Source: Trichococcus pasteurii
GTDB lineage: Bacteria > Bacillota > Bacilli > Lactobacillales > Aerococcaceae
Direction of reading: 5' to 3'
DNA: 64,000 nt
NCBI RefSeq assembly: GCF_900112935.1
Contig: NZ_FONM01000002.1
Coordinates: 310,001-374,000, forward strand
The translations under genes and the position numbers were made by a program. The notes under the pieces are model-generated. The model did no database searches and was not told where the DNA came from. It worked only from the letters and a program-made list of their open reading frames with translations. Shown piece by piece: positions 1 to 64,000 of this stretch. Within the stretch, counting starts at the first letter, position 1. Each line of letters starts with the position of its first letter.

Positions 1-1221
1 ACCTGTCGCACGGAACATGACATCCTCGTGCTTGAGATCTACCTTCATCGTATCAAAGATCGCCGGAGTCATCTGACTAGCCAAAAAGCGTGCCCAGATC
101 AATTGGTACAGTTTGAACTGGTCCTTCGTCAAGAAGGCTTCGATCTCGCTTGGAACCCTTAAAACGCTGGAAGGACGGATAGCTTCATGGGCATCCTGTG
201 CCGATTGGGAATTTTTGCTTTCGCGCTGTTTCTCGATGGCATATTCCGGACCGTATGTGCCCGTGATGTATTCATGCGCTTCCTCTATAGAACCGGCCGA
301 CACTCGTGTCGAATCCGTTCGCATGTAGGTGATCAATCCAACCGAGCCTTCTTTGCCGAGCGCAATCCCTTCATAGAGTTCTTGTGCGATCATCATCGTT
401 TTCCGCGTACGGAAATTTAGTTTGTTGGCGGCTTCCTGTTGGAGACTGGAAGTCGTGAAAGGCTGAGCCGGGTTGCGTTTTTGCTGTTTCTTCGTAACAT
501 CGGTGATTTCAAAGACATTGGATGTAATTTTTTCGAATACCGCATCCGCTTCCTCTTTGGTCTTCAACTTCAGCTTTTTCCCGTCCAACCCGTAAAACGC
601 TGCCTGAAAAACATGTTTGTCCTTCAGGAAAGTGCCGTCAATTGTCCAAGACTCCACAGGTTCGAAACCGGCAATCTCTTCCTCGCGGTTGATGATCAGT
701 TTCAGCGCAACGGACTGAACCCGTCCGGCACTCAAACCTTTTTTGACTTTCTTCCATAGTATTGGTGAAATGGAGTACCCGACCAGACGATCCAGGATCC
801 TTCGGGCCTGCTGAGCCGAGACAAGATCCATATTGATCGGTCTTGGGTTTTTTAGCGCTTCCTTAACTGCGTCCTTGGTTACTTCGTTATACACGACGCG
901 GATATTGTCTGCTGGATCCAAGCCCAACAAGTGTGCGAGGTGCCACGAGATGGCTTCCCCTTCTCTATCCGGGTCGGAAGCCAAGTAGATTTTTTCTGCC
1001 TTATGGCCATATTTTTTTAATTCTTTAATCAGGTCGCCTTTACCACGGATGGAAATATAATCCGGCTGGTAGTCATTTTCGATATCAACCGCCATCCGGC
1101 TCTTTGGTAAATCGCGCAAGTGGCCTTTGCTTGCTACCACTTTATAGTTTCTGCCAAGATACTTTTCTATCGTTTTGGCTTTGGTAGGTGATTCCACGAT
1201 GACTAAATATTTATAAGCCAA
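1..1221 (-). CDS. topA: DNA topoisomerase I, N-terminal part (cut by window edge)
   Basis: Type IA topoisomerase that relaxes negatively supercoiled DNA through a 5'-phosphotyrosine intermediate. The 407 visible codons begin with the Toprim domain ([12 protein letters not shown] from residue 5, DPDREGE near 83-88) and include [11 protein letters not shown], which holds the catalytic tyrosine near residue 300. The C-terminal part and zinc domains lie outside the window. The start is a TTG at 1221, chosen because GAGAGGAG lies 8 bases upstream and the product then begins [10 protein letters not shown] as in the family. It lies downstream of dprA in the same direction, as in Bacillus, but has its own promoter in the gap. 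Identification is secure. Confidence 0.97.
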
Positions 1222-1283
1222 AGAAACGACTCCTCTCAACGAAATATTTTGTATGTATATTTCTGTCATTTAAATCGTTTCCC

Positions 1284-1313
1284 ATCTTATGTCATAAACT
1301 AGGTGTTTGTCAA
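1284..1313 (-). promoter_or_regulatory. Promoter of topA
   Basis: On the minus strand a perfect -35 box TTGACA (1308-1313) is followed after 18 bases by TAAGAT (1284-1289). It sits in the dprA-topA gap, about 65 bases upstream of the TTG start, so topA can be transcribed apart from the upstream operon. Confidence 0.6.
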
Positions 1314-1336
1314 ATGGAAGTTATTTCGCAGATGCT

Positions 1337-2245
1337 TCAGTTCCACTGCGTTCTCATTTCTTCCAGCACGTCGGTCGCATTCAAAACGCAAGCAGCACCG
1401 GCCTTTATCAATTGATTGGTGCCGACACTGAGTCGGCTGGTAATATTTCCGGGGACCGCAAAAACGTCCCGGTTTTCCTGCAGCGCCAGATTCGCGGTTA
1501 TGAGGCTGCCGCTCTTTTCTGTCGCCTCGATCACCAGCGTTGCCAAGGAAAGGTTGGCGATCAGACGATTGCGCATCGGAAAATGATAGCGTTCCGGCTT
1601 CGAGCCTAAAGGATACTCACTGACGACGAGCTGCTCTGCCATCATTTTCCGCTGAAGGGAGGCATTTTCCCTTGGGTAGGTGAGATCCAGCCCTGTTCCG
1701 ATGATGCCGATCGTTGCTCCGCTGTTTTCGATTGTACAGGAATGAACCATTTGATCGATTCCTTTGGCGAGCCCGCTTACCAGCGTGATGCCTTCCGCAA
1801 CCAATGGCGGTATCATTTCGTTCAGGACTGCCTTTCCGTAGCCGGACGGGCTGCGGCTGCCTACGACGCTCAAACAAGGCTGCTCCAACAAACGGATATT
1901 CCCCGCACAGAACACCACGACAGGCGGCAGATAGCTGTTCAGCCAGCCTTCCGGATAGTCGTTGTCCAGGATGGTCAAAATCTGGATATCTTTGCTCCGG
2001 TACAGCTCCAGCAGCTCTTCATATGGCGTCTTGCTGCATGCTGTCAGTATGGCTGACTTCAATTTCTGTTGTTTGGCTTCATTGGTCATCGGCACATAAC
2101 TGTTTACGTTCTCTTCTATTGAATAACACGGATCCCTCATCCAAGACAAATACAGATGCTTCATGAAATGGGGTGTGCACACGCCCGTCATTGCATGATA
2201 AATCAACTTATCGCGGACCGTCAGATCCTCGCGGTTCATTTCCAT
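1337..2245 (-). CDS. dprA: DNA processing protein DprA
   Basis: Loads RecA onto incoming single-stranded DNA during natural transformation. The 302-residue product has a Rossmann-like fold with the family signatures SVVGSRSPSGYG (about 126-137), VSGLAKGID, and HFPMRNRLIANLS, followed by SGSLITANLALQENRDVFAVPG. The ATG at 2245 is preferred over an upstream in-frame start at 2287 because AAAGGAG lies 7 bases before it. It follows rnhB in the same direction by about 90 bases with no clear terminator. The gene is intact, but competence genes elsewhere cannot be judged from this window. Confidence 0.95.
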   Translation of the reverse strand: MEMNREDLTVRDKLIYHAMTGVCTPHFMKHLYLSWMRDPCYSIEENVNSYVPMTNEAKQQKLKSAILTACSKTPYEELLELYRSKDIQILTILDNDYPEGWLNSYLPPVVVFCAGNIRLLEQPCLSVVGSRSPSGYGKAVLNEMIPPLVAEGITLVSGLAKGIDQMVHSCTIENSGATIGIIGTGLDLTYPRENASLQRKMMAEQLVVSEYPLGSKPERYHFPMRNRLIANLSLATLVIEATEKSGSLITANLALQENRDVFAVPGNITSRLSVGTNQLIKAGAACVLNATDVLEEMRTQWN

Positions 2246-2338
2246 AAAAAAACTCCTTTGCGTACCATCTGTTAAGATAATACGCAAGGAGTTGGATTAT
2301 GCTTTATTAAATTGTTTGAATTTGGATGGCAGAAGCCC

Positions 2339-3115
2339 TTATTGCCCTCTCAGCATGCTTTTGATCGGATCAAACGTCTTCCGGTGGATGGGTGTGATGC
2401 CATGAGCATCCAAACCGGCTAAATGCAATTGGGTGCCATACCCGGCGTTCTTCTCAAAGCCATAGTGTGGATATTGCACGGCATATTCGGACATCAGGCG
2501 ATCTCGGTATACTTTCGCGACAATGCTGGCGGCAGCGATGGAGACGGATTTGGCATCCCCTTTGATGATCGATTGCTGCTCAACCGGCAACGGCAGCTTC
2601 ATGGCGTCGATCAGCAGGCTGTCCGGTTCTTGTTTCAGATTGGCGATCGCCTGCATCATCGCCAGTTTCGTGGCTTCATAAATATTCACGGCATCGATCG
2701 TTTCGGGGGAAATCAAGCCGATCCCTACGTCCGCAATGTCCATGATTTGATCGTAAAGTTGCTCCCTTTTTTTTGCAGAGAGTTGTTTCGAATCATTGAC
2801 CGGGAGGAAAGGGATGTCCGCCGGAAGAATGACGGCTGCAGCGACCACCGGGCCGGCTAACGGGCCCCTGCCGACTTCATCGATTCCTGCGATGGCAAGA
2901 CGGCCTTTCGCCTTCAGCTCTTCTTCGAATGCCATCATCTGGATTTGCCTCTCTTTTAAGGCAAGGTCGAGCTGATAATTCCGCTCCCACGATTTTACTG
3001 CAGCTTGGACACCTTTGCGGGAATCCTCTCGGATTGCTGTCCAACGTTGATCTTCCAACGTTTGGATTTCCTGCAATTGCTCCTTGATGGCAGCGACGCT
3101 TAATGGTTTGTTCAT
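2339..3115 (-). CDS. rnhB: Ribonuclease HII
   Basis: Cuts the RNA strand of RNA-DNA hybrids and removes single ribonucleotides from DNA. The 258-residue protein carries GIDEVGRGPLAGPVVAAAVIL (catalytic Asp79-Glu80), a later acidic LLIDAMKL segment, and KSVSIAAASIVAKVYRD. The roughly 70-residue N-terminal extension before the catalytic domain is usual for Firmicutes RNase HII. The start codon overlaps the stop of rbgA by four bases (ATGA), so the two are translationally coupled, as in Bacillus where rnhB follows rbgA (ylqF). Confidence 0.96.
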   Translation of the reverse strand: MNKPLSVAAIKEQLQEIQTLEDQRWTAIREDSRKGVQAAVKSWERNYQLDLALKERQIQMMAFEEELKAKGRLAIAGIDEVGRGPLAGPVVAAAVILPADIPFLPVNDSKQLSAKKREQLYDQIMDIADVGIGLISPETIDAVNIYEATKLAMMQAIANLKQEPDSLLIDAMKLPLPVEQQSIIKGDAKSVSIAAASIVAKVYRDRLMSEYAVQYPHYGFEKNAGYGTQLHLAGLDAHGITPIHRKTFDPIKSMLRGQ

Positions 3116-3990
3116 TCCGATAAGCCCTCGCCAGCCTCCGCTAGCTTCACGGGAACCTGATCCAAAGTATACGGACCCAGTTTGCCGCCGCGGATGTCAA
3201 AAATGATTTTTTCGCTGGCTCGGCTGTAGTCCTCGCCAAAGCGCAGTTTCGTGGTCAATTCCATCAACAGATCCGGAATGGCCCCTTCAAACTGTTTTTC
3301 ATCCACCTTATAGAATGCCTGCAATCTGCCCGGATAATGCTGCATAAAATGACGCAACGCAAATAGAGCAACGTCATCCTTATGGAAAACCGTATCCTTG
3401 ATCGCTCCGGTCAGGGCAAGCTTTTGCCCGATCAGCTGATCCTCGAACTTGGGCCACAGTATTCCTGGTGTGTCCAGCAACTCAAAATCACCGCCGATTT
3501 TCAACCATTGTTGCCCTTTTGTCACGCCGGGGCGATTGCCTGTCTGGGCGCGGTTCTTCTGCATCAGTTTGTTGATTAAAGTTGATTTCCCAACGTTCGG
3601 GATACCAAGGATCATCAAGCGGATGGCACGGGGTTTGACGCCTTTGTTGATCATCGCTTGCGTTTTGTGGGCCATCATATCCTTCAGTTCTCTTTTGATG
3701 TTCTCTACATCTTTATTGTTCAGCGTCGAAATCGAAACAGCTCGCTGCGCTTTAGTATCCTGTTTGAAGTATTCGACCCATTCTTTTGTGGCAGTCTTAT
3801 CCGCAAGATCGGCCTTATTGAGGACAATCAATCTTGGTTTGTTTCCGATGATGTCATCGATCAAGGGGTTCCGGCTTGATTCCGGAAGCCGCGCATCAAG
3901 CAATTCTATCACCAGATCGACCATTTTTAATTTTTCCAACGCTTCGCGTTTCGCTTTAGCCATGTGGCCTGGAAACCATTGTATTAACAT
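3112..3990 (-). CDS. rbgA: Ribosome biogenesis GTPase RbgA
   Basis: Circularly permuted GTPase needed for late assembly of the 50S subunit. The 292-residue protein starts MLIQWFPGHMAKAKRE, the family N-terminus, and shows the permuted order: G4 (LNKADLAD) first, then G1 (GIPNVGKSTLINKL) and G3 (DTPGILWP). An in-frame ATG 54 bases upstream would add a poor N-terminus; the start at 3990 has AAAAGGAAG at good distance and matches homologues. It lies between lepB and rnhB. Confidence 0.96.
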   Translation of the reverse strand: MLIQWFPGHMAKAKREALEKLKMVDLVIELLDARLPESSRNPLIDDIIGNKPRLIVLNKADLADKTATKEWVEYFKQDTKAQRAVSISTLNNKDVENIKRELKDMMAHKTQAMINKGVKPRAIRLMILGIPNVGKSTLINKLMQKNRAQTGNRPGVTKGQQWLKIGGDFELLDTPGILWPKFEDQLIGQKLALTGAIKDTVFHKDDVALFALRHFMQHYPGRLQAFYKVDEKQFEGAIPDLLMELTTKLRFGEDYSRASEKIIFDIRGGKLGPYTLDQVPVKLAEAGEGLSE

Positions 3991-4040
3991 ATTGACACTT
4001 CCTTTTCTGAGTAAATCATTTGTTTCCATTTCAAGACAAA

Positions 4041-4064
4041 ACACAAGTGCAAATACACTTGTGT
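4041..4064 (-). terminator. Hairpin after lepB, possible terminator or attenuator
   Basis: Perfect 9-base arms ACACAAGTG and CACTTGTGT enclose a 6-base loop. On the minus strand the stem is followed by TTTTGTCTTG, a weak U-tract. It lies between the lepB stop (4077) and the rbgA start (3990), so it may reduce read-through into rbgA rather than stop it fully. Confidence 0.5.
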
Positions 4065-4076
4065 GCGGTTGTCTCC

Positions 4077-4739
4077 TTATTCTTCTGCACCATTATCATC
4101 GATGATCCCTATTTTGTTCAAAGGCCACAGTCTTAAATCGGCTGTCCCCTCGATTTGTGCTGCCGGGATGAACCCGAAAACACGGCTGTCTTTGGAAACG
4201 CTGCGGTTGTCCCCAAGAACGAAATACATATCTTCAGGGACAGTCGCTTCCCCTGTCAAGCTGAAGAGCGTGAAATCGCCAGTCAATGCCTGATTTGAGC
4301 TTTCTTTCAGCGCCTCAAGATAATGCTCCGCTACTTTTTCGCCGTTGATATACAGCTCATCCTGGAAATAGGTGATTTCGTCACCCGGCAACCCGATGAT
4401 GCGCTTCACATATTCTTCATCGGACCCGTCCGGAGCAGGGAACACCACAATATCAAAACGATCGACTTCAGCCAATTTGTTCAGGATCAGTCGGTCTCCG
4501 GTCTCCAAAGTTGGAACCATCGAATCGCCGACAACCTGGAACGGATAAAACAGATAAGTCCGGATGACAATGAAGAGCACAAATGCGATTGCCACCGAAA
4601 GGATAAGATTTAGGACTTCCCGCAAAAAACCGCCTCGGTTTTCTGGTTGGACTTCTTTCTTTTTATCAACCCCGAATCTTTCGTTCCTTGAAACAAAACC
4701 AGAGTCTTGGTCGTAATGATCTTTATTTCCAAATGACAT
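4077..4739 (-). CDS. lepB: Signal peptidase I (first of a tandem pair)
   Basis: Membrane serine protease that removes signal peptides from exported proteins. The 220-residue protein has a polar cytoplasmic N-terminus of about 40 residues, one membrane segment (about 43-66), then GDSMVPTL with nucleophile Ser73, EEYVKRIIGLPGD with general base Lys112, and the conserved YFVLGDNR...DSRVFG box. It lies 33 bases downstream of a second signal peptidase gene. The two share the box order but differ in sequence and in N-terminal length, so they are diverged paralogues rather than a recent duplication. Confidence 0.95.
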   Translation of the reverse strand: MSFGNKDHYDQDSGFVSRNERFGVDKKKEVQPENRGGFLREVLNLILSVAIAFVLFIVIRTYLFYPFQVVGDSMVPTLETGDRLILNKLAEVDRFDIVVFPAPDGSDEEYVKRIIGLPGDEITYFQDELYINGEKVAEHYLEALKESSNQALTGDFTLFSLTGEATVPEDMYFVLGDNRSVSKDSRVFGFIPAAQIEGTADLRLWPLNKIGIIDDNGAEE

Positions 4740-4772
4740 CGAATCACCCTTTCTTATAAATCCAGCTGGTAC

Positions 4773-5321
4773 TTAATTTTCAATAAATCCAAAATCCTCA
4801 AATGGAAAATACACCATTGCAGCTTTTCCGGCTATATCAGCCTGCGAAACAAACCCGAATATCCGGCTGTCCCGGCTGCGTACTCTGTTGTCCCCAAGCA
4901 CAAAATAGCTGTCTTCCGGGACCGTCTCAACTCCTGTCAAGGACAGCAAATCAAAATCCGAAGTGAAAACATCCATCCCCTGCTGCTTCTCTGTCCCCAG
5001 AAAAGGCTCTTCGATGAGCTCGCCATTCAGGTATAATTGATCCTCACTGTAAGAAATGGAATCACCCGGCAAACCGATGACACGCTTAATGAGCGTTTGC
5101 CCCTCTTCATTGCTGAAGATGATGATATCAAAGCGGTCAATGTCCGAAAACGTCTCATATAAGAGATAGTTGTCCTGTGCCAGCGTGGGGCTCATGGAGT
5201 CGCCTTCCACTTTGAGCGGAATGAACACATAAAAACGGATGATGACCACCAGCAGCAAGGCTAAGGTGATCGCCTTCACCCAATCCCAGATACCATCCTG
5301 CATCTTTTTATCTACTTTCAT
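4773..5321 (-). CDS. lepB: Signal peptidase I (second of a tandem pair)
   Basis: A second complete type I signal peptidase, 182 residues. It has a short cytoplasmic N-terminus, a membrane segment (about 17-33), GDSMSPTL (Ser42), QTLIKRVIGLPGD (Lys79) and YFVLGDNRVRSRDSRIFG. The ATG at 5321 is chosen over an in-frame TTG at 5330 because the AAAAGG ribosome site then lies 9 bases away. Bacteria with several SipS-like enzymes divide substrates between them; whether these two do so cannot be read from sequence. An extended -10 promoter with a palindrome lies just upstream. Confidence 0.94.
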   Translation of the reverse strand: MKVDKKMQDGIWDWVKAITLALLLVVIIRFYVFIPLKVEGDSMSPTLAQDNYLLYETFSDIDRFDIIIFSNEEGQTLIKRVIGLPGDSISYSEDQLYLNGELIEEPFLGTEKQQGMDVFTSDFDLLSLTGVETVPEDSYFVLGDNRVRSRDSRIFGFVSQADIAGKAAMVYFPFEDFGFIEN

Positions 5322-5347
5322 CGGTATCAACCTTTTTGGTTATAGTT

Positions 5348-5378
5348 TGTGCTAAAACAACACTCATAGTTTAGCACA
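5348..5378 (-). promoter_or_regulatory. Promoter with palindrome upstream of second lepB
   Basis: On the minus strand an extended -10 element TGC-TAAACT (-10 at 5368-5373) precedes the gene. A perfect inverted repeat, TGTGCTAAA (5348-5356) and TTTAGCACA (5370-5378) separated by 13 bases, overlaps the -10 box. It could be an operator or a hairpin at the start of the transcript. It is not CIRCE, whose half-sites have a different order and a 9-base spacer. Confidence 0.4.
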
Positions 5379-5445
5379 TTTTGCGCATAAAAAGAATCGC
5401 AACCGGTCCAAAGGCGATTATTCCAAGCAATTCCAGGCATTGCAA

Positions 5446-5481
5446 AAAGGTTTGGCACTTCTTAAGAGCTGCCAAACCTTT
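5446..5481 (-). terminator. Terminator of ctpA
   Basis: A 12-base stem (AAAGGTTTGGCA and TGCCAAACCTTT, 12-base loop) is followed on the minus strand by a T-run. It starts 5 bases after the ctpA stop codon and isolates ctpA from the lepB promoter. Confidence 0.85.
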
Positions 5482-5485
5482 CGGA

Positions 5486-6958
5486 TTATTCGTTCCCTAT
5501 CAGTATTTCCACAGCCTTATCGTACTGTGTATCGTTCTCTGTTAGGACTTCCCGCAATTTTTCGACTATCGCCAATGCAGTGTCGCCCGTTACGATACCG
5601 GTCGTTTCCAGCTCATTTGCAGCTTGGAATGACACTACCTGTTCGACAGTGTCTTCATCGTAATAACCGTCCGCCTCGACTGCATAGCCGATGGCATTCA
5701 GCATCGCTTCCACATTTTTGACCTCTTCCGAGACAGTTCCTTCTTCATAGGTCGCTGTGGAATCGATGATCGTCAACGTAGCGTATTCCGGAAGATCGAC
5801 TTCGTAGTCCACTGCAATCCCTTTTTCATGGATCCAGTTGCCGTTCGGCGTCAGCCACTTAGCAACCGTCAATTTCAACTCGCTGCTTTCAGTCAAAGGA
5901 TAAACGGTCTGCACTGTCCCTTTGCCGAAGGTTGTTGTCCCGACCAACGGTATTTCGGATGATTCCTGCAATGCACCCGCGACGATTTCCGATGCGCTGG
6001 CGCTTCCCTCATCGACAAGCAGGACGGTTGGTTCGGTTATCTTGAAATCTCCGAACTCGCTTTCGCTGGCCACAATCTTATTCGGCTCGGCATCTTTTTC
6101 TTGCGTCTGCATGATGACGTCGCCGTCGTCAAGGAACATATTGCTGATCTTCAGAGCTTGATCCAACAAACCGCCTGGATTCTGCCTGAAATCAAACACA
6201 AAGGATGTGGCGCCTTGTGTACGCAGATCCGTTACAGCGCTGACGATATCGTCATAGGTCGGCGTCGAGAAACTGGAAACGTGGACGATGCCGATTTCCG
6301 GATATTCTTCATCCAGTTCAAACGTCACCGTTTCGATCGGAATCGTGTCCCTGATGATGTTCACCTTGAAGGTCTGATCCCCGCGCACGATTTCCAGGAC
6401 AACTTCACTGCCCTTTTCGCCTCTGATCAGAGCGACTGCCTCACTTGCTGTCATTCCCTGCAAGGCTTGGCCATCCGCACTGAGGATGATGTCATTCGGC
6501 AACAGGCCCGCTTTTTCGGCTGGGGAGCCTTTGATCGGCGAAACAATGACGATTTGCTGATTCAAGGACATGATTTCAGCTCCGATCCCTTCGAATGAGG
6601 CGGAAATCGTCTCATCCAAGTTATCGCTCGCTTCGGTATTCAAGTATTGACTGTAGGGATCGCCGACTGCTTCCACCATGCCGCTCAAGGCACCCTCGAT
6701 CAGCGCCTCTTCATCGACACCTTCGACATAATTGTTGAGCAGCGTCTGATAGACAGCCCCGATACGATCCGCTGCCGCCGCATCCAATGTAGAGCTGTTC
6801 GTCCCTTGGATGATTTCCTCTGTGGAAGGAAGCGTTACGCTCCTCCCGATCCATGCATACGTCCCGCCGATCGCTGCAGCAGCGACGATGATCAAGGAAA
6901 GGAAATAGAAGGAGAGTTTGACTCCGCGTTTTTTTAGTTTATGCCCGTTGTTGCCCAT
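5486..6958 (-). CDS. ctpA: C-terminal processing peptidase, S41 family
   Basis: Secreted, membrane-anchored serine protease with a Ser/Lys dyad. The 490-residue protein has an N-terminal membrane anchor (about 15-36), a PDZ domain (about 120-205) that recognises substrate C-termini, the S41 core with DFRQNPGG (257-263), the GSASASE serine motif (319-325) and the TTFGKGTVQ lysine motif (Lys346), and a C-terminal peptidoglycan-binding domain (about 390-470). Related Firmicutes proteins are annotated CtpA/CtpB; the physiological substrate is not evident. AGAGGTG lies 8 bases before the ATG. It is the last gene of a run with deoD, yozE and a ypmS-like gene. Confidence 0.93.
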   Translation of the reverse strand: MGNNGHKLKKRGVKLSFYFLSLIIVAAAAIGGTYAWIGRSVTLPSTEEIIQGTNSSTLDAAAADRIGAVYQTLLNNYVEGVDEEALIEGALSGMVEAVGDPYSQYLNTEASDNLDETISASFEGIGAEIMSLNQQIVIVSPIKGSPAEKAGLLPNDIILSADGQALQGMTASEAVALIRGEKGSEVVLEIVRGDQTFKVNIIRDTIPIETVTFELDEEYPEIGIVHVSSFSTPTYDDIVSAVTDLRTQGATSFVFDFRQNPGGLLDQALKISNMFLDDGDVIMQTQEKDAEPNKIVASESEFGDFKITEPTVLLVDEGSASASEIVAGALQESSEIPLVGTTTFGKGTVQTVYPLTESSELKLTVAKWLTPNGNWIHEKGIAVDYEVDLPEYATLTIIDSTATYEEGTVSEEVKNVEAMLNAIGYAVEADGYYDEDTVEQVVSFQAANELETTGIVTGDTALAIVEKLREVLTENDTQYDKAVEILIGNE

Positions 6959-6979
6959 TCAAAGTACACCTCTTTAAGA

Positions 6980-7681
6980 TTATAGGATAGATTCCAAAGC
7001 AACGAGCATCATGTCGTCGAACGTTGTTTCGCGCTCTTCGGCAGTCGTCTCTTCCCCGGTCAGGATATGATCGCTGATCGTCAATAAAGCCAGCGCTTTC
7101 CGGTTGTATTTGGCGGCCAGCAGATACAGCCCGGCAGCTTCCATTTCCACGGCCAGAACACCATAGTCAGCCAATTTCTGTTTATTCAACTCTTCATTGT
7201 AGAAGCGATCCGAGGAAAGGACGTTGCCGACGTGGACGGATAGATTCCTTTCTTTCGCGACCATGTAGGCGTTGTGCATCAGTTCAAAGTTGCAGATCGG
7301 CGCAAAATTGACTTGGCCATTGAACGTATTGCTGACAACGCTGGAATCAGTGGTCGCGCCTTGGGCAATGACGATATCGCGCACATGGATATCTTTTTGG
7401 ATCGCCCCTGCCGAACCGACACGGATCAGGTTCTGCACGTTGTACTCGGTGATCAGTTCGTTGGCGTAGATCATGATGGAAGGCAAGCCCATGCCCGTGC
7501 CTTGGACTGAGACGCGCTTGCCTTTGTATGTCCCTGTGTAACCAAACATATTCCGGACCGAATTGTACTGCTCGATATCCTCCAAATAAGTCTCCGCAAT
7601 GTACTTCGCTCTCAATGGGTCGCCCGGCAATAGGACTGTTTCCGCGATTTGCCCCGGCTTTGCTGCGATGTGTGTACTCAT
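6980..7681 (-). CDS. deoD: Purine nucleoside phosphorylase, DeoD type
   Basis: Cleaves purine nucleosides with phosphate to base and (deoxy)ribose-1-phosphate in purine salvage. The 233-residue protein matches the hexameric NP-I family: [14 protein letters not shown] near the N-terminus (phosphate-binding loop), [28 protein letters not shown] (ribose-contacting) and LTISDHI with the catalytic Asp near residue 203. Length is typical. It sits 21 bases downstream of yozE and 21 bases upstream of ctpA. Confidence 0.96.
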
Positions 7682-7702
7682 TTCATTTCCTTCTTTCTCT
7701 AT

Positions 7703-7927
7703 TTAATCTCTGTTCCGCTCGACGTATACTTCAAACAACTCATCAAAGACGGACATGAACTCTGTATACTCGCCGCTCAACTCCAGATAATCAGCTAGTT
7801 CATGGTAGTCGGTCATTTGCTTCGGAAAACCGATGTCCTCGGAAACCCGATTCGCAAATGTTGTTTTATCATCTTTTTTGTATGGGTCTCGATACGTGAG
7901 AATGAAAAGGTAAAAAGATTGTCTCAT
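7703..7927 (-). CDS. yozE: YozE/UPF0346 family small protein
   Basis: A 74-residue protein of the YozE (SAM-like fold, UPF0346) family. Visible features are an N-terminal SFYLFILTYRDP segment and FPKQMTDYHELADYLELSGEY, the family signature. The molecular role of this family is not established. It lies 15 bases downstream of the ypmS-like gene and 21 bases upstream of deoD, which suggests one transcript. Confidence 0.85.
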   Translation of the reverse strand: MRQSFYLFILTYRDPYKKDDKTTFANRVSEDIGFPKQMTDYHELADYLELSGEYTEFMSVFDELFEVYVERNRD

Positions 7928-7942
7928 AAATTAGGCCTCTTT

Positions 7943-8566
7943 CTATTCTATCAAATTTTCTGCTGGTATGCTTACTTCAAATGAATATTCTTTCGTCTCT
8001 TTATCGATGGAAAGCAAACGGATGGCGCTCTCTTTCGGAAGGTCCATGCTGGCCAAGTTCATCAGTATCGTTTCCGATGCCGCATCCAATCTGACGAATG
8101 CAGGCAACGTTAAAAATTGGGCCAAAAGACTCAGGGCTTCTTTTTCAGGCAAAGACAACCCGCCTAGGGAAATGTCGGTCACCTTCAGCTGCAGATTGCC
8201 GTCCGTTGTCGCATGCGGCTCCCCTGTTAAAGCAAACGGGATCGAAAGCCCCAACAGCACGGTCTCACCTTTTAAAGTCACCATATCCGTTATTTCCAAC
8301 GAATAGCCAGCCAAGCTCTGCTCGGATTTCAGATATTCATTGGCGATGACCGCCAATTCGGTATTGTTCAAAGATAATCCGACTGAAAGCTGATCCTCTG
8401 ATTGCGTTGTGATTAGGGCGTCAGTTGCAGATTGACTGGGTTGATCCGTCGTGATTTTCGAGAAGAGCCAAACTGCTGCCAGGACCAGTGTGAGCGACAA
8501 GGTGATGAAAGCAATTTTCCATGGATTCGGGCTGTTTTTCACACTTCTTTGTTGATTGGTTCCCAT
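7943..8566 (-). CDS. ypmS: YpmS-like membrane-anchored protein (DUF2140)
   Basis: A 207-residue protein with a short cytoplasmic N-terminus, one membrane segment (about 18-38), and an extracellular domain resembling the DUF2140/YpmS family, with LSLNNTELAVIANEYL and a repeated hydrophobic-strand pattern (FALTGEPHATTDGNLQLKVTDISLGGLSLP). The function is unknown. The ATG at 8566 is chosen because AAAGGAG lies about 9 bases upstream; an in-frame TTG 18 bases earlier overlaps that site. It is the first gene of the run to ctpA and is divergent from the hemolysin III gene. Confidence 0.8.
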   Translation of the reverse strand: MGTNQQRSVKNSPNPWKIAFITLSLTLVLAAVWLFSKITTDQPSQSATDALITTQSEDQLSVGLSLNNTELAVIANEYLKSEQSLAGYSLEITDMVTLKGETVLLGLSIPFALTGEPHATTDGNLQLKVTDISLGGLSLPEKEALSLLAQFLTLPAFVRLDAASETILMNLASMDLPKESAIRLLSIDKETKEYSFEVSIPAENLIE

Positions 8567-8642
8567 TCTATTCGCTCCTTTCAAAATATCCCCGTGAAAC
8601 CCTCTATCGCTTTTGGGTGGGAGAGCTGCTATTATTTTCTAA

Positions 8643-8667
8643 ATCTTACCATTTAATGTGCTATAAT
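8643..8667. promoter_or_regulatory. Divergent extended -10 promoters
   Basis: Two -10 elements face away from each other in the gap between the ypmS-like gene and the hemolysin III gene. On the plus strand TGC precedes TATAAT (8662-8667). On the minus strand TGG precedes TAAGAT (8643-8648). Both have the TGn extension and weak -35 boxes, so the promoters overlap and may compete. Confidence 0.45.
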
Positions 8668-8747
8668 GCATTCAGAAGGACGTTGTTGGAGACTGTTTTT
8701 TCTTTGGCCAAAAAACAATTGCTGACAGGCAACAAGGAGGAATGAAT

Positions 8748-9398
8748 GTGACAACTTTTCCGCAAACAGAGGGCAGACGCAAAGTCATCGTCAATGAAGT
8801 GTTGAATGCCGTAACACATGGAATCGGAACCTTGCTTAGCATCGCTGGATGCGTCTTACTTATTTTGAAGGGATCCCAATCAGGAAACGGTACAGAAGTC
8901 GTTGCTTATGCCATTTATGGTGCTTCGATGATTTTACTTTTCCTCTCGTCAACCCTCTATCACAGTTTCAGTTTGACCCGGTTTCAAAAGATTTTCCGCT
9001 ACATCGATCACGCAGCCATATATTTGTTGATTGCAGGGACGTATACGCCGTTTTGCTTGATCGCGGTGCGTAACGGCCAAAGCAGAGCTTTGTTCATTGC
9101 CGTTTGGGCAATCGCAATCATCGGCATTATCCTGAAGATCTTTTTCGTCGGAAAATTCAACGGAATTTCCACCCTCTTGTACTTGGGTATGGGATGGATG
9201 GCGCTGTTCATCATTCAGCCGATGTACCAGACACTCGGCCTGAACGGCATTGTGCTTATCGGTTTGGGCGGTTTGAGTTACAGTTTGGGGACAATTTTTT
9301 ACTCGAACAAAAAATACGGCTTTATGCATGTCATTTGGCACCTTTTCGTTCTGGCTGGCGCCGCCTTCATGTACTTCGGCATCTTGCTTTACGTTTAA
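8748..9398 (+). CDS. Hemolysin III family membrane protein (PAQR/TrhA type)
   Basis: Multi-pass membrane protein of the HlyIII/PAQR superfamily, 216 residues with about seven hydrophobic segments. Family residues are visible: NEVLNAVTHGIGT near the N-terminus, STLYHSF, IDHAAIYLLIAGTYTPF, and the C-terminal HVIWHLFVLAGAAFMYFG with its conserved histidines. The name reflects historical haemolysin assays; members act in membrane homeostasis, and toxicity should not be inferred. The GTG at 8748 is preferred because AAGGAGG lies 7 bases upstream; an ATG two codons earlier sits only 1 base after that site. Confidence 0.9.
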   Translation: MTTFPQTEGRRKVIVNEVLNAVTHGIGTLLSIAGCVLLILKGSQSGNGTEVVAYAIYGASMILLFLSSTLYHSFSLTRFQKIFRYIDHAAIYLLIAGTYTPFCLIAVRNGQSRALFIAVWAIAIIGIILKIFFVGKFNGISTLLYLGMGWMALFIIQPMYQTLGLNGIVLIGLGGLSYSLGTIFYSNKKYGFMHVIWHLFVLAGAAFMYFGILLYV

Positions 9399-9476
9399 AA
9401 AATAGAAAAGCAGTACAAGCCAACGGTGATGCACTTTCCCATACAGAATCAATATTGACTTACTGCAACAAAAATC

Positions 9477-9504
9477 GGGCTGACTCTTTAATTGGAGTCA
9501 GCCC
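9477..9504. terminator. Bidirectional terminator between the hemolysin III gene and folA
   Basis: A perfect 10-base stem (GGGCTGACTC and GAGTCAGCCC, 8-base loop) has T-runs on both sides: TTTTTG on the plus strand and ATTTTTG on the minus strand. It serves the two convergent genes. Confidence 0.88.
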
Positions 9505-9511
9505 TTTTTGC

Positions 9512-10000
9512 TTAATTCACCCGTTTGAAGACTTTGAATTCATGTTCGTAGCGGTTTTTGTCGTCGACAACGCCCGAGGTCGACGAGGCTAATTCCCACT
9601 CGTTCCAGTCTGTTGTCGGAAAATAAGTGTCCCCGTCAAAGTCGGCATGAATGACAGTCTGATACAGGATATCCGCGAACGGCAGGAACAGCTCAAAAAT
9701 TTCGCTGCCGCCGATAATGAACAACGTATCCTCTTCGTTATCCAAAGCCAATACTTCCTTGACATCATGCAGGACAGTAACCCCTGCATGGCTGTAATCG
9801 GTTTGCCTCGTCAGAATGATGTTTTCCCTTCTCGGAAGCGGGCGTGAACCCATCCCCTCAAACGTTTTTCTGCCCATCACGATTTTGTGGTTCAGTGTCA
9901 ATTCCTTGAAATACTTCAGATCATTAGGCAGGTGCCAAGGCAATGTGCCGCCTTTCCCGATGATTCCGTTGTCGTCTTCAGCCCATAATAATGCGATCAT
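9512..10000 (-). CDS. folA: Dihydrofolate reductase
   Basis: Reduces dihydrofolate to tetrahydrofolate with NADPH. The 162-residue protein starts MIALLWAEDDNGIIGKGGTLPWHLPNDLKYF, with the catalytic acidic residue in LPNDL, then KIVMGRKTFEGMG (NADPH phosphate contact), LPRRENIILTR and FIIGGSEIFELFL. It is downstream of thyA, which makes the dihydrofolate it recycles. The ATG at 10000 is chosen from homology. Its immediate ribosome site (AAGAG) is weak, while a strong AGGAGG lies 72 bases upstream behind a folded element. The frame is open for 24 more codons to a TTG abutting that AGGAGG, but the extension has no family resemblance. Confidence 0.95.
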   Translation of the reverse strand: MIALLWAEDDNGIIGKGGTLPWHLPNDLKYFKELTLNHKIVMGRKTFEGMGSRPLPRRENIILTRQTDYSHAGVTVLHDVKEVLALDNEEDTLFIIGGSEIFELFLPFADILYQTVIHADFDGDTYFPTTDWNEWELASSTSGVVDDKNRYEHEFKVFKRVN

Positions 10001-10008
10001 CTCTTGTT

Positions 10009-10072
10009 TTGCCGCGCAGCCGAGCCAACGCCCGGACCGACCAGGTACCTTGATGGAACCTGATGGCGGCAA
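10009..10072 (-). other. Folded 64-base spacer between Shine-Dalgarno and folA start
   Basis: On the minus strand AGGAGG (10073-10078) directly abuts the arm TTGCCGC (10066-10072). Its complement GCGGCAA (10009-10015) lies 8 bases before the folA ATG. Inside are two hairpins: CAGGTTCC/GGTACCTG (10042-10062, one mismatch, 5-base loop) and CCGGGC/GCTCGG (10020-10035, one G-T pair, GTTG loop). Together they form a possible three-way junction. The segment is clearly richer in G and C than its surroundings. The pairing is read from sequence; the effect on translation is inferred. Confidence 0.5.
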
Positions 10073-10102
10073 CCTCCTTTTCCTCGGTATGGTAATCAGT
10101 AA

Positions 10103-11050
10103 TTATACAGCGATCGGAGCTTTGATGCCCGGGTGACTCTTGTAGCCCTCCAGGACGATATCCTCTTTTTCCATTTCGAAAATGGATTTCTCCGGATGCT
10201 TCAGCACCAACTTCGGCAAAGCGAAAGGCTCTCTGGAAAGCTGCAGTTCGATCTGTTCGATATGATTCAGGTACAGATGGGCATCCCCGAATGTGTGGAT
10301 GAATTCCCCGACTTCAAGACCCGTTTCGTTTGCGATCAGATGCGTCAACAAGGCGTAGCTGGCTATATTGAACGGCACCCCCAAAAAGATATCCGCGCTC
10401 CTTTGATACAATTGGCAGCTGAGCTTTCCGTCTGTGACATAGAATTGGAATAATGTGTGACAAGGCGGCAAGGCCATCGAAGGCACATCTTCCGGATTCC
10501 AGGCCGAAACCATCAATCTTCTCGAATCAGGATTGGTTTTGATCATTTCGATGACATCGCTGATCTGATCGATGAATTCCCCTTTTGTCGTTTTCCAGCG
10601 GCGCCATTGGGACCCATAAATGTTGCCTAATTCGCCATGTTTGGCTGCAAAGGCTGCATCCGTCAAAATCGCTTCCCGGAATTTAGCCATTTCGGCATCG
10701 TAGATTGCTTTGAAGCCCGCTTCTTTCAGGACTCTGTGGCCGAAGTCATCCATGTTCGGCCCGGCGTAATCTTCTGATTTCACATAGCGCTCGAATGCCC
10801 ACTCATCCCAGATGTGGTTGTTGTTTTCCAACAAGTATTTGATGTTCGTGTCACCCTTCAGGAACCACAACAGTTCGCTCTTGATGAGACCGAAAGCGAC
10901 TTTCTTTGTCGTCAGGATCGGGAAGCCCTCAGCGAGGTCAAAACGCATTTGATGTCCGAAGATGCTTTTCGTGCCGGTTCCGGTACGGTCGTGTTTCGTC
11001 GCGCCTGTTTCCAGGACGGTTCTTGCTAAATCCAAATATTGTTTTGTCAT
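10103..11050 (-). CDS. thyA: Thymidylate synthase
   Basis: Makes dTMP from dUMP with methylene-tetrahydrofolate, releasing dihydrofolate. The 315-residue protein has [21 protein letters not shown], a nucleotide-contacting WRRWKT segment, [13 protein letters not shown] with the catalytic cysteine, and [26 protein letters not shown]. This is the ThyA (not flavin-dependent ThyX) type. The ATG at 11050 has AGGAG 7 bases upstream; an earlier in-frame start at 11122 would add a non-homologous tail overlapping the upstream gene. It heads the thyA-folA pair. Confidence 0.97.
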
Positions 11051-11069
11051 CTTGTTTCTCCTATATACA

Positions 11070-12965
11070 TTAATCTTTGGCGAACTGGCTGAGATATTCC
11101 CAGCGTTCCCATTTTTCGGCAAGCGCTGCTTCTGTATTGTCCAATTCCTGTTGCAATTGGGTCAGCTTTTCGAAGTCCGAAGCGTTTTCGGCCATCGCGC
11201 TCTGCAATGTCAGGCTTTTTTCCTCAAGTTCGGAAATGTCGTCCTCGATTGTGGTCCATTCCTTTTGCTCCATGTAGGTCCATTTTGTCTTTTCCTTGAC
11301 CGCATCCTGAGCAAGGACAGGTACTGAAGCTTTCTTGCTTTCCTGCTTAGCGGCCTCGCTGTCCTTCTGGCTGGATACCAGTAAATATTCGCTCATATCC
11401 CCAAAGAATACGCCCGGTTTGCCTTCATCATTCAGGATCAAGAGCTTGTCGGCCACTTTGTCCAGGAAATAACGGTCATGCGATACGGTGATTACGGCTC
11501 CGCCGAAGCTGTTCAAGTAATCCTCCAGCACAGTCAACGTATCGATATCCAAGTCGTTTGTCGGCTCATCCATCAGCAGCACATTCGGTTTCGTCATCAA
11601 CAGCTTCAACAAGTAAAGGCGACGTTTTTCTCCTCCCGATAAGGAGCTGATCAGGCTGCCGTGCGTTTCGCGCGGGAAGAGGAAGGTCTCCAGCATCTCC
11701 GTGACGCTGACGACGATGCCGTCGCTTAATTTCACTTCTTCCGCGATTTCCTGCAGATAATTGATGACCCGTTTATCGTCAGGTAGCACCTCGGAAAGCT
11801 GTTTATAATAGGCTATTTTGACGGTCTCTCCGATGATCAGATTCCCGCCGGCAATTTCTTTTTCGCCTGCCAACATGTTCAGGAAAGTAGTCTTGCCTGC
11901 CCCATTCTTGCCGACGATGCCGATGCGATCGGTTGACTGGAATATATAGGAAAAATCATTGAGGATCTGTTTGTCTCCCGCAAACAGCGAGATATGTTCC
12001 AGATTGAAGACGCGTTTGCCCAGGCGGGAACCATCCAATTGGATTTCGAGTTTGACATCGTTTGTGCTTTGTTGCGTCGCTTCTTTCAAGTCCTCAAAGC
12101 GGTGGATCCGCGCCTGTTGCTTTGTCGTCCTGGCTTTGGCACCCTTGCGCATCCATTGCAGTTCGCTCTTGTACAATTTCAGCTGCTTCTCGTCCATCTT
12201 TTGCTGGATGGCTTCACGTTCGCTCTTTTGGAATAAGTAGTCCTCGTAGTTGCCTGTGTAGACTTCCAATCCGCCGTTCTTCAGTTCGATGATTTTCGTG
12301 ACGGCATTCTCCAGGAAGTAGCGGTCATGGGTCACCAAAAGGACGGACCCTTTGTATTGAGCAAGATAGTTTTCCAGCCAAGTGATCGAGTCCATGTCAA
12401 GATGGTTGGTAGGTTCATCCAGCAACAACAGATCCGGCGCTTGGATCAGCACCTGCGCCAAGCCGACGCGTTTCCGTTGTCCACCGGACAGCTCGCCTAC
12501 TTTTTTCGTGATGTCATCCAAACCCAATCGGTTCAGGATGGATTTGATCTGAACCTCTGTCTGCCAAGCGTCTTGCGCATTCATGTCAGCTTCGGCCTTG
12601 CTGTACCGGTTCTGATTATCCGGATTCAGACTGTCTTTCTCCAACAATTCCAAAGCTTCCTCGTAGGCGCGGACCGTCTTGATGATGGGTGCTTCGCCTT
12701 CATAGACCGCTTCAAAAACAGTCGAGTCTTTGTTCAGTTGGGGCTCCTGAGCCAAGTAGCCGACGCGATAATCGCTGGGCACGTCCAGGCTGCCGGCATC
12801 CGGTGTTTCGATTCCCGCAATGATTTCCAGCAAGGAACTCTTGCCGGTCCCGTTCTGACCGATCAGGCCGATATGTTCACCTTCACGGATCGTGAAGGAT
12901 ATTTTGTTGAAGAGTGTCTTCATCCCGTAGGATTTTTCTAACTCGATGGCATTAAAATCTTTCAT
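11070..12965 (-). CDS. ABC-F family ATP-binding protein, Uup/YfmR-like
   Basis: Soluble twin-ABC protein without membrane segments, 631 residues. Domain 1 has Walker [10 protein letters not shown], signature [13 protein letters not shown] and [16 protein letters not shown] charged linker (about 240-305) follows. Domain 2 has Walker [25 protein letters not shown] and [14 protein letters not shown]. The last 70 residues are predicted coiled coil ([15 protein letters not shown]...[13 protein letters not shown]), which points to the Uup/YfmR branch rather than EttA. ABC-F proteins act on ribosomes; there is no leader suggesting an antibiotic-resistance member. The ATG at 12965 was chosen over an in-frame TTG at 12974. 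Confidence 0.9.
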
Positions 12966-13033
12966 ATGTCGCAATCATCCTTTGTTTTCAATCCATGTCG
13001 TTTTATGCTCAGGGATCTTGATAGTCTCTTGAC

Positions 13034-13090
13034 ATTGTAACATATCCGGCTGGGCTGCGGGTCATTGAAGGCCCAAAAAACAAGCCGGAT
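13034..13090 (-). promoter_or_regulatory. Extended -10 promoter of the ABC-F gene with an upstream inverted repeat
   Basis: On the minus strand TG-T-TACAAT (-10 at 13034-13039) forms an extended -10 box. Immediately upstream lies an inverted repeat with perfect 8-base arms, ATCCGGCT (13044-13051) and AGCCGGAT (13083-13090), enclosing a shorter GGGC/GCCC pair. The position across the -35 region fits an operator; the function is unknown. Confidence 0.35.
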
Positions 13091-13110
13091 TTCAGAAGCA
13101 TTTTTCGTCA

Positions 13111-13141
13111 AAAAAATAGAGAGGTTTCCCTCTCTATTTTT
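13111..13141 (-). terminator. Terminator of fhs
   Basis: A perfect stem (AATAGAGAGG and CCTCTCTATT on the plus strand, 4-base loop) is followed on the minus strand by at least six T. It begins about 16 bases after the fhs stop codon. Confidence 0.9.
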
Positions 13142-13156
13142 ACAGTTTTTATGGAA

Positions 13157-14833
13157 TTAGAACAACCCTGTAACGACTCCGTCTTCAGTGACGTCCATGC
13201 GCAGAGCAGCCGGTTCTTTCGGCAGACCCGGCATGGTCAGGATATCCCCCGTCAACGCAACAACGAACCCAGCTCCGATTTTCGGAACAAAGGAACGGAT
13301 GGTGATGTCGAAGTTTTCCGGACGGCCGATCGCTTTTTGGTCATCGGATAAGGAATACTGCGTTTTTGCCATACATACAGGCAAACGATCCCAGCCATTT
13401 TTCTTGTACTGACGCAATTGGTTTTTGGCTTCTTTGGAATAGATGACACTTGCCCCGCCATAGATTTTGGTGACGATTGTCTCAATCTTTTCTTCGATGC
13501 TGCTGTCCTCCGCCACATAAAGCGGAACAAAAGCTTTTGTGTTTTCGTCGATCGCTTTAACGACAGCGTTCGCCAAAGCTTCTCCGCCTTCAGCGCCTTT
13601 TGCCCAAACCGCTGTCTGGACGCATTCGACTTCCTGAGCAGCGCACAGACTGACGACAGCTGCGATTTCCGCTGCGGTGTCGTTCGTGAATTCATTAAGC
13701 GCCACAACAACAGGCACGCCGTATTGTTGCATGTTTTCGATATGTTTCTGCAGATTTGCGAAGCCTGCTTTGACCGCTTCAACATTTTCGCCGCTGTTGA
13801 GGTCTTTCACCAATACGCCCCCGTGCATCTTCAAAGAGCGCACGGTCGCTACGATCACGACTGCATCAGGGCTCTTGCCCAGCTGCGGAACTTTGATGTC
13901 CATGAACTTCTCAGCACCCAAGTCAGCTCCGAAACCAGCTTCCGTGATGACGTAATCAGCCAATTTCAAGGCGGTTTTGGTTGCCAGCACGCTGTTGCAG
14001 CCATGCGCAATATTGGCGAACGGTCCGCCATGCACAAATGCAGGTGTATGGTAGAGCGTCTGCACAAGGTTCGGCTCCAACGCATCCTTCATCAGCAAAG
14101 TCAATGCGCCTTCCACTTTCAAGTCTCTGACAGTGACGGGCACGCGATCGAATGTATAGCCGATGACGATATTGCCGATGCGGTTCTTCAGATCCGTCAG
14201 CGAAGTCGATAAGCAAAGGATCGCCATGATTTCGCTCGCTACCGTAATATCGAAGCCGTCTTGGCGGGGAACGCCTTGGATCGGTCCGCCCAATCCGATA
14301 ACGATGTTGCGCAAAGCACGGTCGTTGATGTCCAATACGCGCTTCCAAGTGATCCGGCGTTGATCGATGTTCAAGGCATTGCCTTGTTGGATATGGTTAT
14401 CGATCAAGGCTGATAAAGTATTGTTCGTCGCTGTGATGGCATGCATGTCGCCAGTGAAATGCAGGTTGATGTCCTGCATCGGCTGCACTTGCGCATAACC
14501 GCCGCCTGCCGCTCCGCCTTTAACGCCCATCGTCGGCCCTAAAGAAGGTTCGCGCATCGCAATCATCGCTTTCTTGCCGATGCGTGTAAGGGCATCGCCC
14601 AAGCCGACTGTGACGGTCGATTTGCCTTCTCCAGCCGGGGTAGGATTGATGGCAGTTACAAGGATCAACTTGCCGTCTGCCTCTTCGTTCAAGGAATTGA
14701 TTTTTTTGATGTCCACTTTTGCCTTGTATTTTCCGTACAGTTTCAGATCATCTTCTGTCAGGGAAAGGGTTGCCGCTACTTCTTTGATCGGAAGCATCTC
14801 ATTTGCTTGAGCTATCTCGATATCCGTCTTCAA
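13157..14833 (-). CDS. fhs: Formate-tetrahydrofolate ligase
   Basis: ATP-dependent synthesis of 10-formyltetrahydrofolate from formate and THF, feeding purine and formyl-Met-tRNA synthesis. The 558-residue protein has the P-loop-like [60 protein letters not shown] and a C-terminal [21 protein letters not shown]. The start is assigned to a TTG at 14833 because GGAG lies 8 bases upstream and homologues begin KTDIEIA; ATG and GTG codons just before it overlap that site. It is monocistronic with its own terminator. Confidence 0.95.
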
Positions 14834-14866
14834 AACCATCACTCCAAATTCTTCATGTTTACATAC

Positions 14867-14875
14867 ATTTTAGCA
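14867..14875 (-). promoter_or_regulatory. Extended -10 promoter of fhs
   Basis: TGC followed by TAAAAT (14867-14872) on the minus strand lies about 30 bases upstream of the fhs start. No good -35 box was found, which is common for extended -10 promoters. Confidence 0.4.
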
Positions 14876-14942
14876 CACAGACCAGTAGAAAGAACGTGTT
14901 TTATGGCCATTTGCTTGATAAAACTGCTTACATTTACCACAA

Positions 14943-14990
14943 ATAAAAAAATCCAGAAAAGAATTCAAAATGAAATCCCTTTCTGGATTT
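14943..14990 (-). terminator. Terminator of ahpF
   Basis: Arms AAATCCAGAAA and TTTCTGGATTT enclose a loop of about 19 bases; on the minus strand a run of seven T follows. The hairpin begins 5 bases after the ahpF stop. Confidence 0.85.
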
Positions 14991-14994
14991 GAAC

Positions 14995-16527
14995 TTATTG
15001 ACGGATCAGGTAATCGAATGCGCCCAAAGCGGCAGTCGCTCCTGCGCCCATTGAGATGATGATTTGTTTGTAAGCACTGTTTGTGCAATCTCCTGCAGCG
15101 AATACGCCTTCCAGATTGGTCGAACCATGATTGTCGATGATGATTTCGCCGCGTTCATTCAAGGCAACGCCGGAATCCTTCAGCCAAGCCGTGTTCGGAA
15201 CCAAACCGATCTGAACGAAGACACCTTCAAGTGCGATGGTATGCTCTGCATTCGTGGCGCGGTCCACGTAGGAAATGGCTTCCACTTGATCGGTACCGTT
15301 GATCGCTTTCGTCGCCACATTCGTGATGACAGTGACGTTCTTCAAAGCATGGACACGATCCTGAAGCACTTGATCAGCTTTCAATTCCGGCAAGAACTCA
15401 AGCACATATACGTGTTTCGCCAAACCGGCCAGATCGATCGCCGCTTCTATGCCGGAATTCCCGCCGCCGATGACAGCAACGTCTTTACCTGCAAACAACG
15501 GACCATCGCAATGCGGACAGTTGGTCACGCCTTTTGTGCGGAACTCTTCTTCACCGGGGACGTTCACATTGCGCCAATGCGCTCCGACCGTAAGGATAGC
15601 GGTCTTCGCTTTGAGCACTGCCCCATTCTCCAGTTCGACTTCGATCAGGTCATTTTTGCGGATACTTTTCGCGCGTTGGCCTTTCATGATGTCGACCTTG
15701 TACTGATTCACATGTGCTTCCACTTGCGCCATCAGTTTCGGTCCTTCCGTGTAAGGCGTTCCGATCATATTTTCGATGCCGACTGTGTCCATCACTTGTC
15801 CGCCGTAGGTTTCGACAACCATGCCGGTGTTGATGCCTTTACGGGCAGCGTAGATGGCCGCGCTGTTTCCAGCTGGTCCTCCGCCCACAACAAGAACATC
15901 GAATACCTCTTTATCGGAGAATTCATCCACACTTGCCGGACCGGCGGCATTGTCGATCAATTGTTCGATCGTCATGCGCCCGCTGGCAAATGATTGCCCA
16001 TTCAGGAAAACAGTCGGAACGGCCATTATTTTCTTCGCTTCGATTTCATCCTTGAACATCCCGCCCTCGATCATAACATGGGAGATTTTCGGATTCAGTA
16101 CAGACATGATGTTCAGTGCTTGGACAACGTCCGGGCAGTTATGACAAGTCAAGCTGACATAAGTCTCGAAATGCAGTTCTTTGTCGATCGCTTTGATGCG
16201 CTTGATGATGGCATCATCCACTTTAGGGGCTCTTCCGCTTACCTGCAGCAACGCCAGGATAAATGAAGTGAACTCATGCCCTAACGGCAAACCGGCAAAC
16301 GTGATGCCGCTCTCCGTTCCTGGTCGTGTGATCGTAAAACTGGGTGTGCGGGGCAATGTTGCATTTTCGAGAGAAATCTTCGCCGACATCCCGGCTATTT
16401 CCTGCAGAAACTCCCTGACTTTCCCGGAATTTTCATCATCGCTCAGACTGGCTTTGAAAACTACATCCGATTCCAACAGTTCAAGATATTGGCCAAGTTG
16501 CCCTTTGATTTCTGTATCTAGTGCCAT
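14995..16527 (-). CDS. ahpF: Alkyl hydroperoxide reductase subunit F
   Basis: NADH-dependent flavoprotein that reduces AhpC. The 510-residue protein has an N-terminal double thioredoxin-fold domain with TCHNCPDV (Cys128, Cys131), an FAD-binding VVGGGPAGNSAA motif near 211, the thioredoxin-reductase-like redox centre CPHCDGP near 337-340, an NAD-binding VAVIGGGNSGIEAA and a C-terminal GVFAAGDCTNSAYKQI FAD contact. AAGGAGG lies 6 bases before the ATG. It follows ahpC by 11 bases, so the pair is one operon under the ahpC promoter. Confidence 0.96.
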   Translation of the reverse strand: MALDTEIKGQLGQYLELLESDVVFKASLSDDENSGKVREFLQEIAGMSAKISLENATLPRTPSFTITRPGTESGITFAGLPLGHEFTSFILALLQVSGRAPKVDDAIIKRIKAIDKELHFETYVSLTCHNCPDVVQALNIMSVLNPKISHVMIEGGMFKDEIEAKKIMAVPTVFLNGQSFASGRMTIEQLIDNAAGPASVDEFSDKEVFDVLVVGGGPAGNSAAIYAARKGINTGMVVETYGGQVMDTVGIENMIGTPYTEGPKLMAQVEAHVNQYKVDIMKGQRAKSIRKNDLIEVELENGAVLKAKTAILTVGAHWRNVNVPGEEEFRTKGVTNCPHCDGPLFAGKDVAVIGGGNSGIEAAIDLAGLAKHVYVLEFLPELKADQVLQDRVHALKNVTVITNVATKAINGTDQVEAISYVDRATNAEHTIALEGVFVQIGLVPNTAWLKDSGVALNERGEIIIDNHGSTNLEGVFAAGDCTNSAYKQIIISMGAGATAALGAFDYLIRQ

Positions 16528-16538
16528 GGGAATCCTCC

Positions 16539-17099
16539 TTAAATTTTACCTACCAAGTCCAAGCTAGGTTTCAATGTTTCCGCGCCTTCTTTCCATTTCG
16601 CAGGGCAAACTTCGCCTGGATGGGTGCGGACATATTGTCCTGCGCGGATTTTGTCGATCAAACCGCTCGCGTCACGGCCGATGCCGTCAGCGTTGATTTC
16701 CACTGCCTGCACGATGCCGTCCGGGTCGATGATGAACGTTCCGCGTTGAGCCAAGCCTTCATCATCCAAAACATCAAACCCGATCGAAATCGCATGCGAT
16801 GGATCTCCGATCATGGTGTATTCGATTTTGCCGATGGCTGGTGAATGGTCGTGCCATGCTTTATGCGTGAAGTGTGTGTCGGTTGATACGGAATAAACCT
16901 CTACACCCAAGCCTTGCAAGGTTGGATATTGATCCTGAAGATCTTCCAATTCAGTCGGGCAAACGAAAGTGAAGTCCGCAGGGTAAAAACAGACGATGCT
17001 CCATTTTCCTTTCAGGTCTTCTGATGATACTTCAATGAATTCACCTTTGTGATAAGCATTCGCTTTAAATTCCACTATTTCTTTTCCGATTAATGACAT
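16539..17099 (-). CDS. ahpC: Alkyl hydroperoxide reductase subunit C (peroxiredoxin)
   Basis: Typical 2-Cys peroxiredoxin that reduces hydrogen peroxide and organic hydroperoxides. The 187-residue protein has the peroxidatic Cys47 in [13 protein letters not shown] and the resolving Cys165 in GEVCPAKW. The ATG at 17099 is preceded by GGAGG with 7-base spacing and gives the family N-terminus [11 protein letters not shown]; an in-frame extension upstream runs through the promoter and is rejected. A near-consensus PerR operator and a clear promoter precede it. Confidence 0.97.
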
Positions 17100-17113
17100 T
17101 TCGATTCCTCCAA

Positions 17114-17128
17114 TTATAATAATTATTT
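17114..17128 (-). promoter_or_regulatory. PerR-type operator of ahpCF
   Basis: TTATAATAATTATTT agrees with the known Bacillus PerR box TTATAATnATTATAA at 12 of 14 defined positions. It lies between the ahpC promoter and its ribosome site. A second, weaker match (10 of 14) lies upstream of the -35 box at 17195-17209. Peroxide-responsive repression by a PerR protein follows by analogy; perR itself is not in this window. Confidence 0.65.
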
Positions 17129-17148
17129 TAGAATAATCCCTATCAATA

Positions 17149-17177
17149 ACTATATAGAATACGTCATTATCGGTCAA
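17149..17177 (-). promoter_or_regulatory. Promoter of ahpCF
   Basis: TTGACC (17172-17177) and TATAGT (17149-17154) are separated by exactly 17 bases on the minus strand. The PerR-like box lies just downstream of the expected transcription start. Confidence 0.65.
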
Positions 17178-17370
17178 GTTTAAACACCTGGGAACTATAA
17201 TTATTTTTTCATTTTTGGGAAAAGTGGATTTCATCATCAGAAAACCTATAGATATGAAGGGGTCTAAGAATCGGAAACTTGCTTTCCGTTCAAGGAGTAG
17301 TCATTGGAAATTCCACATGAGGTAAATCACTGCTCAGACAACCCTGATACCCAGCTGAACAGAGCAAACA

Positions 17371-17403
17371 CCATTCTCAATTAGACAAGCCCATTCTCAA
17401 TTA
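17371..17403. repeat. Short direct repeat in the ahpC-lepA gap
   Basis: CCATTCTCAATTA occurs twice with a 20-base period, at 17371-17383 and 17391-17403. It lies inside the 390-base gap between ahpC and lepA. The rest of that gap holds the ahpC promoter (17149-17177), the operator matches and the lepA terminator; nothing gene-like was seen in 17210-17370. Confidence 0.6.
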
Positions 17404-17446
17404 AAAAAGAACGCACCTGGATAATAATATGATCCAGGTGCGTTCT
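17402..17446 (-). terminator. Terminator of lepA
   Basis: Perfect 15-base arms (AGAACGCACCTGGAT at 17408-17422 and its complement at 17432-17446) have a 9-base loop; TTTTTT follows on the minus strand. It separates lepA from ahpC. Confidence 0.92.
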
Positions 17447-17489
17447 AAAATTTTATGTATTCTAAAGAATCTGCAGACTGCCTTTTGGG

Positions 17490-19313
17490 TTAGTCTTCAT
17501 CCATCTTCAGAACGGCCATGAAGGCTTCTTGTGGGACCTCGACGGATCCGACTTGCTTCATGCGCTTCTTGCCTTCTTTTTGTTTATCGAGCAATTTGCG
17601 CTTACGGGAAATATCCCCGCCGTAACATTTGGCCAGTACATTTTTGCGCAAAGCTTTGATGGTGGTTCTTGCCAGGATTTTGTTGCCGATCGTCGCTTGG
17701 ATCGGAACTTCGAACTGCTGGCGTGGAATCAATCCGCGCAGTTTTTCTGTGATTACTTTCCCGCGTGCATAGGCAAAATCGCGATGCACGATCAAACTCA
17801 AGGCATCGACAGCTTCACCGTTCAAGAGGATATCCATCTTGACCAGTTTGCTTGGACGGTAGCCGATCAATTCATAGTCAAGGGAAGCGTATCCCTTCGT
17901 GCTTGATTTCAACCTGTCGAAGAAATCAAAGATGATTTCTGCCAGAGGCATTTCATAGACGACATTGACGCGGAAATCATCCAAATAATCCATCGTAATG
18001 AAAGTGCCGCGCTTCTTTTGGGCGATATCCATGACGGCGCCGACATAATCGTTAGGCACCATGATGCTTGCTTTGACATACGGCTCTTCGACGCTTTCAA
18101 TCGTTGTCGCATCGGGCATTTCCGAAGGGTTGTCGATTTCCAAAAATTCGCCATCGGTCTTGTTGACACGGTAAATAACAGACGGTGCTGTCGTGATGAT
18201 ATCCAGATCGAATTCGCGCTCGATCCGTTCCTGGATGACGTCCATATGCAGCATGCCCAAAAATCCGGTACGGAAACCGAATCCGAGCGCTTGCGAAGAT
18301 TCCGCCTCGAACTGCAAGGAAGCATCGTTCAACTGCAGTTTTTCCAAAGCTTCACGCAAGTCATTGAAGTCCGAGGCATCAACAGGGTAAATACCGCAGT
18401 ATACCATTGGATTCATTTTGCGGTAGCCGGCCAAGGCTTCGCTGGCAGGGTTGTTCGCCAAAGTAATCGTGTCACCAACCTGTGTGTCTTGGATCGTTTT
18501 GATGCCGGCAGTCAAATAGCCCACGTCACCGACCATCAAAAAGTCACGTTTGATCGGTTTCGGTGAGAAAATGCCTACTTCAATGACTTCATACTCTTTG
18601 CCGTTTGCCATGAATCTGATCATGTCTCCCGGGCGGACCACACCGTTTTTGATCCGGATATTCAGCACTACTCCCCGGTATGGGTCATAGACCGAGTCAA
18701 AAACCAAGGCTTGCAAAGGCGCTTCAAGATCACCTTCCGGAGCCGGGACTTTTTCGACAATCTGCTCCAACAACTCAGGGATACCCAAGCCGATTTTTGC
18801 ACTCGCCAAAACCGCATCGCTGGCATCGATACCGATGACATCCTCTACCTCAGCCCTTACACGCTCAGGATCTGCGGCAGGCAAATCGATTTTATTGATG
18901 ACAGGCACGATTTCCAGGTTGTTGTCCAAAGCCAGATAAACATTCGCAAGGGTTTGTGCTTCGACCCCTTGTGCCGCGTCCACTACGAGGATAGCGCCTT
19001 CGCAGGCTGCCAAACTTCTGGATACTTCATACGTAAAGTCGACATGTCCTGGTGTGTCGATCAGATGGAAGATATAGTCTTCCCCGTCGTTGGCCCTGTA
19101 AGTCAATTCGACGGCGTTCAATTTTATGGTGATGCCCCGTTCTCTTTCGAGGTCCATGGAATCCAATAATTGTGCTTGCATGTCACGATCGGCGACTGTA
19201 TCGGTCAATTGGAGAATCCTGTCCGCCAATGTGGATTTCCCATGGTCAATATGGGCAATGATGGAAAAATTTCTGATCTTTTTTTGTCGTTGCTTCATTT
19301 CTTCTAAGTTCAT
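17490..19313 (-). CDS. lepA: Elongation factor 4 (LepA)
   Basis: Translational GTPase of the ribosome that acts on stalled or back-translocating complexes and in initiation. The 607-residue protein has G1 [20 protein letters not shown] (switch I), DTPGHVDF (G3) and [11 protein letters not shown] (G4), then EF-G-like domains and the LepA-specific C-terminal domain ([48 protein letters not shown]). Length is typical. In Bacillus lepA precedes hemW-hrcA; here it is transcribed alone, downstream of the dnaJ end of that cluster. Confidence 0.97.
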
Positions 19314-19356
19314 TATCGTTGCTCACTTTCTCTGACGTCCATTCGTTCACTTGAAA

Positions 19357-19385
19357 ATTATACCAATCTAAAGCCTTCATGACAA
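19357..19385 (-). promoter_or_regulatory. Promoter of lepA
   Basis: TTGTCA (19380-19385), a 17-base spacer and a perfect TATAAT (19357-19362) preceded by TGG make this one of the strongest promoters in the window. Confidence 0.75.
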
Positions 19386-19435
19386 GACGCCGACTCAGAT
19401 TGGCAAGTCTTTCTCACTTTTGTTTGGATAATAAG

Positions 19436-19471
19436 CAAAAAAGAATCCGAAGGCTCCCCACCGGATTCTTT
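19436..19471 (-). terminator. Terminator of pckA
   Basis: Arms AAGAATCCG and CGGATTCTT enclose a loop of about 12 bases; the minus strand continues in TTTTTT. It lies 12 bases after the pckA stop. Confidence 0.85.
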
Positions 19472-19482
19472 CCCATCGAAAT

Positions 19483-21129
19483 TTAAAAAGCATCAATGAT
19501 ATTTTGCAACGCTTGGATGGATTCATCAGGCAACGGTACACTTGGATGGACAGCGTTGAATTCTTCCAAGAAATCTTCCCGTAGCTGCATGCGTCTTCTC
19601 ACCAACTTCGTATAGTCTTTGTCTTCAAAATCGGGATTGAAGCCTTCCACCGGCAGATAGCTGAGATGCGGTGCATCCCCGAATGGGACGAATGATGCTT
19701 TCCCTTCAACGACGCTTTCGATGACGCCCAAGGACACTTCCTTCGGTATTTTTTTACCCATGAAAAACCCAGTATTGATGATGTAGCATTCCACTTCCTC
19801 ATGAGCCAACAGTTCTTTGAAGCCGTCATAATCCTCAACCAATGGATAAACGCGGAACGGATTTGCGAATGGTTCGATGACCAGTTTATCGGTCGATTCG
19901 CCTTTCTTCAGCGTCTCCGCAGTCGTGCGTTTCGTGGCCAGCGTCGTGCCGAAAGTTGCCGCCAAGACGGCATCATCCACCTTCACCAAAGGCGGCAAGG
20001 CATCGTCCTTCATGATCCAGTAGACAGCATTGATCGGTTCTTCGAACTTATCAACGCGGTTCGGCGTGGAATAACGTGATTTGACTGTACGTCCGTTGCC
20101 GTTTCGGATATCTTCAGTGACCAGCACAATTTTGCCGTCATTATCCTTTGTCACGCCCACATTCTGGACAGTAACAAAATAGTTCTGTTCAGGGTGATCG
20201 GCTGGATAATCCTGGGTTTTATCGAAATAGGAAGGTTCCAACGCAATGGATGACCCATCCTTCAAATCGATCAGGAAGGCATCGTCATGCAGCACTTTCA
20301 CTTCATATTTGTTGTCATGCTTCGAATGCGTCAGAGTCGATTTGCCTGACCCCGAAAGCCCGAAGAAGGAAGCGACATACGAACCGCCATCAGGCAGGCG
20401 GAAGTGTTTTTGGCCGCCATGGCAAGCAACAAAGCCATTCCGATGACCGGTTCCCCACGCAAGCGTCAGTGTGCCTTTTTTGAACTCACCGAAATATTGC
20501 ATTCCGAGGATACAGGCCACATTTTTATCGGGCTCGAAGATAGCCACACCCAGCGGATAATCCGGATGGCGCCATTCTGGATCCGTGTAGATGTAGATAT
20601 CGCCTTCGTTGTACAGCTTCGAATGTGCATACATTTCCTGATAATCCGGGCTGTTCCACTGGAAGTTCAATAGCCAAGAATAGAGATTGTTTTCGTTTCC
20701 TTCGGGAAAGGCGATATGCGCCTTGATGATGAAATCTTTATCCAGGCCCACATACCCTGTCGTTTTATAATAATGGCGCAGTCTGTTTTTATAAATGACA
20801 TCCATGATGATGCCTTCAAGGATTTCGTCTTCTTCTTTGTTCTCTCCGATGATCCGTTTGGCGCGGGCAGTGCGGCCGATGATCCTCCCGCCGTTTTCGA
20901 CAAGTACCTTGGCATCATCCGGCAAGCCCAGTTCTTTTGTATGGAGCACAGGCAGATCGGTCACGACCACACCTGCAGCGTTCAGAGCGAGTTGATAGGC
21001 TTCCGTCATGTCCGTGACTTCCTGCATGTTTTTGCCATAAAAAGCTGTTTCGACCGTTGTCCGGAATTTCGTAAGTAAAGGGTTGGACTTCTTTAATTCG
21101 GATCTATTGAACGATTCTATAGTAGCCAT
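19483..21129 (-). CDS. pckA: Phosphoenolpyruvate carboxykinase (ATP type)
   Basis: Interconverts oxaloacetate and phosphoenolpyruvate with ATP/ADP. The 548-residue protein carries the PEPCK P-loop GLSGSGKSTLT (257-267), HDDAFLIDL in the place of the usual metal-binding GDDE-type box, and a C-terminal TFGTTLATKRTTAE segment. The N-terminal 130 residues are less typical, so this is a divergent branch of the ATP-dependent family. The direction could be gluconeogenic or anaplerotic; the sequence does not decide. A promoter with an 18-base palindrome over its -35 box lies upstream and a terminator downstream. Confidence 0.88.
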   Translation of the reverse strand: MATIESFNRSELKKSNPLLTKFRTTVETAFYGKNMQEVTDMTEAYQLALNAAGVVVTDLPVLHTKELGLPDDAKVLVENGGRIIGRTARAKRIIGENKEEDEILEGIIMDVIYKNRLRHYYKTTGYVGLDKDFIIKAHIAFPEGNENNLYSWLLNFQWNSPDYQEMYAHSKLYNEGDIYIYTDPEWRHPDYPLGVAIFEPDKNVACILGMQYFGEFKKGTLTLAWGTGHRNGFVACHGGQKHFRLPDGGSYVASFFGLSGSGKSTLTHSKHDNKYEVKVLHDDAFLIDLKDGSSIALEPSYFDKTQDYPADHPEQNYFVTVQNVGVTKDNDGKIVLVTEDIRNGNGRTVKSRYSTPNRVDKFEEPINAVYWIMKDDALPPLVKVDDAVLAATFGTTLATKRTTAETLKKGESTDKLVIEPFANPFRVYPLVEDYDGFKELLAHEEVECYIINTGFFMGKKIPKEVSLGVIESVVEGKASFVPFGDAPHLSYLPVEGFNPDFEDKDYTKLVRRRMQLREDFLEEFNAVHPSVPLPDESIQALQNIIDAF

Positions 21130-21158
21130 TTACGTCACCTCTTTTATTTGATACATTC

Positions 21159-21197
21159 ATTATAATCCTATTTCCCCAAAATGTAACCCCTTACATT
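21159..21197 (-). promoter_or_regulatory. pckA promoter and overlapping palindrome
   Basis: On the minus strand TTACAT (21181-21186) and TATAAT (21159-21164) are 16 bases apart. The -35 box lies inside the inverted repeat AATGTAA-CCCC-TTACATT (21180-21197), whose 7-base arms are perfect. The location fits a repressor site. The cognate protein is unknown; carbon-source control is known for pckA in other Firmicutes (CcpN in Bacillus), but I do not claim this is that site. Confidence 0.5.
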
Positions 21198-21289
21198 CAA
21201 AAATTTGCGAATATTTACTCTTTTTCTATAAAAAAAGTGTTGTTGTCCTCATGTTAGTTACAAAAACTCTAACAGAATAGTATATGGAC

Positions 21290-21331
21290 AAAAAACGAAC
21301 CGATGCTCAGTTGTTTCCGACGCACCGGTTC
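21290..21331 (-). terminator. Terminator of the hrcA-grpE-dnaK-dnaJ operon
   Basis: Arms GAACCGATGC (21297-21306) and GCACCGGTTC (21322-21331) pair with one mismatch; TTTTTTG follows on the minus strand. It lies 12 bases after the dnaJ stop. Confidence 0.85.
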
Positions 21332-21342
21332 ATTCAGGATTT

Positions 21343-22491
21343 TTATTTTTTATTTTTGAAAGCGTCCTTTACTTTATCAAAAAAATTGGCTTCATCCTCC
21401 ACAAGCGTATCGCCGCCTGCTGCCGCGAAAGCGCGGATTGCCTCTCTTTGCTTCTCGTTAAGGTTTTTCGGTGTGACAACCGTCACTTTGACGTGTTGGT
21501 CGCCATTTCCGGTCCCACGCAAGCGTGGCGCCCCTTTGCCTTTCAGGCGGAAATTCGTGCCGGTTTGTGTTCCGGCAGGGATTTTCAGCTTGACTTTGCC
21601 GTGTACGGTAGGCACTTCAATTTCATCACCCAAAGCGGCTTGAGCGAAGCTGATCGGAAGCGTGTAATGGATTTCTGTCCCTTCGCGATCGAAAATATCG
21701 CTTGGTTCCACTTGGAAAACAACATACAGGTCGCCGTACGGGCCGCCATTGCTGCCGACTTCCCCTTGTCCGTTCAAGCGCATCTGTTGTCCATCGTCGA
21801 CGCCAGGAGGGATTGTGACAGCCACAGAGTGATCAGTTTCGACATGTCCTTGTCCGTGGCACGTTGTACATTTATCTGTGATCTCTTTGCCTGTTCCGCC
21901 GCAGACATCACAGACTGCTTGCGTCATTACGCGGCCGAAAGGTGTATTCCTTTCGACACCGACCGCTCCTGACCCATGACACTTCGAACACGTTTTCGGT
22001 TGCGTGCCGGGTTTTGCGCCGGACCCGCTGCAGGTTTTGCATTCTTCATCACGTTTGTAACGGATGGTTTCTTTTTTCCCGAAAATCGCTTCTTCAAATG
22101 TAAGGTGGATACGGTACTGTAAATCAGAACCTTGACGGGGGGCATTCGGATTTCTGCCGCGACCGCCGCCGCCCCCGAAAAAGGAATCGAAGATATCTTC
22201 AAAACCGCCCGAGAAGCCGCCGAAGCCGCCACCGTAACCGCCATAGCCACCGCCTGCGCCAAAGTTGGGATCGGTGCTGGCATGTCCGTACTGGTCATAG
22301 GCTGCGCGTTTGTTGCCGTCGCTCAAGACTTCATAAGCTTCAGCAAGCTCCTTGAATTTGTCTTCCGCGCCCGCTTCTTTATTGATATCCGGGTGAAACT
22401 TCTTGGAAAGTTTCCGGTAAGCCTTTTTTATCTCATCGTCTGTGGCATCTTTCGCCACACCCAAGACATCGTAATAATCTCTTTTCGCCAT
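21343..22491 (-). CDS. dnaJ: Chaperone protein DnaJ
   Basis: Hsp40 co-chaperone that delivers substrates to DnaK and stimulates its ATPase. The 382-residue protein has the J domain with HPD at 33-35, a Gly/Phe-rich stretch (about 75-120), four zinc-binding CxxCxGxG motifs ([32 protein letters not shown]) and the C-terminal substrate-binding domain. The ATG at 22491 has GGAGG upstream and gives the family start [12 protein letters not shown]. It is the last gene of the heat-shock operon. Confidence 0.98.
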
Positions 22492-22542
22492 TGTTTCGCC
22501 TCCATTGATTGGCTTCATCTGAACATTTTATCTCTATACAGT

Positions 22543-22579
22543 GAGAGAAGCCAATGCAGTTAAGCGTTGGCTTCCTCTC
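22543..22579 (-). other. Hairpin between dnaK and dnaJ
   Basis: Arms of 15-16 bases (GAGAGAAGCCAATGC at 22543-22557 and GCGTTGGCTTCCTCTC at 22564-22579) pair almost completely with a 6-base loop. On the minus strand no T-run follows, so it is more likely a processing or stability element that sets the dnaK:dnaJ ratio than a full terminator. Confidence 0.6.
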
Positions 22580-22590
22580 GTTAGAGTTGA

Positions 22591-24435
<1,845 letters not shown>

Positions 24436-24456
24436 TTATTATGTTTATCAATAAGA

Positions 24457-24993
24457 TTATTGTGACACAACGACCATTGCTGGTCTTAACACACGTTCTT
24501 TCAAGGTATAGCCTTTTTGCACTACCGCGACGACTGTATCAGGCGCTTGCCCTTCGGCAGCCGGCTGCATTTGGATGGATTGATGGAAATTTGGATCGAA
24601 AGGCTGATCGATCGGATCGATCGGAGCAATCCCTTCTTTTGCGAAAGCTTCAGTGAATAAGTTCATGACCATTTCCAACCCTTTTTTCAGGTTCAATGAT
24701 TTTTCATCTTCCACTTCAATCGCTAATGCGCGCTCCAGACTGTCCATCACCGGCAACAATTCCTGCGCCAATGACTGGGAACGGTATTTCGCCGCATCCT
24801 GTCTTTCTTTCGCGTTGCGCTTCTGGATATTGGCAAGTTCTGCCTGCAGACGCAACAGCCGGTCTTCCGTTTCGGACAAGGTTGCTTTCAAGGCTTCAAC
24901 CTCACTTGCTTCCGTAACTGTTTCTTGACCTTCGGCAACCGTTGTTTCAGCGGTTGCTTGTTCCTGGTCCACTAATTCTTCGTTATTGTCCAC
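24457..24993 (-). CDS. grpE: Nucleotide exchange factor GrpE
   Basis: Releases ADP from DnaK. The 178-residue protein has an acidic, low-complexity N-terminus (about 1-35), a long coiled coil (about 36-95, LKATLSETEDRLLRLQAELANIQKRN) and the C-terminal beta domain with EGIAPIDPIDQPFDPNFHQSIQ and VVQKGYTLKERVLRPAMVVVS, the family signature. The start is a GTG with AAAGGAG 8 bases upstream. It lies between hrcA and dnaK. Confidence 0.97.
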   Translation of the reverse strand: MDNNEELVDQEQATAETTVAEGQETVTEASEVEALKATLSETEDRLLRLQAELANIQKRNAKERQDAAKYRSQSLAQELLPVMDSLERALAIEVEDEKSLNLKKGLEMVMNLFTEAFAKEGIAPIDPIDQPFDPNFHQSIQMQPAAEGQAPDTVVAVVQKGYTLKERVLRPAMVVVSQ

Positions 24994-25015
24994 TTCAAAA
25001 TCTCCTTTGTCGTGC

Positions 25016-26050
25016 TTATTTGTTTAGATCATTCAAGCTATCAGAAAGTTCATAGCGCATAAATTTCATGATGCTGATCATTTTTTGGTAAGGCATGTTG
25101 GTGGGCCCCAGCAATGCGATCAGACCTTTACCGTTGCCGGCCGTGTCATATGTAGCCGTAATTAGGCTAAAATTATGCAGCAGCTCATTGTTCAATTCCG
25201 TTCCGATCTTGACGCCGACGCCATCGTGGGAGTTTGAAAAAAGCGCATGGATATCGGGGGATCCGTTCAGCATGCTTAAAATGGCTTTGACTTTATTCTT
25301 GTCCATCGTTGCATCCAAATGGTTCAGGAGGTTCATGCTGCCGCCTACATGGAAGCGGTCATGCTCCAACTTCGCCACAATGTCATTGAAGATCGCTGTG
25401 AAATCGATTTTTGCATCGACGTACTTCCGGATAATCACCGGAATGTCCGTTTGCAGTTTGACGAATACTTCCTGCAGCGTGCGGCCGACCAGTTCCTGAT
25501 TGAAGATGCTGACGATTTTTTCTATCTCGGCGGCTGAGAAGCCTGGTGACACAGAAAAAATTTGGTTTTCCACATGTCCTTTATCAGTCACCAATATGGC
25601 CATCACATGGCCTTCATTGAGCGCGACCAATCGGAATCCCGTCAATCGGCTGTCCTTTGTTTCAGGCCCGATCGCCAAAGCAGTGTAATTCGTCAAAAAG
25701 GACAGCATTTCAGCTGATTTTTCGACGACCTGCTGCACTTCACGGTAAGGATTCTGAAAACCATGCTTGATCGTTTGTTTGACGTCGTCGGCGATTTCTT
25801 CGCTTTCTTTGCCTAAAAGTTGATCGACATAGTAACGGTAGCCTTGGATGGACGGTATCCTGCCTGATGAAGAGTGCATCTTTTCCAGGAAACCCAATTC
25901 TTCGATCCGCATCATTTCGTTGCGGATCGTTGCGGAACTTAAAGGCAAAGAAGACTCCTTAAGAAGCGTCTTTGACCCGATCGGCTCCTCGAATTCGATG
26001 TAATGCCTGACAATTAAATCCAAAATTAGCAACTGTCTTTCTGTTAACAA
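25016..26050 (-). CDS. hrcA: Heat-inducible transcription repressor HrcA
   Basis: Repressor that binds CIRCE and is kept active by GroEL. The 344-residue protein has an N-terminal winged helix (TERQLLILDLIVRHYIEFEEPIGSKTLL...LSSATIRNEMMRIEELGFL), followed by HSSSGRIPSIQGYRYYVD and the GAF-like and dimerisation parts typical of HrcA. The TTG at 26050 is chosen since GAGG lies 8 bases away and homologues start MLTERQ; a GTG three codons earlier overlaps the ribosome site. It is the first gene of the operon and is autoregulated through the CIRCE just upstream. Confidence 0.96.
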   Translation of the reverse strand: MLTERQLLILDLIVRHYIEFEEPIGSKTLLKESSLPLSSATIRNEMMRIEELGFLEKMHSSSGRIPSIQGYRYYVDQLLGKESEEIADDVKQTIKHGFQNPYREVQQVVEKSAEMLSFLTNYTALAIGPETKDSRLTGFRLVALNEGHVMAILVTDKGHVENQIFSVSPGFSAAEIEKIVSIFNQELVGRTLQEVFVKLQTDIPVIIRKYVDAKIDFTAIFNDIVAKLEHDRFHVGGSMNLLNHLDATMDKNKVKAILSMLNGSPDIHALFSNSHDGVGVKIGTELNNELLHNFSLITATYDTAGNGKGLIALLGPTNMPYQKMISIMKFMRYELSDSLNDLNK

Positions 26051-26065
26051 GATTTTCACCTCACT

Positions 26066-26092
26066 TTAGCACTTGACCACAATGAGTGCTAA
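26066..26092 (-). promoter_or_regulatory. CIRCE operator
   Basis: TTAGCACTT, 9 bases, GAGTGCTAA. This equals the CIRCE consensus TTAGCACTC-N9-GAGTGCTAA except for one base in the left arm. It lies 15 bases upstream of the hrcA start and downstream of the promoter, the usual place for HrcA repression. Confidence 0.93.
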
Positions 26093-26101
26093 CCATAAAT
26101 A

Positions 26102-26130
26102 AATTTATCACGGGTAACAGGCTTTGTCAA
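26102..26130 (-). promoter_or_regulatory. Promoter of hrcA-grpE-dnaK-dnaJ
   Basis: Perfect TTGACA (26125-26130), a 17-base spacer and TAAATT (26102-26107) on the minus strand, immediately upstream of CIRCE. A vegetative sigma-A promoter blocked by HrcA fits this arrangement. Confidence 0.75.
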
Positions 26131-26185
26131 CGGAATACAATCATTTTTCATAACATTATCGGCACCCGAACGGCAACGAACGCAT

Positions 26186-27316
26186 TCACATCAAGAAAGA
26201 ACGGAATACTTCGTTTCCGAGGAAAACACCTCTTGGGGACAAACGGATCCTGTCGCCATCGATCACAAGCAGTCCTTCCGCAACCAAATCCGAAATGACG
26301 GCAGCGTACTGGTCCAACAGCGAAATCTGAAATTTATCGGCAAAATGTTGTTGGCTGACGCCAACCATCGTACGCAATCCCAGAATCATCTCTTCTTCCA
26401 TCTGTTCATTTTTCGACAACTGCTGCTGACGGATGATCGGCAAGCTGTTTTCGCGCAAGGGAGCCAGATATTGCTGGATCGGCCCATGATTGTGGTAACG
26501 GATCCCATCAATGTAGCCGTGTGCTCCAGCCCCGAACCCGAAATAGGACTCATTTTTCCAATAGGTAAGATTATGTTGGGATTCATACCCCGGAAGCGCA
26601 AAATTGGAGATTTCGTATTGGTTCCTGCCGTTTTTTGACATCGTCTCGATAGCCAAGGCGTACATATCGGCTTCTGTGTCTTCTGAAGGCAACGGCAGTT
26701 TCCCCTGACGCATCAAGTTATAGAACACCGTCTTGTTCTCAAGGATCAAGGCATAGATCGAGTAATGGGGCAAATCCAATTCCAGGGCTTTGTTCAAGCT
26801 TTCTTCAAAATCAGCCATCGTTTGGTTCGGCAATCGGAAGATCAGGTCGATGGTCATGTTTTCGAATCCGGCCCTTCGTGCGTCGGCCACCGAAGTGTAT
26901 ACTTGCTCGGCTGTGTGGATGCGGCCGATTTTTTTCAGGATGTCGTTATTGAAGGATTGGACCCCCATGCTTAAACGGTTGACCCCATAATCACGCATGA
27001 TCTTCAGCTTTTCGAACGAAACACTTTCCGGATTGGCTTCCATCGTGAACTCGGCGCCCTTAGGCAACGCGTAGGTGCTGCGGATTCCGTTCAAAAGCTT
27101 TTCCAGTTGGCGCTCATTCAGTGTCGTCGGTGTACCGCCGCCGATGTAGAAAGTGCTTATCTCTTCTTTAGGGTGCAGTCGCTTCGACAACTGCATTTCC
27201 TTTATCAGAGCATCCACATATTCATCGACCGGTTGCCCTTCCAAAAACACTTTATTGAAGTCGCAATAGAAGCAGATGTGTTCGCAGAAAGGGATGTGCA
27301 AATAAGCGGCTGCCAT
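26186..27316 (-). CDS. hemW: Radical SAM heme chaperone HemW-like protein
   Basis: Radical SAM protein of the HemN/HemW family, 376 residues. The cluster motif CEHICFYC (Cys11, Cys15, Cys18) follows YLHIPF at the very N-terminus, and the domain continues with FYIGGGTPTTL and EANPES. The position upstream of hrcA matches the Bacillus gene once called hemN. Members of this short, N-terminally truncated branch act as heme chaperones rather than coproporphyrinogen oxidases. Its ATG follows the ribF stop codon directly. Confidence 0.92.
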   Translation of the reverse strand: MAAAYLHIPFCEHICFYCDFNKVFLEGQPVDEYVDALIKEMQLSKRLHPKEEISTFYIGGGTPTTLNERQLEKLLNGIRSTYALPKGAEFTMEANPESVSFEKLKIMRDYGVNRLSMGVQSFNNDILKKIGRIHTAEQVYTSVADARRAGFENMTIDLIFRLPNQTMADFEESLNKALELDLPHYSIYALILENKTVFYNLMRQGKLPLPSEDTEADMYALAIETMSKNGRNQYEISNFALPGYESQHNLTYWKNESYFGFGAGAHGYIDGIRYHNHGPIQQYLAPLRENSLPIIRQQQLSKNEQMEEEMILGLRTMVGVSQQHFADKFQISLLDQYAAVISDLVAEGLLVIDGDRIRLSPRGVFLGNEVFRSFLM

Positions 27317-28279
27317 TTAGAGGGTCACCTCATCCAAGGGGTGATCCTTAAAAAAGGCGATCGTTTCCGCTTCATCGCTTTTCAGCTGCGCAATCAGCTC
27401 GTCGACGCCCGAAAATTTGATCTCGCTGCGGATAAAATGGTGCCATCTGACAGCTACATCCTCGCCGTAGATCATTTTATCGAAGTCCAGTATGTACACT
27501 TCCACGGTTTTGTCGCGGCCGGCCTCAAAAGTGATGTTGTGCCCGATCGAAGCCGTGCCGCGGTACCAGGTTCCATTCACCCTGATGCTCACGATGTATA
27601 CGCCGTTCCTTGGCAAGCGTGTGTGTTTTTCGGTCTGGATATTTGCGGTCGGGAAACCCAGCAGCCTGCCTCGCGCATCGCCATGGATGACCGTGCCTTC
27701 AATCTGATAGACATAGCCTAAATACGCATTCGCTTTTTCCATATTCCCTTCGGCTAATGCTTCCCGGATATGCGTGGAACTGATTTTTTCGGCTTCGTTC
27801 TTCAGCTCGGCGACCTCTATGACTTCAAAGCGGCCTTTTGCATAGTTTACTAATTGTTTCATATCCGCTATTTCTCTTGGCCCATAGGTGTAATCGAAGC
27901 CGGCTACGACTGCGGCAGCATGCAAGCCGCTGATGTATTGGTCGACAAATTCCTGCGGCCTTAAAGAGGCAAACGCAGAGGTGAAAGAGATGACGAAGAA
28001 ATAATCAACGCCCAAGCGTTCGAATATTTCGGCTTTGCGGTTGACGGTCGACAAATATTGCATCGTTTCCGGATTCATCTTCTGGAAAACGATGCTCGGG
28101 TGATGATTGAAGCTCATGACGGCAAGTTTGAGGTTCTTCTTCTCGGCAACTTCCTTTGCTCTTTTGATCACTTCTTGATGTCCTCTGTGGACGCCGTCAA
28201 AATAACCCAATGCCAACACCACTTGTTCATCGGGTATCAGTTTTTGGTCATAGGGATGATGCATATGTATTATTTCCAT
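27317..28279 (-). CDS. ribF: Bifunctional riboflavin kinase/FAD synthetase
   Basis: Makes FMN from riboflavin and FAD from FMN. The 320-residue protein has an N-terminal nucleotidyltransferase domain (LGYFDGVHRGHQEVI, then YTYGPREIADM) and a C-terminal riboflavin kinase domain (LLGFPTANIQTEKHTRLPRNGVYIVSI). The ATG at 28279 was chosen because the region upstream does not resemble the family; AAGGAG lies 11 bases before it. It follows truB by 22 bases and abuts hemW, so truB-ribF-hemW form one transcription unit. Confidence 0.96.
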   Translation of the reverse strand: MEIIHMHHPYDQKLIPDEQVVLALGYFDGVHRGHQEVIKRAKEVAEKKNLKLAVMSFNHHPSIVFQKMNPETMQYLSTVNRKAEIFERLGVDYFFVISFTSAFASLRPQEFVDQYISGLHAAAVVAGFDYTYGPREIADMKQLVNYAKGRFEVIEVAELKNEAEKISSTHIREALAEGNMEKANAYLGYVYQIEGTVIHGDARGRLLGFPTANIQTEKHTRLPRNGVYIVSIRVNGTWYRGTASIGHNITFEAGRDKTVEVYILDFDKMIYGEDVAVRWHHFIRSEIKFSGVDELIAQLKSDEAETIAFFKDHPLDEVTL

Positions 28280-28301
28280 TGCGTTAGCAACTCCTTGCTG
28301 A

Positions 28302-29213
28302 TTATGATAGGAACATTTTCCTGGGTTTGATGCAAGCGGCTTTGGTCGGATGCGGTTCGTACATCGCCACGATTTTTCCCTGATAGGTGAACAGAACGGG
28401 AGCTTCCATAGTTTCGAATGGCCCCTCCTTCGGCAATACCGCACCATTTTTCACCTTATCCCACAACTCATCATCGAGCGCAATCTGCCGATACGCTGCG
28501 AATACCGAGTCGATCGGTTTCAGGTGGGCGTCAATTTCATTGTTCGCCATCGCTTCAGCCACTTGCTGCAACGTCAGGCAATCAGCCTTCGTGAAGGCTC
28601 CGCTCATCGTGCGCGTCAAACTTGACATGTAAGCCGGATAACCCAAGGATGCGCCCAGATCGACGGCCAAAGTCCGCACGTAGGTCCCTTTTCCGCAAGT
28701 GACCCGGAAGCGCCAGGACATTGTTTGGTCTTCTGCATGATAGACGGGTTCCGAAATCCGCTCAAAACTCATGACGTGGATGTTTCTTTGCGGCCTTTCG
28801 ACGGTCAACCCTTTGCGGGCGTACTCGTACAGCCTTTTCCCGTTCACCTTGACCGCGGAATACATCGGCGGAACTTGGATGCTTTCGCCAACCATGGCTT
28901 CCATCGCTGCATCGATGGAAGCCAAAGACAGCGCCTGATCGACAGGTTTCTTCGCGATCGTCTCCCCTTGGCTGTCCTCAGTCGTTGTGGCAACACCGAC
29001 AGTGATTTCCCCTTCGTATGCTTTGTCCGTGTCCGTCAAAAACTCGACGACTTTTGTGGCTTTCCCGATGCAGATCGGCAAAACGCCATCAACTTCCGGA
29101 TCCAAAGTGCCGGTATGCCCGACTTTTTTAGTTTTCAGTATTTTTCTCAGTTTGAATACGCAGTCGTGACTTGTCATGCCGCGTTCTTTCCATAAAGGTA
29201 ATATTCCATCCAT
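28302..29213 (-). CDS. truB: tRNA pseudouridine(55) synthase TruB
   Basis: Converts U55 to pseudouridine in the T-loop of tRNAs. The 303-residue protein has the family start DGILPLWKERGMTSHDCVFKLRKIL, the catalytic aspartate 38 in GHTGTLDPEVDGVLP, YEGEITVG, and VTCGKGTYVRTLAVDLG. A PUA-like C-terminal part follows. The rbfA/infB genes that usually precede it are absent; an extended -10 promoter lies upstream instead. Confidence 0.96.
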   Translation of the reverse strand: MDGILPLWKERGMTSHDCVFKLRKILKTKKVGHTGTLDPEVDGVLPICIGKATKVVEFLTDTDKAYEGEITVGVATTTEDSQGETIAKKPVDQALSLASIDAAMEAMVGESIQVPPMYSAVKVNGKRLYEYARKGLTVERPQRNIHVMSFERISEPVYHAEDQTMSWRFRVTCGKGTYVRTLAVDLGASLGYPAYMSSLTRTMSGAFTKADCLTLQQVAEAMANNEIDAHLKPIDSVFAAYRQIALDDELWDKVKNGAVLPKEGPFETMEAPVLFTYQGKIVAMYEPHPTKAACIKPRKMFLS

Positions 29214-29247
29214 ATGTCTGCAACCTACTTTCTTCTACAACTAACCT

Positions 29248-29256
29248 ATTATAGCA
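29248..29256 (-). promoter_or_regulatory. Extended -10 promoter of truB-ribF-hemW
   Basis: TGC followed by TATAAT (29248-29253) on the minus strand, about 35 bases before the truB start. The -35 region is weak. Confidence 0.5.
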
Positions 29257-29323
29257 TAATCTATTCTACAGGAAAAAACATCAACATTAGAAGAATATGC
29301 TTACAATGATAATGATATCTGCG

Positions 29324-29351
29324 TTACTTTTACTTTAAAATCTGCTATGCT
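29324..29351 (+). promoter_or_regulatory. Promoter of degV
   Basis: TTACTT (29324-29329), 16 bases, and TATGCT (29346-29351) preceded by TGC. It lies about 35 bases upstream of the degV ATG. Confidence 0.4.
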
Positions 29352-29385
29352 TAAGGAAATAAGACTGCACTTAAGGAGAATCAAC

Positions 29386-30237
29386 ATGCCAAACTTCAAA
29401 ATTGTGACCGATTCCACAACGGAATTGTCCGCAGAAGAAATTGACAGATATGGAATCACAGTAATCCCGCTTTCATCCATGATCGATAACGTGCTGTACT
29501 ATGACGGCATCACCATAACCAAACCTGAGTTCCTCGAAAAAATGATGAACAGCAAGGAATTGCCAAAATCATCCCAACCGGCCATGGGCACTTTTTTGGA
29601 TAAATACAATGAATTGACAGCAGATGGCAGCGAAGTTTTGTCCATCCATGTCACCGAAACGCTGAGCGGAACCGTAAATTCTGCTCATCAGGCGGCTAAA
29701 CTTGCCCATGGTAAAGTTACCGTCATCGATTCAAAGTTCTGCGCAAGAGCCGCCGCCTTCCAAATATTGGAAGCAGCCAAATGTGCCGCTGAAGGATTGA
29801 CGGTGGCGGAAGCATTGCCTCGGGTCACTGCCGTAAAGGATCGCACCCTACTGTACATCTGCATCGTCAACCTGGAAAACATGGTCAAGGGCGGCCGCAT
29901 CGGAAAAACGATGGGCCGCATCACAACACTGCTGAACATCAAAGCGAATCTGAAAATGATCGACGGAGCTTTGACTACCGATATCAAAGGCCGCGGCACA
30001 AAAGCAATCGTCAAGCGCTACGAAGAGATCATCGAAGAACTGAAGCAGAAATACCTGGATGTTGAAGCGATCGGCATCACGCACGTAGGCCTGTCGGAAT
30101 ATTCAAACCAAATCATCGTCATGCTGAAGGCCGCCTTCCCTAACGCCCAGATGTACACGTCCTATGCCAGCGCCAGCGTCATGACCCACGCCGGCCCCGA
30201 AGCCGTATCCCTCCAATTCCTGATGAAAAATAATTAA
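29386..30237 (+). CDS. degV: DegV family fatty acid-binding protein
   Basis: Binds fatty acids; DegV/FakB proteins present them to the FakA kinase for phosphorylation and phospholipid synthesis. The 283-residue protein starts MPNFKIVTDSTTELSAEEID, then has VIPLSS, SQPAMGTFLDKY (lipid-contacting), VTETLSGTVNSAHQAA, and VIDSKF. The ATG at 29386 has AAGGAG 7 bases upstream. No fakA gene is in the window, and several DegV paralogues per genome are common, so the exact lipid preference is open. Confidence 0.9.
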   Translation: MPNFKIVTDSTTELSAEEIDRYGITVIPLSSMIDNVLYYDGITITKPEFLEKMMNSKELPKSSQPAMGTFLDKYNELTADGSEVLSIHVTETLSGTVNSAHQAAKLAHGKVTVIDSKFCARAAAFQILEAAKCAAEGLTVAEALPRVTAVKDRTLLYICIVNLENMVKGGRIGKTMGRITTLLNIKANLKMIDGALTTDIKGRGTKAIVKRYEEIIEELKQKYLDVEAIGITHVGLSEYSNQIIVMLKAAFPNAQMYTSYASASVMTHAGPEAVSLQFLMKNN

Positions 30238-30239
30238 AA

Positions 30240-30500
30240 GCTGAACGGGTTCGTTCAGCCCTGAAAGAAATTTAGGAAATCGAGCTACGCAACGTTCCCT
30301 ACGGTCACCTTGTACTGGGACTCTAAGGGATGAATCCCTAAAAGTCCCATGCAACTGAGCATCGTAGAGCGCAATAGGCTCGATTTATCTAATTTCCGAA
30401 GGGCTTACCCGTGAAGCTAGCCATCAGTTTGGATGTACGAAACATCTTGCAAATGTATACTACACCAATGGTGATGCACTCTTGAATTTACAATATTATA
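30240..30500 (-). ncRNA. Candidate structured RNA or palindromic repeat element
   Basis: This 310-base gap has no convincing ORF but dense pairing. A 16-base stem with two mismatches lies at 30316-30349 (TGGGACT...AGTCCCA). It is enclosed by 18-base arms at 30268-30285 and 30379-30396 that agree at 14 positions, including AAATCGAGC. On the minus strand a promoter-like GAGACA, 17 bases, TATAAT (30495-30500) lies at one end, and a hairpin GCTGAAC/GTTCAGC (30241-30260) followed by a T-rich tract lies at the other. The arrangement promoter, folded body, terminator fits a small RNA of about 240 bases; a non-coding repeat is the alternative. Confidence 0.35.
30465..30480 (+). repeat. 16-base motif shared with the gap behind the hemolysin III gene
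   Basis: CCAATGGTGATGCACT here matches CCAACGGTGATGCACT at 9420-9435 with one difference. Both copies lie 3' of a plus-strand gene and about 30-40 bases before a terminator hairpin. Confidence 0.55.
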
Positions 30501-30501
30501 T

Positions 30502-30547
30502 ATCCAAAAAATGCCGCTGTCTCCCGGATGGGAAATAGCGGCATTTT
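30502..30547. terminator. Terminator of the DUF1294 gene
   Basis: Arms AAAATGCCGCT and AGCGGCATTTT enclose a loop of about 17 bases. The minus strand continues with TTTTTT directly after the DUF1294 gene. A T-rich tract also lies on the plus-strand side, so it may work in both directions. Confidence 0.85.
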
Positions 30548-30551
30548 CTTT

Positions 30552-30815
30552 TCATAAAAATACGATATAGGATGTTATCCCGGCCAAGAGTGTTCCCAAA
30601 GCGAAGATTACCTTGAAACTCAGGTGTTTCGTCTTATGGCGGAAATGATGCATCCCCAGCAGTCCGCCCAGTCCGCCCCCGAAAAATCCGAGCAGGAGCA
30701 GATTGCGTTCCGGTATGCGCCAAGCCTTCTCCCGCGCTTTCTTTTTGTCGATGCCCATCATGATGAAAAGCACTACGTTCACCAGGATGAAATAAACAAG
30801 CACTGGATTTCTCAT
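30552..30815 (-). CDS. DUF1294 family small membrane protein
   Basis: An 87-residue protein with hydrophobic segments at about 5-22, 40-55 and 68-86. The signature MGIDKKKAREKAWRIPERNLLLLGFFGGGLGGLLGMHHFRHKTKH is that of the DUF1294 family, in which the basic/aromatic MHHFRHKT stretch lies between two membrane segments. The function is unknown. Its start overlaps the pepT stop by four bases (ATGA), so it is translated with pepT. Confidence 0.85.
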   Translation of the reverse strand: MRNPVLVYFILVNVVLFIMMGIDKKKAREKAWRIPERNLLLLGFFGGGLGGLLGMHHFRHKTKHLSFKVIFALGTLLAGITSYIVFL

Positions 30816-32053
30816 AGCTTTCCGTATCCTTGGCTTTGTCTGATGATTTCCACGATGACCGCGGCTGCTTTTTCCATTGATTGGACAGACACATATTCAT
30901 AGCGTCCATGGAAATTTTCTCCCCCGGCAAAGATATTCGGAGTGGGCAGACCCATGAAGGACAACTTTGAGCCATCCGTCCCGCCCCGGATCGGTTCGAT
31001 GATCGGGGTGATACCCAGCGACTTCATCGCTGCTTCAGCCAGATCAACTGGACGCATATCTTCCTTCAGCACTTCACCCATGTTGTAGTACTGATCGTGC
31101 ATTTCGATAGAGATGCGCTCCTCGGTCAATTCTTTGTTCATGCGCTCCGCAAGCGCAAGCATATTCGTTTTCTTGTTCTCAAAAAGAGTCTTATCATGAT
31201 CCCTGATGATGTAGGTCATCTTGCTTTCTTCCACATTGCCTTCAATGCCCAACAGATGATAAAAGCCTTCACGCTTTTCGGTTTTTTCAGGTACTTCGTT
31301 TTGCGGCAAAGCGCTGTCGTATGCGATGGCCAATTTGATTGCATTCACCATTGTGTCCTTGGCAGTGCCCGGATGCACATTTTTGCCCTGGATCGTTACG
31401 ACTGCTTGAGCGGCATTGAAGCTTTCAAATTCAAGTTCCCCCAAAGGGCCGCCGTCCATCGTGTAGGCAAAATCGCAACCGAAACCGGCCACATCAAAGA
31501 GATCAGCTCCGCGGCCGATTTCTTCATCCGGTCCGAAAGCGACTCTGATGTCTCCATGTTCGATGTCATCCGCAGCTTTTACGGCTTCCAATGCTGTGAT
31601 GATTTCGGCGATGCCGGCTTTGTCGTCCGCACCCAACAACGTTTTTCCGTCGGTGGTGATCAGAGTCTGGCCGATGTAGTTCTTCAAAGCAGGGAAATCC
31701 TTCGGCGAAAGGATCACCTGTGCTTCCGCATCCAAAATCAGATCGTTGCCCGCATAGTGGTCCCAGATAAGCGGATTTACATTCGCGGCCTCGAAATCAG
31801 CTGTGTCCATATGGGCGATGAACCCGATTGCAGGGAACTCTTTTTCTGAGTTGCGCGGCAAAAGTGCCGTCACGAATCCATTAGCAGCATTGTATTGGAT
31901 ATCCGAAAGTCCGATTGCTTCCAGCTCAGGCATCAAAACCGTTTTTGCGAAATCCACCTGATTTTGGGTGGAAGGCACTGTCAGACTTTTTTCGTCCGAT
32001 CTTGTCTCGAATTTTATGTATTTCAAAAAGCGGTCCACTAATTTTTCTTGCAT
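30812..32053 (-). CDS. pepT: Peptidase T (tripeptide aminopeptidase)
   Basis: Cytoplasmic di-zinc M20 peptidase that removes the N-terminal residue of tripeptides. The 413-residue protein has the metal ligand motif IAHMDTADF, GADDKAGIAEI, the catalytic GPDEEIGRGAD, a lid domain with VHPGTAKDTMVNA, and RGGTDGSKLSFMGLPTPNIFAGGENFHGRYE near the C-terminus. The ATG at 32053 was preferred over a GTG 18 bases earlier that overlaps the GAGAGG ribosome site. It overlaps the DUF1294 gene. Confidence 0.95.
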   Translation of the reverse strand: MQEKLVDRFLKYIKFETRSDEKSLTVPSTQNQVDFAKTVLMPELEAIGLSDIQYNAANGFVTALLPRNSEKEFPAIGFIAHMDTADFEAANVNPLIWDHYAGNDLILDAEAQVILSPKDFPALKNYIGQTLITTDGKTLLGADDKAGIAEIITALEAVKAADDIEHGDIRVAFGPDEEIGRGADLFDVAGFGCDFAYTMDGGPLGELEFESFNAAQAVVTIQGKNVHPGTAKDTMVNAIKLAIAYDSALPQNEVPEKTEKREGFYHLLGIEGNVEESKMTYIIRDHDKTLFENKKTNMLALAERMNKELTEERISIEMHDQYYNMGEVLKEDMRPVDLAEAAMKSLGITPIIEPIRGGTDGSKLSFMGLPTPNIFAGGENFHGRYEYVSVQSMEKAAAVIVEIIRQSQGYGKL

Positions 32054-32067
32054 GCATTGACATCCTC

Positions 32068-33201
32068 TCACAATTGACTATCGAAAATAAAAGGATCTGT
32101 GTTGATTTCGGAAGCGATGACTTCCAGATCCCACTCATTTTCTTTTTTCCATTCATTGAATAATCCCAATAATTTCGGTTTGCAGATCTGTTCGATATGA
32201 TGGCCTGGGTCGATGACGGTCAGCCCATCAGCCTGCATATCGTGGGCCGTGTGGTAGTAGACATCGCCAGTGATGTATACATCCGCACCCTTTTTGATTG
32301 CTTTCCGGTAATATTTTCCGGCATCCCCGCCGCAGATGGCAACGCGACTGATCGTTTGATCCAAATCCGCTGCGAGGAAGCGCATGCCTTCAATCTGAAA
32401 AACATCCTTAACGTACTGGATAAAGGAACGCAACGTCATCGGCAACGCTAAATTGCCGACCCTTCCAAGACCGTATTCGCGCTGGAAATTATTGATCGTG
32501 TAGATTTCGTAGATGGGCTCTTCGTAAGGATGCGATTCATACAGCGCCTCCAGTACGTCCGCCAAGTACTTGTCCTCCACAATCATCTCAATTTTCTTCT
32601 CTTGCACCGCTTCGGGTTCATTGATATGGCCGATGGCTGGTTTTGCGCCTTCTAGCGGCGTGAAGCGGCCTACCCCTTGCGCCTCGTAGGAACAGTGACT
32701 GTATTCGTCGGAAATATTCCCCGCTCCCGCTTCGGTCATAGCCAGACGGACACGATTGCATTCTGCATTCGGCACGCATACGGATATTTTTTTTACGGGC
32801 ACGCGTTTCGTAACGTCCATAATTTCCACATCCAACAACCCCAATGCCTCAGAGAGCCAATCGTTCATCCCGTTATTCGCATTGTCCAGATTCGTATGGG
32901 CAGCATAGACGCTGATGTCATGTTTCAGCAGATCAACATACATTTTTGTTTGCTTATCGGAAACATCCAGATTTTTTAGCGGTCGGTAGATCGGCGGATG
33001 ATGGGAGAAGATAAAATCGACTTGCTTTTCGATGGCCTCCTGAACGACTTCCGGACGGACATCGAGCGTCACCAAAATACGGTGGACCGGACGGCTCAAA
33101 TCTCCCAAATGGAGTCCCACCGGATCCCCTTCTTCTGCCAGCCAAGTCGGAACATGCGATTCGAATAACTCGATGAATTCATAACCAGTAATGCTTCTCA
33201 T
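32068..33201 (-). CDS. Nif3-like dinuclear metal center protein (YqfO type)
   Basis: A 377-residue member of the Nif3/YqfO (DUF34) family. The N-terminal part has FSHHPPIYRPLKNLD, and the C-terminal part ITGDVYYHTAHDMQADGLTVIDPGHHIEQ; these histidines form the dinuclear metal site. An inserted PII-like domain lies between them (about 120-250), as in Bacillus YqfO. Some members are annotated GTP cyclohydrolase 1 type 2; the activity is not certain. It overlaps trmK by four bases, the same order as yqfN-yqfO in Bacillus. Confidence 0.92.
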   Translation of the reverse strand: MRSITGYEFIELFESHVPTWLAEEGDPVGLHLGDLSRPVHRILVTLDVRPEVVQEAIEKQVDFIFSHHPPIYRPLKNLDVSDKQTKMYVDLLKHDISVYAAHTNLDNANNGMNDWLSEALGLLDVEIMDVTKRVPVKKISVCVPNAECNRVRLAMTEAGAGNISDEYSHCSYEAQGVGRFTPLEGAKPAIGHINEPEAVQEKKIEMIVEDKYLADVLEALYESHPYEEPIYEIYTINNFQREYGLGRVGNLALPMTLRSFIQYVKDVFQIEGMRFLAADLDQTISRVAICGGDAGKYYRKAIKKGADVYITGDVYYHTAHDMQADGLTVIDPGHHIEQICKPKLLGLFNEWKKENEWDLEVIASEINTDPFIFDSQL

Positions 33202-33899
33202 CCCAGCACCTCTTTAATTTCATTGATTTTATTGATCACTTGTTGTTCTTTTTCATTCAGATTATTGCTTGCTTTTTGCATGCTGTCCAATATGTATTGG
33301 CACTTGTCGATTTCGGATAACCACTTTTTGCGGAAAACTTCATTTTTTGTCTGAAGCAGGAAACGGCCGAAGCTGTATTCGAGCTCAGAGTATGTTTCCG
33401 CTGTCTCTGCCTTTTCGGCGACGATGATTTCATAAATCTTTCCGTTCTCTTCCAGTATCGTTTCGTCGATAATTTTGTATTGGTGGCCTATCAGCCATTC
33501 ACGCAGTTTCTTTTCTCCGTTATTGGGCTGGAGGATCAAACGTTCCACCCCGACCAATTTATCTTTTACTCTGCCTTTTTCCAGAATTTTGGAAATCAAG
33601 TCCCCGCCCATCCCGCAGATAGTGACGACGTTTATATGATCCGTCGGCTCGATCACATCCATGCCATCGCCAAGTCTGGCGCTGACGCGATCGCCGACTC
33701 CTGATGTTCTGATCTGTTCCGCCGCCGATTCGAAGGGGCCTTTCACAACTTCCCCTGCCAATGCGTAACTGATGACATCGCGCGCTGCCAAAACACAAGG
33801 CAAATAGGCGTGATCCGAGCCGATATCGGCCAGCCTGGCATTTTCCGGCACAAAACCTGCGACTGTCTCGAGTCTTACGGATAATTGTTGAATATTCAA
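33198..33899 (-). CDS. trmK: tRNA (adenine(22)-N(1))-methyltransferase TrmK
   Basis: SAM-dependent methyltransferase for m1A22 in tRNA. The 233-residue protein has motif I LADIGSDHAYLPCVLA, then AGEVVKGPFESA and VTICGMGGDLISKIL, followed by a C-terminal coiled coil (about 180-230). The TTG at 33899 is preferred because GGAGGG lies 6 bases upstream and homologues begin close to it; the ATG two codons earlier directly abuts that site. An extended -10 box TGC-TAAAAT lies at 33936-33941. It is downstream of sigA. Confidence 0.93.
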   Translation of the reverse strand: MNIQQLSVRLETVAGFVPENARLADIGSDHAYLPCVLAARDVISYALAGEVVKGPFESAAEQIRTSGVGDRVSARLGDGMDVIEPTDHINVVTICGMGGDLISKILEKGRVKDKLVGVERLILQPNNGEKKLREWLIGHQYKIIDETILEENGKIYEIIVAEKAETAETYSELEYSFGRFLLQTKNEVFRKKWLSEIDKCQYILDSMQKASNNLNEKEQQVINKINEIKEVLG

Positions 33900-34003
33900 C
33901 CTCATCCCTCCCTTTCCATTTTTGCTGATAGGTCTATTTTAGCATAATTCCATTTCATATATCCCATTAATCCTTACATCTTTCAGAAAATGACATAAGA
34001 AAA

Positions 34004-34025
34004 ACCCGAGTACAATACCTCGGGT
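34004..34025 (-). terminator. Terminator of sigA
   Basis: Perfect arms ACCCGAG and CTCGGGT with an 8-base loop; TTTTTC follows on the minus strand. It lies 12 bases after the sigA stop. Confidence 0.88.
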
Positions 34026-34036
34026 CAGCGTGCTTA

Positions 34037-35173
34037 TTACTCAAGAAAATCTTTCAATTGTTTCGAGCGGCTTGGGTGACGCAGTTTGCGCAAAGCTTTC
34101 GCTTCGATTTGACGGATCCGCTCGCGGGTTACGCCGAATACTTTCCCTACTTGCTCCAAAGTCCGTACATTCCCGTCATCAAGACCGAAGCGTAGACGCA
34201 GGACGTTTTCCTCACGGTCTGTCAGAGTGTCCAACACTTCCTCGAGTTGTTCCTTCAGGAGCGTCTGGGCAGTATGCTCAGCCGGACTCAGGACTTCCTG
34301 GTCTTCGATGAAGTCGCCTAAATGGGAATCATCTTCTTCTCCGATGGGGGTTTCCAAGGAAACTGGCTCCTGGGCGATTTTCAGGATTTCTCTGACTTTT
34401 TCAGTCGGAAGGTCCATCTCGGCGCCGATTTCTTCAGGTGTCGGTTCGCGCCCAAGATCCTGCAGCAATTGCCGTTGGATCCGGACCAATTTATTGATTG
34501 TTTCAACCATGTGCACAGGGATACGGATTGTTCTGGCTTGGTCGGCGATGGCACGGGTGATGGCTTGACGAATCCACCAAGTGGCATAGGTGGAGAATTT
34601 AAAACCTTTCGTATGGTCAAATTTTTCGACAGCTTTCATCAGACCCATGTTGCCTTCCTGGATCAGATCCAGGAACTGCATGCCCCGCCCTACATAACGT
34701 TTCGCGATGGAAACGACCAGACGCAAATTGGCCTCAGCCAGTTGCTGTTTCGCTTCCTGATCGCCGTCTTTGATGCGCAAGGCCAAATTGACTTCTTCCT
34801 CTGCGTTCAACAAAGGCACGCGGCCGATTTCCTTCAGGTACATGCGGACCGGGTCGTTGATTTTCACTCCGGCCGGCACGGCCATCAAGTCTTCTTCTTC
34901 ATCCTTTTTGGATGCAGCTGGTTTTTCAGGCTTCACTGTCTCTTTGGCAAGTTGACGAGCTGTCGGGCCGCCGTCTGCGTCTACGACACTGACACCGCCG
35001 TCTTCCATTTTTTGTATCAGTTTATCCATGTCATCCGCGTCCAATTGGAAAGGTGTAGCTATCTTATCAGCCAATTCGTCGTAGAAGACGGACCCCAATA
35101 ATTTATGTTCTGCGATCAGCTTTTTGGTTACCTGTTCTAACGTTAAACCTTGATCATTTTTTTCGATTGCCAT
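34037..35173 (-). CDS. sigA: RNA polymerase primary sigma factor
   Basis: Housekeeping sigma-70 factor, also called RpoD. The 378-residue protein has a short region 1.1, region 1.2 ([17 protein letters not shown]), region 2 ([36 protein letters not shown], with -10 recognition), region 3 ([13 protein letters not shown]) and region 4 with a helix-turn-helix ([30 protein letters not shown]) for -35 recognition. GGAGG lies 9 bases before the ATG. It follows dnaG by 26 bases, the classic macromolecular synthesis operon without rpsU. Confidence 0.98.
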
Positions 35174-35199
35174 AAAATGATTCCTCCATTCGATGCGGG

Positions 35200-37077
35200 C
35201 TATTTCTTTGTTGCTTTTAATTCTTTTGAGAGCGAAACGATTTCCAACATGATTGTCTTCAGACGCTCATTGTCATTTCTCTTTCGAGCTTCCTTCATTT
35301 CTGCCTGTTTCTTGGTCAGTTGGTCCTGTAAAGACGACTTGTCCCGGATGATATGGACGAGATCCTGAATTTCCTGATAGGTGACTTCCGAATCCAATTG
35401 GAACCATTCAATCTCCGTAATCACGTTTTGAAGAGCCGGATTATTGATGCGGTCCAAGAATTGATCGATATTGCCGACCAACCCATTCTGTCTGAAAAAC
35501 TCTTCATACAAAATGTAGATTGTCTGGTAGTCATCATGGATGAAATTGAAATCCGCATCAATTTCATTCAGATACGACCAGACTTCCTCGAAATGAAACA
35601 GACGGTAAAGCAGCTGCTTTTCGCTTTGCTCAGCCTGGGTCACTTTGCGTCTGTTCGCGCTTGGATACATGGCGTGCTGAGCGGCATCATGCGGCGCGGT
35701 TCTCCTGACCGGCTCGCGCTCAGGCCTTTGCTGGAGCACCTCTTGCTGATAACCCTTCAATTGCTTCTGCAGGATATCGATCGGAATACTGAATTCATCC
35801 GCGATGTCCTTCATGTAGAGCTCCCTTTCGACTAATGAATCCAAGGGAGCCAATGCCTTAAGCATGGTTTCGATATAGGTGATGCGATTTTTTTCGGAAT
35901 CCAGGTTCAGATTCATCTTGAGGTAGCGCGAATAGAACTGAATGACTGTCTCCCTGTTATTGTTCAGTGCCTTGGCGAATGCCTCCGGACCTTTCTGCTG
36001 GATGTATTCATCAGGGTCCATGCCTGCTTCCAGCGGGAAAATGGAGATATCGAAGTGCTTGTTGCGTTCCAGTATCTCTATGGCGCGCTTGGTCGCTTCT
36101 ACACCAGGCCGATCACCGTCATAGGCAATGACTATTTTATCGGCGGTCTTCGTCAATATCCGGTTCTGTTCTTCCGTCAGACTGGTCCCCATCGAGGCGA
36201 CGCCATTTTTCACACCCGCTTGCCAAGCGGATATGACATCCATATATCCTTCGAAAAGGATCACCTCTGAATGCCTTCGGATCTCACTGCGGGCTTTATC
36301 GAAGTTGAAAAGGAAATCCCGCTTGTTGAACAAAAGTGTTTCGGGGCTGTTCAAATATTTTGCTTCATGGTAACCTGTATCATCCGCTGGGGAAGCATGC
36401 AGAATTCTGCCGGAAAAAGCGACCGTCTTTCCTTTAGCGTTCCGCAATGGGAAAATGATCCTGGCCGAGAAGCGATCAAAAAGTTCGTTCTGGCCTTGTC
36501 TATCCGTGAATATACCACTTTCCTGAAGGAGTCCTTCATCGAATACCTTCGCTTTTAGCATTTGAAAGAGCGCCGTCCGATTGGAAGGGGAAAACCCTAT
36601 TTGATACTCTTTTAGTGTCTCCGGGGTGAAACCGCGTTGGATCATGTAATCAAGCGCAGCTTGCCCCGTGACGGTATTCATCAGGACCTGATGGTAAAAG
36701 GCAGCTGCTTCCTCGTGGATTTGGATCAGTTTTTCTTTTTTTGACTGCAGCGGATTATCCTGTGCATGGCTTTCGTACGAGAAATCCAAGGCAATGTTGC
36801 TTAATTCGGCTGTCTTGATGACTGCCTCAACGAACGAAACGCCCTCGACATCCATCAAAAAGGTAAAAACATTCCCTCCTCTTCCGCAGCTGAAACAGTG
36901 GAAAATCTGTTTTTCTTCTGCAACAGAAAAAGAAGGGGTCTTCTCGTCATGGAACGGGCAAAATCCGAAATGATTCTTGCCTCTTTTTTTAAGTTGTACA
37001 TATTGGCTGACGACATCAACAATATTCGTTTCGGTTCTGATTTGCGCTAATTTTTCTTCTGAAATACGTTCTGCCAA
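35200..37077 (-). CDS. dnaG: DNA primase
   Basis: Makes RNA primers for lagging-strand synthesis. The 625-residue protein has an N-terminal zinc finger (Cys40, His43, Cys61, Cys64), the TOPRIM core ([11 protein letters not shown] and IAYDGDRPG), and a C-terminal helicase-binding domain. The start is a TTG at 37077, chosen for the family N-terminus [14 protein letters not shown] and the AAGGTGG ribosome site 7 bases upstream; ATG codons farther upstream lack a ribosome site. The segment around 455-485 is low in similarity to other primases and probably a linker. Confidence 0.96.
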
Positions 37078-37184
37078 ATGTCTCCCACCTTGAAGAAATG
37101 TCTTCATTTTATAAAAACGAGCATAAAGATGCAAATTAGATTTTAACACATTTTCGGCACACATGCAAACATTAATTCAAATGG

Positions 37185-38459
37185 TCAACTCTGCTGCTTT
37201 GCTTGCGGATCCGGAACTTTTACAAAGAACAGCAGTATCCCGCCGATCACGAACAGGATGATCAGGGCAAAAACGCCATCCAAAGAGTTTCCTGTCAGCT
37301 GCGAGATGAGTCCGACCAGCAGCGGACCGACCACAGCCGCAAATTTCCCGAAGATGTTATAGAATCCGAAAAATTCGTTCGCCTGCTCTTTCGGGATCAG
37401 TTGACCGAATAAGGATCGGCTCAACGCCTGCACGCCGCCTTGGGCTGTGCCCACAAGCAGCGCCAAAATGATGAATGTCAGCAACGAGTCCAACTGCAGC
37501 GCATAAATGCAGATAAAAATATAGGTTACAATGCCCACAAAAATCATGTTCTTGTTGCCGAAGCGCTTGGATGCTCGGCCGTACAGGATGGAAAACGGGA
37601 AAGCAACGAACTGGACCACCAGCATGACAACGATCAGTTCATTCGAAGAGAGCCCGATATCCGATCCAACCGCAGTCGCCATCTTGAAGATGGTCCCAAC
37701 TCCGTCGATGTAGAAGAAATAAGCCAACAAAAATAAAAAGGCTTGTCTGTATTCCTTGATGTTCTTCAGCGTTTCCCATAATCTGACAAAACTCTTGCGG
37801 ACCACATGCGGCTCTTTTTCGATGTAATAGTTCTGCTTGACATTCTTCCAATAAGGGATGGTGAAGATGAACCACCAAACCGCAGTCAGGATGAAGCCGC
37901 CCTTCACAATGCCGCTCGTGCTCAATGGCAAAATGCCGGTCAATTGGAAAAAAATGAAGATGACGAAAGGGATGGAACTGCCGATATAGCCCCAGCCGAA
38001 TCCCGCCGAGGATATGCGGTCCATCCGTTCATCGGTCGTCACGTCCATCAAGGAGCCGTCATAAAAAATATTCGCTCCGGAAAAACCAATCACAGATAAC
38101 ATGTACAATCCCAACAGAAACAGCCAATTTGCAGCAGGCACAAATACAAACCCAATCGTTGCGAAAATGCCGGCCAACGTAAAGCCCGTAAACAAAGGAT
38201 TGCGAAAGCCTTTGTAATCCGCGACAGCTCCCAATACAGGGGCAAGCAGCGACACAACCAGCGTGGCAGCCGCATTCGCATATCCCCAATAAGCTGTCGA
38301 GTCTGCATCCGCCAATCCGCCACTTTCCGCGATCGACTTGAAATACAAAGGGAATACTGCTGTTGTGATCATAATGGAATATGCCGAATTCGCCCAATCC
38401 TGCATAATCCAACTTTTTTCTTCAGTCGTGTAACGGCTCAGCTTTTCTTCAGTCCCCAT
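37185..38459 (-). CDS. MFS transporter, UMF1/Atg22-like
   Basis: Integral membrane protein of 424 residues with about twelve hydrophobic segments. The signature WIMQDWANSAYSIMITTAVFPLYF at residues 17-40 marks the UMF1 (vacuole effluxer Atg22-like) branch of the major facilitator superfamily; other conserved pieces are NIFYDGSLMDVTTDERMDRISSAGFGWGYIGS and GGVQALSRSLFGQLIPKEQANEFFGFYNIFGK. The substrate is unknown in bacteria; amino acid efflux is known for the yeast relative. AGGAGGG lies 4-5 bases before the ATG. It lies between ysxC and dnaG, on its own. Confidence 0.88.
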   Translation of the reverse strand: MGTEEKLSRYTTEEKSWIMQDWANSAYSIMITTAVFPLYFKSIAESGGLADADSTAYWGYANAAATLVVSLLAPVLGAVADYKGFRNPLFTGFTLAGIFATIGFVFVPAANWLFLLGLYMLSVIGFSGANIFYDGSLMDVTTDERMDRISSAGFGWGYIGSSIPFVIFIFFQLTGILPLSTSGIVKGGFILTAVWWFIFTIPYWKNVKQNYYIEKEPHVVRKSFVRLWETLKNIKEYRQAFLFLLAYFFYIDGVGTIFKMATAVGSDIGLSSNELIVVMLVVQFVAFPFSILYGRASKRFGNKNMIFVGIVTYIFICIYALQLDSLLTFIILALLVGTAQGGVQALSRSLFGQLIPKEQANEFFGFYNIFGKFAAVVGPLLVGLISQLTGNSLDGVFALIILFVIGGILLFFVKVPDPQAKQQS

Positions 38460-38529
38460 ATTGCCCTCCTATGTCCTATTCGTTCGACGACAAGCACCTT
38501 GTCTAACCCATCATAACGAATGGACGAAG

Positions 38530-38572
38530 AATGGGCAACACCCAATAGTAGGATGTTGCCCATTGTTTTTTT
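38530..38572 (+). terminator. Plus-oriented terminator beside the ysxC stop
   Basis: Perfect 11-base arms AATGGGCAACA (38530-38540) and TGTTGCCCATT (38554-38564), followed on the plus strand by G and seven T. On the minus strand, the direction of ysxC, the stem is followed by CTTCG and lacks a U-tract. No plus-strand gene ends here, so it may stop antisense transcription entering ysxC, or act imperfectly for ysxC. Confidence 0.6.
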
Positions 38573-38573
38573 G

Positions 38574-39182
38574 TTAGTCCTGCGCAGCTTCATCATACTC
38601 AGCCAATATTCCTTCAATCAACGTCCAGGCCTTTTCGAAACCCTCACCCGTTTCTTTTGAAAACATGATTAAGGACTCATCGCTCGGTAGATTCAAAGCT
38701 TTCTTGATGCGGTAAAAATGTTGATTCCATTTCCCGCGCGGTATTTTATCGCATTTGGTCGCGATGACCGAATAAGGAAGGTTGTAATATTCTATGAAAT
38801 CCTTCATCTGAATATCGTCTTCGGTAGGTTCATGACGAAAATCGACAATCAGAAAGACATGCCGCAACGTATCACGTTGTGTGAAGTACGTCTCCAACAT
38901 TTGGCCCCATTTCGCCCTTTCCGTCTTTGAAACTTTCGCGTAACCATAACCCGGAACATCCACAAAATAAAATGAATTATTGATCAGATAGAAGTTCAAA
39001 GTCTGGGTCTTTCCCGGTTTGCTTGATGTCCGCGCTAATGCTTTGCGATTGATCAGCTTGTTGATGAACGACGACTTGCCCACGTTGGACCGTCCCGCCA
39101 AAGCGATTTCAGCAAAACCGGTGTCTGGGTATTGTTTCGGATCGACAGCACTCATTACGATTTCTGCTTCTTTTACGTGCAT
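38574..39182 (-). CDS. ysxC: Ribosome biogenesis GTP-binding protein YsxC/EngB
   Basis: Small essential GTPase for 50S subunit assembly. The 202-residue protein has G1 [16 protein letters not shown]3 [13 protein letters not shown]4 [11 protein letters not shown], and the family start [22 protein letters not shown] lies 9 bases before the ATG. It lies 145 bases downstream of the clpX stop, behind the clpX terminator, as in Bacillus but without the lon genes between them. Confidence 0.96.
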
Positions 39183-39263
39183 ATATTTTCACTCCTTTTC
39201 AAAGCCGTCTGCAATTAAAACGACGCTTAAAACTATTGCTGCAATCGACTGCCATGATTAGGC

Positions 39264-39308
39264 GAAAAAATCCGGAAATCAGATTGAAAATTGTCTGATT
39301 CGCCGGAC
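39264..39308 (-). terminator. Terminator of clpX
   Basis: Arms TCCGGAAATCAGA (39271-39283) and TCTGATTCGCCGGA (39294-39307) pair with a small internal loop; TTTTTT follows on the minus strand. It lies about 20 bases after the clpX stop. Confidence 0.85.
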
Positions 39309-39327
39309 TTCAAACGCAAGCTCATGT

Positions 39328-40575
39328 TCAGTTGATCTGTTTGCCGTCTTCATCGAACAGCAACGGCGCGTCGATGCCATTGACTGTATTGTCCGTTATG
39401 ACGCATTTCACGATTTCATCTCTGCTTGGGATATCAAACATGATGTCCAGCATGATGTTTTCGATGATGGAGCGCAATCCGCGGGCACCTGTGTTTCTTT
39501 CCAGTGCTTTTTTGGCGATGGAGCGCAGTGCGTCATCTTCGAACACCAATTCGACGCCATCCAACTCAAGCAATTTTTTGTATTGTTTGACCAAGGCATT
39601 CTTTGGTTGTGTCAGAATATGAACCAAATCATCTTCCGTCAACTTTTCCAATGCAGCCATTATCGGTAAACGACCGATGAATTCCGGGATCAGGCCGAAT
39701 TTCAACAAATCTTCCGGGATGATCTGCTGCATAATGCTCTTGTCTTCCAAATGCTTGGCTTGAGGGGAGCCGAAGCCGATGACTTTCTCGCCAAGACGCT
39801 CTTTCACGATCGTTTCGATGCCATCAAAGGCACCGCCGACGATGAAGAGAATGTTCGTCGTGTCGATTTGGATGAACTCTTGCTGCGGGTGTTTTCTGCC
39901 GCCTTGCGGTGGAACGTTCGCAACAGTGCCTTCCAAAATTTTAAGCAGCGCCTGTTGAACCCCTTCACCACTCACGTCTCTCGTGATCGATACATTTTCG
40001 CCTTTGCGGGCGATCTTGTCAATCTCGTCGATGTAGATGATTCCCCGTTCGGCCCGCTCGACATCAAAATCGGCAGCCTGAAGCAGCTTCAATAGGATAT
40101 TCTCGACATCCTCACCAACATAGCCGGCCTCCGTCAAACTTGTCGCATCTGCAATCGCAAATGGGACATCCAGGATGCGCGCCAATGTTTGGCCAAGGAA
40201 CGTTTTACCCGAACCTGTCGGGCCTATCAAACAAATATTACTTTTTTGTAACTCTACATTATCGTCTTCTGACATCATGCTCATTTGGCCGATGCGTTTG
40301 TAGTGATTATAGACCGCTACAGATAGCGTACGCTTGGCTTTTTCTTGGCCAATCACATATTCGCCCAAAATCTTTTGGATTTCCTGCGGTTTTGGTACCT
40401 CGGTGAATACCGCTTCGCTTGGTGCATAGATCTCTTCATCGATGATCTCTTTGCATAAATCTACACACTCATTACAAATATATACATCCGGCCCCGCAAT
40501 GATCTTTTTCACTTGGTCCTGAGATTTTCCGCAGAATGAACAATGTATTGTCCCGATACTTTCATCATGGAACAC
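39328..40575 (-). CDS. clpX: ATP-dependent protease ATP-binding subunit ClpX
   Basis: Hexameric AAA+ unfoldase that feeds ClpP. The 415-residue protein has the N-terminal C4 zinc domain ([11 protein letters not shown]...CNECVDLC), Walker [16 protein letters not shown], Walker [12 protein letters not shown], and [24 protein letters not shown] with pore-loop context, then sensor 2 in the small domain. The GTG at 40575 is preferred because GAGGAG lies 7 bases upstream; the ATG two codons earlier is only 1 base away. clpP is not in the window. A folded leader of about 95 bases precedes it. Confidence 0.96.
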
Positions 40576-40602
40576 AATCATTCTCCTCTCTATATACTTA
40601 CT

Positions 40603-40673
40603 TTCCGATCCAGCGGAACTTGCCAGGATACGCCGATTGCTTTGGCGCAGTGACCCTGACCGCTTTCGAACGG
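40603..40673 (-). other. Structured 5' leader of clpX
   Basis: Three potential hairpins lie between promoter and ribosome site: TTCCG/CGGAA (40603-40618), a two-part stem CAGG/CCTG with CGCC/GGCG (40624-40658), and CCG/CGG (40660-40673). A GGTCA repeat inside does not have CtsR spacing. The function is unknown. Confidence 0.3.
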
Positions 40674-40678
40674 TTTAC

Positions 40679-40707
40679 ATCTTAACACAGAAAGGAAAAA
40701 TTGAAAA
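40679..40707 (-). promoter_or_regulatory. Promoter of clpX
   Basis: TTTTCA (40702-40707), 17 bases, TAAGAT (40679-40684) on the minus strand. No CtsR heptad pair was found, consistent with clpX often being outside the CtsR regulon. Confidence 0.5.
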
Positions 40708-40770
40708 AGAATATGATTCGTTTACCTATGTGGGGTTACAGTCCGAATATATCCCTGAGTATAAACAGAT

Positions 40771-40799
40771 GGGACACTGACTATGGAAGACAATGTCCC
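40771..40799 (-). terminator. Hairpin after tig
   Basis: Nine-base arms GGGACACTG and CAATGTCCC (one wobble) with an 11-base loop lie 28 bases after the trigger factor stop. The U-tract is weak (CTGTTTAT), so termination may be partial and some transcripts may read into clpX. Confidence 0.45.
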
Positions 40800-40826
40800 G
40801 ATCTCTGTATTCTGTTTCAACTTTTC

Positions 40827-42107
40827 TTATTCTTCGATTGCTGAATCAGTGATGATGCTCATCGCTTTCTTCATTTGGATATCGTTAGTCAACATATCAG
40901 GGCTAACCAATCCGCGGACACGGTCTGCATCCATGTTGTATTGTTTCGCTAACTCTTCGATTTCTGCAGCGATTTCTTCTTCAGAAACGACGATGTTTTC
41001 ATCTTTGATGATTTGTTCCAACACTAGTGACGTTTTCGTGCGTACATCAGCATCAGCTTCCATTTGGACGTGCAAGTCGTGTTCTGTAGTACCTGTGATT
41101 TGGTAGTACAATTCAGGAGAGATTCCTTGACGTTGCATGTCATTCAGGAATAGATCCATTTGACGGTGCACTTCATCGTGAACCATTACGTGCGGCAATT
41201 CAACGATTTCAGCGTTTTCCACTGCTTGTCTCAAAGCTAGATCCTGAACAGCTTCATCAGCTGCAGCATTTTTGCTTTCTTCCAATTCCTTGCGGATTTT
41301 AGCTTTCAATTCGTCCAATGACTCAACTTCTTCGTCGACATCTTTTGCGAACTCGTCATCCAAAGCAGGTAATTGTTTTGTTTTGATTTCGTGTACGACT
41401 ACTTTAAAAGTAGCTTCTTTGCCTTTAAGATCTTCAGCTTGATAATCTTCAGGGAAAGTCACGACAACGTCTTTTTCTTCTCCAGCTTTAACGCCGACCA
41501 ATTGTTCTTCGAAACCTGGGATGAATTGCTTAGATCCCAACTCTAAAGAATGGTTTTGGTCTTTGCCGCCTTCAAAAGCCACACCGTCAACGAATCCTTC
41601 GTAGTCGATTACAGCTGTGTCGCCAAGTTCTGCGCCTTCTTCTTTAAGAACCAATTCAGCTTGACGCTCTTGTTTTTCTTTCAAGTTGTTTTCTACATCC
41701 TCATCTGTAACGACGCGGTCTTGTTTTTCAACTTTAAGATTTTTGTATTCTCCAAGCTTCACTTCAGGTTTCACTGTAACTTCAGCAGCGATGACCCAAG
41801 GCTGGCCTTTTTCCATGCTCTTGATGTCAATTTTTGGTTGAGAAACAGGATCCAATCCAGCTTCTTCGATTGCTTGTGAATAAGCATCAGGCAAAGCGCC
41901 ATTCAATGCATCTTCGAATAAAGATTCTTCACCATAAATATTGTTGAATACGTGACGAGGAACTTTACCTTTACGGAATCCAGGAACGGAAACGTTCTTT
42001 TTCACTTTGTTGAAGACCTTATCCATTTCTTGTTTGATGATTTCTTCTGAAATTTCAAATGTTAAGACACCATCGTTAGTGCCTGTTTTTTCCCAGTTTG
42101 CAGTCAT
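40827..42107 (-). CDS. tig: Trigger factor
   Basis: Ribosome-associated chaperone with peptidyl-prolyl isomerase activity. The 426-residue protein has the ribosome-docking motif VPGFRKGKVPRHVF (about 44-57), the FKBP-type PPIase domain (about 150-245, GDTAVIDYEGFVDGVAFEGG) and a helical C-terminal chaperone domain. GGAGG lies 7 bases before the ATG. It is upstream of clpX, as in most Firmicutes. Confidence 0.97.
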   Translation of the reverse strand: MTANWEKTGTNDGVLTFEISEEIIKQEMDKVFNKVKKNVSVPGFRKGKVPRHVFNNIYGEESLFEDALNGALPDAYSQAIEEAGLDPVSQPKIDIKSMEKGQPWVIAAEVTVKPEVKLGEYKNLKVEKQDRVVTDEDVENNLKEKQERQAELVLKEEGAELGDTAVIDYEGFVDGVAFEGGKDQNHSLELGSKQFIPGFEEQLVGVKAGEEKDVVVTFPEDYQAEDLKGKEATFKVVVHEIKTKQLPALDDEFAKDVDEEVESLDELKAKIRKELEESKNAAADEAVQDLALRQAVENAEIVELPHVMVHDEVHRQMDLFLNDMQRQGISPELYYQITGTTEHDLHVQMEADADVRTKTSLVLEQIIKDENIVVSEEEIAAEIEELAKQYNMDADRVRGLVSPDMLTNDIQMKKAMSIITDSAIEE

Positions 42108-42166
42108 TTACTTTCCTCCAAAAATCTTGATTTTATTGCAATTAATTTGATATTGCACACTCTCCA

Positions 42167-42195
42167 ATACTACACTAGAAAAGCGGTGTTGTAAA
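42167..42195 (-). promoter_or_regulatory. Promoter of tig
   Basis: TTTACA (42190-42195), 17 bases, TAGTAT (42167-42172) on the minus strand, about 60 bases upstream of the start codon. Confidence 0.55.
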
Positions 42196-42300
42196 CAAAA
42201 AGTGCTTAATTAATCCGCATTCGTTCAAAAATTGTGCCCGCTATCAACGCTTTAAGCATCTATTTTAATGGTTTCTTAGATTTCTTTCACCATATGTTTT

Positions 42301-42309
42301 TGGTATAAT
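42301..42309 (+). promoter_or_regulatory. Extended -10 promoter of recU-ponA
   Basis: TGG followed by a perfect TATAAT (42304-42309); the -35 region (TTTCTT) is weak. It lies about 22 bases before the recU start, giving a very short leader. Confidence 0.55.
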
Positions 42310-42331
42310 CATTCAATGGGGGTGATCGTCA

Positions 42332-42946
42332 GTGGCCGTAAATTATCCGAACGGCAAAAAGTTCCATGCCGAGTCGCATATGCCGAAAACTGCAAAGAGG
42401 AAAGACTTCGTATACAGCAACCGGGGAATGACGCTTGAAGAAGAAATCAACAGCAGCAATGAGCATTACCTTTCATCAGGGAAAGCCGTCATCCACAAAA
42501 AGCCGACGCCTATCCAAGTCGTCAAAGTGGATTACCCCAAAAGAAGCGCAGCCGTCATCAAGGAGGCTTACTATCGGCAGTCCTCCACTACCGACTACAA
42601 CGGCGTCTACAAAGGGCTATACCTGGACTTTGAGGCCAAAGAAACAAAAAACAAGACAGCCATACCATTGAGCAACTTCCACGAGCATCAGATCATCCAT
42701 ATGAAAAGGTGTATCCAACAGCAAGGAATCACGTTCGTCCTGATCCGATTTTCCGTTTTCAACCGCGTATTCCTGCTGAACAGTTCCTATTTGATTGACT
42801 TTTGGGAGAATACATTGAATAATGGCCGTAAATCGATCCCACTGGCTTTTATTGAGGATAATGGGATAGAAGTGGCATACGGATTCAATCCGCGACTGGA
42901 TTATCTGGATGCAGTGGATAAAATGCTTGAACGCACTATCAAATAA
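42332..42946 (+). CDS. recU: Holliday junction resolvase RecU
   Basis: Firmicutes-type Holliday junction endonuclease for recombination and chromosome segregation. The 204-residue protein shows NRGMTLEEEINSSNEHYLSSGKAVIHKKPTPIQVV and DYNGVYKGLYLDFEAKETKNKTAIPL, which hold the catalytic Asp, Glu and Lys of the nuclease fold. The start is a GTG with a GGGGGTGA ribosome site 6 bases upstream. It is followed after 16 bases by ponA, the pairing known from Bacillus. Confidence 0.96.
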   Translation: MAVNYPNGKKFHAESHMPKTAKRKDFVYSNRGMTLEEEINSSNEHYLSSGKAVIHKKPTPIQVVKVDYPKRSAAVIKEAYYRQSSTTDYNGVYKGLYLDFEAKETKNKTAIPLSNFHEHQIIHMKRCIQQQGITFVLIRFSVFNRVFLLNSSYLIDFWENTLNNGRKSIPLAFIEDNGIEVAYGFNPRLDYLDAVDKMLERTIK

Positions 42947-42962
42947 TTAAGAGGTGAACTAC

Positions 42963-45524
42963 ATGCCGAATGAAGGCAATCATACACGATCACGCGCAAA
43001 CAACAGAAAGAAGAACGGAACTACGAAAGGCCCACGTAAAACGGCGGTGAAAGCAAAAACGAAAGCGGGCGTGAAAAAAACCGGGGTGGCGCTTTGGAAG
43101 AAAATAATCTTTGGTGTTCTGGCCTTAGGGGTCATCGGACTCGCTTCCGGAGCAGGCCTCTTCTTTTATTACGTCTCTTCCGCTCCCGAACTGACTGAAG
43201 AAAAATTAGTCGGAACAGTGGCATCGACCATTTTGGATGCTGACGGAAACGAAATCAACGAGATCGGCGGAAACGATCAGAACCGGACATTGATTGCCGC
43301 CGAGGATATCCCGCAAGTTTTGAAGGATGCCATCGTATCGATAGAAGATCAACGTTTCTACGATCATAATGGTGTCGATCCGATCCGGATCATCGGCGCC
43401 CTGTTCGCGAACCTCCAGCAAGGCGGCATCTCGCAGGGCGGAAGCACCATCACCCAGCAATTGATAAAATTATCCTATTTTTCAACCAGTTCCGAAGACC
43501 AGACCTTGGAGCGAAAAGCGCAGGAAGCCTGGATGTCCATGCAGCTGGAACGTGAATACACGAAAGACGAGATTTTGGCATTCTACATCAACAAAGTCTA
43601 CATGTCCAATAACGTCTACGGCATGGGCACGGCCGCCGAATACTTTTTCGGCAAATCCATCACTGATGTGACGCTCGCGGAAGCCGCCACTTTGGCCGGC
43701 ATGCCGCAAGCGCCTTCCCTATATGACCCGATCAACAATCCGGCGGACACGCAAACAAGACGCGATCTTGTTTTGGACATGATGGTCGAAAACGAAAAAA
43801 TCACTGCCGAAGAGAGCGCTGAAGCGAAAACAGTCCAAATCGAAGGCAGCATTGTCGATCACTCCGCGGACGTCAATACATCACTGGTGATCGATCCTTA
43901 TATCCAACTCGTCATAGATGAAGTCGCTGAAAAAACCGGTCTGGACGTCTACGAAGGCGGGCTGACGATCACGACCAACATCGATATGGATGCCCAGCAA
44001 CGTCTCTACGATATCGTGAATACGTACGACTATATAGAATTCCCGGACGATCTGTTGCAGACAGGGGTTTCCATGGTCGATGTCAATACAGGCGCCATTC
44101 AGGCAGTCATCGGCGGCCGCAACCAGACTGTCCAGCTCGGACTGAATCGCGCCTCAACGCTCGAGCGCAGCATCGGTTCGACAATGAAACCATTGGCTGT
44201 CTACGGTCCGGCCATCGAATACTTGGATTACTCGACAGGCACATTGGTCGTCGACGAGGAATACAGTTACTCTGACGGCAGCGAAATCAACAACTACGAC
44301 AACGACTACAAAGGCGACCAGACCATCCGCGAAGCGCTGGTCGATTCGCGCAACATTCCGGCATTGAAGACTTTCCAGGAAGTCGGTGCGGATAACGCCT
44401 TTTCCTTCCTGCAAAAATTGGGCATCACGATCACAAACGATGGCCAGGAATATTTGGTTGAATCCAATGCCATCGGCGGCGAAGCGACACCGATCGAGCT
44501 TTCTGCCGCTTATGCCGCCTTCGCTAACGGGGGCACTTACTACGAGCCTTATACGGTCCAATCCGTGACGACCGCGGAAGGTGAAGAATTCACCTTCGAA
44601 CCGAACGGAACGGAAGCGATGAAGGAATCCACTGCCTACATGATCACCGATATGCTGAAGGACGTCATCACCGAAGGAACGGCAACGAACGCCCAGATAT
44701 CCGGATTGCCGCAGGCCGGCAAAACCGGGACAACCAACTACACGGATGACGAATTGGCAGCAGTCGGCGGTGCAAACGTGCCTTATGCCGCTCCAGATGC
44801 CTGGTTTGCCGGTTATTCAACCAGCTATTCCATCTCAGTATGGGTCGGCTATGACAATTCCAAAGAATACGGAAACTTTTTGGATTACCAGACACAAAGT
44901 CTGACGCGCGATATTTATCGTGAGTTGATGTCCTACGTCTCCGAGGATACCGATTACTCCGATTGGACGATGCCTTCATCAGTAAGCAAAGTCTCGATCG
45001 AAAAATACACTGATCCGATCATGAAGCCCGGTCCAAATACACCGAGCAGCCTGATCGCCACAGAACTTTTCGTCAAAGGAACGGAACCTACTTCCACCTC
45101 CAAGAAATACGGCGTGACGCTGTTGGCGCCTGCCGGTTTGAAGGCCAGCTACGATGCAGATAAGGACGAATTGACCGTCGAATGGGATAAATATTCAGCC
45201 AGCGGCACCGATTCGAACGCACAAGCACAATACACCGTGACAGCAGGCGGCGCATCCGAAACGACAACAGACACCAAAGTCGTCATTGATAATCCTGATA
45301 AAGGCACAATCACGATTTCGTTGACCGTCAAAGTCGGTTCAAGCACGTCACCTTCTTCATCCATCCAGTTGACCATCGCCGATCCGGCACAGGAATCCTC
45401 CGAAGCGGATTCCGCAGATGATGGTGATTCAGCAAGCGATTCAGCATCGTCCTCCAGCTCGGCGGATAGCGACCAAGCATCCTCCGCCGTCCAAGATGAC
45501 GAAGAAACAGCCCAGAATCCATAA
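42963..45524 (+). CDS. ponA: Penicillin-binding protein 1A (class A, bifunctional)
   Basis: Polymerises and cross-links peptidoglycan. The 853-residue protein has a basic cytoplasmic N-terminus, a membrane segment (about 47-70), a GT51 glycosyltransferase domain (IEDQRFYDHNGVDPIRIIGA, GGSTITQQLIK) and a transpeptidase domain with SIGSTMKPL (SxxK), SRNIPALK (SxN) and KTGTTNYT (KTG). A fibronectin-like domain (about 715-800) and a Ser/Asp/Ala-rich tail of about 45 residues end the protein. The ATG at 42963 was chosen over a GTG that overlaps the ribosome site. It is co-transcribed with recU. Confidence 0.96.
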   Translation: MPNEGNHTRSRANNRKKNGTTKGPRKTAVKAKTKAGVKKTGVALWKKIIFGVLALGVIGLASGAGLFFYYVSSAPELTEEKLVGTVASTILDADGNEINEIGGNDQNRTLIAAEDIPQVLKDAIVSIEDQRFYDHNGVDPIRIIGALFANLQQGGISQGGSTITQQLIKLSYFSTSSEDQTLERKAQEAWMSMQLEREYTKDEILAFYINKVYMSNNVYGMGTAAEYFFGKSITDVTLAEAATLAGMPQAPSLYDPINNPADTQTRRDLVLDMMVENEKITAEESAEAKTVQIEGSIVDHSADVNTSLVIDPYIQLVIDEVAEKTGLDVYEGGLTITTNIDMDAQQRLYDIVNTYDYIEFPDDLLQTGVSMVDVNTGAIQAVIGGRNQTVQLGLNRASTLERSIGSTMKPLAVYGPAIEYLDYSTGTLVVDEEYSYSDGSEINNYDNDYKGDQTIREALVDSRNIPALKTFQEVGADNAFSFLQKLGITITNDGQEYLVESNAIGGEATPIELSAAYAAFANGGTYYEPYTVQSVTTAEGEEFTFEPNGTEAMKESTAYMITDMLKDVITEGTATNAQISGLPQAGKTGTTNYTDDELAAVGGANVPYAAPDAWFAGYSTSYSISVWVGYDNSKEYGNFLDYQTQSLTRDIYRELMSYVSEDTDYSDWTMPSSVSKVSIEKYTDPIMKPGPNTPSSLIATELFVKGTEPTSTSKKYGVTLLAPAGLKASYDADKDELTVEWDKYSASGTDSNAQAQYTVTAGGASETTTDTKVVIDNPDKGTITISLTVKVGSSTSPSSSIQLTIADPAQESSEADSADDGDSASDSASSSSSADSDQASSAVQDDEETAQNP

Positions 45525-45530
45525 GAAAAC

Positions 45531-45571
45531 AGCCAGCTCCCGAATTGATAAGGAGCTGGCTGTTTTTGTTT
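45531..45571. terminator. Terminator between ponA and nth
   Basis: Perfect 13-base arms AACAGCCAGCTCC and GGAGCTGGCTGTT with an 11-base loop; TTTTTG follows on the plus strand for ponA. The convergent nth gene ends 23 bases away and may use it in reverse. Confidence 0.9.
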
Positions 45572-45593
45572 GCGGAAGCTGCGCTCTTCCGAT

Positions 45594-46241
45594 TCACTTC
45601 AAACCCAGGCGCTTTTGCCCTTCCTGGCACATCGAAAGCAACGGGCAAACGTCGCACTTGGGATTTCTGGCTGTGCAATGGTACCGGCCGAAGAAGATCA
45701 TCTGGTGATGCGCATCGGACCATCGCTCCCGCGGAATTTTTTTCATCAGCAGCTCTTCGACTTCGAGAACCGATGCTTTCTGGGGAGCAATCCGCAGCCG
45801 TTTGGCTATCCGTTCCACATGGGTATCCACCGCAATCGCCGGAATATGGAAACCGACACTCATGACGACATTCGCTGTTTTTCGCCCTACTCCGGGCAAC
45901 TTGGTCAGTTCTTCCATTGTGCTGGGTACTTCGCCGCCGAAATCCTCCAGCAGCATTTTGCAGCATTTTTGGATGTTGGATGCTTTGTTCCTGTACAGGC
46001 CGATCGTTTTGATTTCCTGCATGATCGACTCGAGCGGGGCCGCAACGAAAGCCTCGGGCGTGGGGAATCGGCCAAACAGGCTTGGCGTGACCTTGTTGAC
46101 GGAAACGTCCGTTGCTTGGGCGCTGAGGAGTGTCGCGATCAACAGCTGAAACACGTTCCGGTGCAGCAGTTCGCATTGCGCATTCGGGAACAGCGTAGCC
46201 ATCTCATCCAGCGCTTCGACAGTCTTTCTTTTCGATAACAT
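45594..46241 (-). CDS. nth: Endonuclease III
   Basis: Base-excision repair glycosylase/AP lyase for oxidised pyrimidines. The 215-residue protein has the helix-hairpin-helix LPGVGRKTANVV with its catalytic lysine, VDTHVERIAKRL with the catalytic aspartate, and a C-terminal [4Fe-4S] loop (CTARNPKCDVCPLLSMC). GAGGTG lies 5-6 bases before the ATG. It follows dnaD by 12 bases in the same operon. Confidence 0.97.
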   Translation of the reverse strand: MLSKRKTVEALDEMATLFPNAQCELLHRNVFQLLIATLLSAQATDVSVNKVTPSLFGRFPTPEAFVAAPLESIMQEIKTIGLYRNKASNIQKCCKMLLEDFGGEVPSTMEELTKLPGVGRKTANVVMSVGFHIPAIAVDTHVERIAKRLRIAPQKASVLEVEELLMKKIPRERWSDAHHQMIFFGRYHCTARNPKCDVCPLLSMCQEGQKRLGLK

Positions 46242-46253
46242 ATTTCACCTCAC

Positions 46254-46961
46254 CTATGCGTCCGCGTCAGTATCCAGCCAATTGTAAAGCGGCACTTCCA
46301 TCGGCGCATCCGTTGCCGCTTTTTCATTGGATTTATCCTGATTGCTTTGGGGCCGCGTCGTTTGCTGCTGGATCAGATCTTTTACGCTTTTGATATTTTT
46401 CTTTTCCCAGGCAAGCAGAATGCGGTCGATGTATTTCAGGCTGTAGACGCGATTCAACACCGCTTCTTTCAAAGCTGATTCGATCAATTCGACCGGATAG
46501 TGGTCCATATCGATCCAACTCGCAATGGTCTGCATTTCGATGGGCGATAAGTTGCGCCCGAATTCCTGCTCGAACATGGTCATAATATTCTTACCCTGTT
46601 GCTGGATGGGCTGTTTTTTCTCGGAACGTTCCATCAATTGGAACAGCCGTTGATAGATCGGATCCAAGGAATAGGAATCCTCCACTTTGCCGGCGAGATC
46701 ATTTTTCGTCTCCATCAAAATCATCTGCTTCTGCATCAAATTATGCAACAAGGAAAAGACATCCTTTTCGGCAATGCCCATATGTTCGGCGATCAGTGCC
46801 AGATTCGGAAATGGTATGTTCTTATCGATGTAAGCTTTCAGCTGCAGCACAAAAATGAATTCCGTATCCGCAAGCCCGATCCTTTTGTAGTTCTGCAGCA
46901 ATAAATTCGGGATCAGCGTCTGTCCTGATTCGATCCATTTGGTTAATTTGTTGTATGACAT
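46254..46961 (-). CDS. dnaD: DNA replication initiation protein DnaD
   Basis: Primosomal protein that helps load the helicase. The 235-residue protein has the N-terminal winged-helix domain (SYNKLTKWIESGQTLIPNLLLQNY...LALIAEHMGI) and the DnaB/DnaD C-terminal domain (FEQEFGRNLSPIEMQTIASWIDMDHYPVELIESALKEAVLNRVYSLKYIDRILLAWEKKNI), with the YxxxIxxxW motif. The tail is polar. The order asnS-dnaD-nth matches Bacillus. Confidence 0.95.
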   Translation of the reverse strand: MSYNKLTKWIESGQTLIPNLLLQNYKRIGLADTEFIFVLQLKAYIDKNIPFPNLALIAEHMGIAEKDVFSLLHNLMQKQMILMETKNDLAGKVEDSYSLDPIYQRLFQLMERSEKKQPIQQQGKNIMTMFEQEFGRNLSPIEMQTIASWIDMDHYPVELIESALKEAVLNRVYSLKYIDRILLAWEKKNIKSVKDLIQQQTTRPQSNQDKSNEKAATDAPMEVPLYNWLDTDADA

Positions 46962-47066
46962 TATATTGATAAACTCCTTTAGAGAAAAAGGAAGTGGAAC
47001 AAATAGCTGCTATTTGCCCCACTCCCATTCTGTTATGATTAAATTATGATTCGCGGAATAGCCTGG

Positions 47067-48365
47067 TTAAGGGTAGATCCGGTTCAGAAGGCGAGGGAAC
47101 GGAATCGACTCGCGGATGTGCTCGGTCCCGGAGATCCAAGTCACCATTCTTTCAAGTCCCAACCCGAAACCGGAATGAGGTACGGAGCCGTATTTGCGCA
47201 GATCCAAATACCATGAATAGTCTTCCTTGCTCAGGCCGAATTTTTCGATCTGTTCGCTTAAGCGTTGGTAATCCACTTCGCGTTCGCTGCCGCCGATTAT
47301 TTCCCCATATCCTTCAGGAGCGATCATATCCGCACACAGAACGACTTCCGGACGATCCGGATGTTCTTTCATGTAAAAAGGTTTGATCGCTTTCGGATAA
47401 TTAAGGATGAATACCGGTCGGTCCGATTGGTTCGCGATAAAGGTTTCATGAGGCGAACCAAAATCATCGCCCCAGACGATATCGTCAAATCCGTTTGCGT
47501 TCAACAAAGCTACGGCATCATCATAGCTGATGCGGTCGTACGGCAATTGCGTATATTTTTTCAGCAATTCTTTGTCGCGCTCCAGCGTATCCAAGTAGAT
47601 ATCGCAATTATCCAGCACCGATTGGACCAGATAAGCGACGTATTTTTCTTGGACTTCCAGACTTTGGTCTTGATGCATGAAGGCCATTTCCGGCTCCATC
47701 ATCCAGAATTCGATCAGGTGGCGGCGTGTTTTCGATTTTTCGGCACGGAAAGTCGGGCCGAATGAAAAAACTTTTCCGAAGGCCATCGCTGCCGCTTCCA
47801 TGTACAACTGCCCACTCTGGGACAAGTAGGCTTCCTCATCGAAATACTTGGTGTGGAACAACTCGGTCGTCCCTTCCGGCGCGCTGCCGGTCAGGATCGG
47901 CGGGTCCACCTTGATGAACCCTTCCTGATTAAAGAATTCATAAGTGGCACGGATGATTTCGTTCCGGATCTTCATGATGGCGTGCTGTCTGGATGAACGC
48001 AGCCATAGATGACGATGATCCATCAGGAAATCTGTTCCGTGCTCTTTAGGTGTGATCGGATAATCGTGGCTTTCCCCTACCACTTCGATGCCGGTTACGA
48101 GCAATTCGTATCCAAGCTTCGAACGGGTGTCTTCTTGGATGATCCCTTTGACGATCAAAGAAGTTTCTTGCGTCAGCGATTTTGCGACGTCGAACAATTC
48201 CTCACCTACATCATTTTTCAGAACGATGCCTTGGAAATAATGGGCGCCGTCACGCAATTGCAGAAAAGCGATTTTTCCGCTGCTTCTTTTGTTGGTTACC
48301 CAAGCACCAATGGAAATCTCTTGCCCTACATATTCTTTCGCTTGGTCCATTGTGATAAGTGTCAA
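47067..48365 (-). CDS. asnS: Asparaginyl-tRNA synthetase
   Basis: Class IIb synthetase that charges tRNA-Asn. The 432-residue protein has the OB-fold anticodon domain ([23 protein letters not shown]), motif 2 ([25 protein letters not shown]) and motif 3 ([15 protein letters not shown]). The start is a TTG at 48365, since AAGGGG lies about 9 bases upstream and the length then fits the family; the next ATG is five codons later. It lies downstream of aspB behind a perfect hairpin. Confidence 0.96.
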
Positions 48366-48383
48366 ACTATTCTACCCCTTTTA

Positions 48384-48410
48384 CCACAAAAAATAGTTTA
48401 TTTTTTGTGG
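48384..48410 (-). other. Perfect hairpin over the aspB stop and asnS leader
   Basis: Twelve-base perfect arms CCACAAAAAATA (48384-48395) and TATTTTTTGTGG (48399-48410) with a 3-base loop. It spans the aspB stop codon and ends 12 bases before the asnS ribosome site. The stem is A/T-rich with G/C clamps. It may limit read-through or stabilise the aspB message. Confidence 0.55.
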
Positions 48411-49588
48411 GTTTCGATAAATTTTTTGATGCGATCTACTGCTTCTGCCAGTAGTTCTTCTCTGACAGTATAACTTATTCTGGCATAATCAGGGTATCCA
48501 AAACCATCGCCTGAAACCAAAGCGACATTTGCCTCTTCGATCAAAGCCAGCGTAAAGTCTTTCACTTCTTCAAAACCGCACATTTCGGCTGCTTCCTTCA
48601 CGTTCGGGAACAGGTAAAAGGCTCCTTGAGGTTTCGTGACCTTGAAACCGGGAATGCTCGCAACAAGCGGATAGAAGAAGTTCAGGCGCGCTTCGAATGC
48701 TGCGCGCATATCCTCAACGAAATCTTGTGGTCCGGTCAATGCAGCCAGCGCGCCATATTGGCTTGGTCCGGCAGGATTGCTTGTCGAATGACTGGATAGT
48801 TCGATCATCTTACTGATGATTTCCGCATTCCCTATTGCATATCCGATCCTCCAGCCTGTCATAGCGTATGTCTTGGAGATTCCGTTGATGATGATCGTCT
48901 GGTTCTTGATTTCCTCTGACAGGGAAGCGATTGAGATGGCTTTATTTCCGTTATAAGTCAGTCGGTAGTAAATTTCATCAGCGATGATCAAGATATCGTG
49001 TGCAACCGCCCACTCCCCGATTGCCTTCAGTTCTTCTGGCGTATAGATCATACCGGTCGGGTTCGACGGAGAGTTCAAAAGCAAAGCAACCGTTTTTTCG
49101 TTGCGATGTTTTTCAAGATCTTCCACAGTCAGTTTGAAGCCTTTTTCAGGCGCTGTTTCGACGAGAACGTTGACGCCGCCCGCCAATTTGATCTGCTCCG
49201 TATAGCTTACCCAATATGGCGCAGGGACGATGACTTCATCTCCGGGATTAAGAATGACTTGGAATAGCGCAAACAAAGCATTTTTGGCCCCTTCAGTCAC
49301 GATGACCTGATTGACTGCGAAACTGACTCCGTCATACTTCTGGTGATAATCAACAATTGCTTGACGCAATGGCAGGATACCGGCAGTCGGTGTGTAGTGA
49401 TTCGCTTTGTTTGATTGGATCGCTTCTACTGCAGCATTCAGGATTGAAGCGTGCGTATCGAAGTCCGGTTCCCCTACGGTCAAGTTAAGGATATCCTTAC
49501 CTTGCGCTTTCATGACGTTGACTTTAGCTGACGTCGCCAATGTCGGGGATTCGCTTATTTTTTTCATTCTTTCAGAAATTTTTACCAT
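48398..49588 (-). CDS. aspB: Pyridoxal phosphate-dependent aspartate aminotransferase
   Basis: Class I aminotransferase, most likely aspartate:2-oxoglutarate. The 396-residue protein has LTVGEPDFDTHASI, NHYTPTAGILPLRQAI, LNSPSNPTGMIY, ADEIYYRLTYNG and NGISKTYAMTGWRIGYAIG with the PLP-binding lysine near 236, plus a C-terminal arginine in RISYT for the substrate carboxylate. The ATG at 49588 has GGAG 8 bases upstream. It sits between ypmB and asnS and supplies or uses aspartate next to asparaginyl-tRNA synthesis, a conserved neighbourhood. Confidence 0.93.
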   Translation of the reverse strand: MVKISERMKKISESPTLATSAKVNVMKAQGKDILNLTVGEPDFDTHASILNAAVEAIQSNKANHYTPTAGILPLRQAIVDYHQKYDGVSFAVNQVIVTEGAKNALFALFQVILNPGDEVIVPAPYWVSYTEQIKLAGGVNVLVETAPEKGFKLTVEDLEKHRNEKTVALLLNSPSNPTGMIYTPEELKAIGEWAVAHDILIIADEIYYRLTYNGNKAISIASLSEEIKNQTIIINGISKTYAMTGWRIGYAIGNAEIISKMIELSSHSTSNPAGPSQYGALAALTGPQDFVEDMRAAFEARLNFFYPLVASIPGFKVTKPQGAFYLFPNVKEAAEMCGFEEVKDFTLALIEEANVALVSGDGFGYPDYARISYTVREELLAEAVDRIKKFIETHKK

Positions 49589-49603
49589 CTCAATCACTCC
49601 AAT

Positions 49604-50080
49604 TTATATGTTTTCTATATCTTTGAGCCATTTACCAGAAATAGCGGATATCAAATAGTAACCAATCGTATCGTTTGCATTTTTGTAGGTGACTTCCCAA
49701 ACCGGTTCTTCGTTCTCTATCCCCAGTCTCGCCTCCAGAATCCGTTCAGGGTTCTTATCCGCCTGAGTGATTGATTTAGCTTCACTTTCGGTGATGACTT
49801 CCGCAGTATTCAGGATAGTGGTTTCACCGCCGTCTTTCTTGATGATGACATATAATTCTTCATTGTTGTCATCGATACCGGCCAGTGTGAAATACGTCTC
49901 AGATCCGTTGTACCAATAAAAATCTTGGACCTTCTGGATATTGGCGTTCGCCTCTGCAATGGCGGTTGCTTCTTTCTCCGCCTGCAGCATCGGCTGCTGG
50001 CTTCGGTAAAATATCGTGTAGGAACTGACGATCATCAGGAAAAGAATCACAATCGTCCCAACAATGATATTCTTCTTCAC
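49604..50080 (-). CDS. ypmB: YpmB-like membrane-anchored protein
   Basis: A 158-residue protein with one N-terminal membrane segment (about 4-23) and an extracytoplasmic part with two PepSY-like repeats (AEKEATAIAEANANIQKVQDFYWYNGSETYF and ITESEAKSITQADKNPERILEARLGIENEEPVWEVTYKN). It corresponds to YpmB (DUF5590 family), and its place between dinG and aspB supports this. The function is unknown. The GTG at 50080 is preferred because AAGGA lies 10 bases upstream; a GTG three codons earlier abuts that site. Confidence 0.85.
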   Translation of the reverse strand: MKKNIIVGTIVILFLMIVSSYTIFYRSQQPMLQAEKEATAIAEANANIQKVQDFYWYNGSETYFTLAGIDDNNEELYVIIKKDGGETTILNTAEVITESEAKSITQADKNPERILEARLGIENEEPVWEVTYKNANDTIGYYLISAISGKWLKDIENI

Positions 50081-50177
50081 ATCTTCCACTTCCTTATCTT
50101 TGTTTGAAACTTAATCGCAATCTCACCTAATTATTAATGATACCTTAAACTTCAAGCTGATGGAATATCCCACCGCA

Positions 50178-52925
50178 TTATTTTTTCAGAAATTCTTGAA
50201 TTTCCGCATTTATTTCAGCGTGATCGGCTACTTTGATCCCTACGCCCTCCGGAAGCATCTGTTGCATACGTTTGGAATAATTACTTTTGGTCAATCTGTC
50301 GTCCAGGCAAATGACTACTCCTTTCGTATTTCTGGAGCGGACGAGCCTGCCAATGCCCTGTTTTAGGCGGATCATCGCACGCGGAAGAAACTCTTCATAG
50401 AATGCCTTCTTGCCTTTGTCCTGATGATACGCTTGGAACGCAGCATTCTCAGGACGGTGAGGCGGATCGAACGGCAGTCTTGTGATCACCAAAATTTCAA
50501 CTGCCTGATCGGAAAAATCTATGCCTTCCCAGTAAGAAGCGGAGCCAAGCAAAATTGCCGCACCGGCTGACATGAACCGATTGTGCATCCTTCTTCGGCT
50601 GCCGGAGAAACCTTGAGCCAGTATTTCCGTTCCCGGGAATCCGGCAGAGACCGCATTTTTGAGCTGGTTATGGACCTCCTCCAGCAAGCGGTTGGATGTG
50701 AACAGCACTAAGGCTTTGCGCTGTTGTGGGAGTATGATTTCCTGCAACGTCGAAACAATCTGTTTGGCCGCTTGTTTATCATCCAAGGACGTGATGGCCG
50801 TAATGTCAGCTGGAAGGAAAATCCGCAATCGTTCACTCAAGTTATAGGGTGAAGCAAAATGCGCTTCCTGCAATTCTGCTTCACCGATTTTGTTTTTAAA
50901 ATAGTCCAGCGAATCATCCACTTTGAGTGTCGAACTCAAATAAACCGTCCTGCTGAATCGCTCTTTAATTTTGGAATGGATTTCTTCCGAAAGGTCGATC
51001 TGGTTTATTTCGATCGCCAATGAAAGCAGATCATTATCCCAAGTAAAGTGCAGCACATGATACGTGCCTGCGCGATCTTCAAAAAAATATTGCAGATTGC
51101 CTTGGACCGCATCCAAGTCATCAAGCAGTGCCTTTCCGCGCGGGCCCATGACCGGATCGTTCCTCAAGCTGGCTTTATCCAGGCAACGCATCGCGGCAAG
51201 TCTTGTCTCCTGAATGTACTGGTGCATTTTCTTGTAGATTTTCTTCATTCCGTTCTCAACCTGAAAATTCTCATCCAGATAAACTTCACCCTTTTCCCCA
51301 ACCTCATTGATTAGGGAACGCATCAACACTTCTTCTGAATGGGCACACTCCTGCTGCAGTTGATCGACCGCGAATTCAAGGTTGAACAAATCATAGTCCA
51401 AGGAATCACCGTCAGCCTCCTTCTCTATCGCCTCGCGAAAATCCCGCAGGAAGTAGCCGAACCGCTTCAAGCGCCGTTTCAGGATGGACAAAGCCACACT
51501 TTTTTTGTGCGCATCCTGATAGACGCGCGGGAACTGATGCGCCTCATCGAGGATCAGGTCTATGGTCTGGCCCTGGTCAAAAATAGCCAGATCATCGATG
51601 TGATGACTCAAAAAGGAATGGTTCGTGACGATCAGGCTGGATTGCTCCGCTTTTTTGTTGTTGAAGGAGAAGAAGTCATCATCGGCCCATTTTCCTATTA
51701 AAGGGGCCTCATGGCTTTCATATGTCAATTTTTCCCACAAAAAATCAAAATTCTGCGCTTGGCTCAATTCGCTGATATCGCCGGATTCCGTCTCGGTCAA
51801 CCAGACAAAGATGCTCATCATGATCAAAGATTCTTTTTTGGTGAGGGATCCCAAAGTCAATGCGGCTATTTTCTCCAGATGAACGATGTTCGTCTTCCCT
51901 TTCAATGAGCTTACCTGCAACTCAAACGGCAGCATCTTGCGCAACCGGGTCATTTCGTTGTCCATGATCTGTTCCTGCAAAAGCAGCGTGGAGGTGCTGA
52001 TCATGACTTTGTTTTCCGGGGTTGCCTGATAAGCGGCGGGCAACAGGTACGCCAATGTCTTCCCGATGCCCGGTGCAGCTTCGATCGCCAGATTTTGGGG
52101 CGTTTCAGCCTGACGGAAGTCAAAAAGCGATTGCATCATCTCGATCTGCTCCGAACGGATTTCCAACCCATGATTTGCCATCAGTCTTTTGGCCACTTCC
52201 GAGAAATCGGCAACTTCTTTTTCTCTGTAAGCAGTCTGTTCCAAGCGTATTTCCTTTTCCTTCAGCGCCAACCCATTTTTGACATAGATTTGCTGCGGGA
52301 GCGGAGAGCGCATCTCTTTGGCGGTTTCATAACTTTCATAGAAAAAGGAATCGTTGTCAACCTGACAGTGCGCCGACAAGAAATTCAATTTTTCCAGCGT
52401 GACCAACGGCAATTTGTTGGCCTTCTCCTTCAATTGGAGAAAAAGTTCCGCAGTCGCATGTGCATCGCTTGCGGCATCGTGGGCACTATCATGCGCCAAA
52501 CCAAAGTGATTTGACAAATCGCCCAACCGATAACTGGACAAGGTCGGATAGAGGATTTTCGTCAACTCCACCGTATCCATCGCACGCAGCGAAAGCGGCG
52601 GCATGCCGACTTCGTGGAAGGAGCTGTCCAAAAAATGGTAATCGAAATGCACGTTATGCGCTACAAAAATGCAACCATCCAATGTGTTGTAGATGAAATC
52701 ACATACGTCTTCAAAATAAGGAGCCTCTTTGACGTCCTTGTTCCTGATTCCCGTCAACTTCTCGATGATATCCGGTATTTTCCTGCCGGGATTGATGGTT
52801 ATATTGATTTCCTGAACTATTTTGCCGTCCTGAAGCAGGGTACACCCGAATTGAATGATCCGATCTCCTCGCTTGAAGCTGGATCCCGTTGTCTCCAGAT
52901 CGACAATGGCATAGGTTTTCTTCAT
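50178..52925 (-). CDS. dinG: DinG-family helicase with N-terminal exonuclease domain
   Basis: A 915-residue fusion of a DnaQ-like 3'-5' exonuclease (VDLETTGSS, FVAHNVHFDYHFLD, HDAASDAHATAELF, about 6-170) and a superfamily 2 helicase (Walker A AAPGIGKTLAYLLPAA near 285, DEAH box in LILDEAHQFPR, GSASYWEGIDF and QGIGRLVRS near the C-terminus). Firmicutes DinG (YpvA) has this layout. In Staphylococcus the enzyme acts as a nuclease; the iron-sulfur cysteines of E. coli DinG are not evident here. A promoter lies upstream and ypmB follows after about 100 bases. Confidence 0.94.
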   Translation of the reverse strand: MKKTYAIVDLETTGSSFKRGDRIIQFGCTLLQDGKIVQEINITINPGRKIPDIIEKLTGIRNKDVKEAPYFEDVCDFIYNTLDGCIFVAHNVHFDYHFLDSSFHEVGMPPLSLRAMDTVELTKILYPTLSSYRLGDLSNHFGLAHDSAHDAASDAHATAELFLQLKEKANKLPLVTLEKLNFLSAHCQVDNDSFFYESYETAKEMRSPLPQQIYVKNGLALKEKEIRLEQTAYREKEVADFSEVAKRLMANHGLEIRSEQIEMMQSLFDFRQAETPQNLAIEAAPGIGKTLAYLLPAAYQATPENKVMISTSTLLLQEQIMDNEMTRLRKMLPFELQVSSLKGKTNIVHLEKIAALTLGSLTKKESLIMMSIFVWLTETESGDISELSQAQNFDFLWEKLTYESHEAPLIGKWADDDFFSFNNKKAEQSSLIVTNHSFLSHHIDDLAIFDQGQTIDLILDEAHQFPRVYQDAHKKSVALSILKRRLKRFGYFLRDFREAIEKEADGDSLDYDLFNLEFAVDQLQQECAHSEEVLMRSLINEVGEKGEVYLDENFQVENGMKKIYKKMHQYIQETRLAAMRCLDKASLRNDPVMGPRGKALLDDLDAVQGNLQYFFEDRAGTYHVLHFTWDNDLLSLAIEINQIDLSEEIHSKIKERFSRTVYLSSTLKVDDSLDYFKNKIGEAELQEAHFASPYNLSERLRIFLPADITAITSLDDKQAAKQIVSTLQEIILPQQRKALVLFTSNRLLEEVHNQLKNAVSAGFPGTEILAQGFSGSRRRMHNRFMSAGAAILLGSASYWEGIDFSDQAVEILVITRLPFDPPHRPENAAFQAYHQDKGKKAFYEEFLPRAMIRLKQGIGRLVRSRNTKGVVICLDDRLTKSNYSKRMQQMLPEGVGIKVADHAEINAEIQEFLKK

Positions 52926-53055
52926 AAAAATAATCTCCTAAATAAACAGAAGCATCTCCTGTTCCGGTATTTCTTTCCGCAAGACTTTCCCTGAAAATAT
53001 CTCAAAAAAACAGGAGCCTCTCCGATCAAACTGTGCATTGTATGCAGCTGACCTC

Positions 53056-53084
53056 ATTATATCCTATGTCGCGGGTATTGTTAC
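53056..53084 (-). promoter_or_regulatory. Promoter of dinG
   Basis: GTAACA (53079-53084), 17 bases, and a perfect TATAAT (53056-53061) on the minus strand. The leader to the start codon is about 125 bases and contains small GC-containing hairpins; no LexA/DinR box (GAAC-N4-GTTC) was seen. Confidence 0.5.
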
Positions 53085-53146
53085 CTTAAAAACGACAATT
53101 GTCGGATTTTTTTGATAACCTGCAGGGATAGGCTGCCTAGCAGAGA

Positions 53147-53190
53147 TCAAAAAATGGACCCTCGCTTTTTCAGCAAGGGCCCATTTTTTT
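53147..53190 (-). terminator. Terminator of the 53.2 kb unknown gene
   Basis: Arms AATGGACCCTCGC and GCAAGGGCCCATT pair with two mismatches and an 8-base loop; TTTTTT follows on the minus strand. It begins about 7 bases after the gene's stop. Confidence 0.82.
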
Positions 53191-53196
53191 GATCCA

Positions 53197-53673
53197 TTAA
53201 ACGATGTTAGGATAGATATCTTTCACATTTTTTTCCGGATCGATTACGATATATAATTTGTTTTCGGATGAAACGAAAGAAGATTGGTGTTCATTGTCGA
53301 ATCCGTCGGTGTCCGTAGCTTTATATGGGAAGTAGATGCGGTCCACTTCCACAATGACGTCGGATTTTGGGTGATCTTCATCTTGGTAAAGGATATCCAT
53401 TTTTTCGATGTCTTGATGACTCGCAACGCGCTCGAACATGCCTTGTTCAAGTCCGCCCAGATTGATGTCGCTCGTATTGACGTGATCCGCTTCTTGGTTA
53501 ATTTCGATACGCAAAGATTCGCAAGGGTGGATTTCTTGGAAATCACTGTTTCCGATTCGGCCGTAGCTCGTTGTGACTTGTTTGATCCATAAATCTCCGA
53601 TAAATTCACGCCTGATCGTCCATGTTTCGCCGTTTCTGAAAATAAATCTCAAACCTGTCATTACTTTTTTCAT
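53197..53673 (-). CDS. Protein of unknown function, 158 residues
   Basis: I do not recognise a family. The protein is soluble, without signal peptide or membrane segment, and mildly acidic. It opens with basic, aromatic strands (MKKVMTGLRFIFRNGETWTIRREFIGDLWIKQVTTSYGRI) and continues with alternating hydrophobic strands; a second half has VIVEVDRIYFPYKA and LYIVIDPEKNVKDIYP. CAGGAG lies 8 bases before the ATG, and it has its own terminator, so it is a real gene. An extended -10 box (TGA-TAAAAT, 53715-53720) lies upstream. It stands alone between dinG and cca; neighbours give no clue. Confidence 0.75.
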   Translation of the reverse strand: MKKVMTGLRFIFRNGETWTIRREFIGDLWIKQVTTSYGRIGNSDFQEIHPCESLRIEINQEADHVNTSDINLGGLEQGMFERVASHQDIEKMDILYQDEDHPKSDVIVEVDRIYFPYKATDTDGFDNEHQSSFVSSENKLYIVIDPEKNVKDIYPNIV

Positions 53674-53784
53674 CGAAATCACTCCTGATATATTTACTTT
53701 TTGAATATGTAACTATTTTATCATATTTTTTAAAAAGTGGGTACAAATACACTTGCGATGACGGAAAAAAAGTAAGTTGAGCTG

Positions 53785-55350
53785 CTAGAGACTGTCCATG
53801 AATGCATTTGCGTTGACGACGGCCCTTGTGTGCTTCGCCGAGGCGATTTCATGGCCTTGTGAATGGGCTGTGCATTCGAAGAAATATTTGTTTCCTCTGT
53901 GTTCCGTCACTCTGACCGTCACCGTTATTTCGGCGTGGATGGGAGAGGCTTTTTTATGATGCAGATCGCATTGTATCCCGACTGTCGTGTCGCCTTCGGA
54001 AAGATGTTCCTTGACGATCCCCATGCAGGCATTTTCGATCATGGCCAACAATGCCGGCGTTGCCAAAACCGGCAACGTTCCCGAACCGATTTCGGACGCC
54101 AAATCTTTTTGCCCGACGGTATAGGCGGCTTCGAATGTCTCATCCAAATAAATCATCCTTCTTTTCGTAATGAAATCCCTTAGTGCGAAGGGGCTATTCT
54201 CCAGTTTGTTTGCCAAAACCAGCGTTTTCAATTCTTCGAATATCTCGCCCACAAAAGGGCCGCCTCGTTGGATGCCCAGCAATGAAAGCAATTCTTTTCC
54301 GTCCAAGGCCAAATCTTTCAGCGTATGGATCGGCATGGATTCATTCAATTCGATCAGGTTTTCGCTCTGGTTCGGCAGGCCGAACCCTTCTATGATGGCT
54401 TCAATCTCCATGGCGATTTCGATCCCTGTTTCGAACAGAAGTGGGTAGTCCCAGAATTGCTGCAGGCGTTTGTTGAGGGCCTGAACGCCTATGCGTATGT
54501 CCATGATCTCCTTGCGGGAACACTTCCATTGGCGCAAAAACGGCTCGATCGCTTCATCCTTCAGATCCAGGAAATGGACCAACACAGTCCAAGCGATCGT
54601 CGTCCCTTTGAATTGCAGCGGAAACAGGGCCAAGTCGATCAATTCCTTTTCCCGGTTTTGCAAGCCGGGACACATCTGGAATAAACGTGTTTCGACAAAA
54701 AACTTGATTCCGCCCTTGCGGTTTCTTCCGATCAGAAGCTTATTCCACTCTTCGCGCACGCGTTCTACCGCGATCTTCGAAAGCAGCGGATGGTACTCGA
54801 TGATGGCCTCCTTCGTCGCTTGTTCGATTTCAAAATCCAACTGACTCACGAATCTGGCTGCGCGCATCATGCGCAAGGCATCTTCCCTGAAGCGTTCTTC
54901 CGGATTGCCGACTGCCCGGATCAATTTGTTCGCCAAGTCCTCCTGCCCGTTGAAGAAGTCTTTGATGTTCCCATGGCGGTCGATCGCAATCGCATTGATC
55001 GTAAAGTCGCGCCTTTTCAAGTCATCCTGCAGACTGCGCACATACTCGACTTTCTCCGGTCTGCGGAACTTTTCATACTTTGATTCTGTCCGGAAAGTTG
55101 TTATTTCGTATGTCTCACGCTCATGTAAGACCATCACCGTTCCATGTTGGATGCCCACATCAAAGGTGATCGGGAAGATCCGCTGAATTTCTTCAGGCAT
55201 AGCACTTGAGGCGATGTCGACATCCGAAATATCCAGATTCAGCAGCGTATCGCGCACACTTCCCCCAACAAAGTAGGCTTCATATCCAGCCCGTTCGATG
55301 GCTTCGATGATCGGTATCGCTTTTTGAAATTCCGGTGCGTTTATGATCAT
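53785..55350 (-). CDS. cca: CCA tRNA nucleotidyltransferase fused to an FlK-like hotdog thioesterase
   Basis: Residues 1-398 form a full-length CCA-adding enzyme: [24 protein letters not shown] (Gly-rich loop and DxD), [12 protein letters not shown], and [17 protein letters not shown]. Residues 399-521 form a complete hotdog domain like fluoroacetyl-CoA thioesterase Fl[15 protein letters not shown] and [10 protein letters not shown] give Thr431, Glu439 and His465 with the same spacing as FlK Thr42, Glu50, His76. There is no stop between them. The junction [14 protein letters not shown] looks like a former N-terminus, and AGAAGG with a TTG 8 bases on (residue 402) could start the second domain alone. 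The gene overlaps dapB by four bases. Confidence 0.9.
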
Positions 55351-56135
55351 AGGAAGTTTTCCAATCCATAGATCAGGCGATCGATTTCCATTACTTTTCT
55401 GCAGGAAAGGGCTACACCGTTCATGAAAGAGTCGCGGTCATAAGAATCGTGGCGGATGATCAAACCTTCTCCGGCACTGCCGAATTGCACTTGCTGATGC
55501 GCGACCAGGCCAGGTAAGCGGACGCTGTGGATTTTCATGCCATGGTAATCAGCCCCTCTTGCGCCTTCAATCAGTTCTTCCTCATCCGGATGCCCTTGTT
55601 GATGATCGCCTCTCACCTCGTAAATCAATTCGGCAGTCTTTATGGCAGTGCCGCTTGGTGCATCCAATTTGTTATCGTGGTGCAGTTCCATGATTTCCAC
55701 ATCCGGGAAATATTTCGCTGCTTTTGCTGCGAATTCCATCATCAGCACGGCGCCGATCGCAAAGTTCGGGGCAATCAAGCCGCCCAGGCCCAAATCTTTA
55801 GAGTAGTTGGTCAATTCTTCAAGTTGCTCACTGGAAAAACCGGTAGTGCCGATTACGGGGCGCATGCCGTTTTCAAGGGCGAAACGCGTGTTTTCATAGG
55901 CTGCATCCGGTCTGGAAAAATCAATCCAAACATCAGCTTCAACTTCCTTGACGAGGGTCGCTTTGTCACGGAACACTTTCACAGGATGGCCGGCATATTG
56001 CGGCAATTCATCCAGTTGCTTTTCTGTTGCGAAAGGATCGTACACAGCCGCCAATGTAAAGTCTTCCTGACGCAAGACCATATTTGTGCACGCGGTCCCC
56101 ATTTTGCCTTTAAAACCCGAAACTACAATTTTCAT
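55347..56135 (-). CDS. dapB: 4-hydroxy-tetrahydrodipicolinate reductase
   Basis: Second committed enzyme of the lysine/diaminopimelate pathway. The 262-residue protein has the N-terminal Rossmann start [32 protein letters not shown], and the catalytic [18 protein letters not shown]. The ATG at 56135 was chosen from homology; AAGGGAAAG lies upstream. Its stop overlaps the cca start (ATGA), and ypiB ends 63 bases before it, so ypiA-ypiB-dapB-cca run in one direction. Confidence 0.96.
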
Positions 56136-56198
56136 TCTACACTTTCCCTTCCGTTTAACGCTGCCGGCACGCTTGTTCCGTGCCATATCCACGTTGTA

Positions 56199-56750
56199 TC
56201 AGATCATATTTTTTTCTTCCAACTCTTTTAATTCTTTCGTGAACTTCCTGAAGCTGTTTTCGTCGTATTGGATCAGCGCGATATCGATCTGTTTTTTCAG
56301 ATAATGGATGCGATCCTTAACCGCCAATTTTTCCAAGGACTTTTCTACTATTTCTTCCAGATCCTTATCGAAAATTTCGGATTCTTGGATGTACGGATTG
56401 TCCTCCAAAACGCCAAAAAATGAAAGGACTTGGTAGGATTGATCAAAGAATAACTCCAAATAAAAATCCTCTTTCCAATTCAACCGCAGATCATGGAATG
56501 CCTGTTCGGGATCCTCGAATGTCTTTCCGTCCTTGTAGTACATGAAGGCGTCTTTCGGATTTCCGACCACGGCAAATCCCATTCCTCTGTTCGTTGTATG
56601 GACTTCCTCAATCAGATGGATATTCTTCAATAAAATCTCATGATTAAGCAGATAATTGAGTATCCAAAGGGACTCTCTGCGCTTCAATTGATAATTCTGA
56701 ATAAACCAAGAAATAAAATTTTTTTTCTCCTCCAAAGTAGGATTCATCAT
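56199..56750 (-). CDS. ypiB: YpiB/UPF0302 family protein
   Basis: A 183-residue cytoplasmic protein. It matches the YpiB (UPF0302) family: EEKKNFISWFIQNYQLKRRESLWILNYLLNHEILLKNIHLIEE in the N-terminal helical part, and a C-terminal coiled segment KDRIHYLKKQIDIALIQYDENSFRKFTKELKELEEK. The function is not established. The ATG at 56750 has AGGAGG 7 bases upstream; a longer in-frame version overlaps ypiA and is rejected. The order ypiA-ypiB is that of Bacillus. Confidence 0.88.
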   Translation of the reverse strand: MMNPTLEEKKNFISWFIQNYQLKRRESLWILNYLLNHEILLKNIHLIEEVHTTNRGMGFAVVGNPKDAFMYYKDGKTFEDPEQAFHDLRLNWKEDFYLELFFDQSYQVLSFFGVLEDNPYIQESEIFDKDLEEIVEKSLEKLAVKDRIHYLKKQIDIALIQYDENSFRKFTKELKELEEKNMI

Positions 56751-56781
56751 TTTAAAACCTCCTATCCGATGGGATGATGAC

Positions 56782-58065
56782 TTATTGATCGAAATGATGC
56801 AGCTCATCATGGAGTTGAAGCAACTCAGTGTTGGCGGGATAAAGAGCCAAGCCTTGGTGGATGACCTCACTCAACTTTTCCCAGTTGCCTTCCTCTCTCA
56901 GGAATGATGCATACTCCAGTAAAAAGGACTCATTGTCGGCAAAATGCGGATAAGCCGCCTCATATTCTTTGTTTGCCGAATCATAGTCCTCCAAGGCATT
57001 ATGGCTGGCTGCAAGCAACCAATTGTATTGCGGATCGTTGTCTTCCTGTTCTGCCCGGTCAGCAATATAAGCAATCAATTCCTCGAACCTTCCTTGTTTC
57101 AGCAACAGGTTTCCCAAGGCCAAGTGGATACTGGAAAGGTCAGGTTCAAGCGCTGCCGCTTCACGCAAATTACTTTCCGCATCCTGCTCCCGGTTCAACT
57201 TCAATTGCAGTCTGGCCGCTGTCGTGTAAAATTCATGCTGATAAGGATTCCGCATGATGGCCTGTTCCATCACAGCAAGCGCTTCTTCCAACTCCAATTC
57301 AGCCTCAAGCGCATTTGCCAAGTACAAGTATGCGCTCAGGTAAGCATTGTCTGTTTCGAGCAATTTATTAAAAATGGTGATGGCCCGCGCATATTCCTTG
57401 AGTTGGAAATAAGTGAAGCCAAGTTGGAAATAACTGTCCGGGAAATGCTCATCCGCCGGGATTTTCTCCAGATACTGCAAGGCCGTCTCGAATTCGCCGA
57501 TCGCATTATGACAATCGCCCAGGAAAAAATTCAGCTGCGTTTCGGATGCGATTTCCCCGTTTCCGTATGCAAGTTCCTCATAGATCGGAATCGCCTTCTT
57601 GTATTCCCCGATCGAATGGTAAAGCTGCGCCAACGCGTAATCCAATATGGGTTCATCGGGCAAAAGCGCCATTGCTTCAAAGATTTTCTTTTCGCTGACT
57701 TCGTACAATCCTTGCACTTGATAAGCATCAGCCATCGTCAACAAAGCTTGAGGGTACACGTCACTTGCTTTATCAATCGTGAGTAGGATATCCAAAGCTT
57801 GATCGTAATCATCTTCATCAATGGCGATTTCTGCTAAAGCGATATTCCACTCCTGTATATGCGGCGCCAAGTAGTTCAACGCCCCAAATGCCTCTTTTGC
57901 TTCACTCAAAAAGCCCAAGGCATGCATCGTTTCTGCCAATTCGGCCAAATCAGCGCTGTTGTTCTCCAGGACGGATTGCTCAACTGATTGTTTGAACAGT
58001 TGGACAGCCGTATCCAAATCATTCTGTTGAATGGCTTCTATCATTGCCTGTGCTTCTTTATTCAT
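56782..58065 (-). CDS. ypiA: Tetratricopeptide repeat protein YpiA
   Basis: A 427-residue soluble protein made almost wholly of TPR repeats (about ten to twelve 34-residue units; examples are GEYKKAIPIYEELAYG, GEFETALQYLEKIP and KEYARAITIFNKLLETDNAYLSAYLYLANALE). It corresponds to YpiA, whose partner is unknown, and it is followed by ypiB after about 30 bases. AAGGAG lies 10 bases before the ATG. An extended -10 box TGA-TAAAAT lies at 58117-58122. Confidence 0.88.
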   Translation of the reverse strand: MNKEAQAMIEAIQQNDLDTAVQLFKQSVEQSVLENNSADLAELAETMHALGFLSEAKEAFGALNYLAPHIQEWNIALAEIAIDEDDYDQALDILLTIDKASDVYPQALLTMADAYQVQGLYEVSEKKIFEAMALLPDEPILDYALAQLYHSIGEYKKAIPIYEELAYGNGEIASETQLNFFLGDCHNAIGEFETALQYLEKIPADEHFPDSYFQLGFTYFQLKEYARAITIFNKLLETDNAYLSAYLYLANALEAELELEEALAVMEQAIMRNPYQHEFYTTAARLQLKLNREQDAESNLREAAALEPDLSSIHLALGNLLLKQGRFEELIAYIADRAEQEDNDPQYNWLLAASHNALEDYDSANKEYEAAYPHFADNESFLLEYASFLREEGNWEKLSEVIHQGLALYPANTELLQLHDELHHFDQ

Positions 58066-58212
58066 TCGTCTACTGCTCCTTCAAATACACTCTTCTTGCT
58101 GGTGCTCTTCCTTTACATTTTATCATAAAGTTCAGCATCTGTATCTATTTGTTCCTCAGGCTTTTCTCTGTCAAGGACACAGCAAACAGCTTCTGGAGTC
58201 CCCATCATCATT

Positions 58213-58251
58213 TAAAAAAAAAATAAAGCTGAAGCCCCGTAAGGCCCCAAC
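58213..58251 (-). terminator. Terminator of hup
   Basis: Nine-base arms GCTGAAGCC (58228-58236) and GGCCCCAAC (58243-58251) pair with G-T wobbles; the minus strand continues TTTATTTTTTTTTT. It lies about 15 bases after the hup stop. Confidence 0.75.
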
Positions 58252-58265
58252 TTCATTTTTACGAA

Positions 58266-58541
58266 TTATTTAACTGCATCTTTCAATGCTTTACCTGGTT
58301 TGAATGCAGGAATTTTGCTTGCTTCGATTTGGATTTCTTCCCCAGTTTGAGGATTGCGTCCTTTACGAGCTGCACGATCACGAACTTCAAAATTACCAAA
58401 ACCGATAACTTGAACTTTTTCACCGTCTTTTAATGCTTCTTGAATCACTTCAAATAATGCATCAACGCTTGCTGTAACATCCTTTTTAGTCAAGTTTGTT
58501 TTTCCAGCAACTCTTTCGATTAATTCAGCTTTGTTTGCCAT
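58266..58541 (-). CDS. hup: DNA-binding protein HU
   Basis: Small histone-like protein that bends and compacts DNA. The 91-residue protein matches HU along its length: [31 protein letters not shown] (dimerisation helices), [30 protein letters not shown] (saddle and arms, with the intercalating proline in RNPQTGE) and [27 protein letters not shown] lies before the ATG with a spacing of about 9, as expected for a highly expressed gene. It has its own promoter and terminator between der and ypiA. Confidence 0.98.
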
Positions 58542-58679
58542 GTTGTCCTTTCACCTCCTTTAAAGAAGAAGAATACATGCTTTCTTTGATAACACAACAA
58601 AACATGGAATAACTATTTTTGAGTGGTCCAAAAACAGTTCTGAAATACCGCAGTCAAATTGAAAAGATATTTCTAATAA

Positions 58680-58708
58680 AGAATATCACACAAACCGTGC
58701 TACTGCAA
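58680..58708 (-). promoter_or_regulatory. Promoter of hup
   Basis: TTGCAG (58703-58708), 17 bases, TATTCT (58680-58685) preceded by TGA (extended -10) on the minus strand. The leader is about 130 bases. Confidence 0.5.
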
Positions 58709-58750
58709 CGATTATAGTGGATTTAATGGCTTGGAAACGGTAATTTGCTA

Positions 58751-60064
58751 TTATTTTTTCTGTCTGGCGATCAAATGGAATGGTGTCCCTTCGAAATTGA
58801 ACGAATCCCGGATTCTGTTTTCAAGGAAACGTTCATAAGAGAAGTGCAGCAATTCCGGATCGTTGACAAAAACCACGAACGTCGGCGGTTTTACGGCCAC
58901 TTGCGTCATGTAGTAAATCTTCAGGCGACGGCCTTTGTCGGTTGGCGTCGGATTGTGCGCGACGGCATCCATCAGGACATCATTCAATAAGGATGAAGAG
59001 ATACGGCGGTTCTGGTTTTCGCTGATCTCCTTGATTTTCGCAGGAATATTGGACAATCGCTGTTTCGTCACTGCGGAAACATACATGATAGGCGCATAAG
59101 AGAGGTACTGGAATTCTTTGCGGATTTTTTCCTCGAATTCCTTCATCGTATGATTATCTTTTTCCAAAGTATCCCATTTGTTCACCAAAATGATGATCCC
59201 TTTGCCTGCTTCATGCGCATAGCCGGCAACTTTTTTGTCCTGCTCCTGGATGCCCTCTTCCGCATTCAGCACGACCATAACGATATCCGAACGCTCAATT
59301 GCGCGGATGGCACGCATGACGCTGTATTTTTCCGTCGATTCGTAGACCTTGCCTTTTTTCCGGATTCCGGCTGTATCGATCATCCGGAATTTTGTGCCTT
59401 CTTCATCAACGAACATCGTATCGATAGCGTCACGGGTTGTGCCTGCAATATTCGATACGATTACGCGCTCTTCTCCCAAAATGGCATTCACCAAGGAAGA
59501 TTTCCCGACATTCGGACGGCCGATAAAACTGAAGTTGATGATATCCTCTTCTTCGGCATTTTCATCTTCTGATGGAAAATTCGCTACAACCGAATCAAGC
59601 AGGTCTCCCAGACCTAAGCCGTGGCTGCCTGATACAGGATAGGGTTCGCCCAATCCCAAACTGTAGAAATCGAATATTTCGGCGCGCATTTCCGGATTAT
59701 CCACTTTGTTAACCGCCAATATGACAGGTTTATCGGATTGGTACAGGATTCTTGCGACGTTTTCATCGGCATCCGTCACGCCTTCTCTGACGCTTGTCAA
59801 AAAGATGATGACATCGGCTTCCTCGATCGCCACTTGCGCCTGCAATTTGATTTGGCTCATAAAAGGCTCATCCGTGATATCGATTCCGCCTGTATCAATG
59901 ATATTGAATGTTTTGCCGAGCCATTCTCCTTTTGCATAAATTCTGTCGCGCGTGACACCTGAAACATCATCGACTATGGAAATTCTCTCTCCCGCTAGTC
60001 TATTGAATATTGTTGATTTTCCTACGTTTGGTCTGCCTACTATGGCTACTACTGGATTTGGCAT
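58751..60064 (-). CDS. der: Ribosome biogenesis GTPase Der (EngA)
   Basis: Double-GTPase for 50S maturation. The 437-residue protein has two G domains: [16 protein letters not shown] with DTGGID and NKVD (first), and [17 protein letters not shown] with DTAGIRKKG and NKWD (second), followed by a KH-like C-terminal domain ending [13 protein letters not shown] lies 6 bases before the ATG. It lies between rpsA and hup, as in Bacillus (ypfD-der-...-hbs). Confidence 0.97.
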
Positions 60065-60186
60065 CTAACCTCCGCCTTTCTTTTCCTCTACAACACAAAT
60101 CTTTTTGGGTATTTGCTCACTGTGTATGGTTTTCTCAATGTTTTCGTCCATGTCAGTTATAACATACATCCGTCAATAATAACAAC

Positions 60187-60217
60187 AAAAAAAGGGCATG
60201 GATGGAATTCCATGCCC
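60187..60217 (-). terminator. Terminator of rpsA
   Basis: Eight-base perfect arms GGGCATGG and CCATGCCC with an 8-base loop; seven T follow on the minus strand. It lies about 25 bases after the rpsA stop. Confidence 0.88.
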
Positions 60218-60241
60218 TCACATGTTCATTTTCCTTGCTGA

Positions 60242-61495
60242 TTAGGCTTCAGTATCGTCTTTCAAACCTGAAAGCTTGTCGCCTAATAAATCTGCTAATG
60301 TGAAGTTTGCGTCTGAATCGTCAGCCACATATTCTTCGGTTTTTTTCTCTTTTTTCTCTTCAGCTGCAGGTGCTTCATTCGCAGCTTTTTCTTCCAAAGC
60401 TTTGATGCTTAGGGACAAGCGTTGCTCATCTTCTTTGGCATCCAGAACTTTGACTTGAATTTCTTGGCCTTCCTGCAGCACTTCATGCGGAGTCGCAATG
60501 TGTTGATGCGAAATTTGGGAAATATGCACCAAACCTTCGACGCCAGGGAAAACTTCAACAAACGCACCGAAGCTTGTCAAGCGTTTGACAACACCTGTCA
60601 ATACTGCTCCGATCGGCGCTTTTTCAGCAATCGCATCCCAAGGACCAGCCAATGTGTCTTTGATGCTTAAGGATACGCGGCCATTTTCTTTGTCGATGGA
60701 CAAAATTTTGACTTTGACGGTTTGGCCGATTGACAAAACGTCTCCAGGATTCTTAACATGTTCGTGGGCAATTTGGGAGATATGGACCAAACCATCCACG
60801 CCGCCCAAATCAACGAATGCTCCGAAGTTGGTCAGACGAGCGACAGTTCCTTCGACAACGTCTCCGGCTACCAATTCATCCATCAACTTGCCTTTATTGG
60901 CTTCTTTTTCTGATTCCACAACCGCTTTATGCGATAAAATCAGGCGATTTTCGCTTGGCTCAAGTTCGACAATCTTGAATGTCATTACTTTGCCTTTATA
61001 AGAGCTGAAATCTTCCACGAAATGATCTTCGACCATTGAAGCTGGAACAAATCCTCTCACGCCGACATCAACGACCAATCCGCCTTTAACGACGTCTTTG
61101 ACTGGAGCTTCGATGATTTCGTTGTTTTCGAATTTATCTTGGATATCTTTCCAAACGATTTTAGCATCAACGCGACGCTTCGAAAGTAAAAAGCTTCCAT
61201 TTTCTTTATCTTTGATTTGTTTTATGACAACCAGATCCACAACGTCACCTACGTTTAGGATTTCTGTAACTTCATCGAATGGTTTTGCAGATAATTCGTT
61301 ATAAGGAATAACTCCTTCAACGCCGCCCCCAATGATTCCTACGATGGCTTGTCTATCTTGGATGCTTAAAACTTCCCCCTTGACAGTATCGCCCACCTCA
61401 ATGGATAATGCTTCATCCAACACATCTTGCATAGTCTGCTCAACGTTATTGGACTCTTCTTCATTTAACTCTGGGTTTTCAATGTAATCTGACAT
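60242..61495 (-). CDS. rpsA: Ribosomal protein S1 homologue
   Basis: RNA-binding protein with four S1 domains in 417 residues (about 30-100, 118-185, 203-272 and 288-358); the third and fourth are the most typical ([65 protein letters not shown]). The acidic, Glu/Lys-rich tail is of low complexity. Firmicutes S1 homologues (YpfD type) have four rather than six domains. The ATG at 61495 has GGAGG 9 bases upstream. It lies downstream of cmk, the usual pairing, with a leader of about 157 bases. Confidence 0.95.
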
Positions 61496-61652
61496 GTAAC
61501 TATTCCTCCTAAAAGTCTGCGGCAACCGATTGGCTAGGTCCCTTAACTCCTTCGCCTTTCGGCTAAGAAATTAATCCTTGACTCCATATTTTTGAAAGCG
61601 TAATACTGCATACAATCATTCTAACATTTTTGCTTAAAATCGTCTAGTATTG
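61496..61652 (-). other. Leader region of rpsA
   Basis: The 157 bases between cmk and rpsA contain a short GCC-GAAA-GGC hairpin and a CGG-TTG-CCG hairpin near the ribosome site on the minus strand, and a second purine-rich GAAGGAG stretch that is not followed by a usable start. I found no match to a riboswitch class I know, and no clear terminator, so read-through from cmk is possible. Confidence 0.3.
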
Positions 61653-62345
61653 TTAATCCAATGTTTGTAAGGGTTTTAGGTTCGCTTCGATAATGCCGAG
61701 AATCCTCTTTACCACTTCGTCGATTTCCAGATGAGTAGAGTCCAAAACGATGGCATCGTCCGCTTTTTTCAAAGGGGAAATCGTCCGGGTGCTGTCCAAA
61801 TGGTCGCGGCGCTTCATGTCTTCCGTCAGCTCTTCCAAGGAAGTGGTCATACCCTTCGCAACGTTTTCTTTGTAGCGTCGCAGCGCGCGTTCTTCGGCTG
61901 TCGCTGTCATGAATATCTTGACCTCCGCATCCGGCAATACGACAGTACCGATATCCCGTCCATCCATTACAACGCCGCCTGATTGTGCGATGCTCTTCTG
62001 GCGAGCAACCATCTCTTCACGCACTTTGGCAAATGATGAAACCAAGGAGACGTTTTGGGTCACTTCATCCGATCTGATTGATTCGGTCACGTCCTCATCA
62101 TTCAAAAAAACACGCTGCATTTCGTTTTCGGCAGTCGAAAACGTTATCCTGATTCCTTGCAACAACTTATGCAATGCCTCTTCATCCTGGAGATCGCCTC
62201 CAGTGGATAAAGCCGCATAAGTCAATGTTCGGTACATCGCACCTGTGTCCAGATAAATGTAGCCCAACTTTTCCGCAACTTTCTTTGCGATGGTGCTTTT
62301 TCCGGCCGATGCGGGACCGTCAATGGCAATATTCATTTTTTTCAC
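61653..62345 (-). CDS. cmk: Cytidylate kinase
   Basis: Phosphorylates CMP and dCMP with ATP. The 230-residue protein has the P-loop [56 protein letters not shown] and [25 protein letters not shown]. The start is a GTG with GGAGG about 6 bases upstream; an ATG three codons later would also serve. rpsA follows in the same direction. Confidence 0.97.
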
Positions 62346-62409
62346 AATAACCCTCCAACTTCATTCTGTACGATTTCATCGAAAAAGCCGCCTTGTCAGA
62401 CGGCTTTCG

Positions 62410-63000
62410 TTATTTAACGTTCAATACCATACCGATTTGCGCTTCTGTGCTGCTCAACCCGTTAGCCTGCATCAATTCATCCAATGTCATCCCATGGTTC
62501 AAAGCAATCCGGTAAAGGTTGTCACCCGGTTTGATGGTATAGGAATTATTGTATTCCCCGGTTGTCGTTTCCGGCTCTTCAACTGTTTCAACCGGCGTTT
62601 CGACTACTGCTGGTGCAGCGCTTGAACTTGGGGTTTCCGCAATCGAGGATTCCGGTTCCTTGACGCTCTCAGCGACTTCACTGGATGATTCGATCACTTC
62701 GGAAGACGCTTCTTCACTGCTCTCGACACTGGAACTGGCCACTCTTTTGTTGATCATCACTTGTTCAGCACTTTTAGGTGCGGGAGTATTTTGATTCTGT
62801 TTATTAAAATAGATGGTTGCAAAAGGAATAATCAGAATAGCCAAAAAGAGAAACAGCAATACTTTTAATAGAGGTGCTACTTCTTTATTTTTTGTATTTC
62901 TGGCCGAACGCGAATACTGCCGGCTCTTCAGATTCTCATCTTCGCCGAATTTACGTGACCAAGGCTCTCCATTATTGCGATTGCGATTCTTTTTATCCAT
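62410..63000 (-). CDS. LysM domain membrane protein
   Basis: A 196-residue protein with a basic cytoplasmic N-terminus of about 44 residues, one membrane segment (about 45-63), a long Ser/Glu/Pro/Val-rich extracellular linker (about 75-145), and a C-terminal LysM domain (YTIKPGDNLYRIALNHGMTLDELMQANGLSSTEAQIGMVLNVK) that binds N-acetylglucosamine polymers of the wall. Its place between recQ and cmk is that of Bacillus ypbE, a likely counterpart. AGGAGG lies 7 bases before the ATG. Confidence 0.88.
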   Translation of the reverse strand: MDKKNRNRNNGEPWSRKFGEDENLKSRQYSRSARNTKNKEVAPLLKVLLFLFLAILIIPFATIYFNKQNQNTPAPKSAEQVMINKRVASSSVESSEEASSEVIESSSEVAESVKEPESSIAETPSSSAAPAVVETPVETVEEPETTTGEYNNSYTIKPGDNLYRIALNHGMTLDELMQANGLSSTEAQIGMVLNVK

Positions 63001-63065
63001 TCGGGTTCCTCCTATAAGTGATTCATGCTAATTGTAGCACATTTTCGCAAAATTTGGGTTAAATT

Positions 63066-64000
63066 TTATAAAAGAAAAAGGTCGGACAGGATTTTCCCCC
63101 AATGTGGCGCCCCTGTCGTTGGAACCGCATTCCTTGAGCTGACTTCTCCAGCTAAAGGTGGGTCCTCGTCCCCGCAGCCATCACAGCAGAGGACAGGTTT
63201 GACAAGACTGCTTTTCCCGAAATATGCAGAGATGTACTCGCGTCGGCAAGTGTCGGTTTCGGCAAACCCCTTCATGCGCTTCAGCAGATTTTGCTTTAAC
63301 TCGCGCCGGGCCGCAATAAAATGCTTCGCTTCCTCTTTTGTGAGCCGTTGCCGCAAGATATGCAGCAGCAACGTTTGCTCAGTTGGACTCCCATAATCGG
63401 GATTTACGGCTTTGTTTTTGATGACACTCTCAATCGCAAAATCATTCGGAAAATCGCCTTGCAGCATCTTCACTTTGAAGTTGTAGTCCGTTTCCGAATA
63501 CAGTAGGACAGCCGTGCTCGGTTGCCCGTCCCGCCCTGCTCTGCCTATCTCCTGCACATATTCCTCGAGCGAATTCGGCATGTGGTAATGGATCACATAG
63601 CGGATGTTCGGTTTATTGATCCCCATCCCGAAGGCGCTTGTGGCGCAGATGACGTCCAACTCATCCTGAAGGAATTGATGCTGGATGGTGATCCTGTCTT
63701 CATTCGTGCGGTCGGCATGGTAGGCTTCCGCGCGCAAACCTGTTCTTTTCCGGATCATGAAAGCGACCGCATCAGCTTGTGCCTTACTGGAGAAGTAGAT
63801 GATGCCCGGAGATGGATATCTCTCCAAAAGCTGCAGGAGGTACTCGTTTTTCTCTTCTGGAGGCACCGCTGCGACTCTATAGTAAATGTTGGGACGGTCG
63901 ACCGCACCTTCAAATACGTTCAAGTCGTCTCCGTCGATATGCAAGGAGCTGATGATGTCGCCCATCACAGCCGGTGTCGCGGTCGCAGTGAGAGCCAACG
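63066..64000 (-). CDS. recQ: ATP-dependent DNA helicase RecQ, C-terminal part (cut by window edge)
   Basis: DNA repair helicase. The visible 311 codons begin within the first helicase lobe (LALTATATP, motif III) and include GIIYFSSKAQAD, the second-lobe motifs V and VI (ATSAFGMGINKPNIRYVIHYHMPNSLEEYVQEIGRAGRDG), and the zinc-binding segment (CRREYISAYFG...CCDGCG). The product ends soon after the zinc domain, so the HRDC domain is absent, as in the short RecQ of some Firmicutes. The N-terminus with Walker A and B lies beyond the window. Confidence 0.95.
   Translation of the reverse strand, partial: LALTATATPAVMGDIISSLHIDGDDLNVFEGAVDRPNIYYRVAAVPPEEKNEYLLQLLERYPSPGIIYFSSKAQADAVAFMIRKRTGLRAEAYHADRTNEDRITIQHQFLQDELDVICATSAFGMGINKPNIRYVIHYHMPNSLEEYVQEIGRAGRDGQPSTAVLLYSETDYNFKVKMLQGDFPNDFAIESVIKNKAVNPDYGSPTEQTLLLHILRQRLTKEEAKHFIAARRELKQNLLKRMKGFAETDTCRREYISAYFGKSSLVKPVLCCDGCGDEDPPLAGEVSSRNAVPTTGAPHWGKILSDLFLL

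Follow-up and report, generated by a model that had tools for sequence, protein, structure and literature searches.

What is the origin of a tRNA-maturing enzyme that carries a thioesterase-type domain at its C-terminus, and does the gene encoding it make one protein or two? The question is raised by one reading frame in a 64,000-nucleotide stretch of the Trichococcus pasteurii genome (contig NZ_FONM01000002.1, positions 310,001 to 374,000), hereafter the window, to which all coordinates below refer. We propose, with a probability of about 0.66, that this frame stems from a single ancient fusion of cca with flk, that its product would be a CCA-adding enzyme with a C-terminal hotdog of thioesterase type, and that the gene in Trichococcus would make both the fusion and a free hotdog. 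The features that bear on the domain make-up are as follows.

53785 to 55350, minus strand: the fused gene cca-flk, 521 amino acids, stop codon included, ATG start, one continuous frame in each of the 19 genomes of the two genera.
54157 to 55350, minus strand: the part for CCA tRNA nucleotidyltransferase, residues 1-398 (7-398 in the model match), with nucleotidyltransferase motifs.
53788 to 54117, minus strand: the FlK-type hotdog part, residues 412-521 (Pfam match 412-514), with Thr431, Glu439, His465, His507 and Arg509.

The gene is an in-frame fusion of two complete domains, a CCA enzyme followed by an FlK-type hotdog, as the original prediction had it. Translation of the frame meets no internal stop codon. 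The N-terminal half matches the full length of the NCBIfam model for CCA tRNA nucleotidyltransferase (NF009814/PRK13299) over residues 7-398 with 467.6 bits, above the curated cut-off of 290, and it contains the Pfam domains PolyA_pol (residues 25-145, 2.2e-38), PolyA_pol_RNAbd (172-230) and tRNA_NucTran2_2 (246-394, 3.3e-30). A PDB search with this half returns the CCA-adding enzyme 1miv at 2e-91. GGSVRD is found at position 29, DVD at 43, RRDFT at 113 and EDALRMMRA at 156, and we take the patterns GGxVRD, DxD, RRDFT and EDxLR to be nucleotidyltransferase motifs. The window protein thus shares with class II CCA enzymes (PRK13299, 1miv) the fully matched model and the motifs, and differs from them in bearing a C-terminal hotdog of about 120 residues. 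When the C-terminal residues are searched against hotdog models, residues 412-514 match the FlK family of Pfam (PF22636) over profile positions 1-102 of 103 at 1.8e-27, with 95.9 bits against a gathering cut-off of 27; the hotdog alone gave no match among the NCBIfam models. A profile search of the genome that holds the window finds cca once and FlK once, and the two matches lie inside the fused gene.

How widespread is the fusion? A survey of cca genes in 76 genomes of the family found it in 19, all in two genera: 13 of 13 Trichococcus (genus g1) and six of six Jeotgalibaca (genus g17). The remaining 57 genomes all carry unfused cca frames, of 401-455 residues. Outside the two genera, no FlK match within a frame longer than 460 residues was found in 395 genomes of the order, 398 of the class or 299 of the phylum, the lengths of cca frames across the order being those among the matches listed; one weak FlK match (G849, 38.6 bits) falls just under this limit, in a frame of 457 residues. 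None of the 13 Trichococcus genomes, two of which are incomplete, gave a second FlK match. A search of named genomes with the junction motif returned ten loci, eight of them titled Trichococcus, one Jeotgalibaca caeni and one Sedimentibacter sp. SX930. The record with the last of these titles (L063, MUZD01000002.1) holds a locus of Trichococcus type and is probably mislabelled. An origin in a phage or plasmid was rejected: viral contigs gave no relative, and no place in the plasmid records covers 80% of the protein.

Trees of the two halves point to one event. The fused hotdogs form one clade with support of 99/94, present in 100% of 200 bootstrap trees; this tree is built on 125 columns and sets the fused rows on one side of a branch, with no placement relative to the hotdogs of the neighbour pairs described below. 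In a quick tree the fused CCA halves likewise form one clade (SH-aLRT 100). Their closest relatives are the CCA enzymes of genus g14 (support 97), in which zero of seven genomes have an FlK match, followed by family f2 and two rows of family f6 in an open fork. For trees and alignment, loci that recur within a genome were left out, which reduced 32 neighbour loci to 30. Two independent fusions were considered and rejected, as both half-trees give a single fused clade. The simplest account is a single fusion in an ancestor that the two genera share.

What preceded the fusion is suggested by other families of the order, in which flk is a separate gene. Among the matches listed, an FlK match separate from cca is found in 68 of 117 genomes of families f2, f3 and f8 (18, 70 and 29 genomes, respectively). 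Of these 68, again among the matches listed, 66 have the flk gene immediately after cca and in the same orientation (26/26 in f8, 35/36 in f3 and 5/6 in f2). The count takes one FlK match per genome and leaves out the second matches of G122, G206, G230 and G248 as well as 17 fused copies. In families f1 (unfused copies), f4 and f6, flk was found directly behind cca in none of 38 genomes with an FlK match; one of these genomes (G228) is without a cca match, and many are draft assemblies in which cca and flk fall on separate contigs. Outside the order 119 genomes of the class have an FlK match, and the 11 checked are all non-neighbours.

We read 32 pair loci, from 30 genomes or records, in full. 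Both genes are on the same strand in every case, and the gap between them, measured from the start of the longest frame, is -8 to +19 bases in 27 of the 32. Seven loci show an overlap of -4, and five of these seven read ATGA or GTGA. For example, in Enterococcus gallinarum NZ_CP116511.1 cca is followed after 19 bases by a gene of 121 residues that matches FlK at 1.9e-21. This E. gallinarum gene (L138, 5211-5576) is annotated as hypothetical protein WP_003126836.1 and is absent from the tblastn list obtained with the window hotdog. In two E. faecium records no flk stands behind cca. Separately, we note that E. faecium records NZ_CP092374.1 and NZ_LR135312.1 (L136, L137) carry a housekeeping cca neighbourhood (TPR gene, cca) beside ISEfa5 on what are called plasmids.

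The pairs can be tied to the fused locus by the gene that follows it.

53197 to 53682, minus strand: the conserved downstream gene, 161 amino acids, which serves as synteny anchor.

Its product has no match in Pfam, and a homologue with 54-71% identity stands behind the separate cca-flk pair in 28 of the 32 loci, directly in 27, in three families. Since a homologous gene follows both the pair and the fusion, this is one locus, with two genes there and one gene in the window. The separate pair, of which E. gallinarum is an example, accordingly shares order, strand and (in 28/32) downstream gene with the fused locus, and differs in consisting of two genes that overlap or nearly touch. The neighbourhood of cca and flk is old and would predate the fusion; the direction, from pair to fusion, is the one that we infer. 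We propose that an overlapping or abutting cca-flk pair would have fused once, in the ancestor of Trichococcus and Jeotgalibaca.

If flk was once a gene of its own, is its start still there? The original prediction had described the junction as resembling a former N-terminus and had pointed to a possible internal start, and two features of the junction agree with it.

54157 to 54162, minus strand: AGAAGG, a Shine-Dalgarno-like sequence read as Arg397-Arg398, putatively the former ribosome-binding site of flk, either a relic or still active.
54145 to 54147, minus strand: TTG402, candidate internal start of a putative free hotdog of 120 residues, 9 bases after AGAAGG.

The spacing had been given as 8 bases and is in fact 9 (54162-54157 versus 54147-54145). 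AGAAGG or AGGAGA stands 9 bases ahead of TTG402 in all 13 Trichococcus, and a similar site is found in three of the six Jeotgalibaca; every other place in the fused gene with a Shine-Dalgarno sequence and a start occurs in at most two of the 19 rows. The distance from TTG402 to the GSG of the hotdog is 20 residues, and separate neighbour genes begin 17-22 residues before GSG in 27 of 32 loci. The separate hotdog of locus L038, for instance, begins MDQTFAKEYTV, which can be set against 11 residues at the window junction. Likewise, KRRMI are the last residues before the stop of the separate cca of locus L045, where AGGAGA is present and an ATG overlaps, and T. palustris has AGGAGA at the equivalent place inside its fused frame. 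We favour the reading that the junctional KRR is the translation of what used to be the ribosome-binding site.

Synonymous change at the junction is suppressed in Trichococcus. Across 12 Trichococcus, codons 396-405 form the window of lowest synonymous divergence among 510 (0.051 against a median of 0.369), level with the true start of the fused gene at 0.053. Of 20,000 sets of 11 codons drawn at random, one reaches a value as low as that of the junction, in a test that treats codons as independent and compares related genomes. When the set is thinned to seven Trichococcus the junction ranks fourth, with 4/20,000 sets as low, and with T. palustris added (13 Trichococcus) it ranks 6 of 510, with 26/20,000. 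Among eight neighbour genes, 19 of 2,512 internal windows are relatively as low, 12 of them in the nearly invariant hup, five in p161b and two in p223, and the true starts of dinG, dapB and hup show little synonymous suppression. Within the fused gene, AT content peaks in the junction windows. RNA folding at the junction is ordinary (z 0.05), and a promoter and terminator scan gave counts below the shuffle means. As a separate observation, the 223-residue frame at 56199-56870 of the window seems to have its listed start too far upstream; synonymous change is low near its residues 43-57, which is where a protein like the 183-residue frame of L048 beginning MRRPTLEEKK would start.

We propose that selection apparently still acts in Trichococcus on the signals from which flk was once translated (AGAAGG-N9-TTG402), so that the gene would most likely give two proteins, the 521-residue fusion and, on its own, a hotdog of about 120 residues. 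TTG is a weak start codon. On the present comparisons internal initiation at TTG402 in Trichococcus is likely. The long product would add CCA to tRNA. Hotdogs of FlK type act as dimers; the partner of a free hotdog could be another free copy or the fused domain, and a hotdog dimer could join two CCA enzymes.

The strongest rival to this account is a plain fusion with a single product, in which the stop between the neighbours was lost, the two enzymes work independently, and the codons resembling a Shine-Dalgarno sequence are either the remnant of a site in decay or conserved for the sake of the peptide KRRMIYLDE. KRR-IYLDE is indeed conserved as a peptide in most rows of both genera, and adjacency and synteny elsewhere can account for the fusion without any functional tie. 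In the six Jeotgalibaca, moreover, the junction is without synonymous suppression (rank 219 of 510, 9,582/20,000 sets as low), with changes there near saturation; two of the six lack a start codon at residue 402, and one has ATG there at a distance of 12 bases from AGAAGG. What decides us against a single product in Trichococcus is that conservation of the protein leaves the near-zero synonymous change at codons 396-406 (12 Trichococcus) unexplained, and that both junction Arg codons are AGA or AGG in 13 of 13 Trichococcus whereas CGN is the commoner choice at the gene's remaining Arg codons (277 versus 107, 12 genomes). We regard the plain fusion as possible and clearly the less probable of the two.

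What would the hotdog do? FlK residues Thr42, Glu50 and His76 align with Thr431, Glu439 and His465 in the alignment to FlK structures of the PDB (match about 2e-7); the triad, which the original prediction had placed at these residues, is thereby confirmed against solved FlK. In an alignment of 69 hotdogs (19 fused, 30 from neighbour pairs and 20 from elsewhere), position 431 is Thr or Ser in all rows (59 Thr, 10 Ser), Glu439 is present in 69/69 and His465 in 68/69, and His507 and Arg509 are each conserved in 69/69. An AF2 model places hotdog residues 431-520 at pLDDT 83-94 in blocks of ten; built on 11 sequences and with the CCA half mostly at low confidence, the model informs the hotdog and not the placement of the halves. 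The first ten PDB fold matches of the modeled hotdog are chains of TM0581 and FlK, with TM-scores of 0.81-0.85 by target length and rmsd of 1.2-1.8. Profile, fold, Thr/Glu/His triad, His507 and Arg509 are common to the window hotdog, FlK (PF22636; 3kv7, 3p3f) and TM0581-like hotdogs (2q78). The window hotdog differs from FlK in being the C-terminal part of a tRNA enzyme, in an identity of about 24%, and in Thr425 at the place of Phe36. The last assignment comes from ungapped extension, as the profile alignments begin at FlK residue 38. F36A mutants of FlK are named in PDB titles, and we take Phe36 to be a lid residue. Because Phe36 by this extension falls on Thr425, a position with Phe in none of 19 fused rows and in one of 30 neighbour-pair rows, fluoroacetyl-CoA would be an unlikely substrate of the fused hotdog. 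In either form, fused or free, the hotdog would most likely cleave an ordinary acyl-CoA or acyl-thioester.

Both halves are under strong purifying selection in Trichococcus: across the 55 pairs that 11 genomes give, dN/dS is 0.070 in the hotdog and 0.038 in the CCA part. In Jeotgalibaca the hotdog has diverged in part. GSG and triad are intact in 13/13 Trichococcus and in 3/6 Jeotgalibaca, the latter with Ser for Thr. The fused hotdogs of the other three (G050, G052 and G051; loci L046-L048) lack GSG and have DFT, EDF and ELG instead, and that of G050 has Tyr in place of His465. The loss of GSG falls in exactly those three of the six Jeotgalibaca that have a second, separate FlK, and two of the three have also lost the start codon at 402. 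Judging from the Jeotgalibaca case, a separate gene may be able to take over the enzyme function. Neighbours of the separate Jeotgalibaca FlK genes, read by eye, indicate no pathway.

These divergent hotdogs bear on a second rival, according to which the hotdog is mainly structural, a dimerisation or tRNA-handling appendage of the CCA enzyme whose catalysis is secondary or lost. G050 keeps its hotdog in frame in spite of Tyr for His and the missing GSG, as do its two GSG-less relatives with a separate FlK, and the ratio of hotdog dN to CCA dN is 1.5-3.5 in pairs with these three against 1.0-1.65 among the other three Jeotgalibaca. However, fast hotdogs with an intact triad occur elsewhere too (4.6 for the window against T. 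ilyis-type L014; 1.7 and 2.4 in T. palustris pairs), and hotdog speed alone therefore proves little. The three GSG-less Jeotgalibaca form one clade and hence represent one event, while triad and GSG persist in every Trichococcus and in half of Jeotgalibaca, and the lack of a second FlK in the 13 Trichococcus genomes (two incomplete) would fit a needed enzyme. A mainly structural hotdog is in our view unlikely.

Could the fusion reflect chemistry shared with tRNA? In one such scenario the hotdog would serve outside CoA metabolism, hydrolyzing esters or thioesters located at the tRNA 3' end or close to it (those of wrongly acylated or blocked tRNA, say, or acyl thioesters that would modify the tRNA). 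Fusion in two genera and a conserved gene pair, often with overlap, in three other families would keep it beside the CCA enzyme, and the internal start would supply a free copy. A functional tie of tRNA 3'-end maturation to thioester hydrolysis is not supported, the conserved pairing with cca being its sole hint, and adjacency and synteny elsewhere can by themselves explain a fusion; we give this scenario little credence, less than the structural one. Under the preferred reading of one ancient fusion with two products in Trichococcus, the tie to tRNA maturation would be one of co-expression, perhaps with dimerisation of the CCA enzyme, rather than of shared chemistry. Finally, an artefact of sequencing or assembly or a local frame error, for which one might cite that the genome holding the window is a draft of 46 contigs, is refuted by a frame that is intact in 19/19 genomes of two genera (of which four are listed as one contig each) and by purifying selection on the hotdog; neither a break at the junction nor relatives that always keep the two genes apart, the grounds on which the original prediction would have been abandoned, is what the genomes contain.

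How does the fused gene compare with known systems? The CCA-adding enzymes of gamma-proteobacteria carry an extra HD hydrolase domain. They resemble the window protein in having a hydrolase on the C-terminal side of the CCA enzyme and differ in that the HD phosphohydrolase is of an unrelated fold; to our knowledge no internal start has been described in CCA-HD enzymes. Bacterial genes with in-frame internal starts, which yield two products from two ribosome-binding sites, include those for IF2, CheA and ClpB. The arrangement that we propose for cca-flk is similar in that one frame would give two products, and different in that the inner start would be that of a once separate gene. Both domains of the window protein belong to known families. 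The fusion and the cca-flk pairing are apparently new, no report of either having been found in the open-access full-text literature, judged by titles; in the main text of the Trichococcus genome paper (PMC6950789), the terms thioesterase, nucleotidyltransferase, fluoroacetyl and CCA occur zero times.

With these results the FlK-like hotdogs of these bacteria gain a definite genomic partner, cca, which they accompany in three families of Lactobacillales and to which they were apparently joined once. If the internal start is true, a ribosome-binding site would survive inside the fused gene, read there as KRR, and one frame would make two products.
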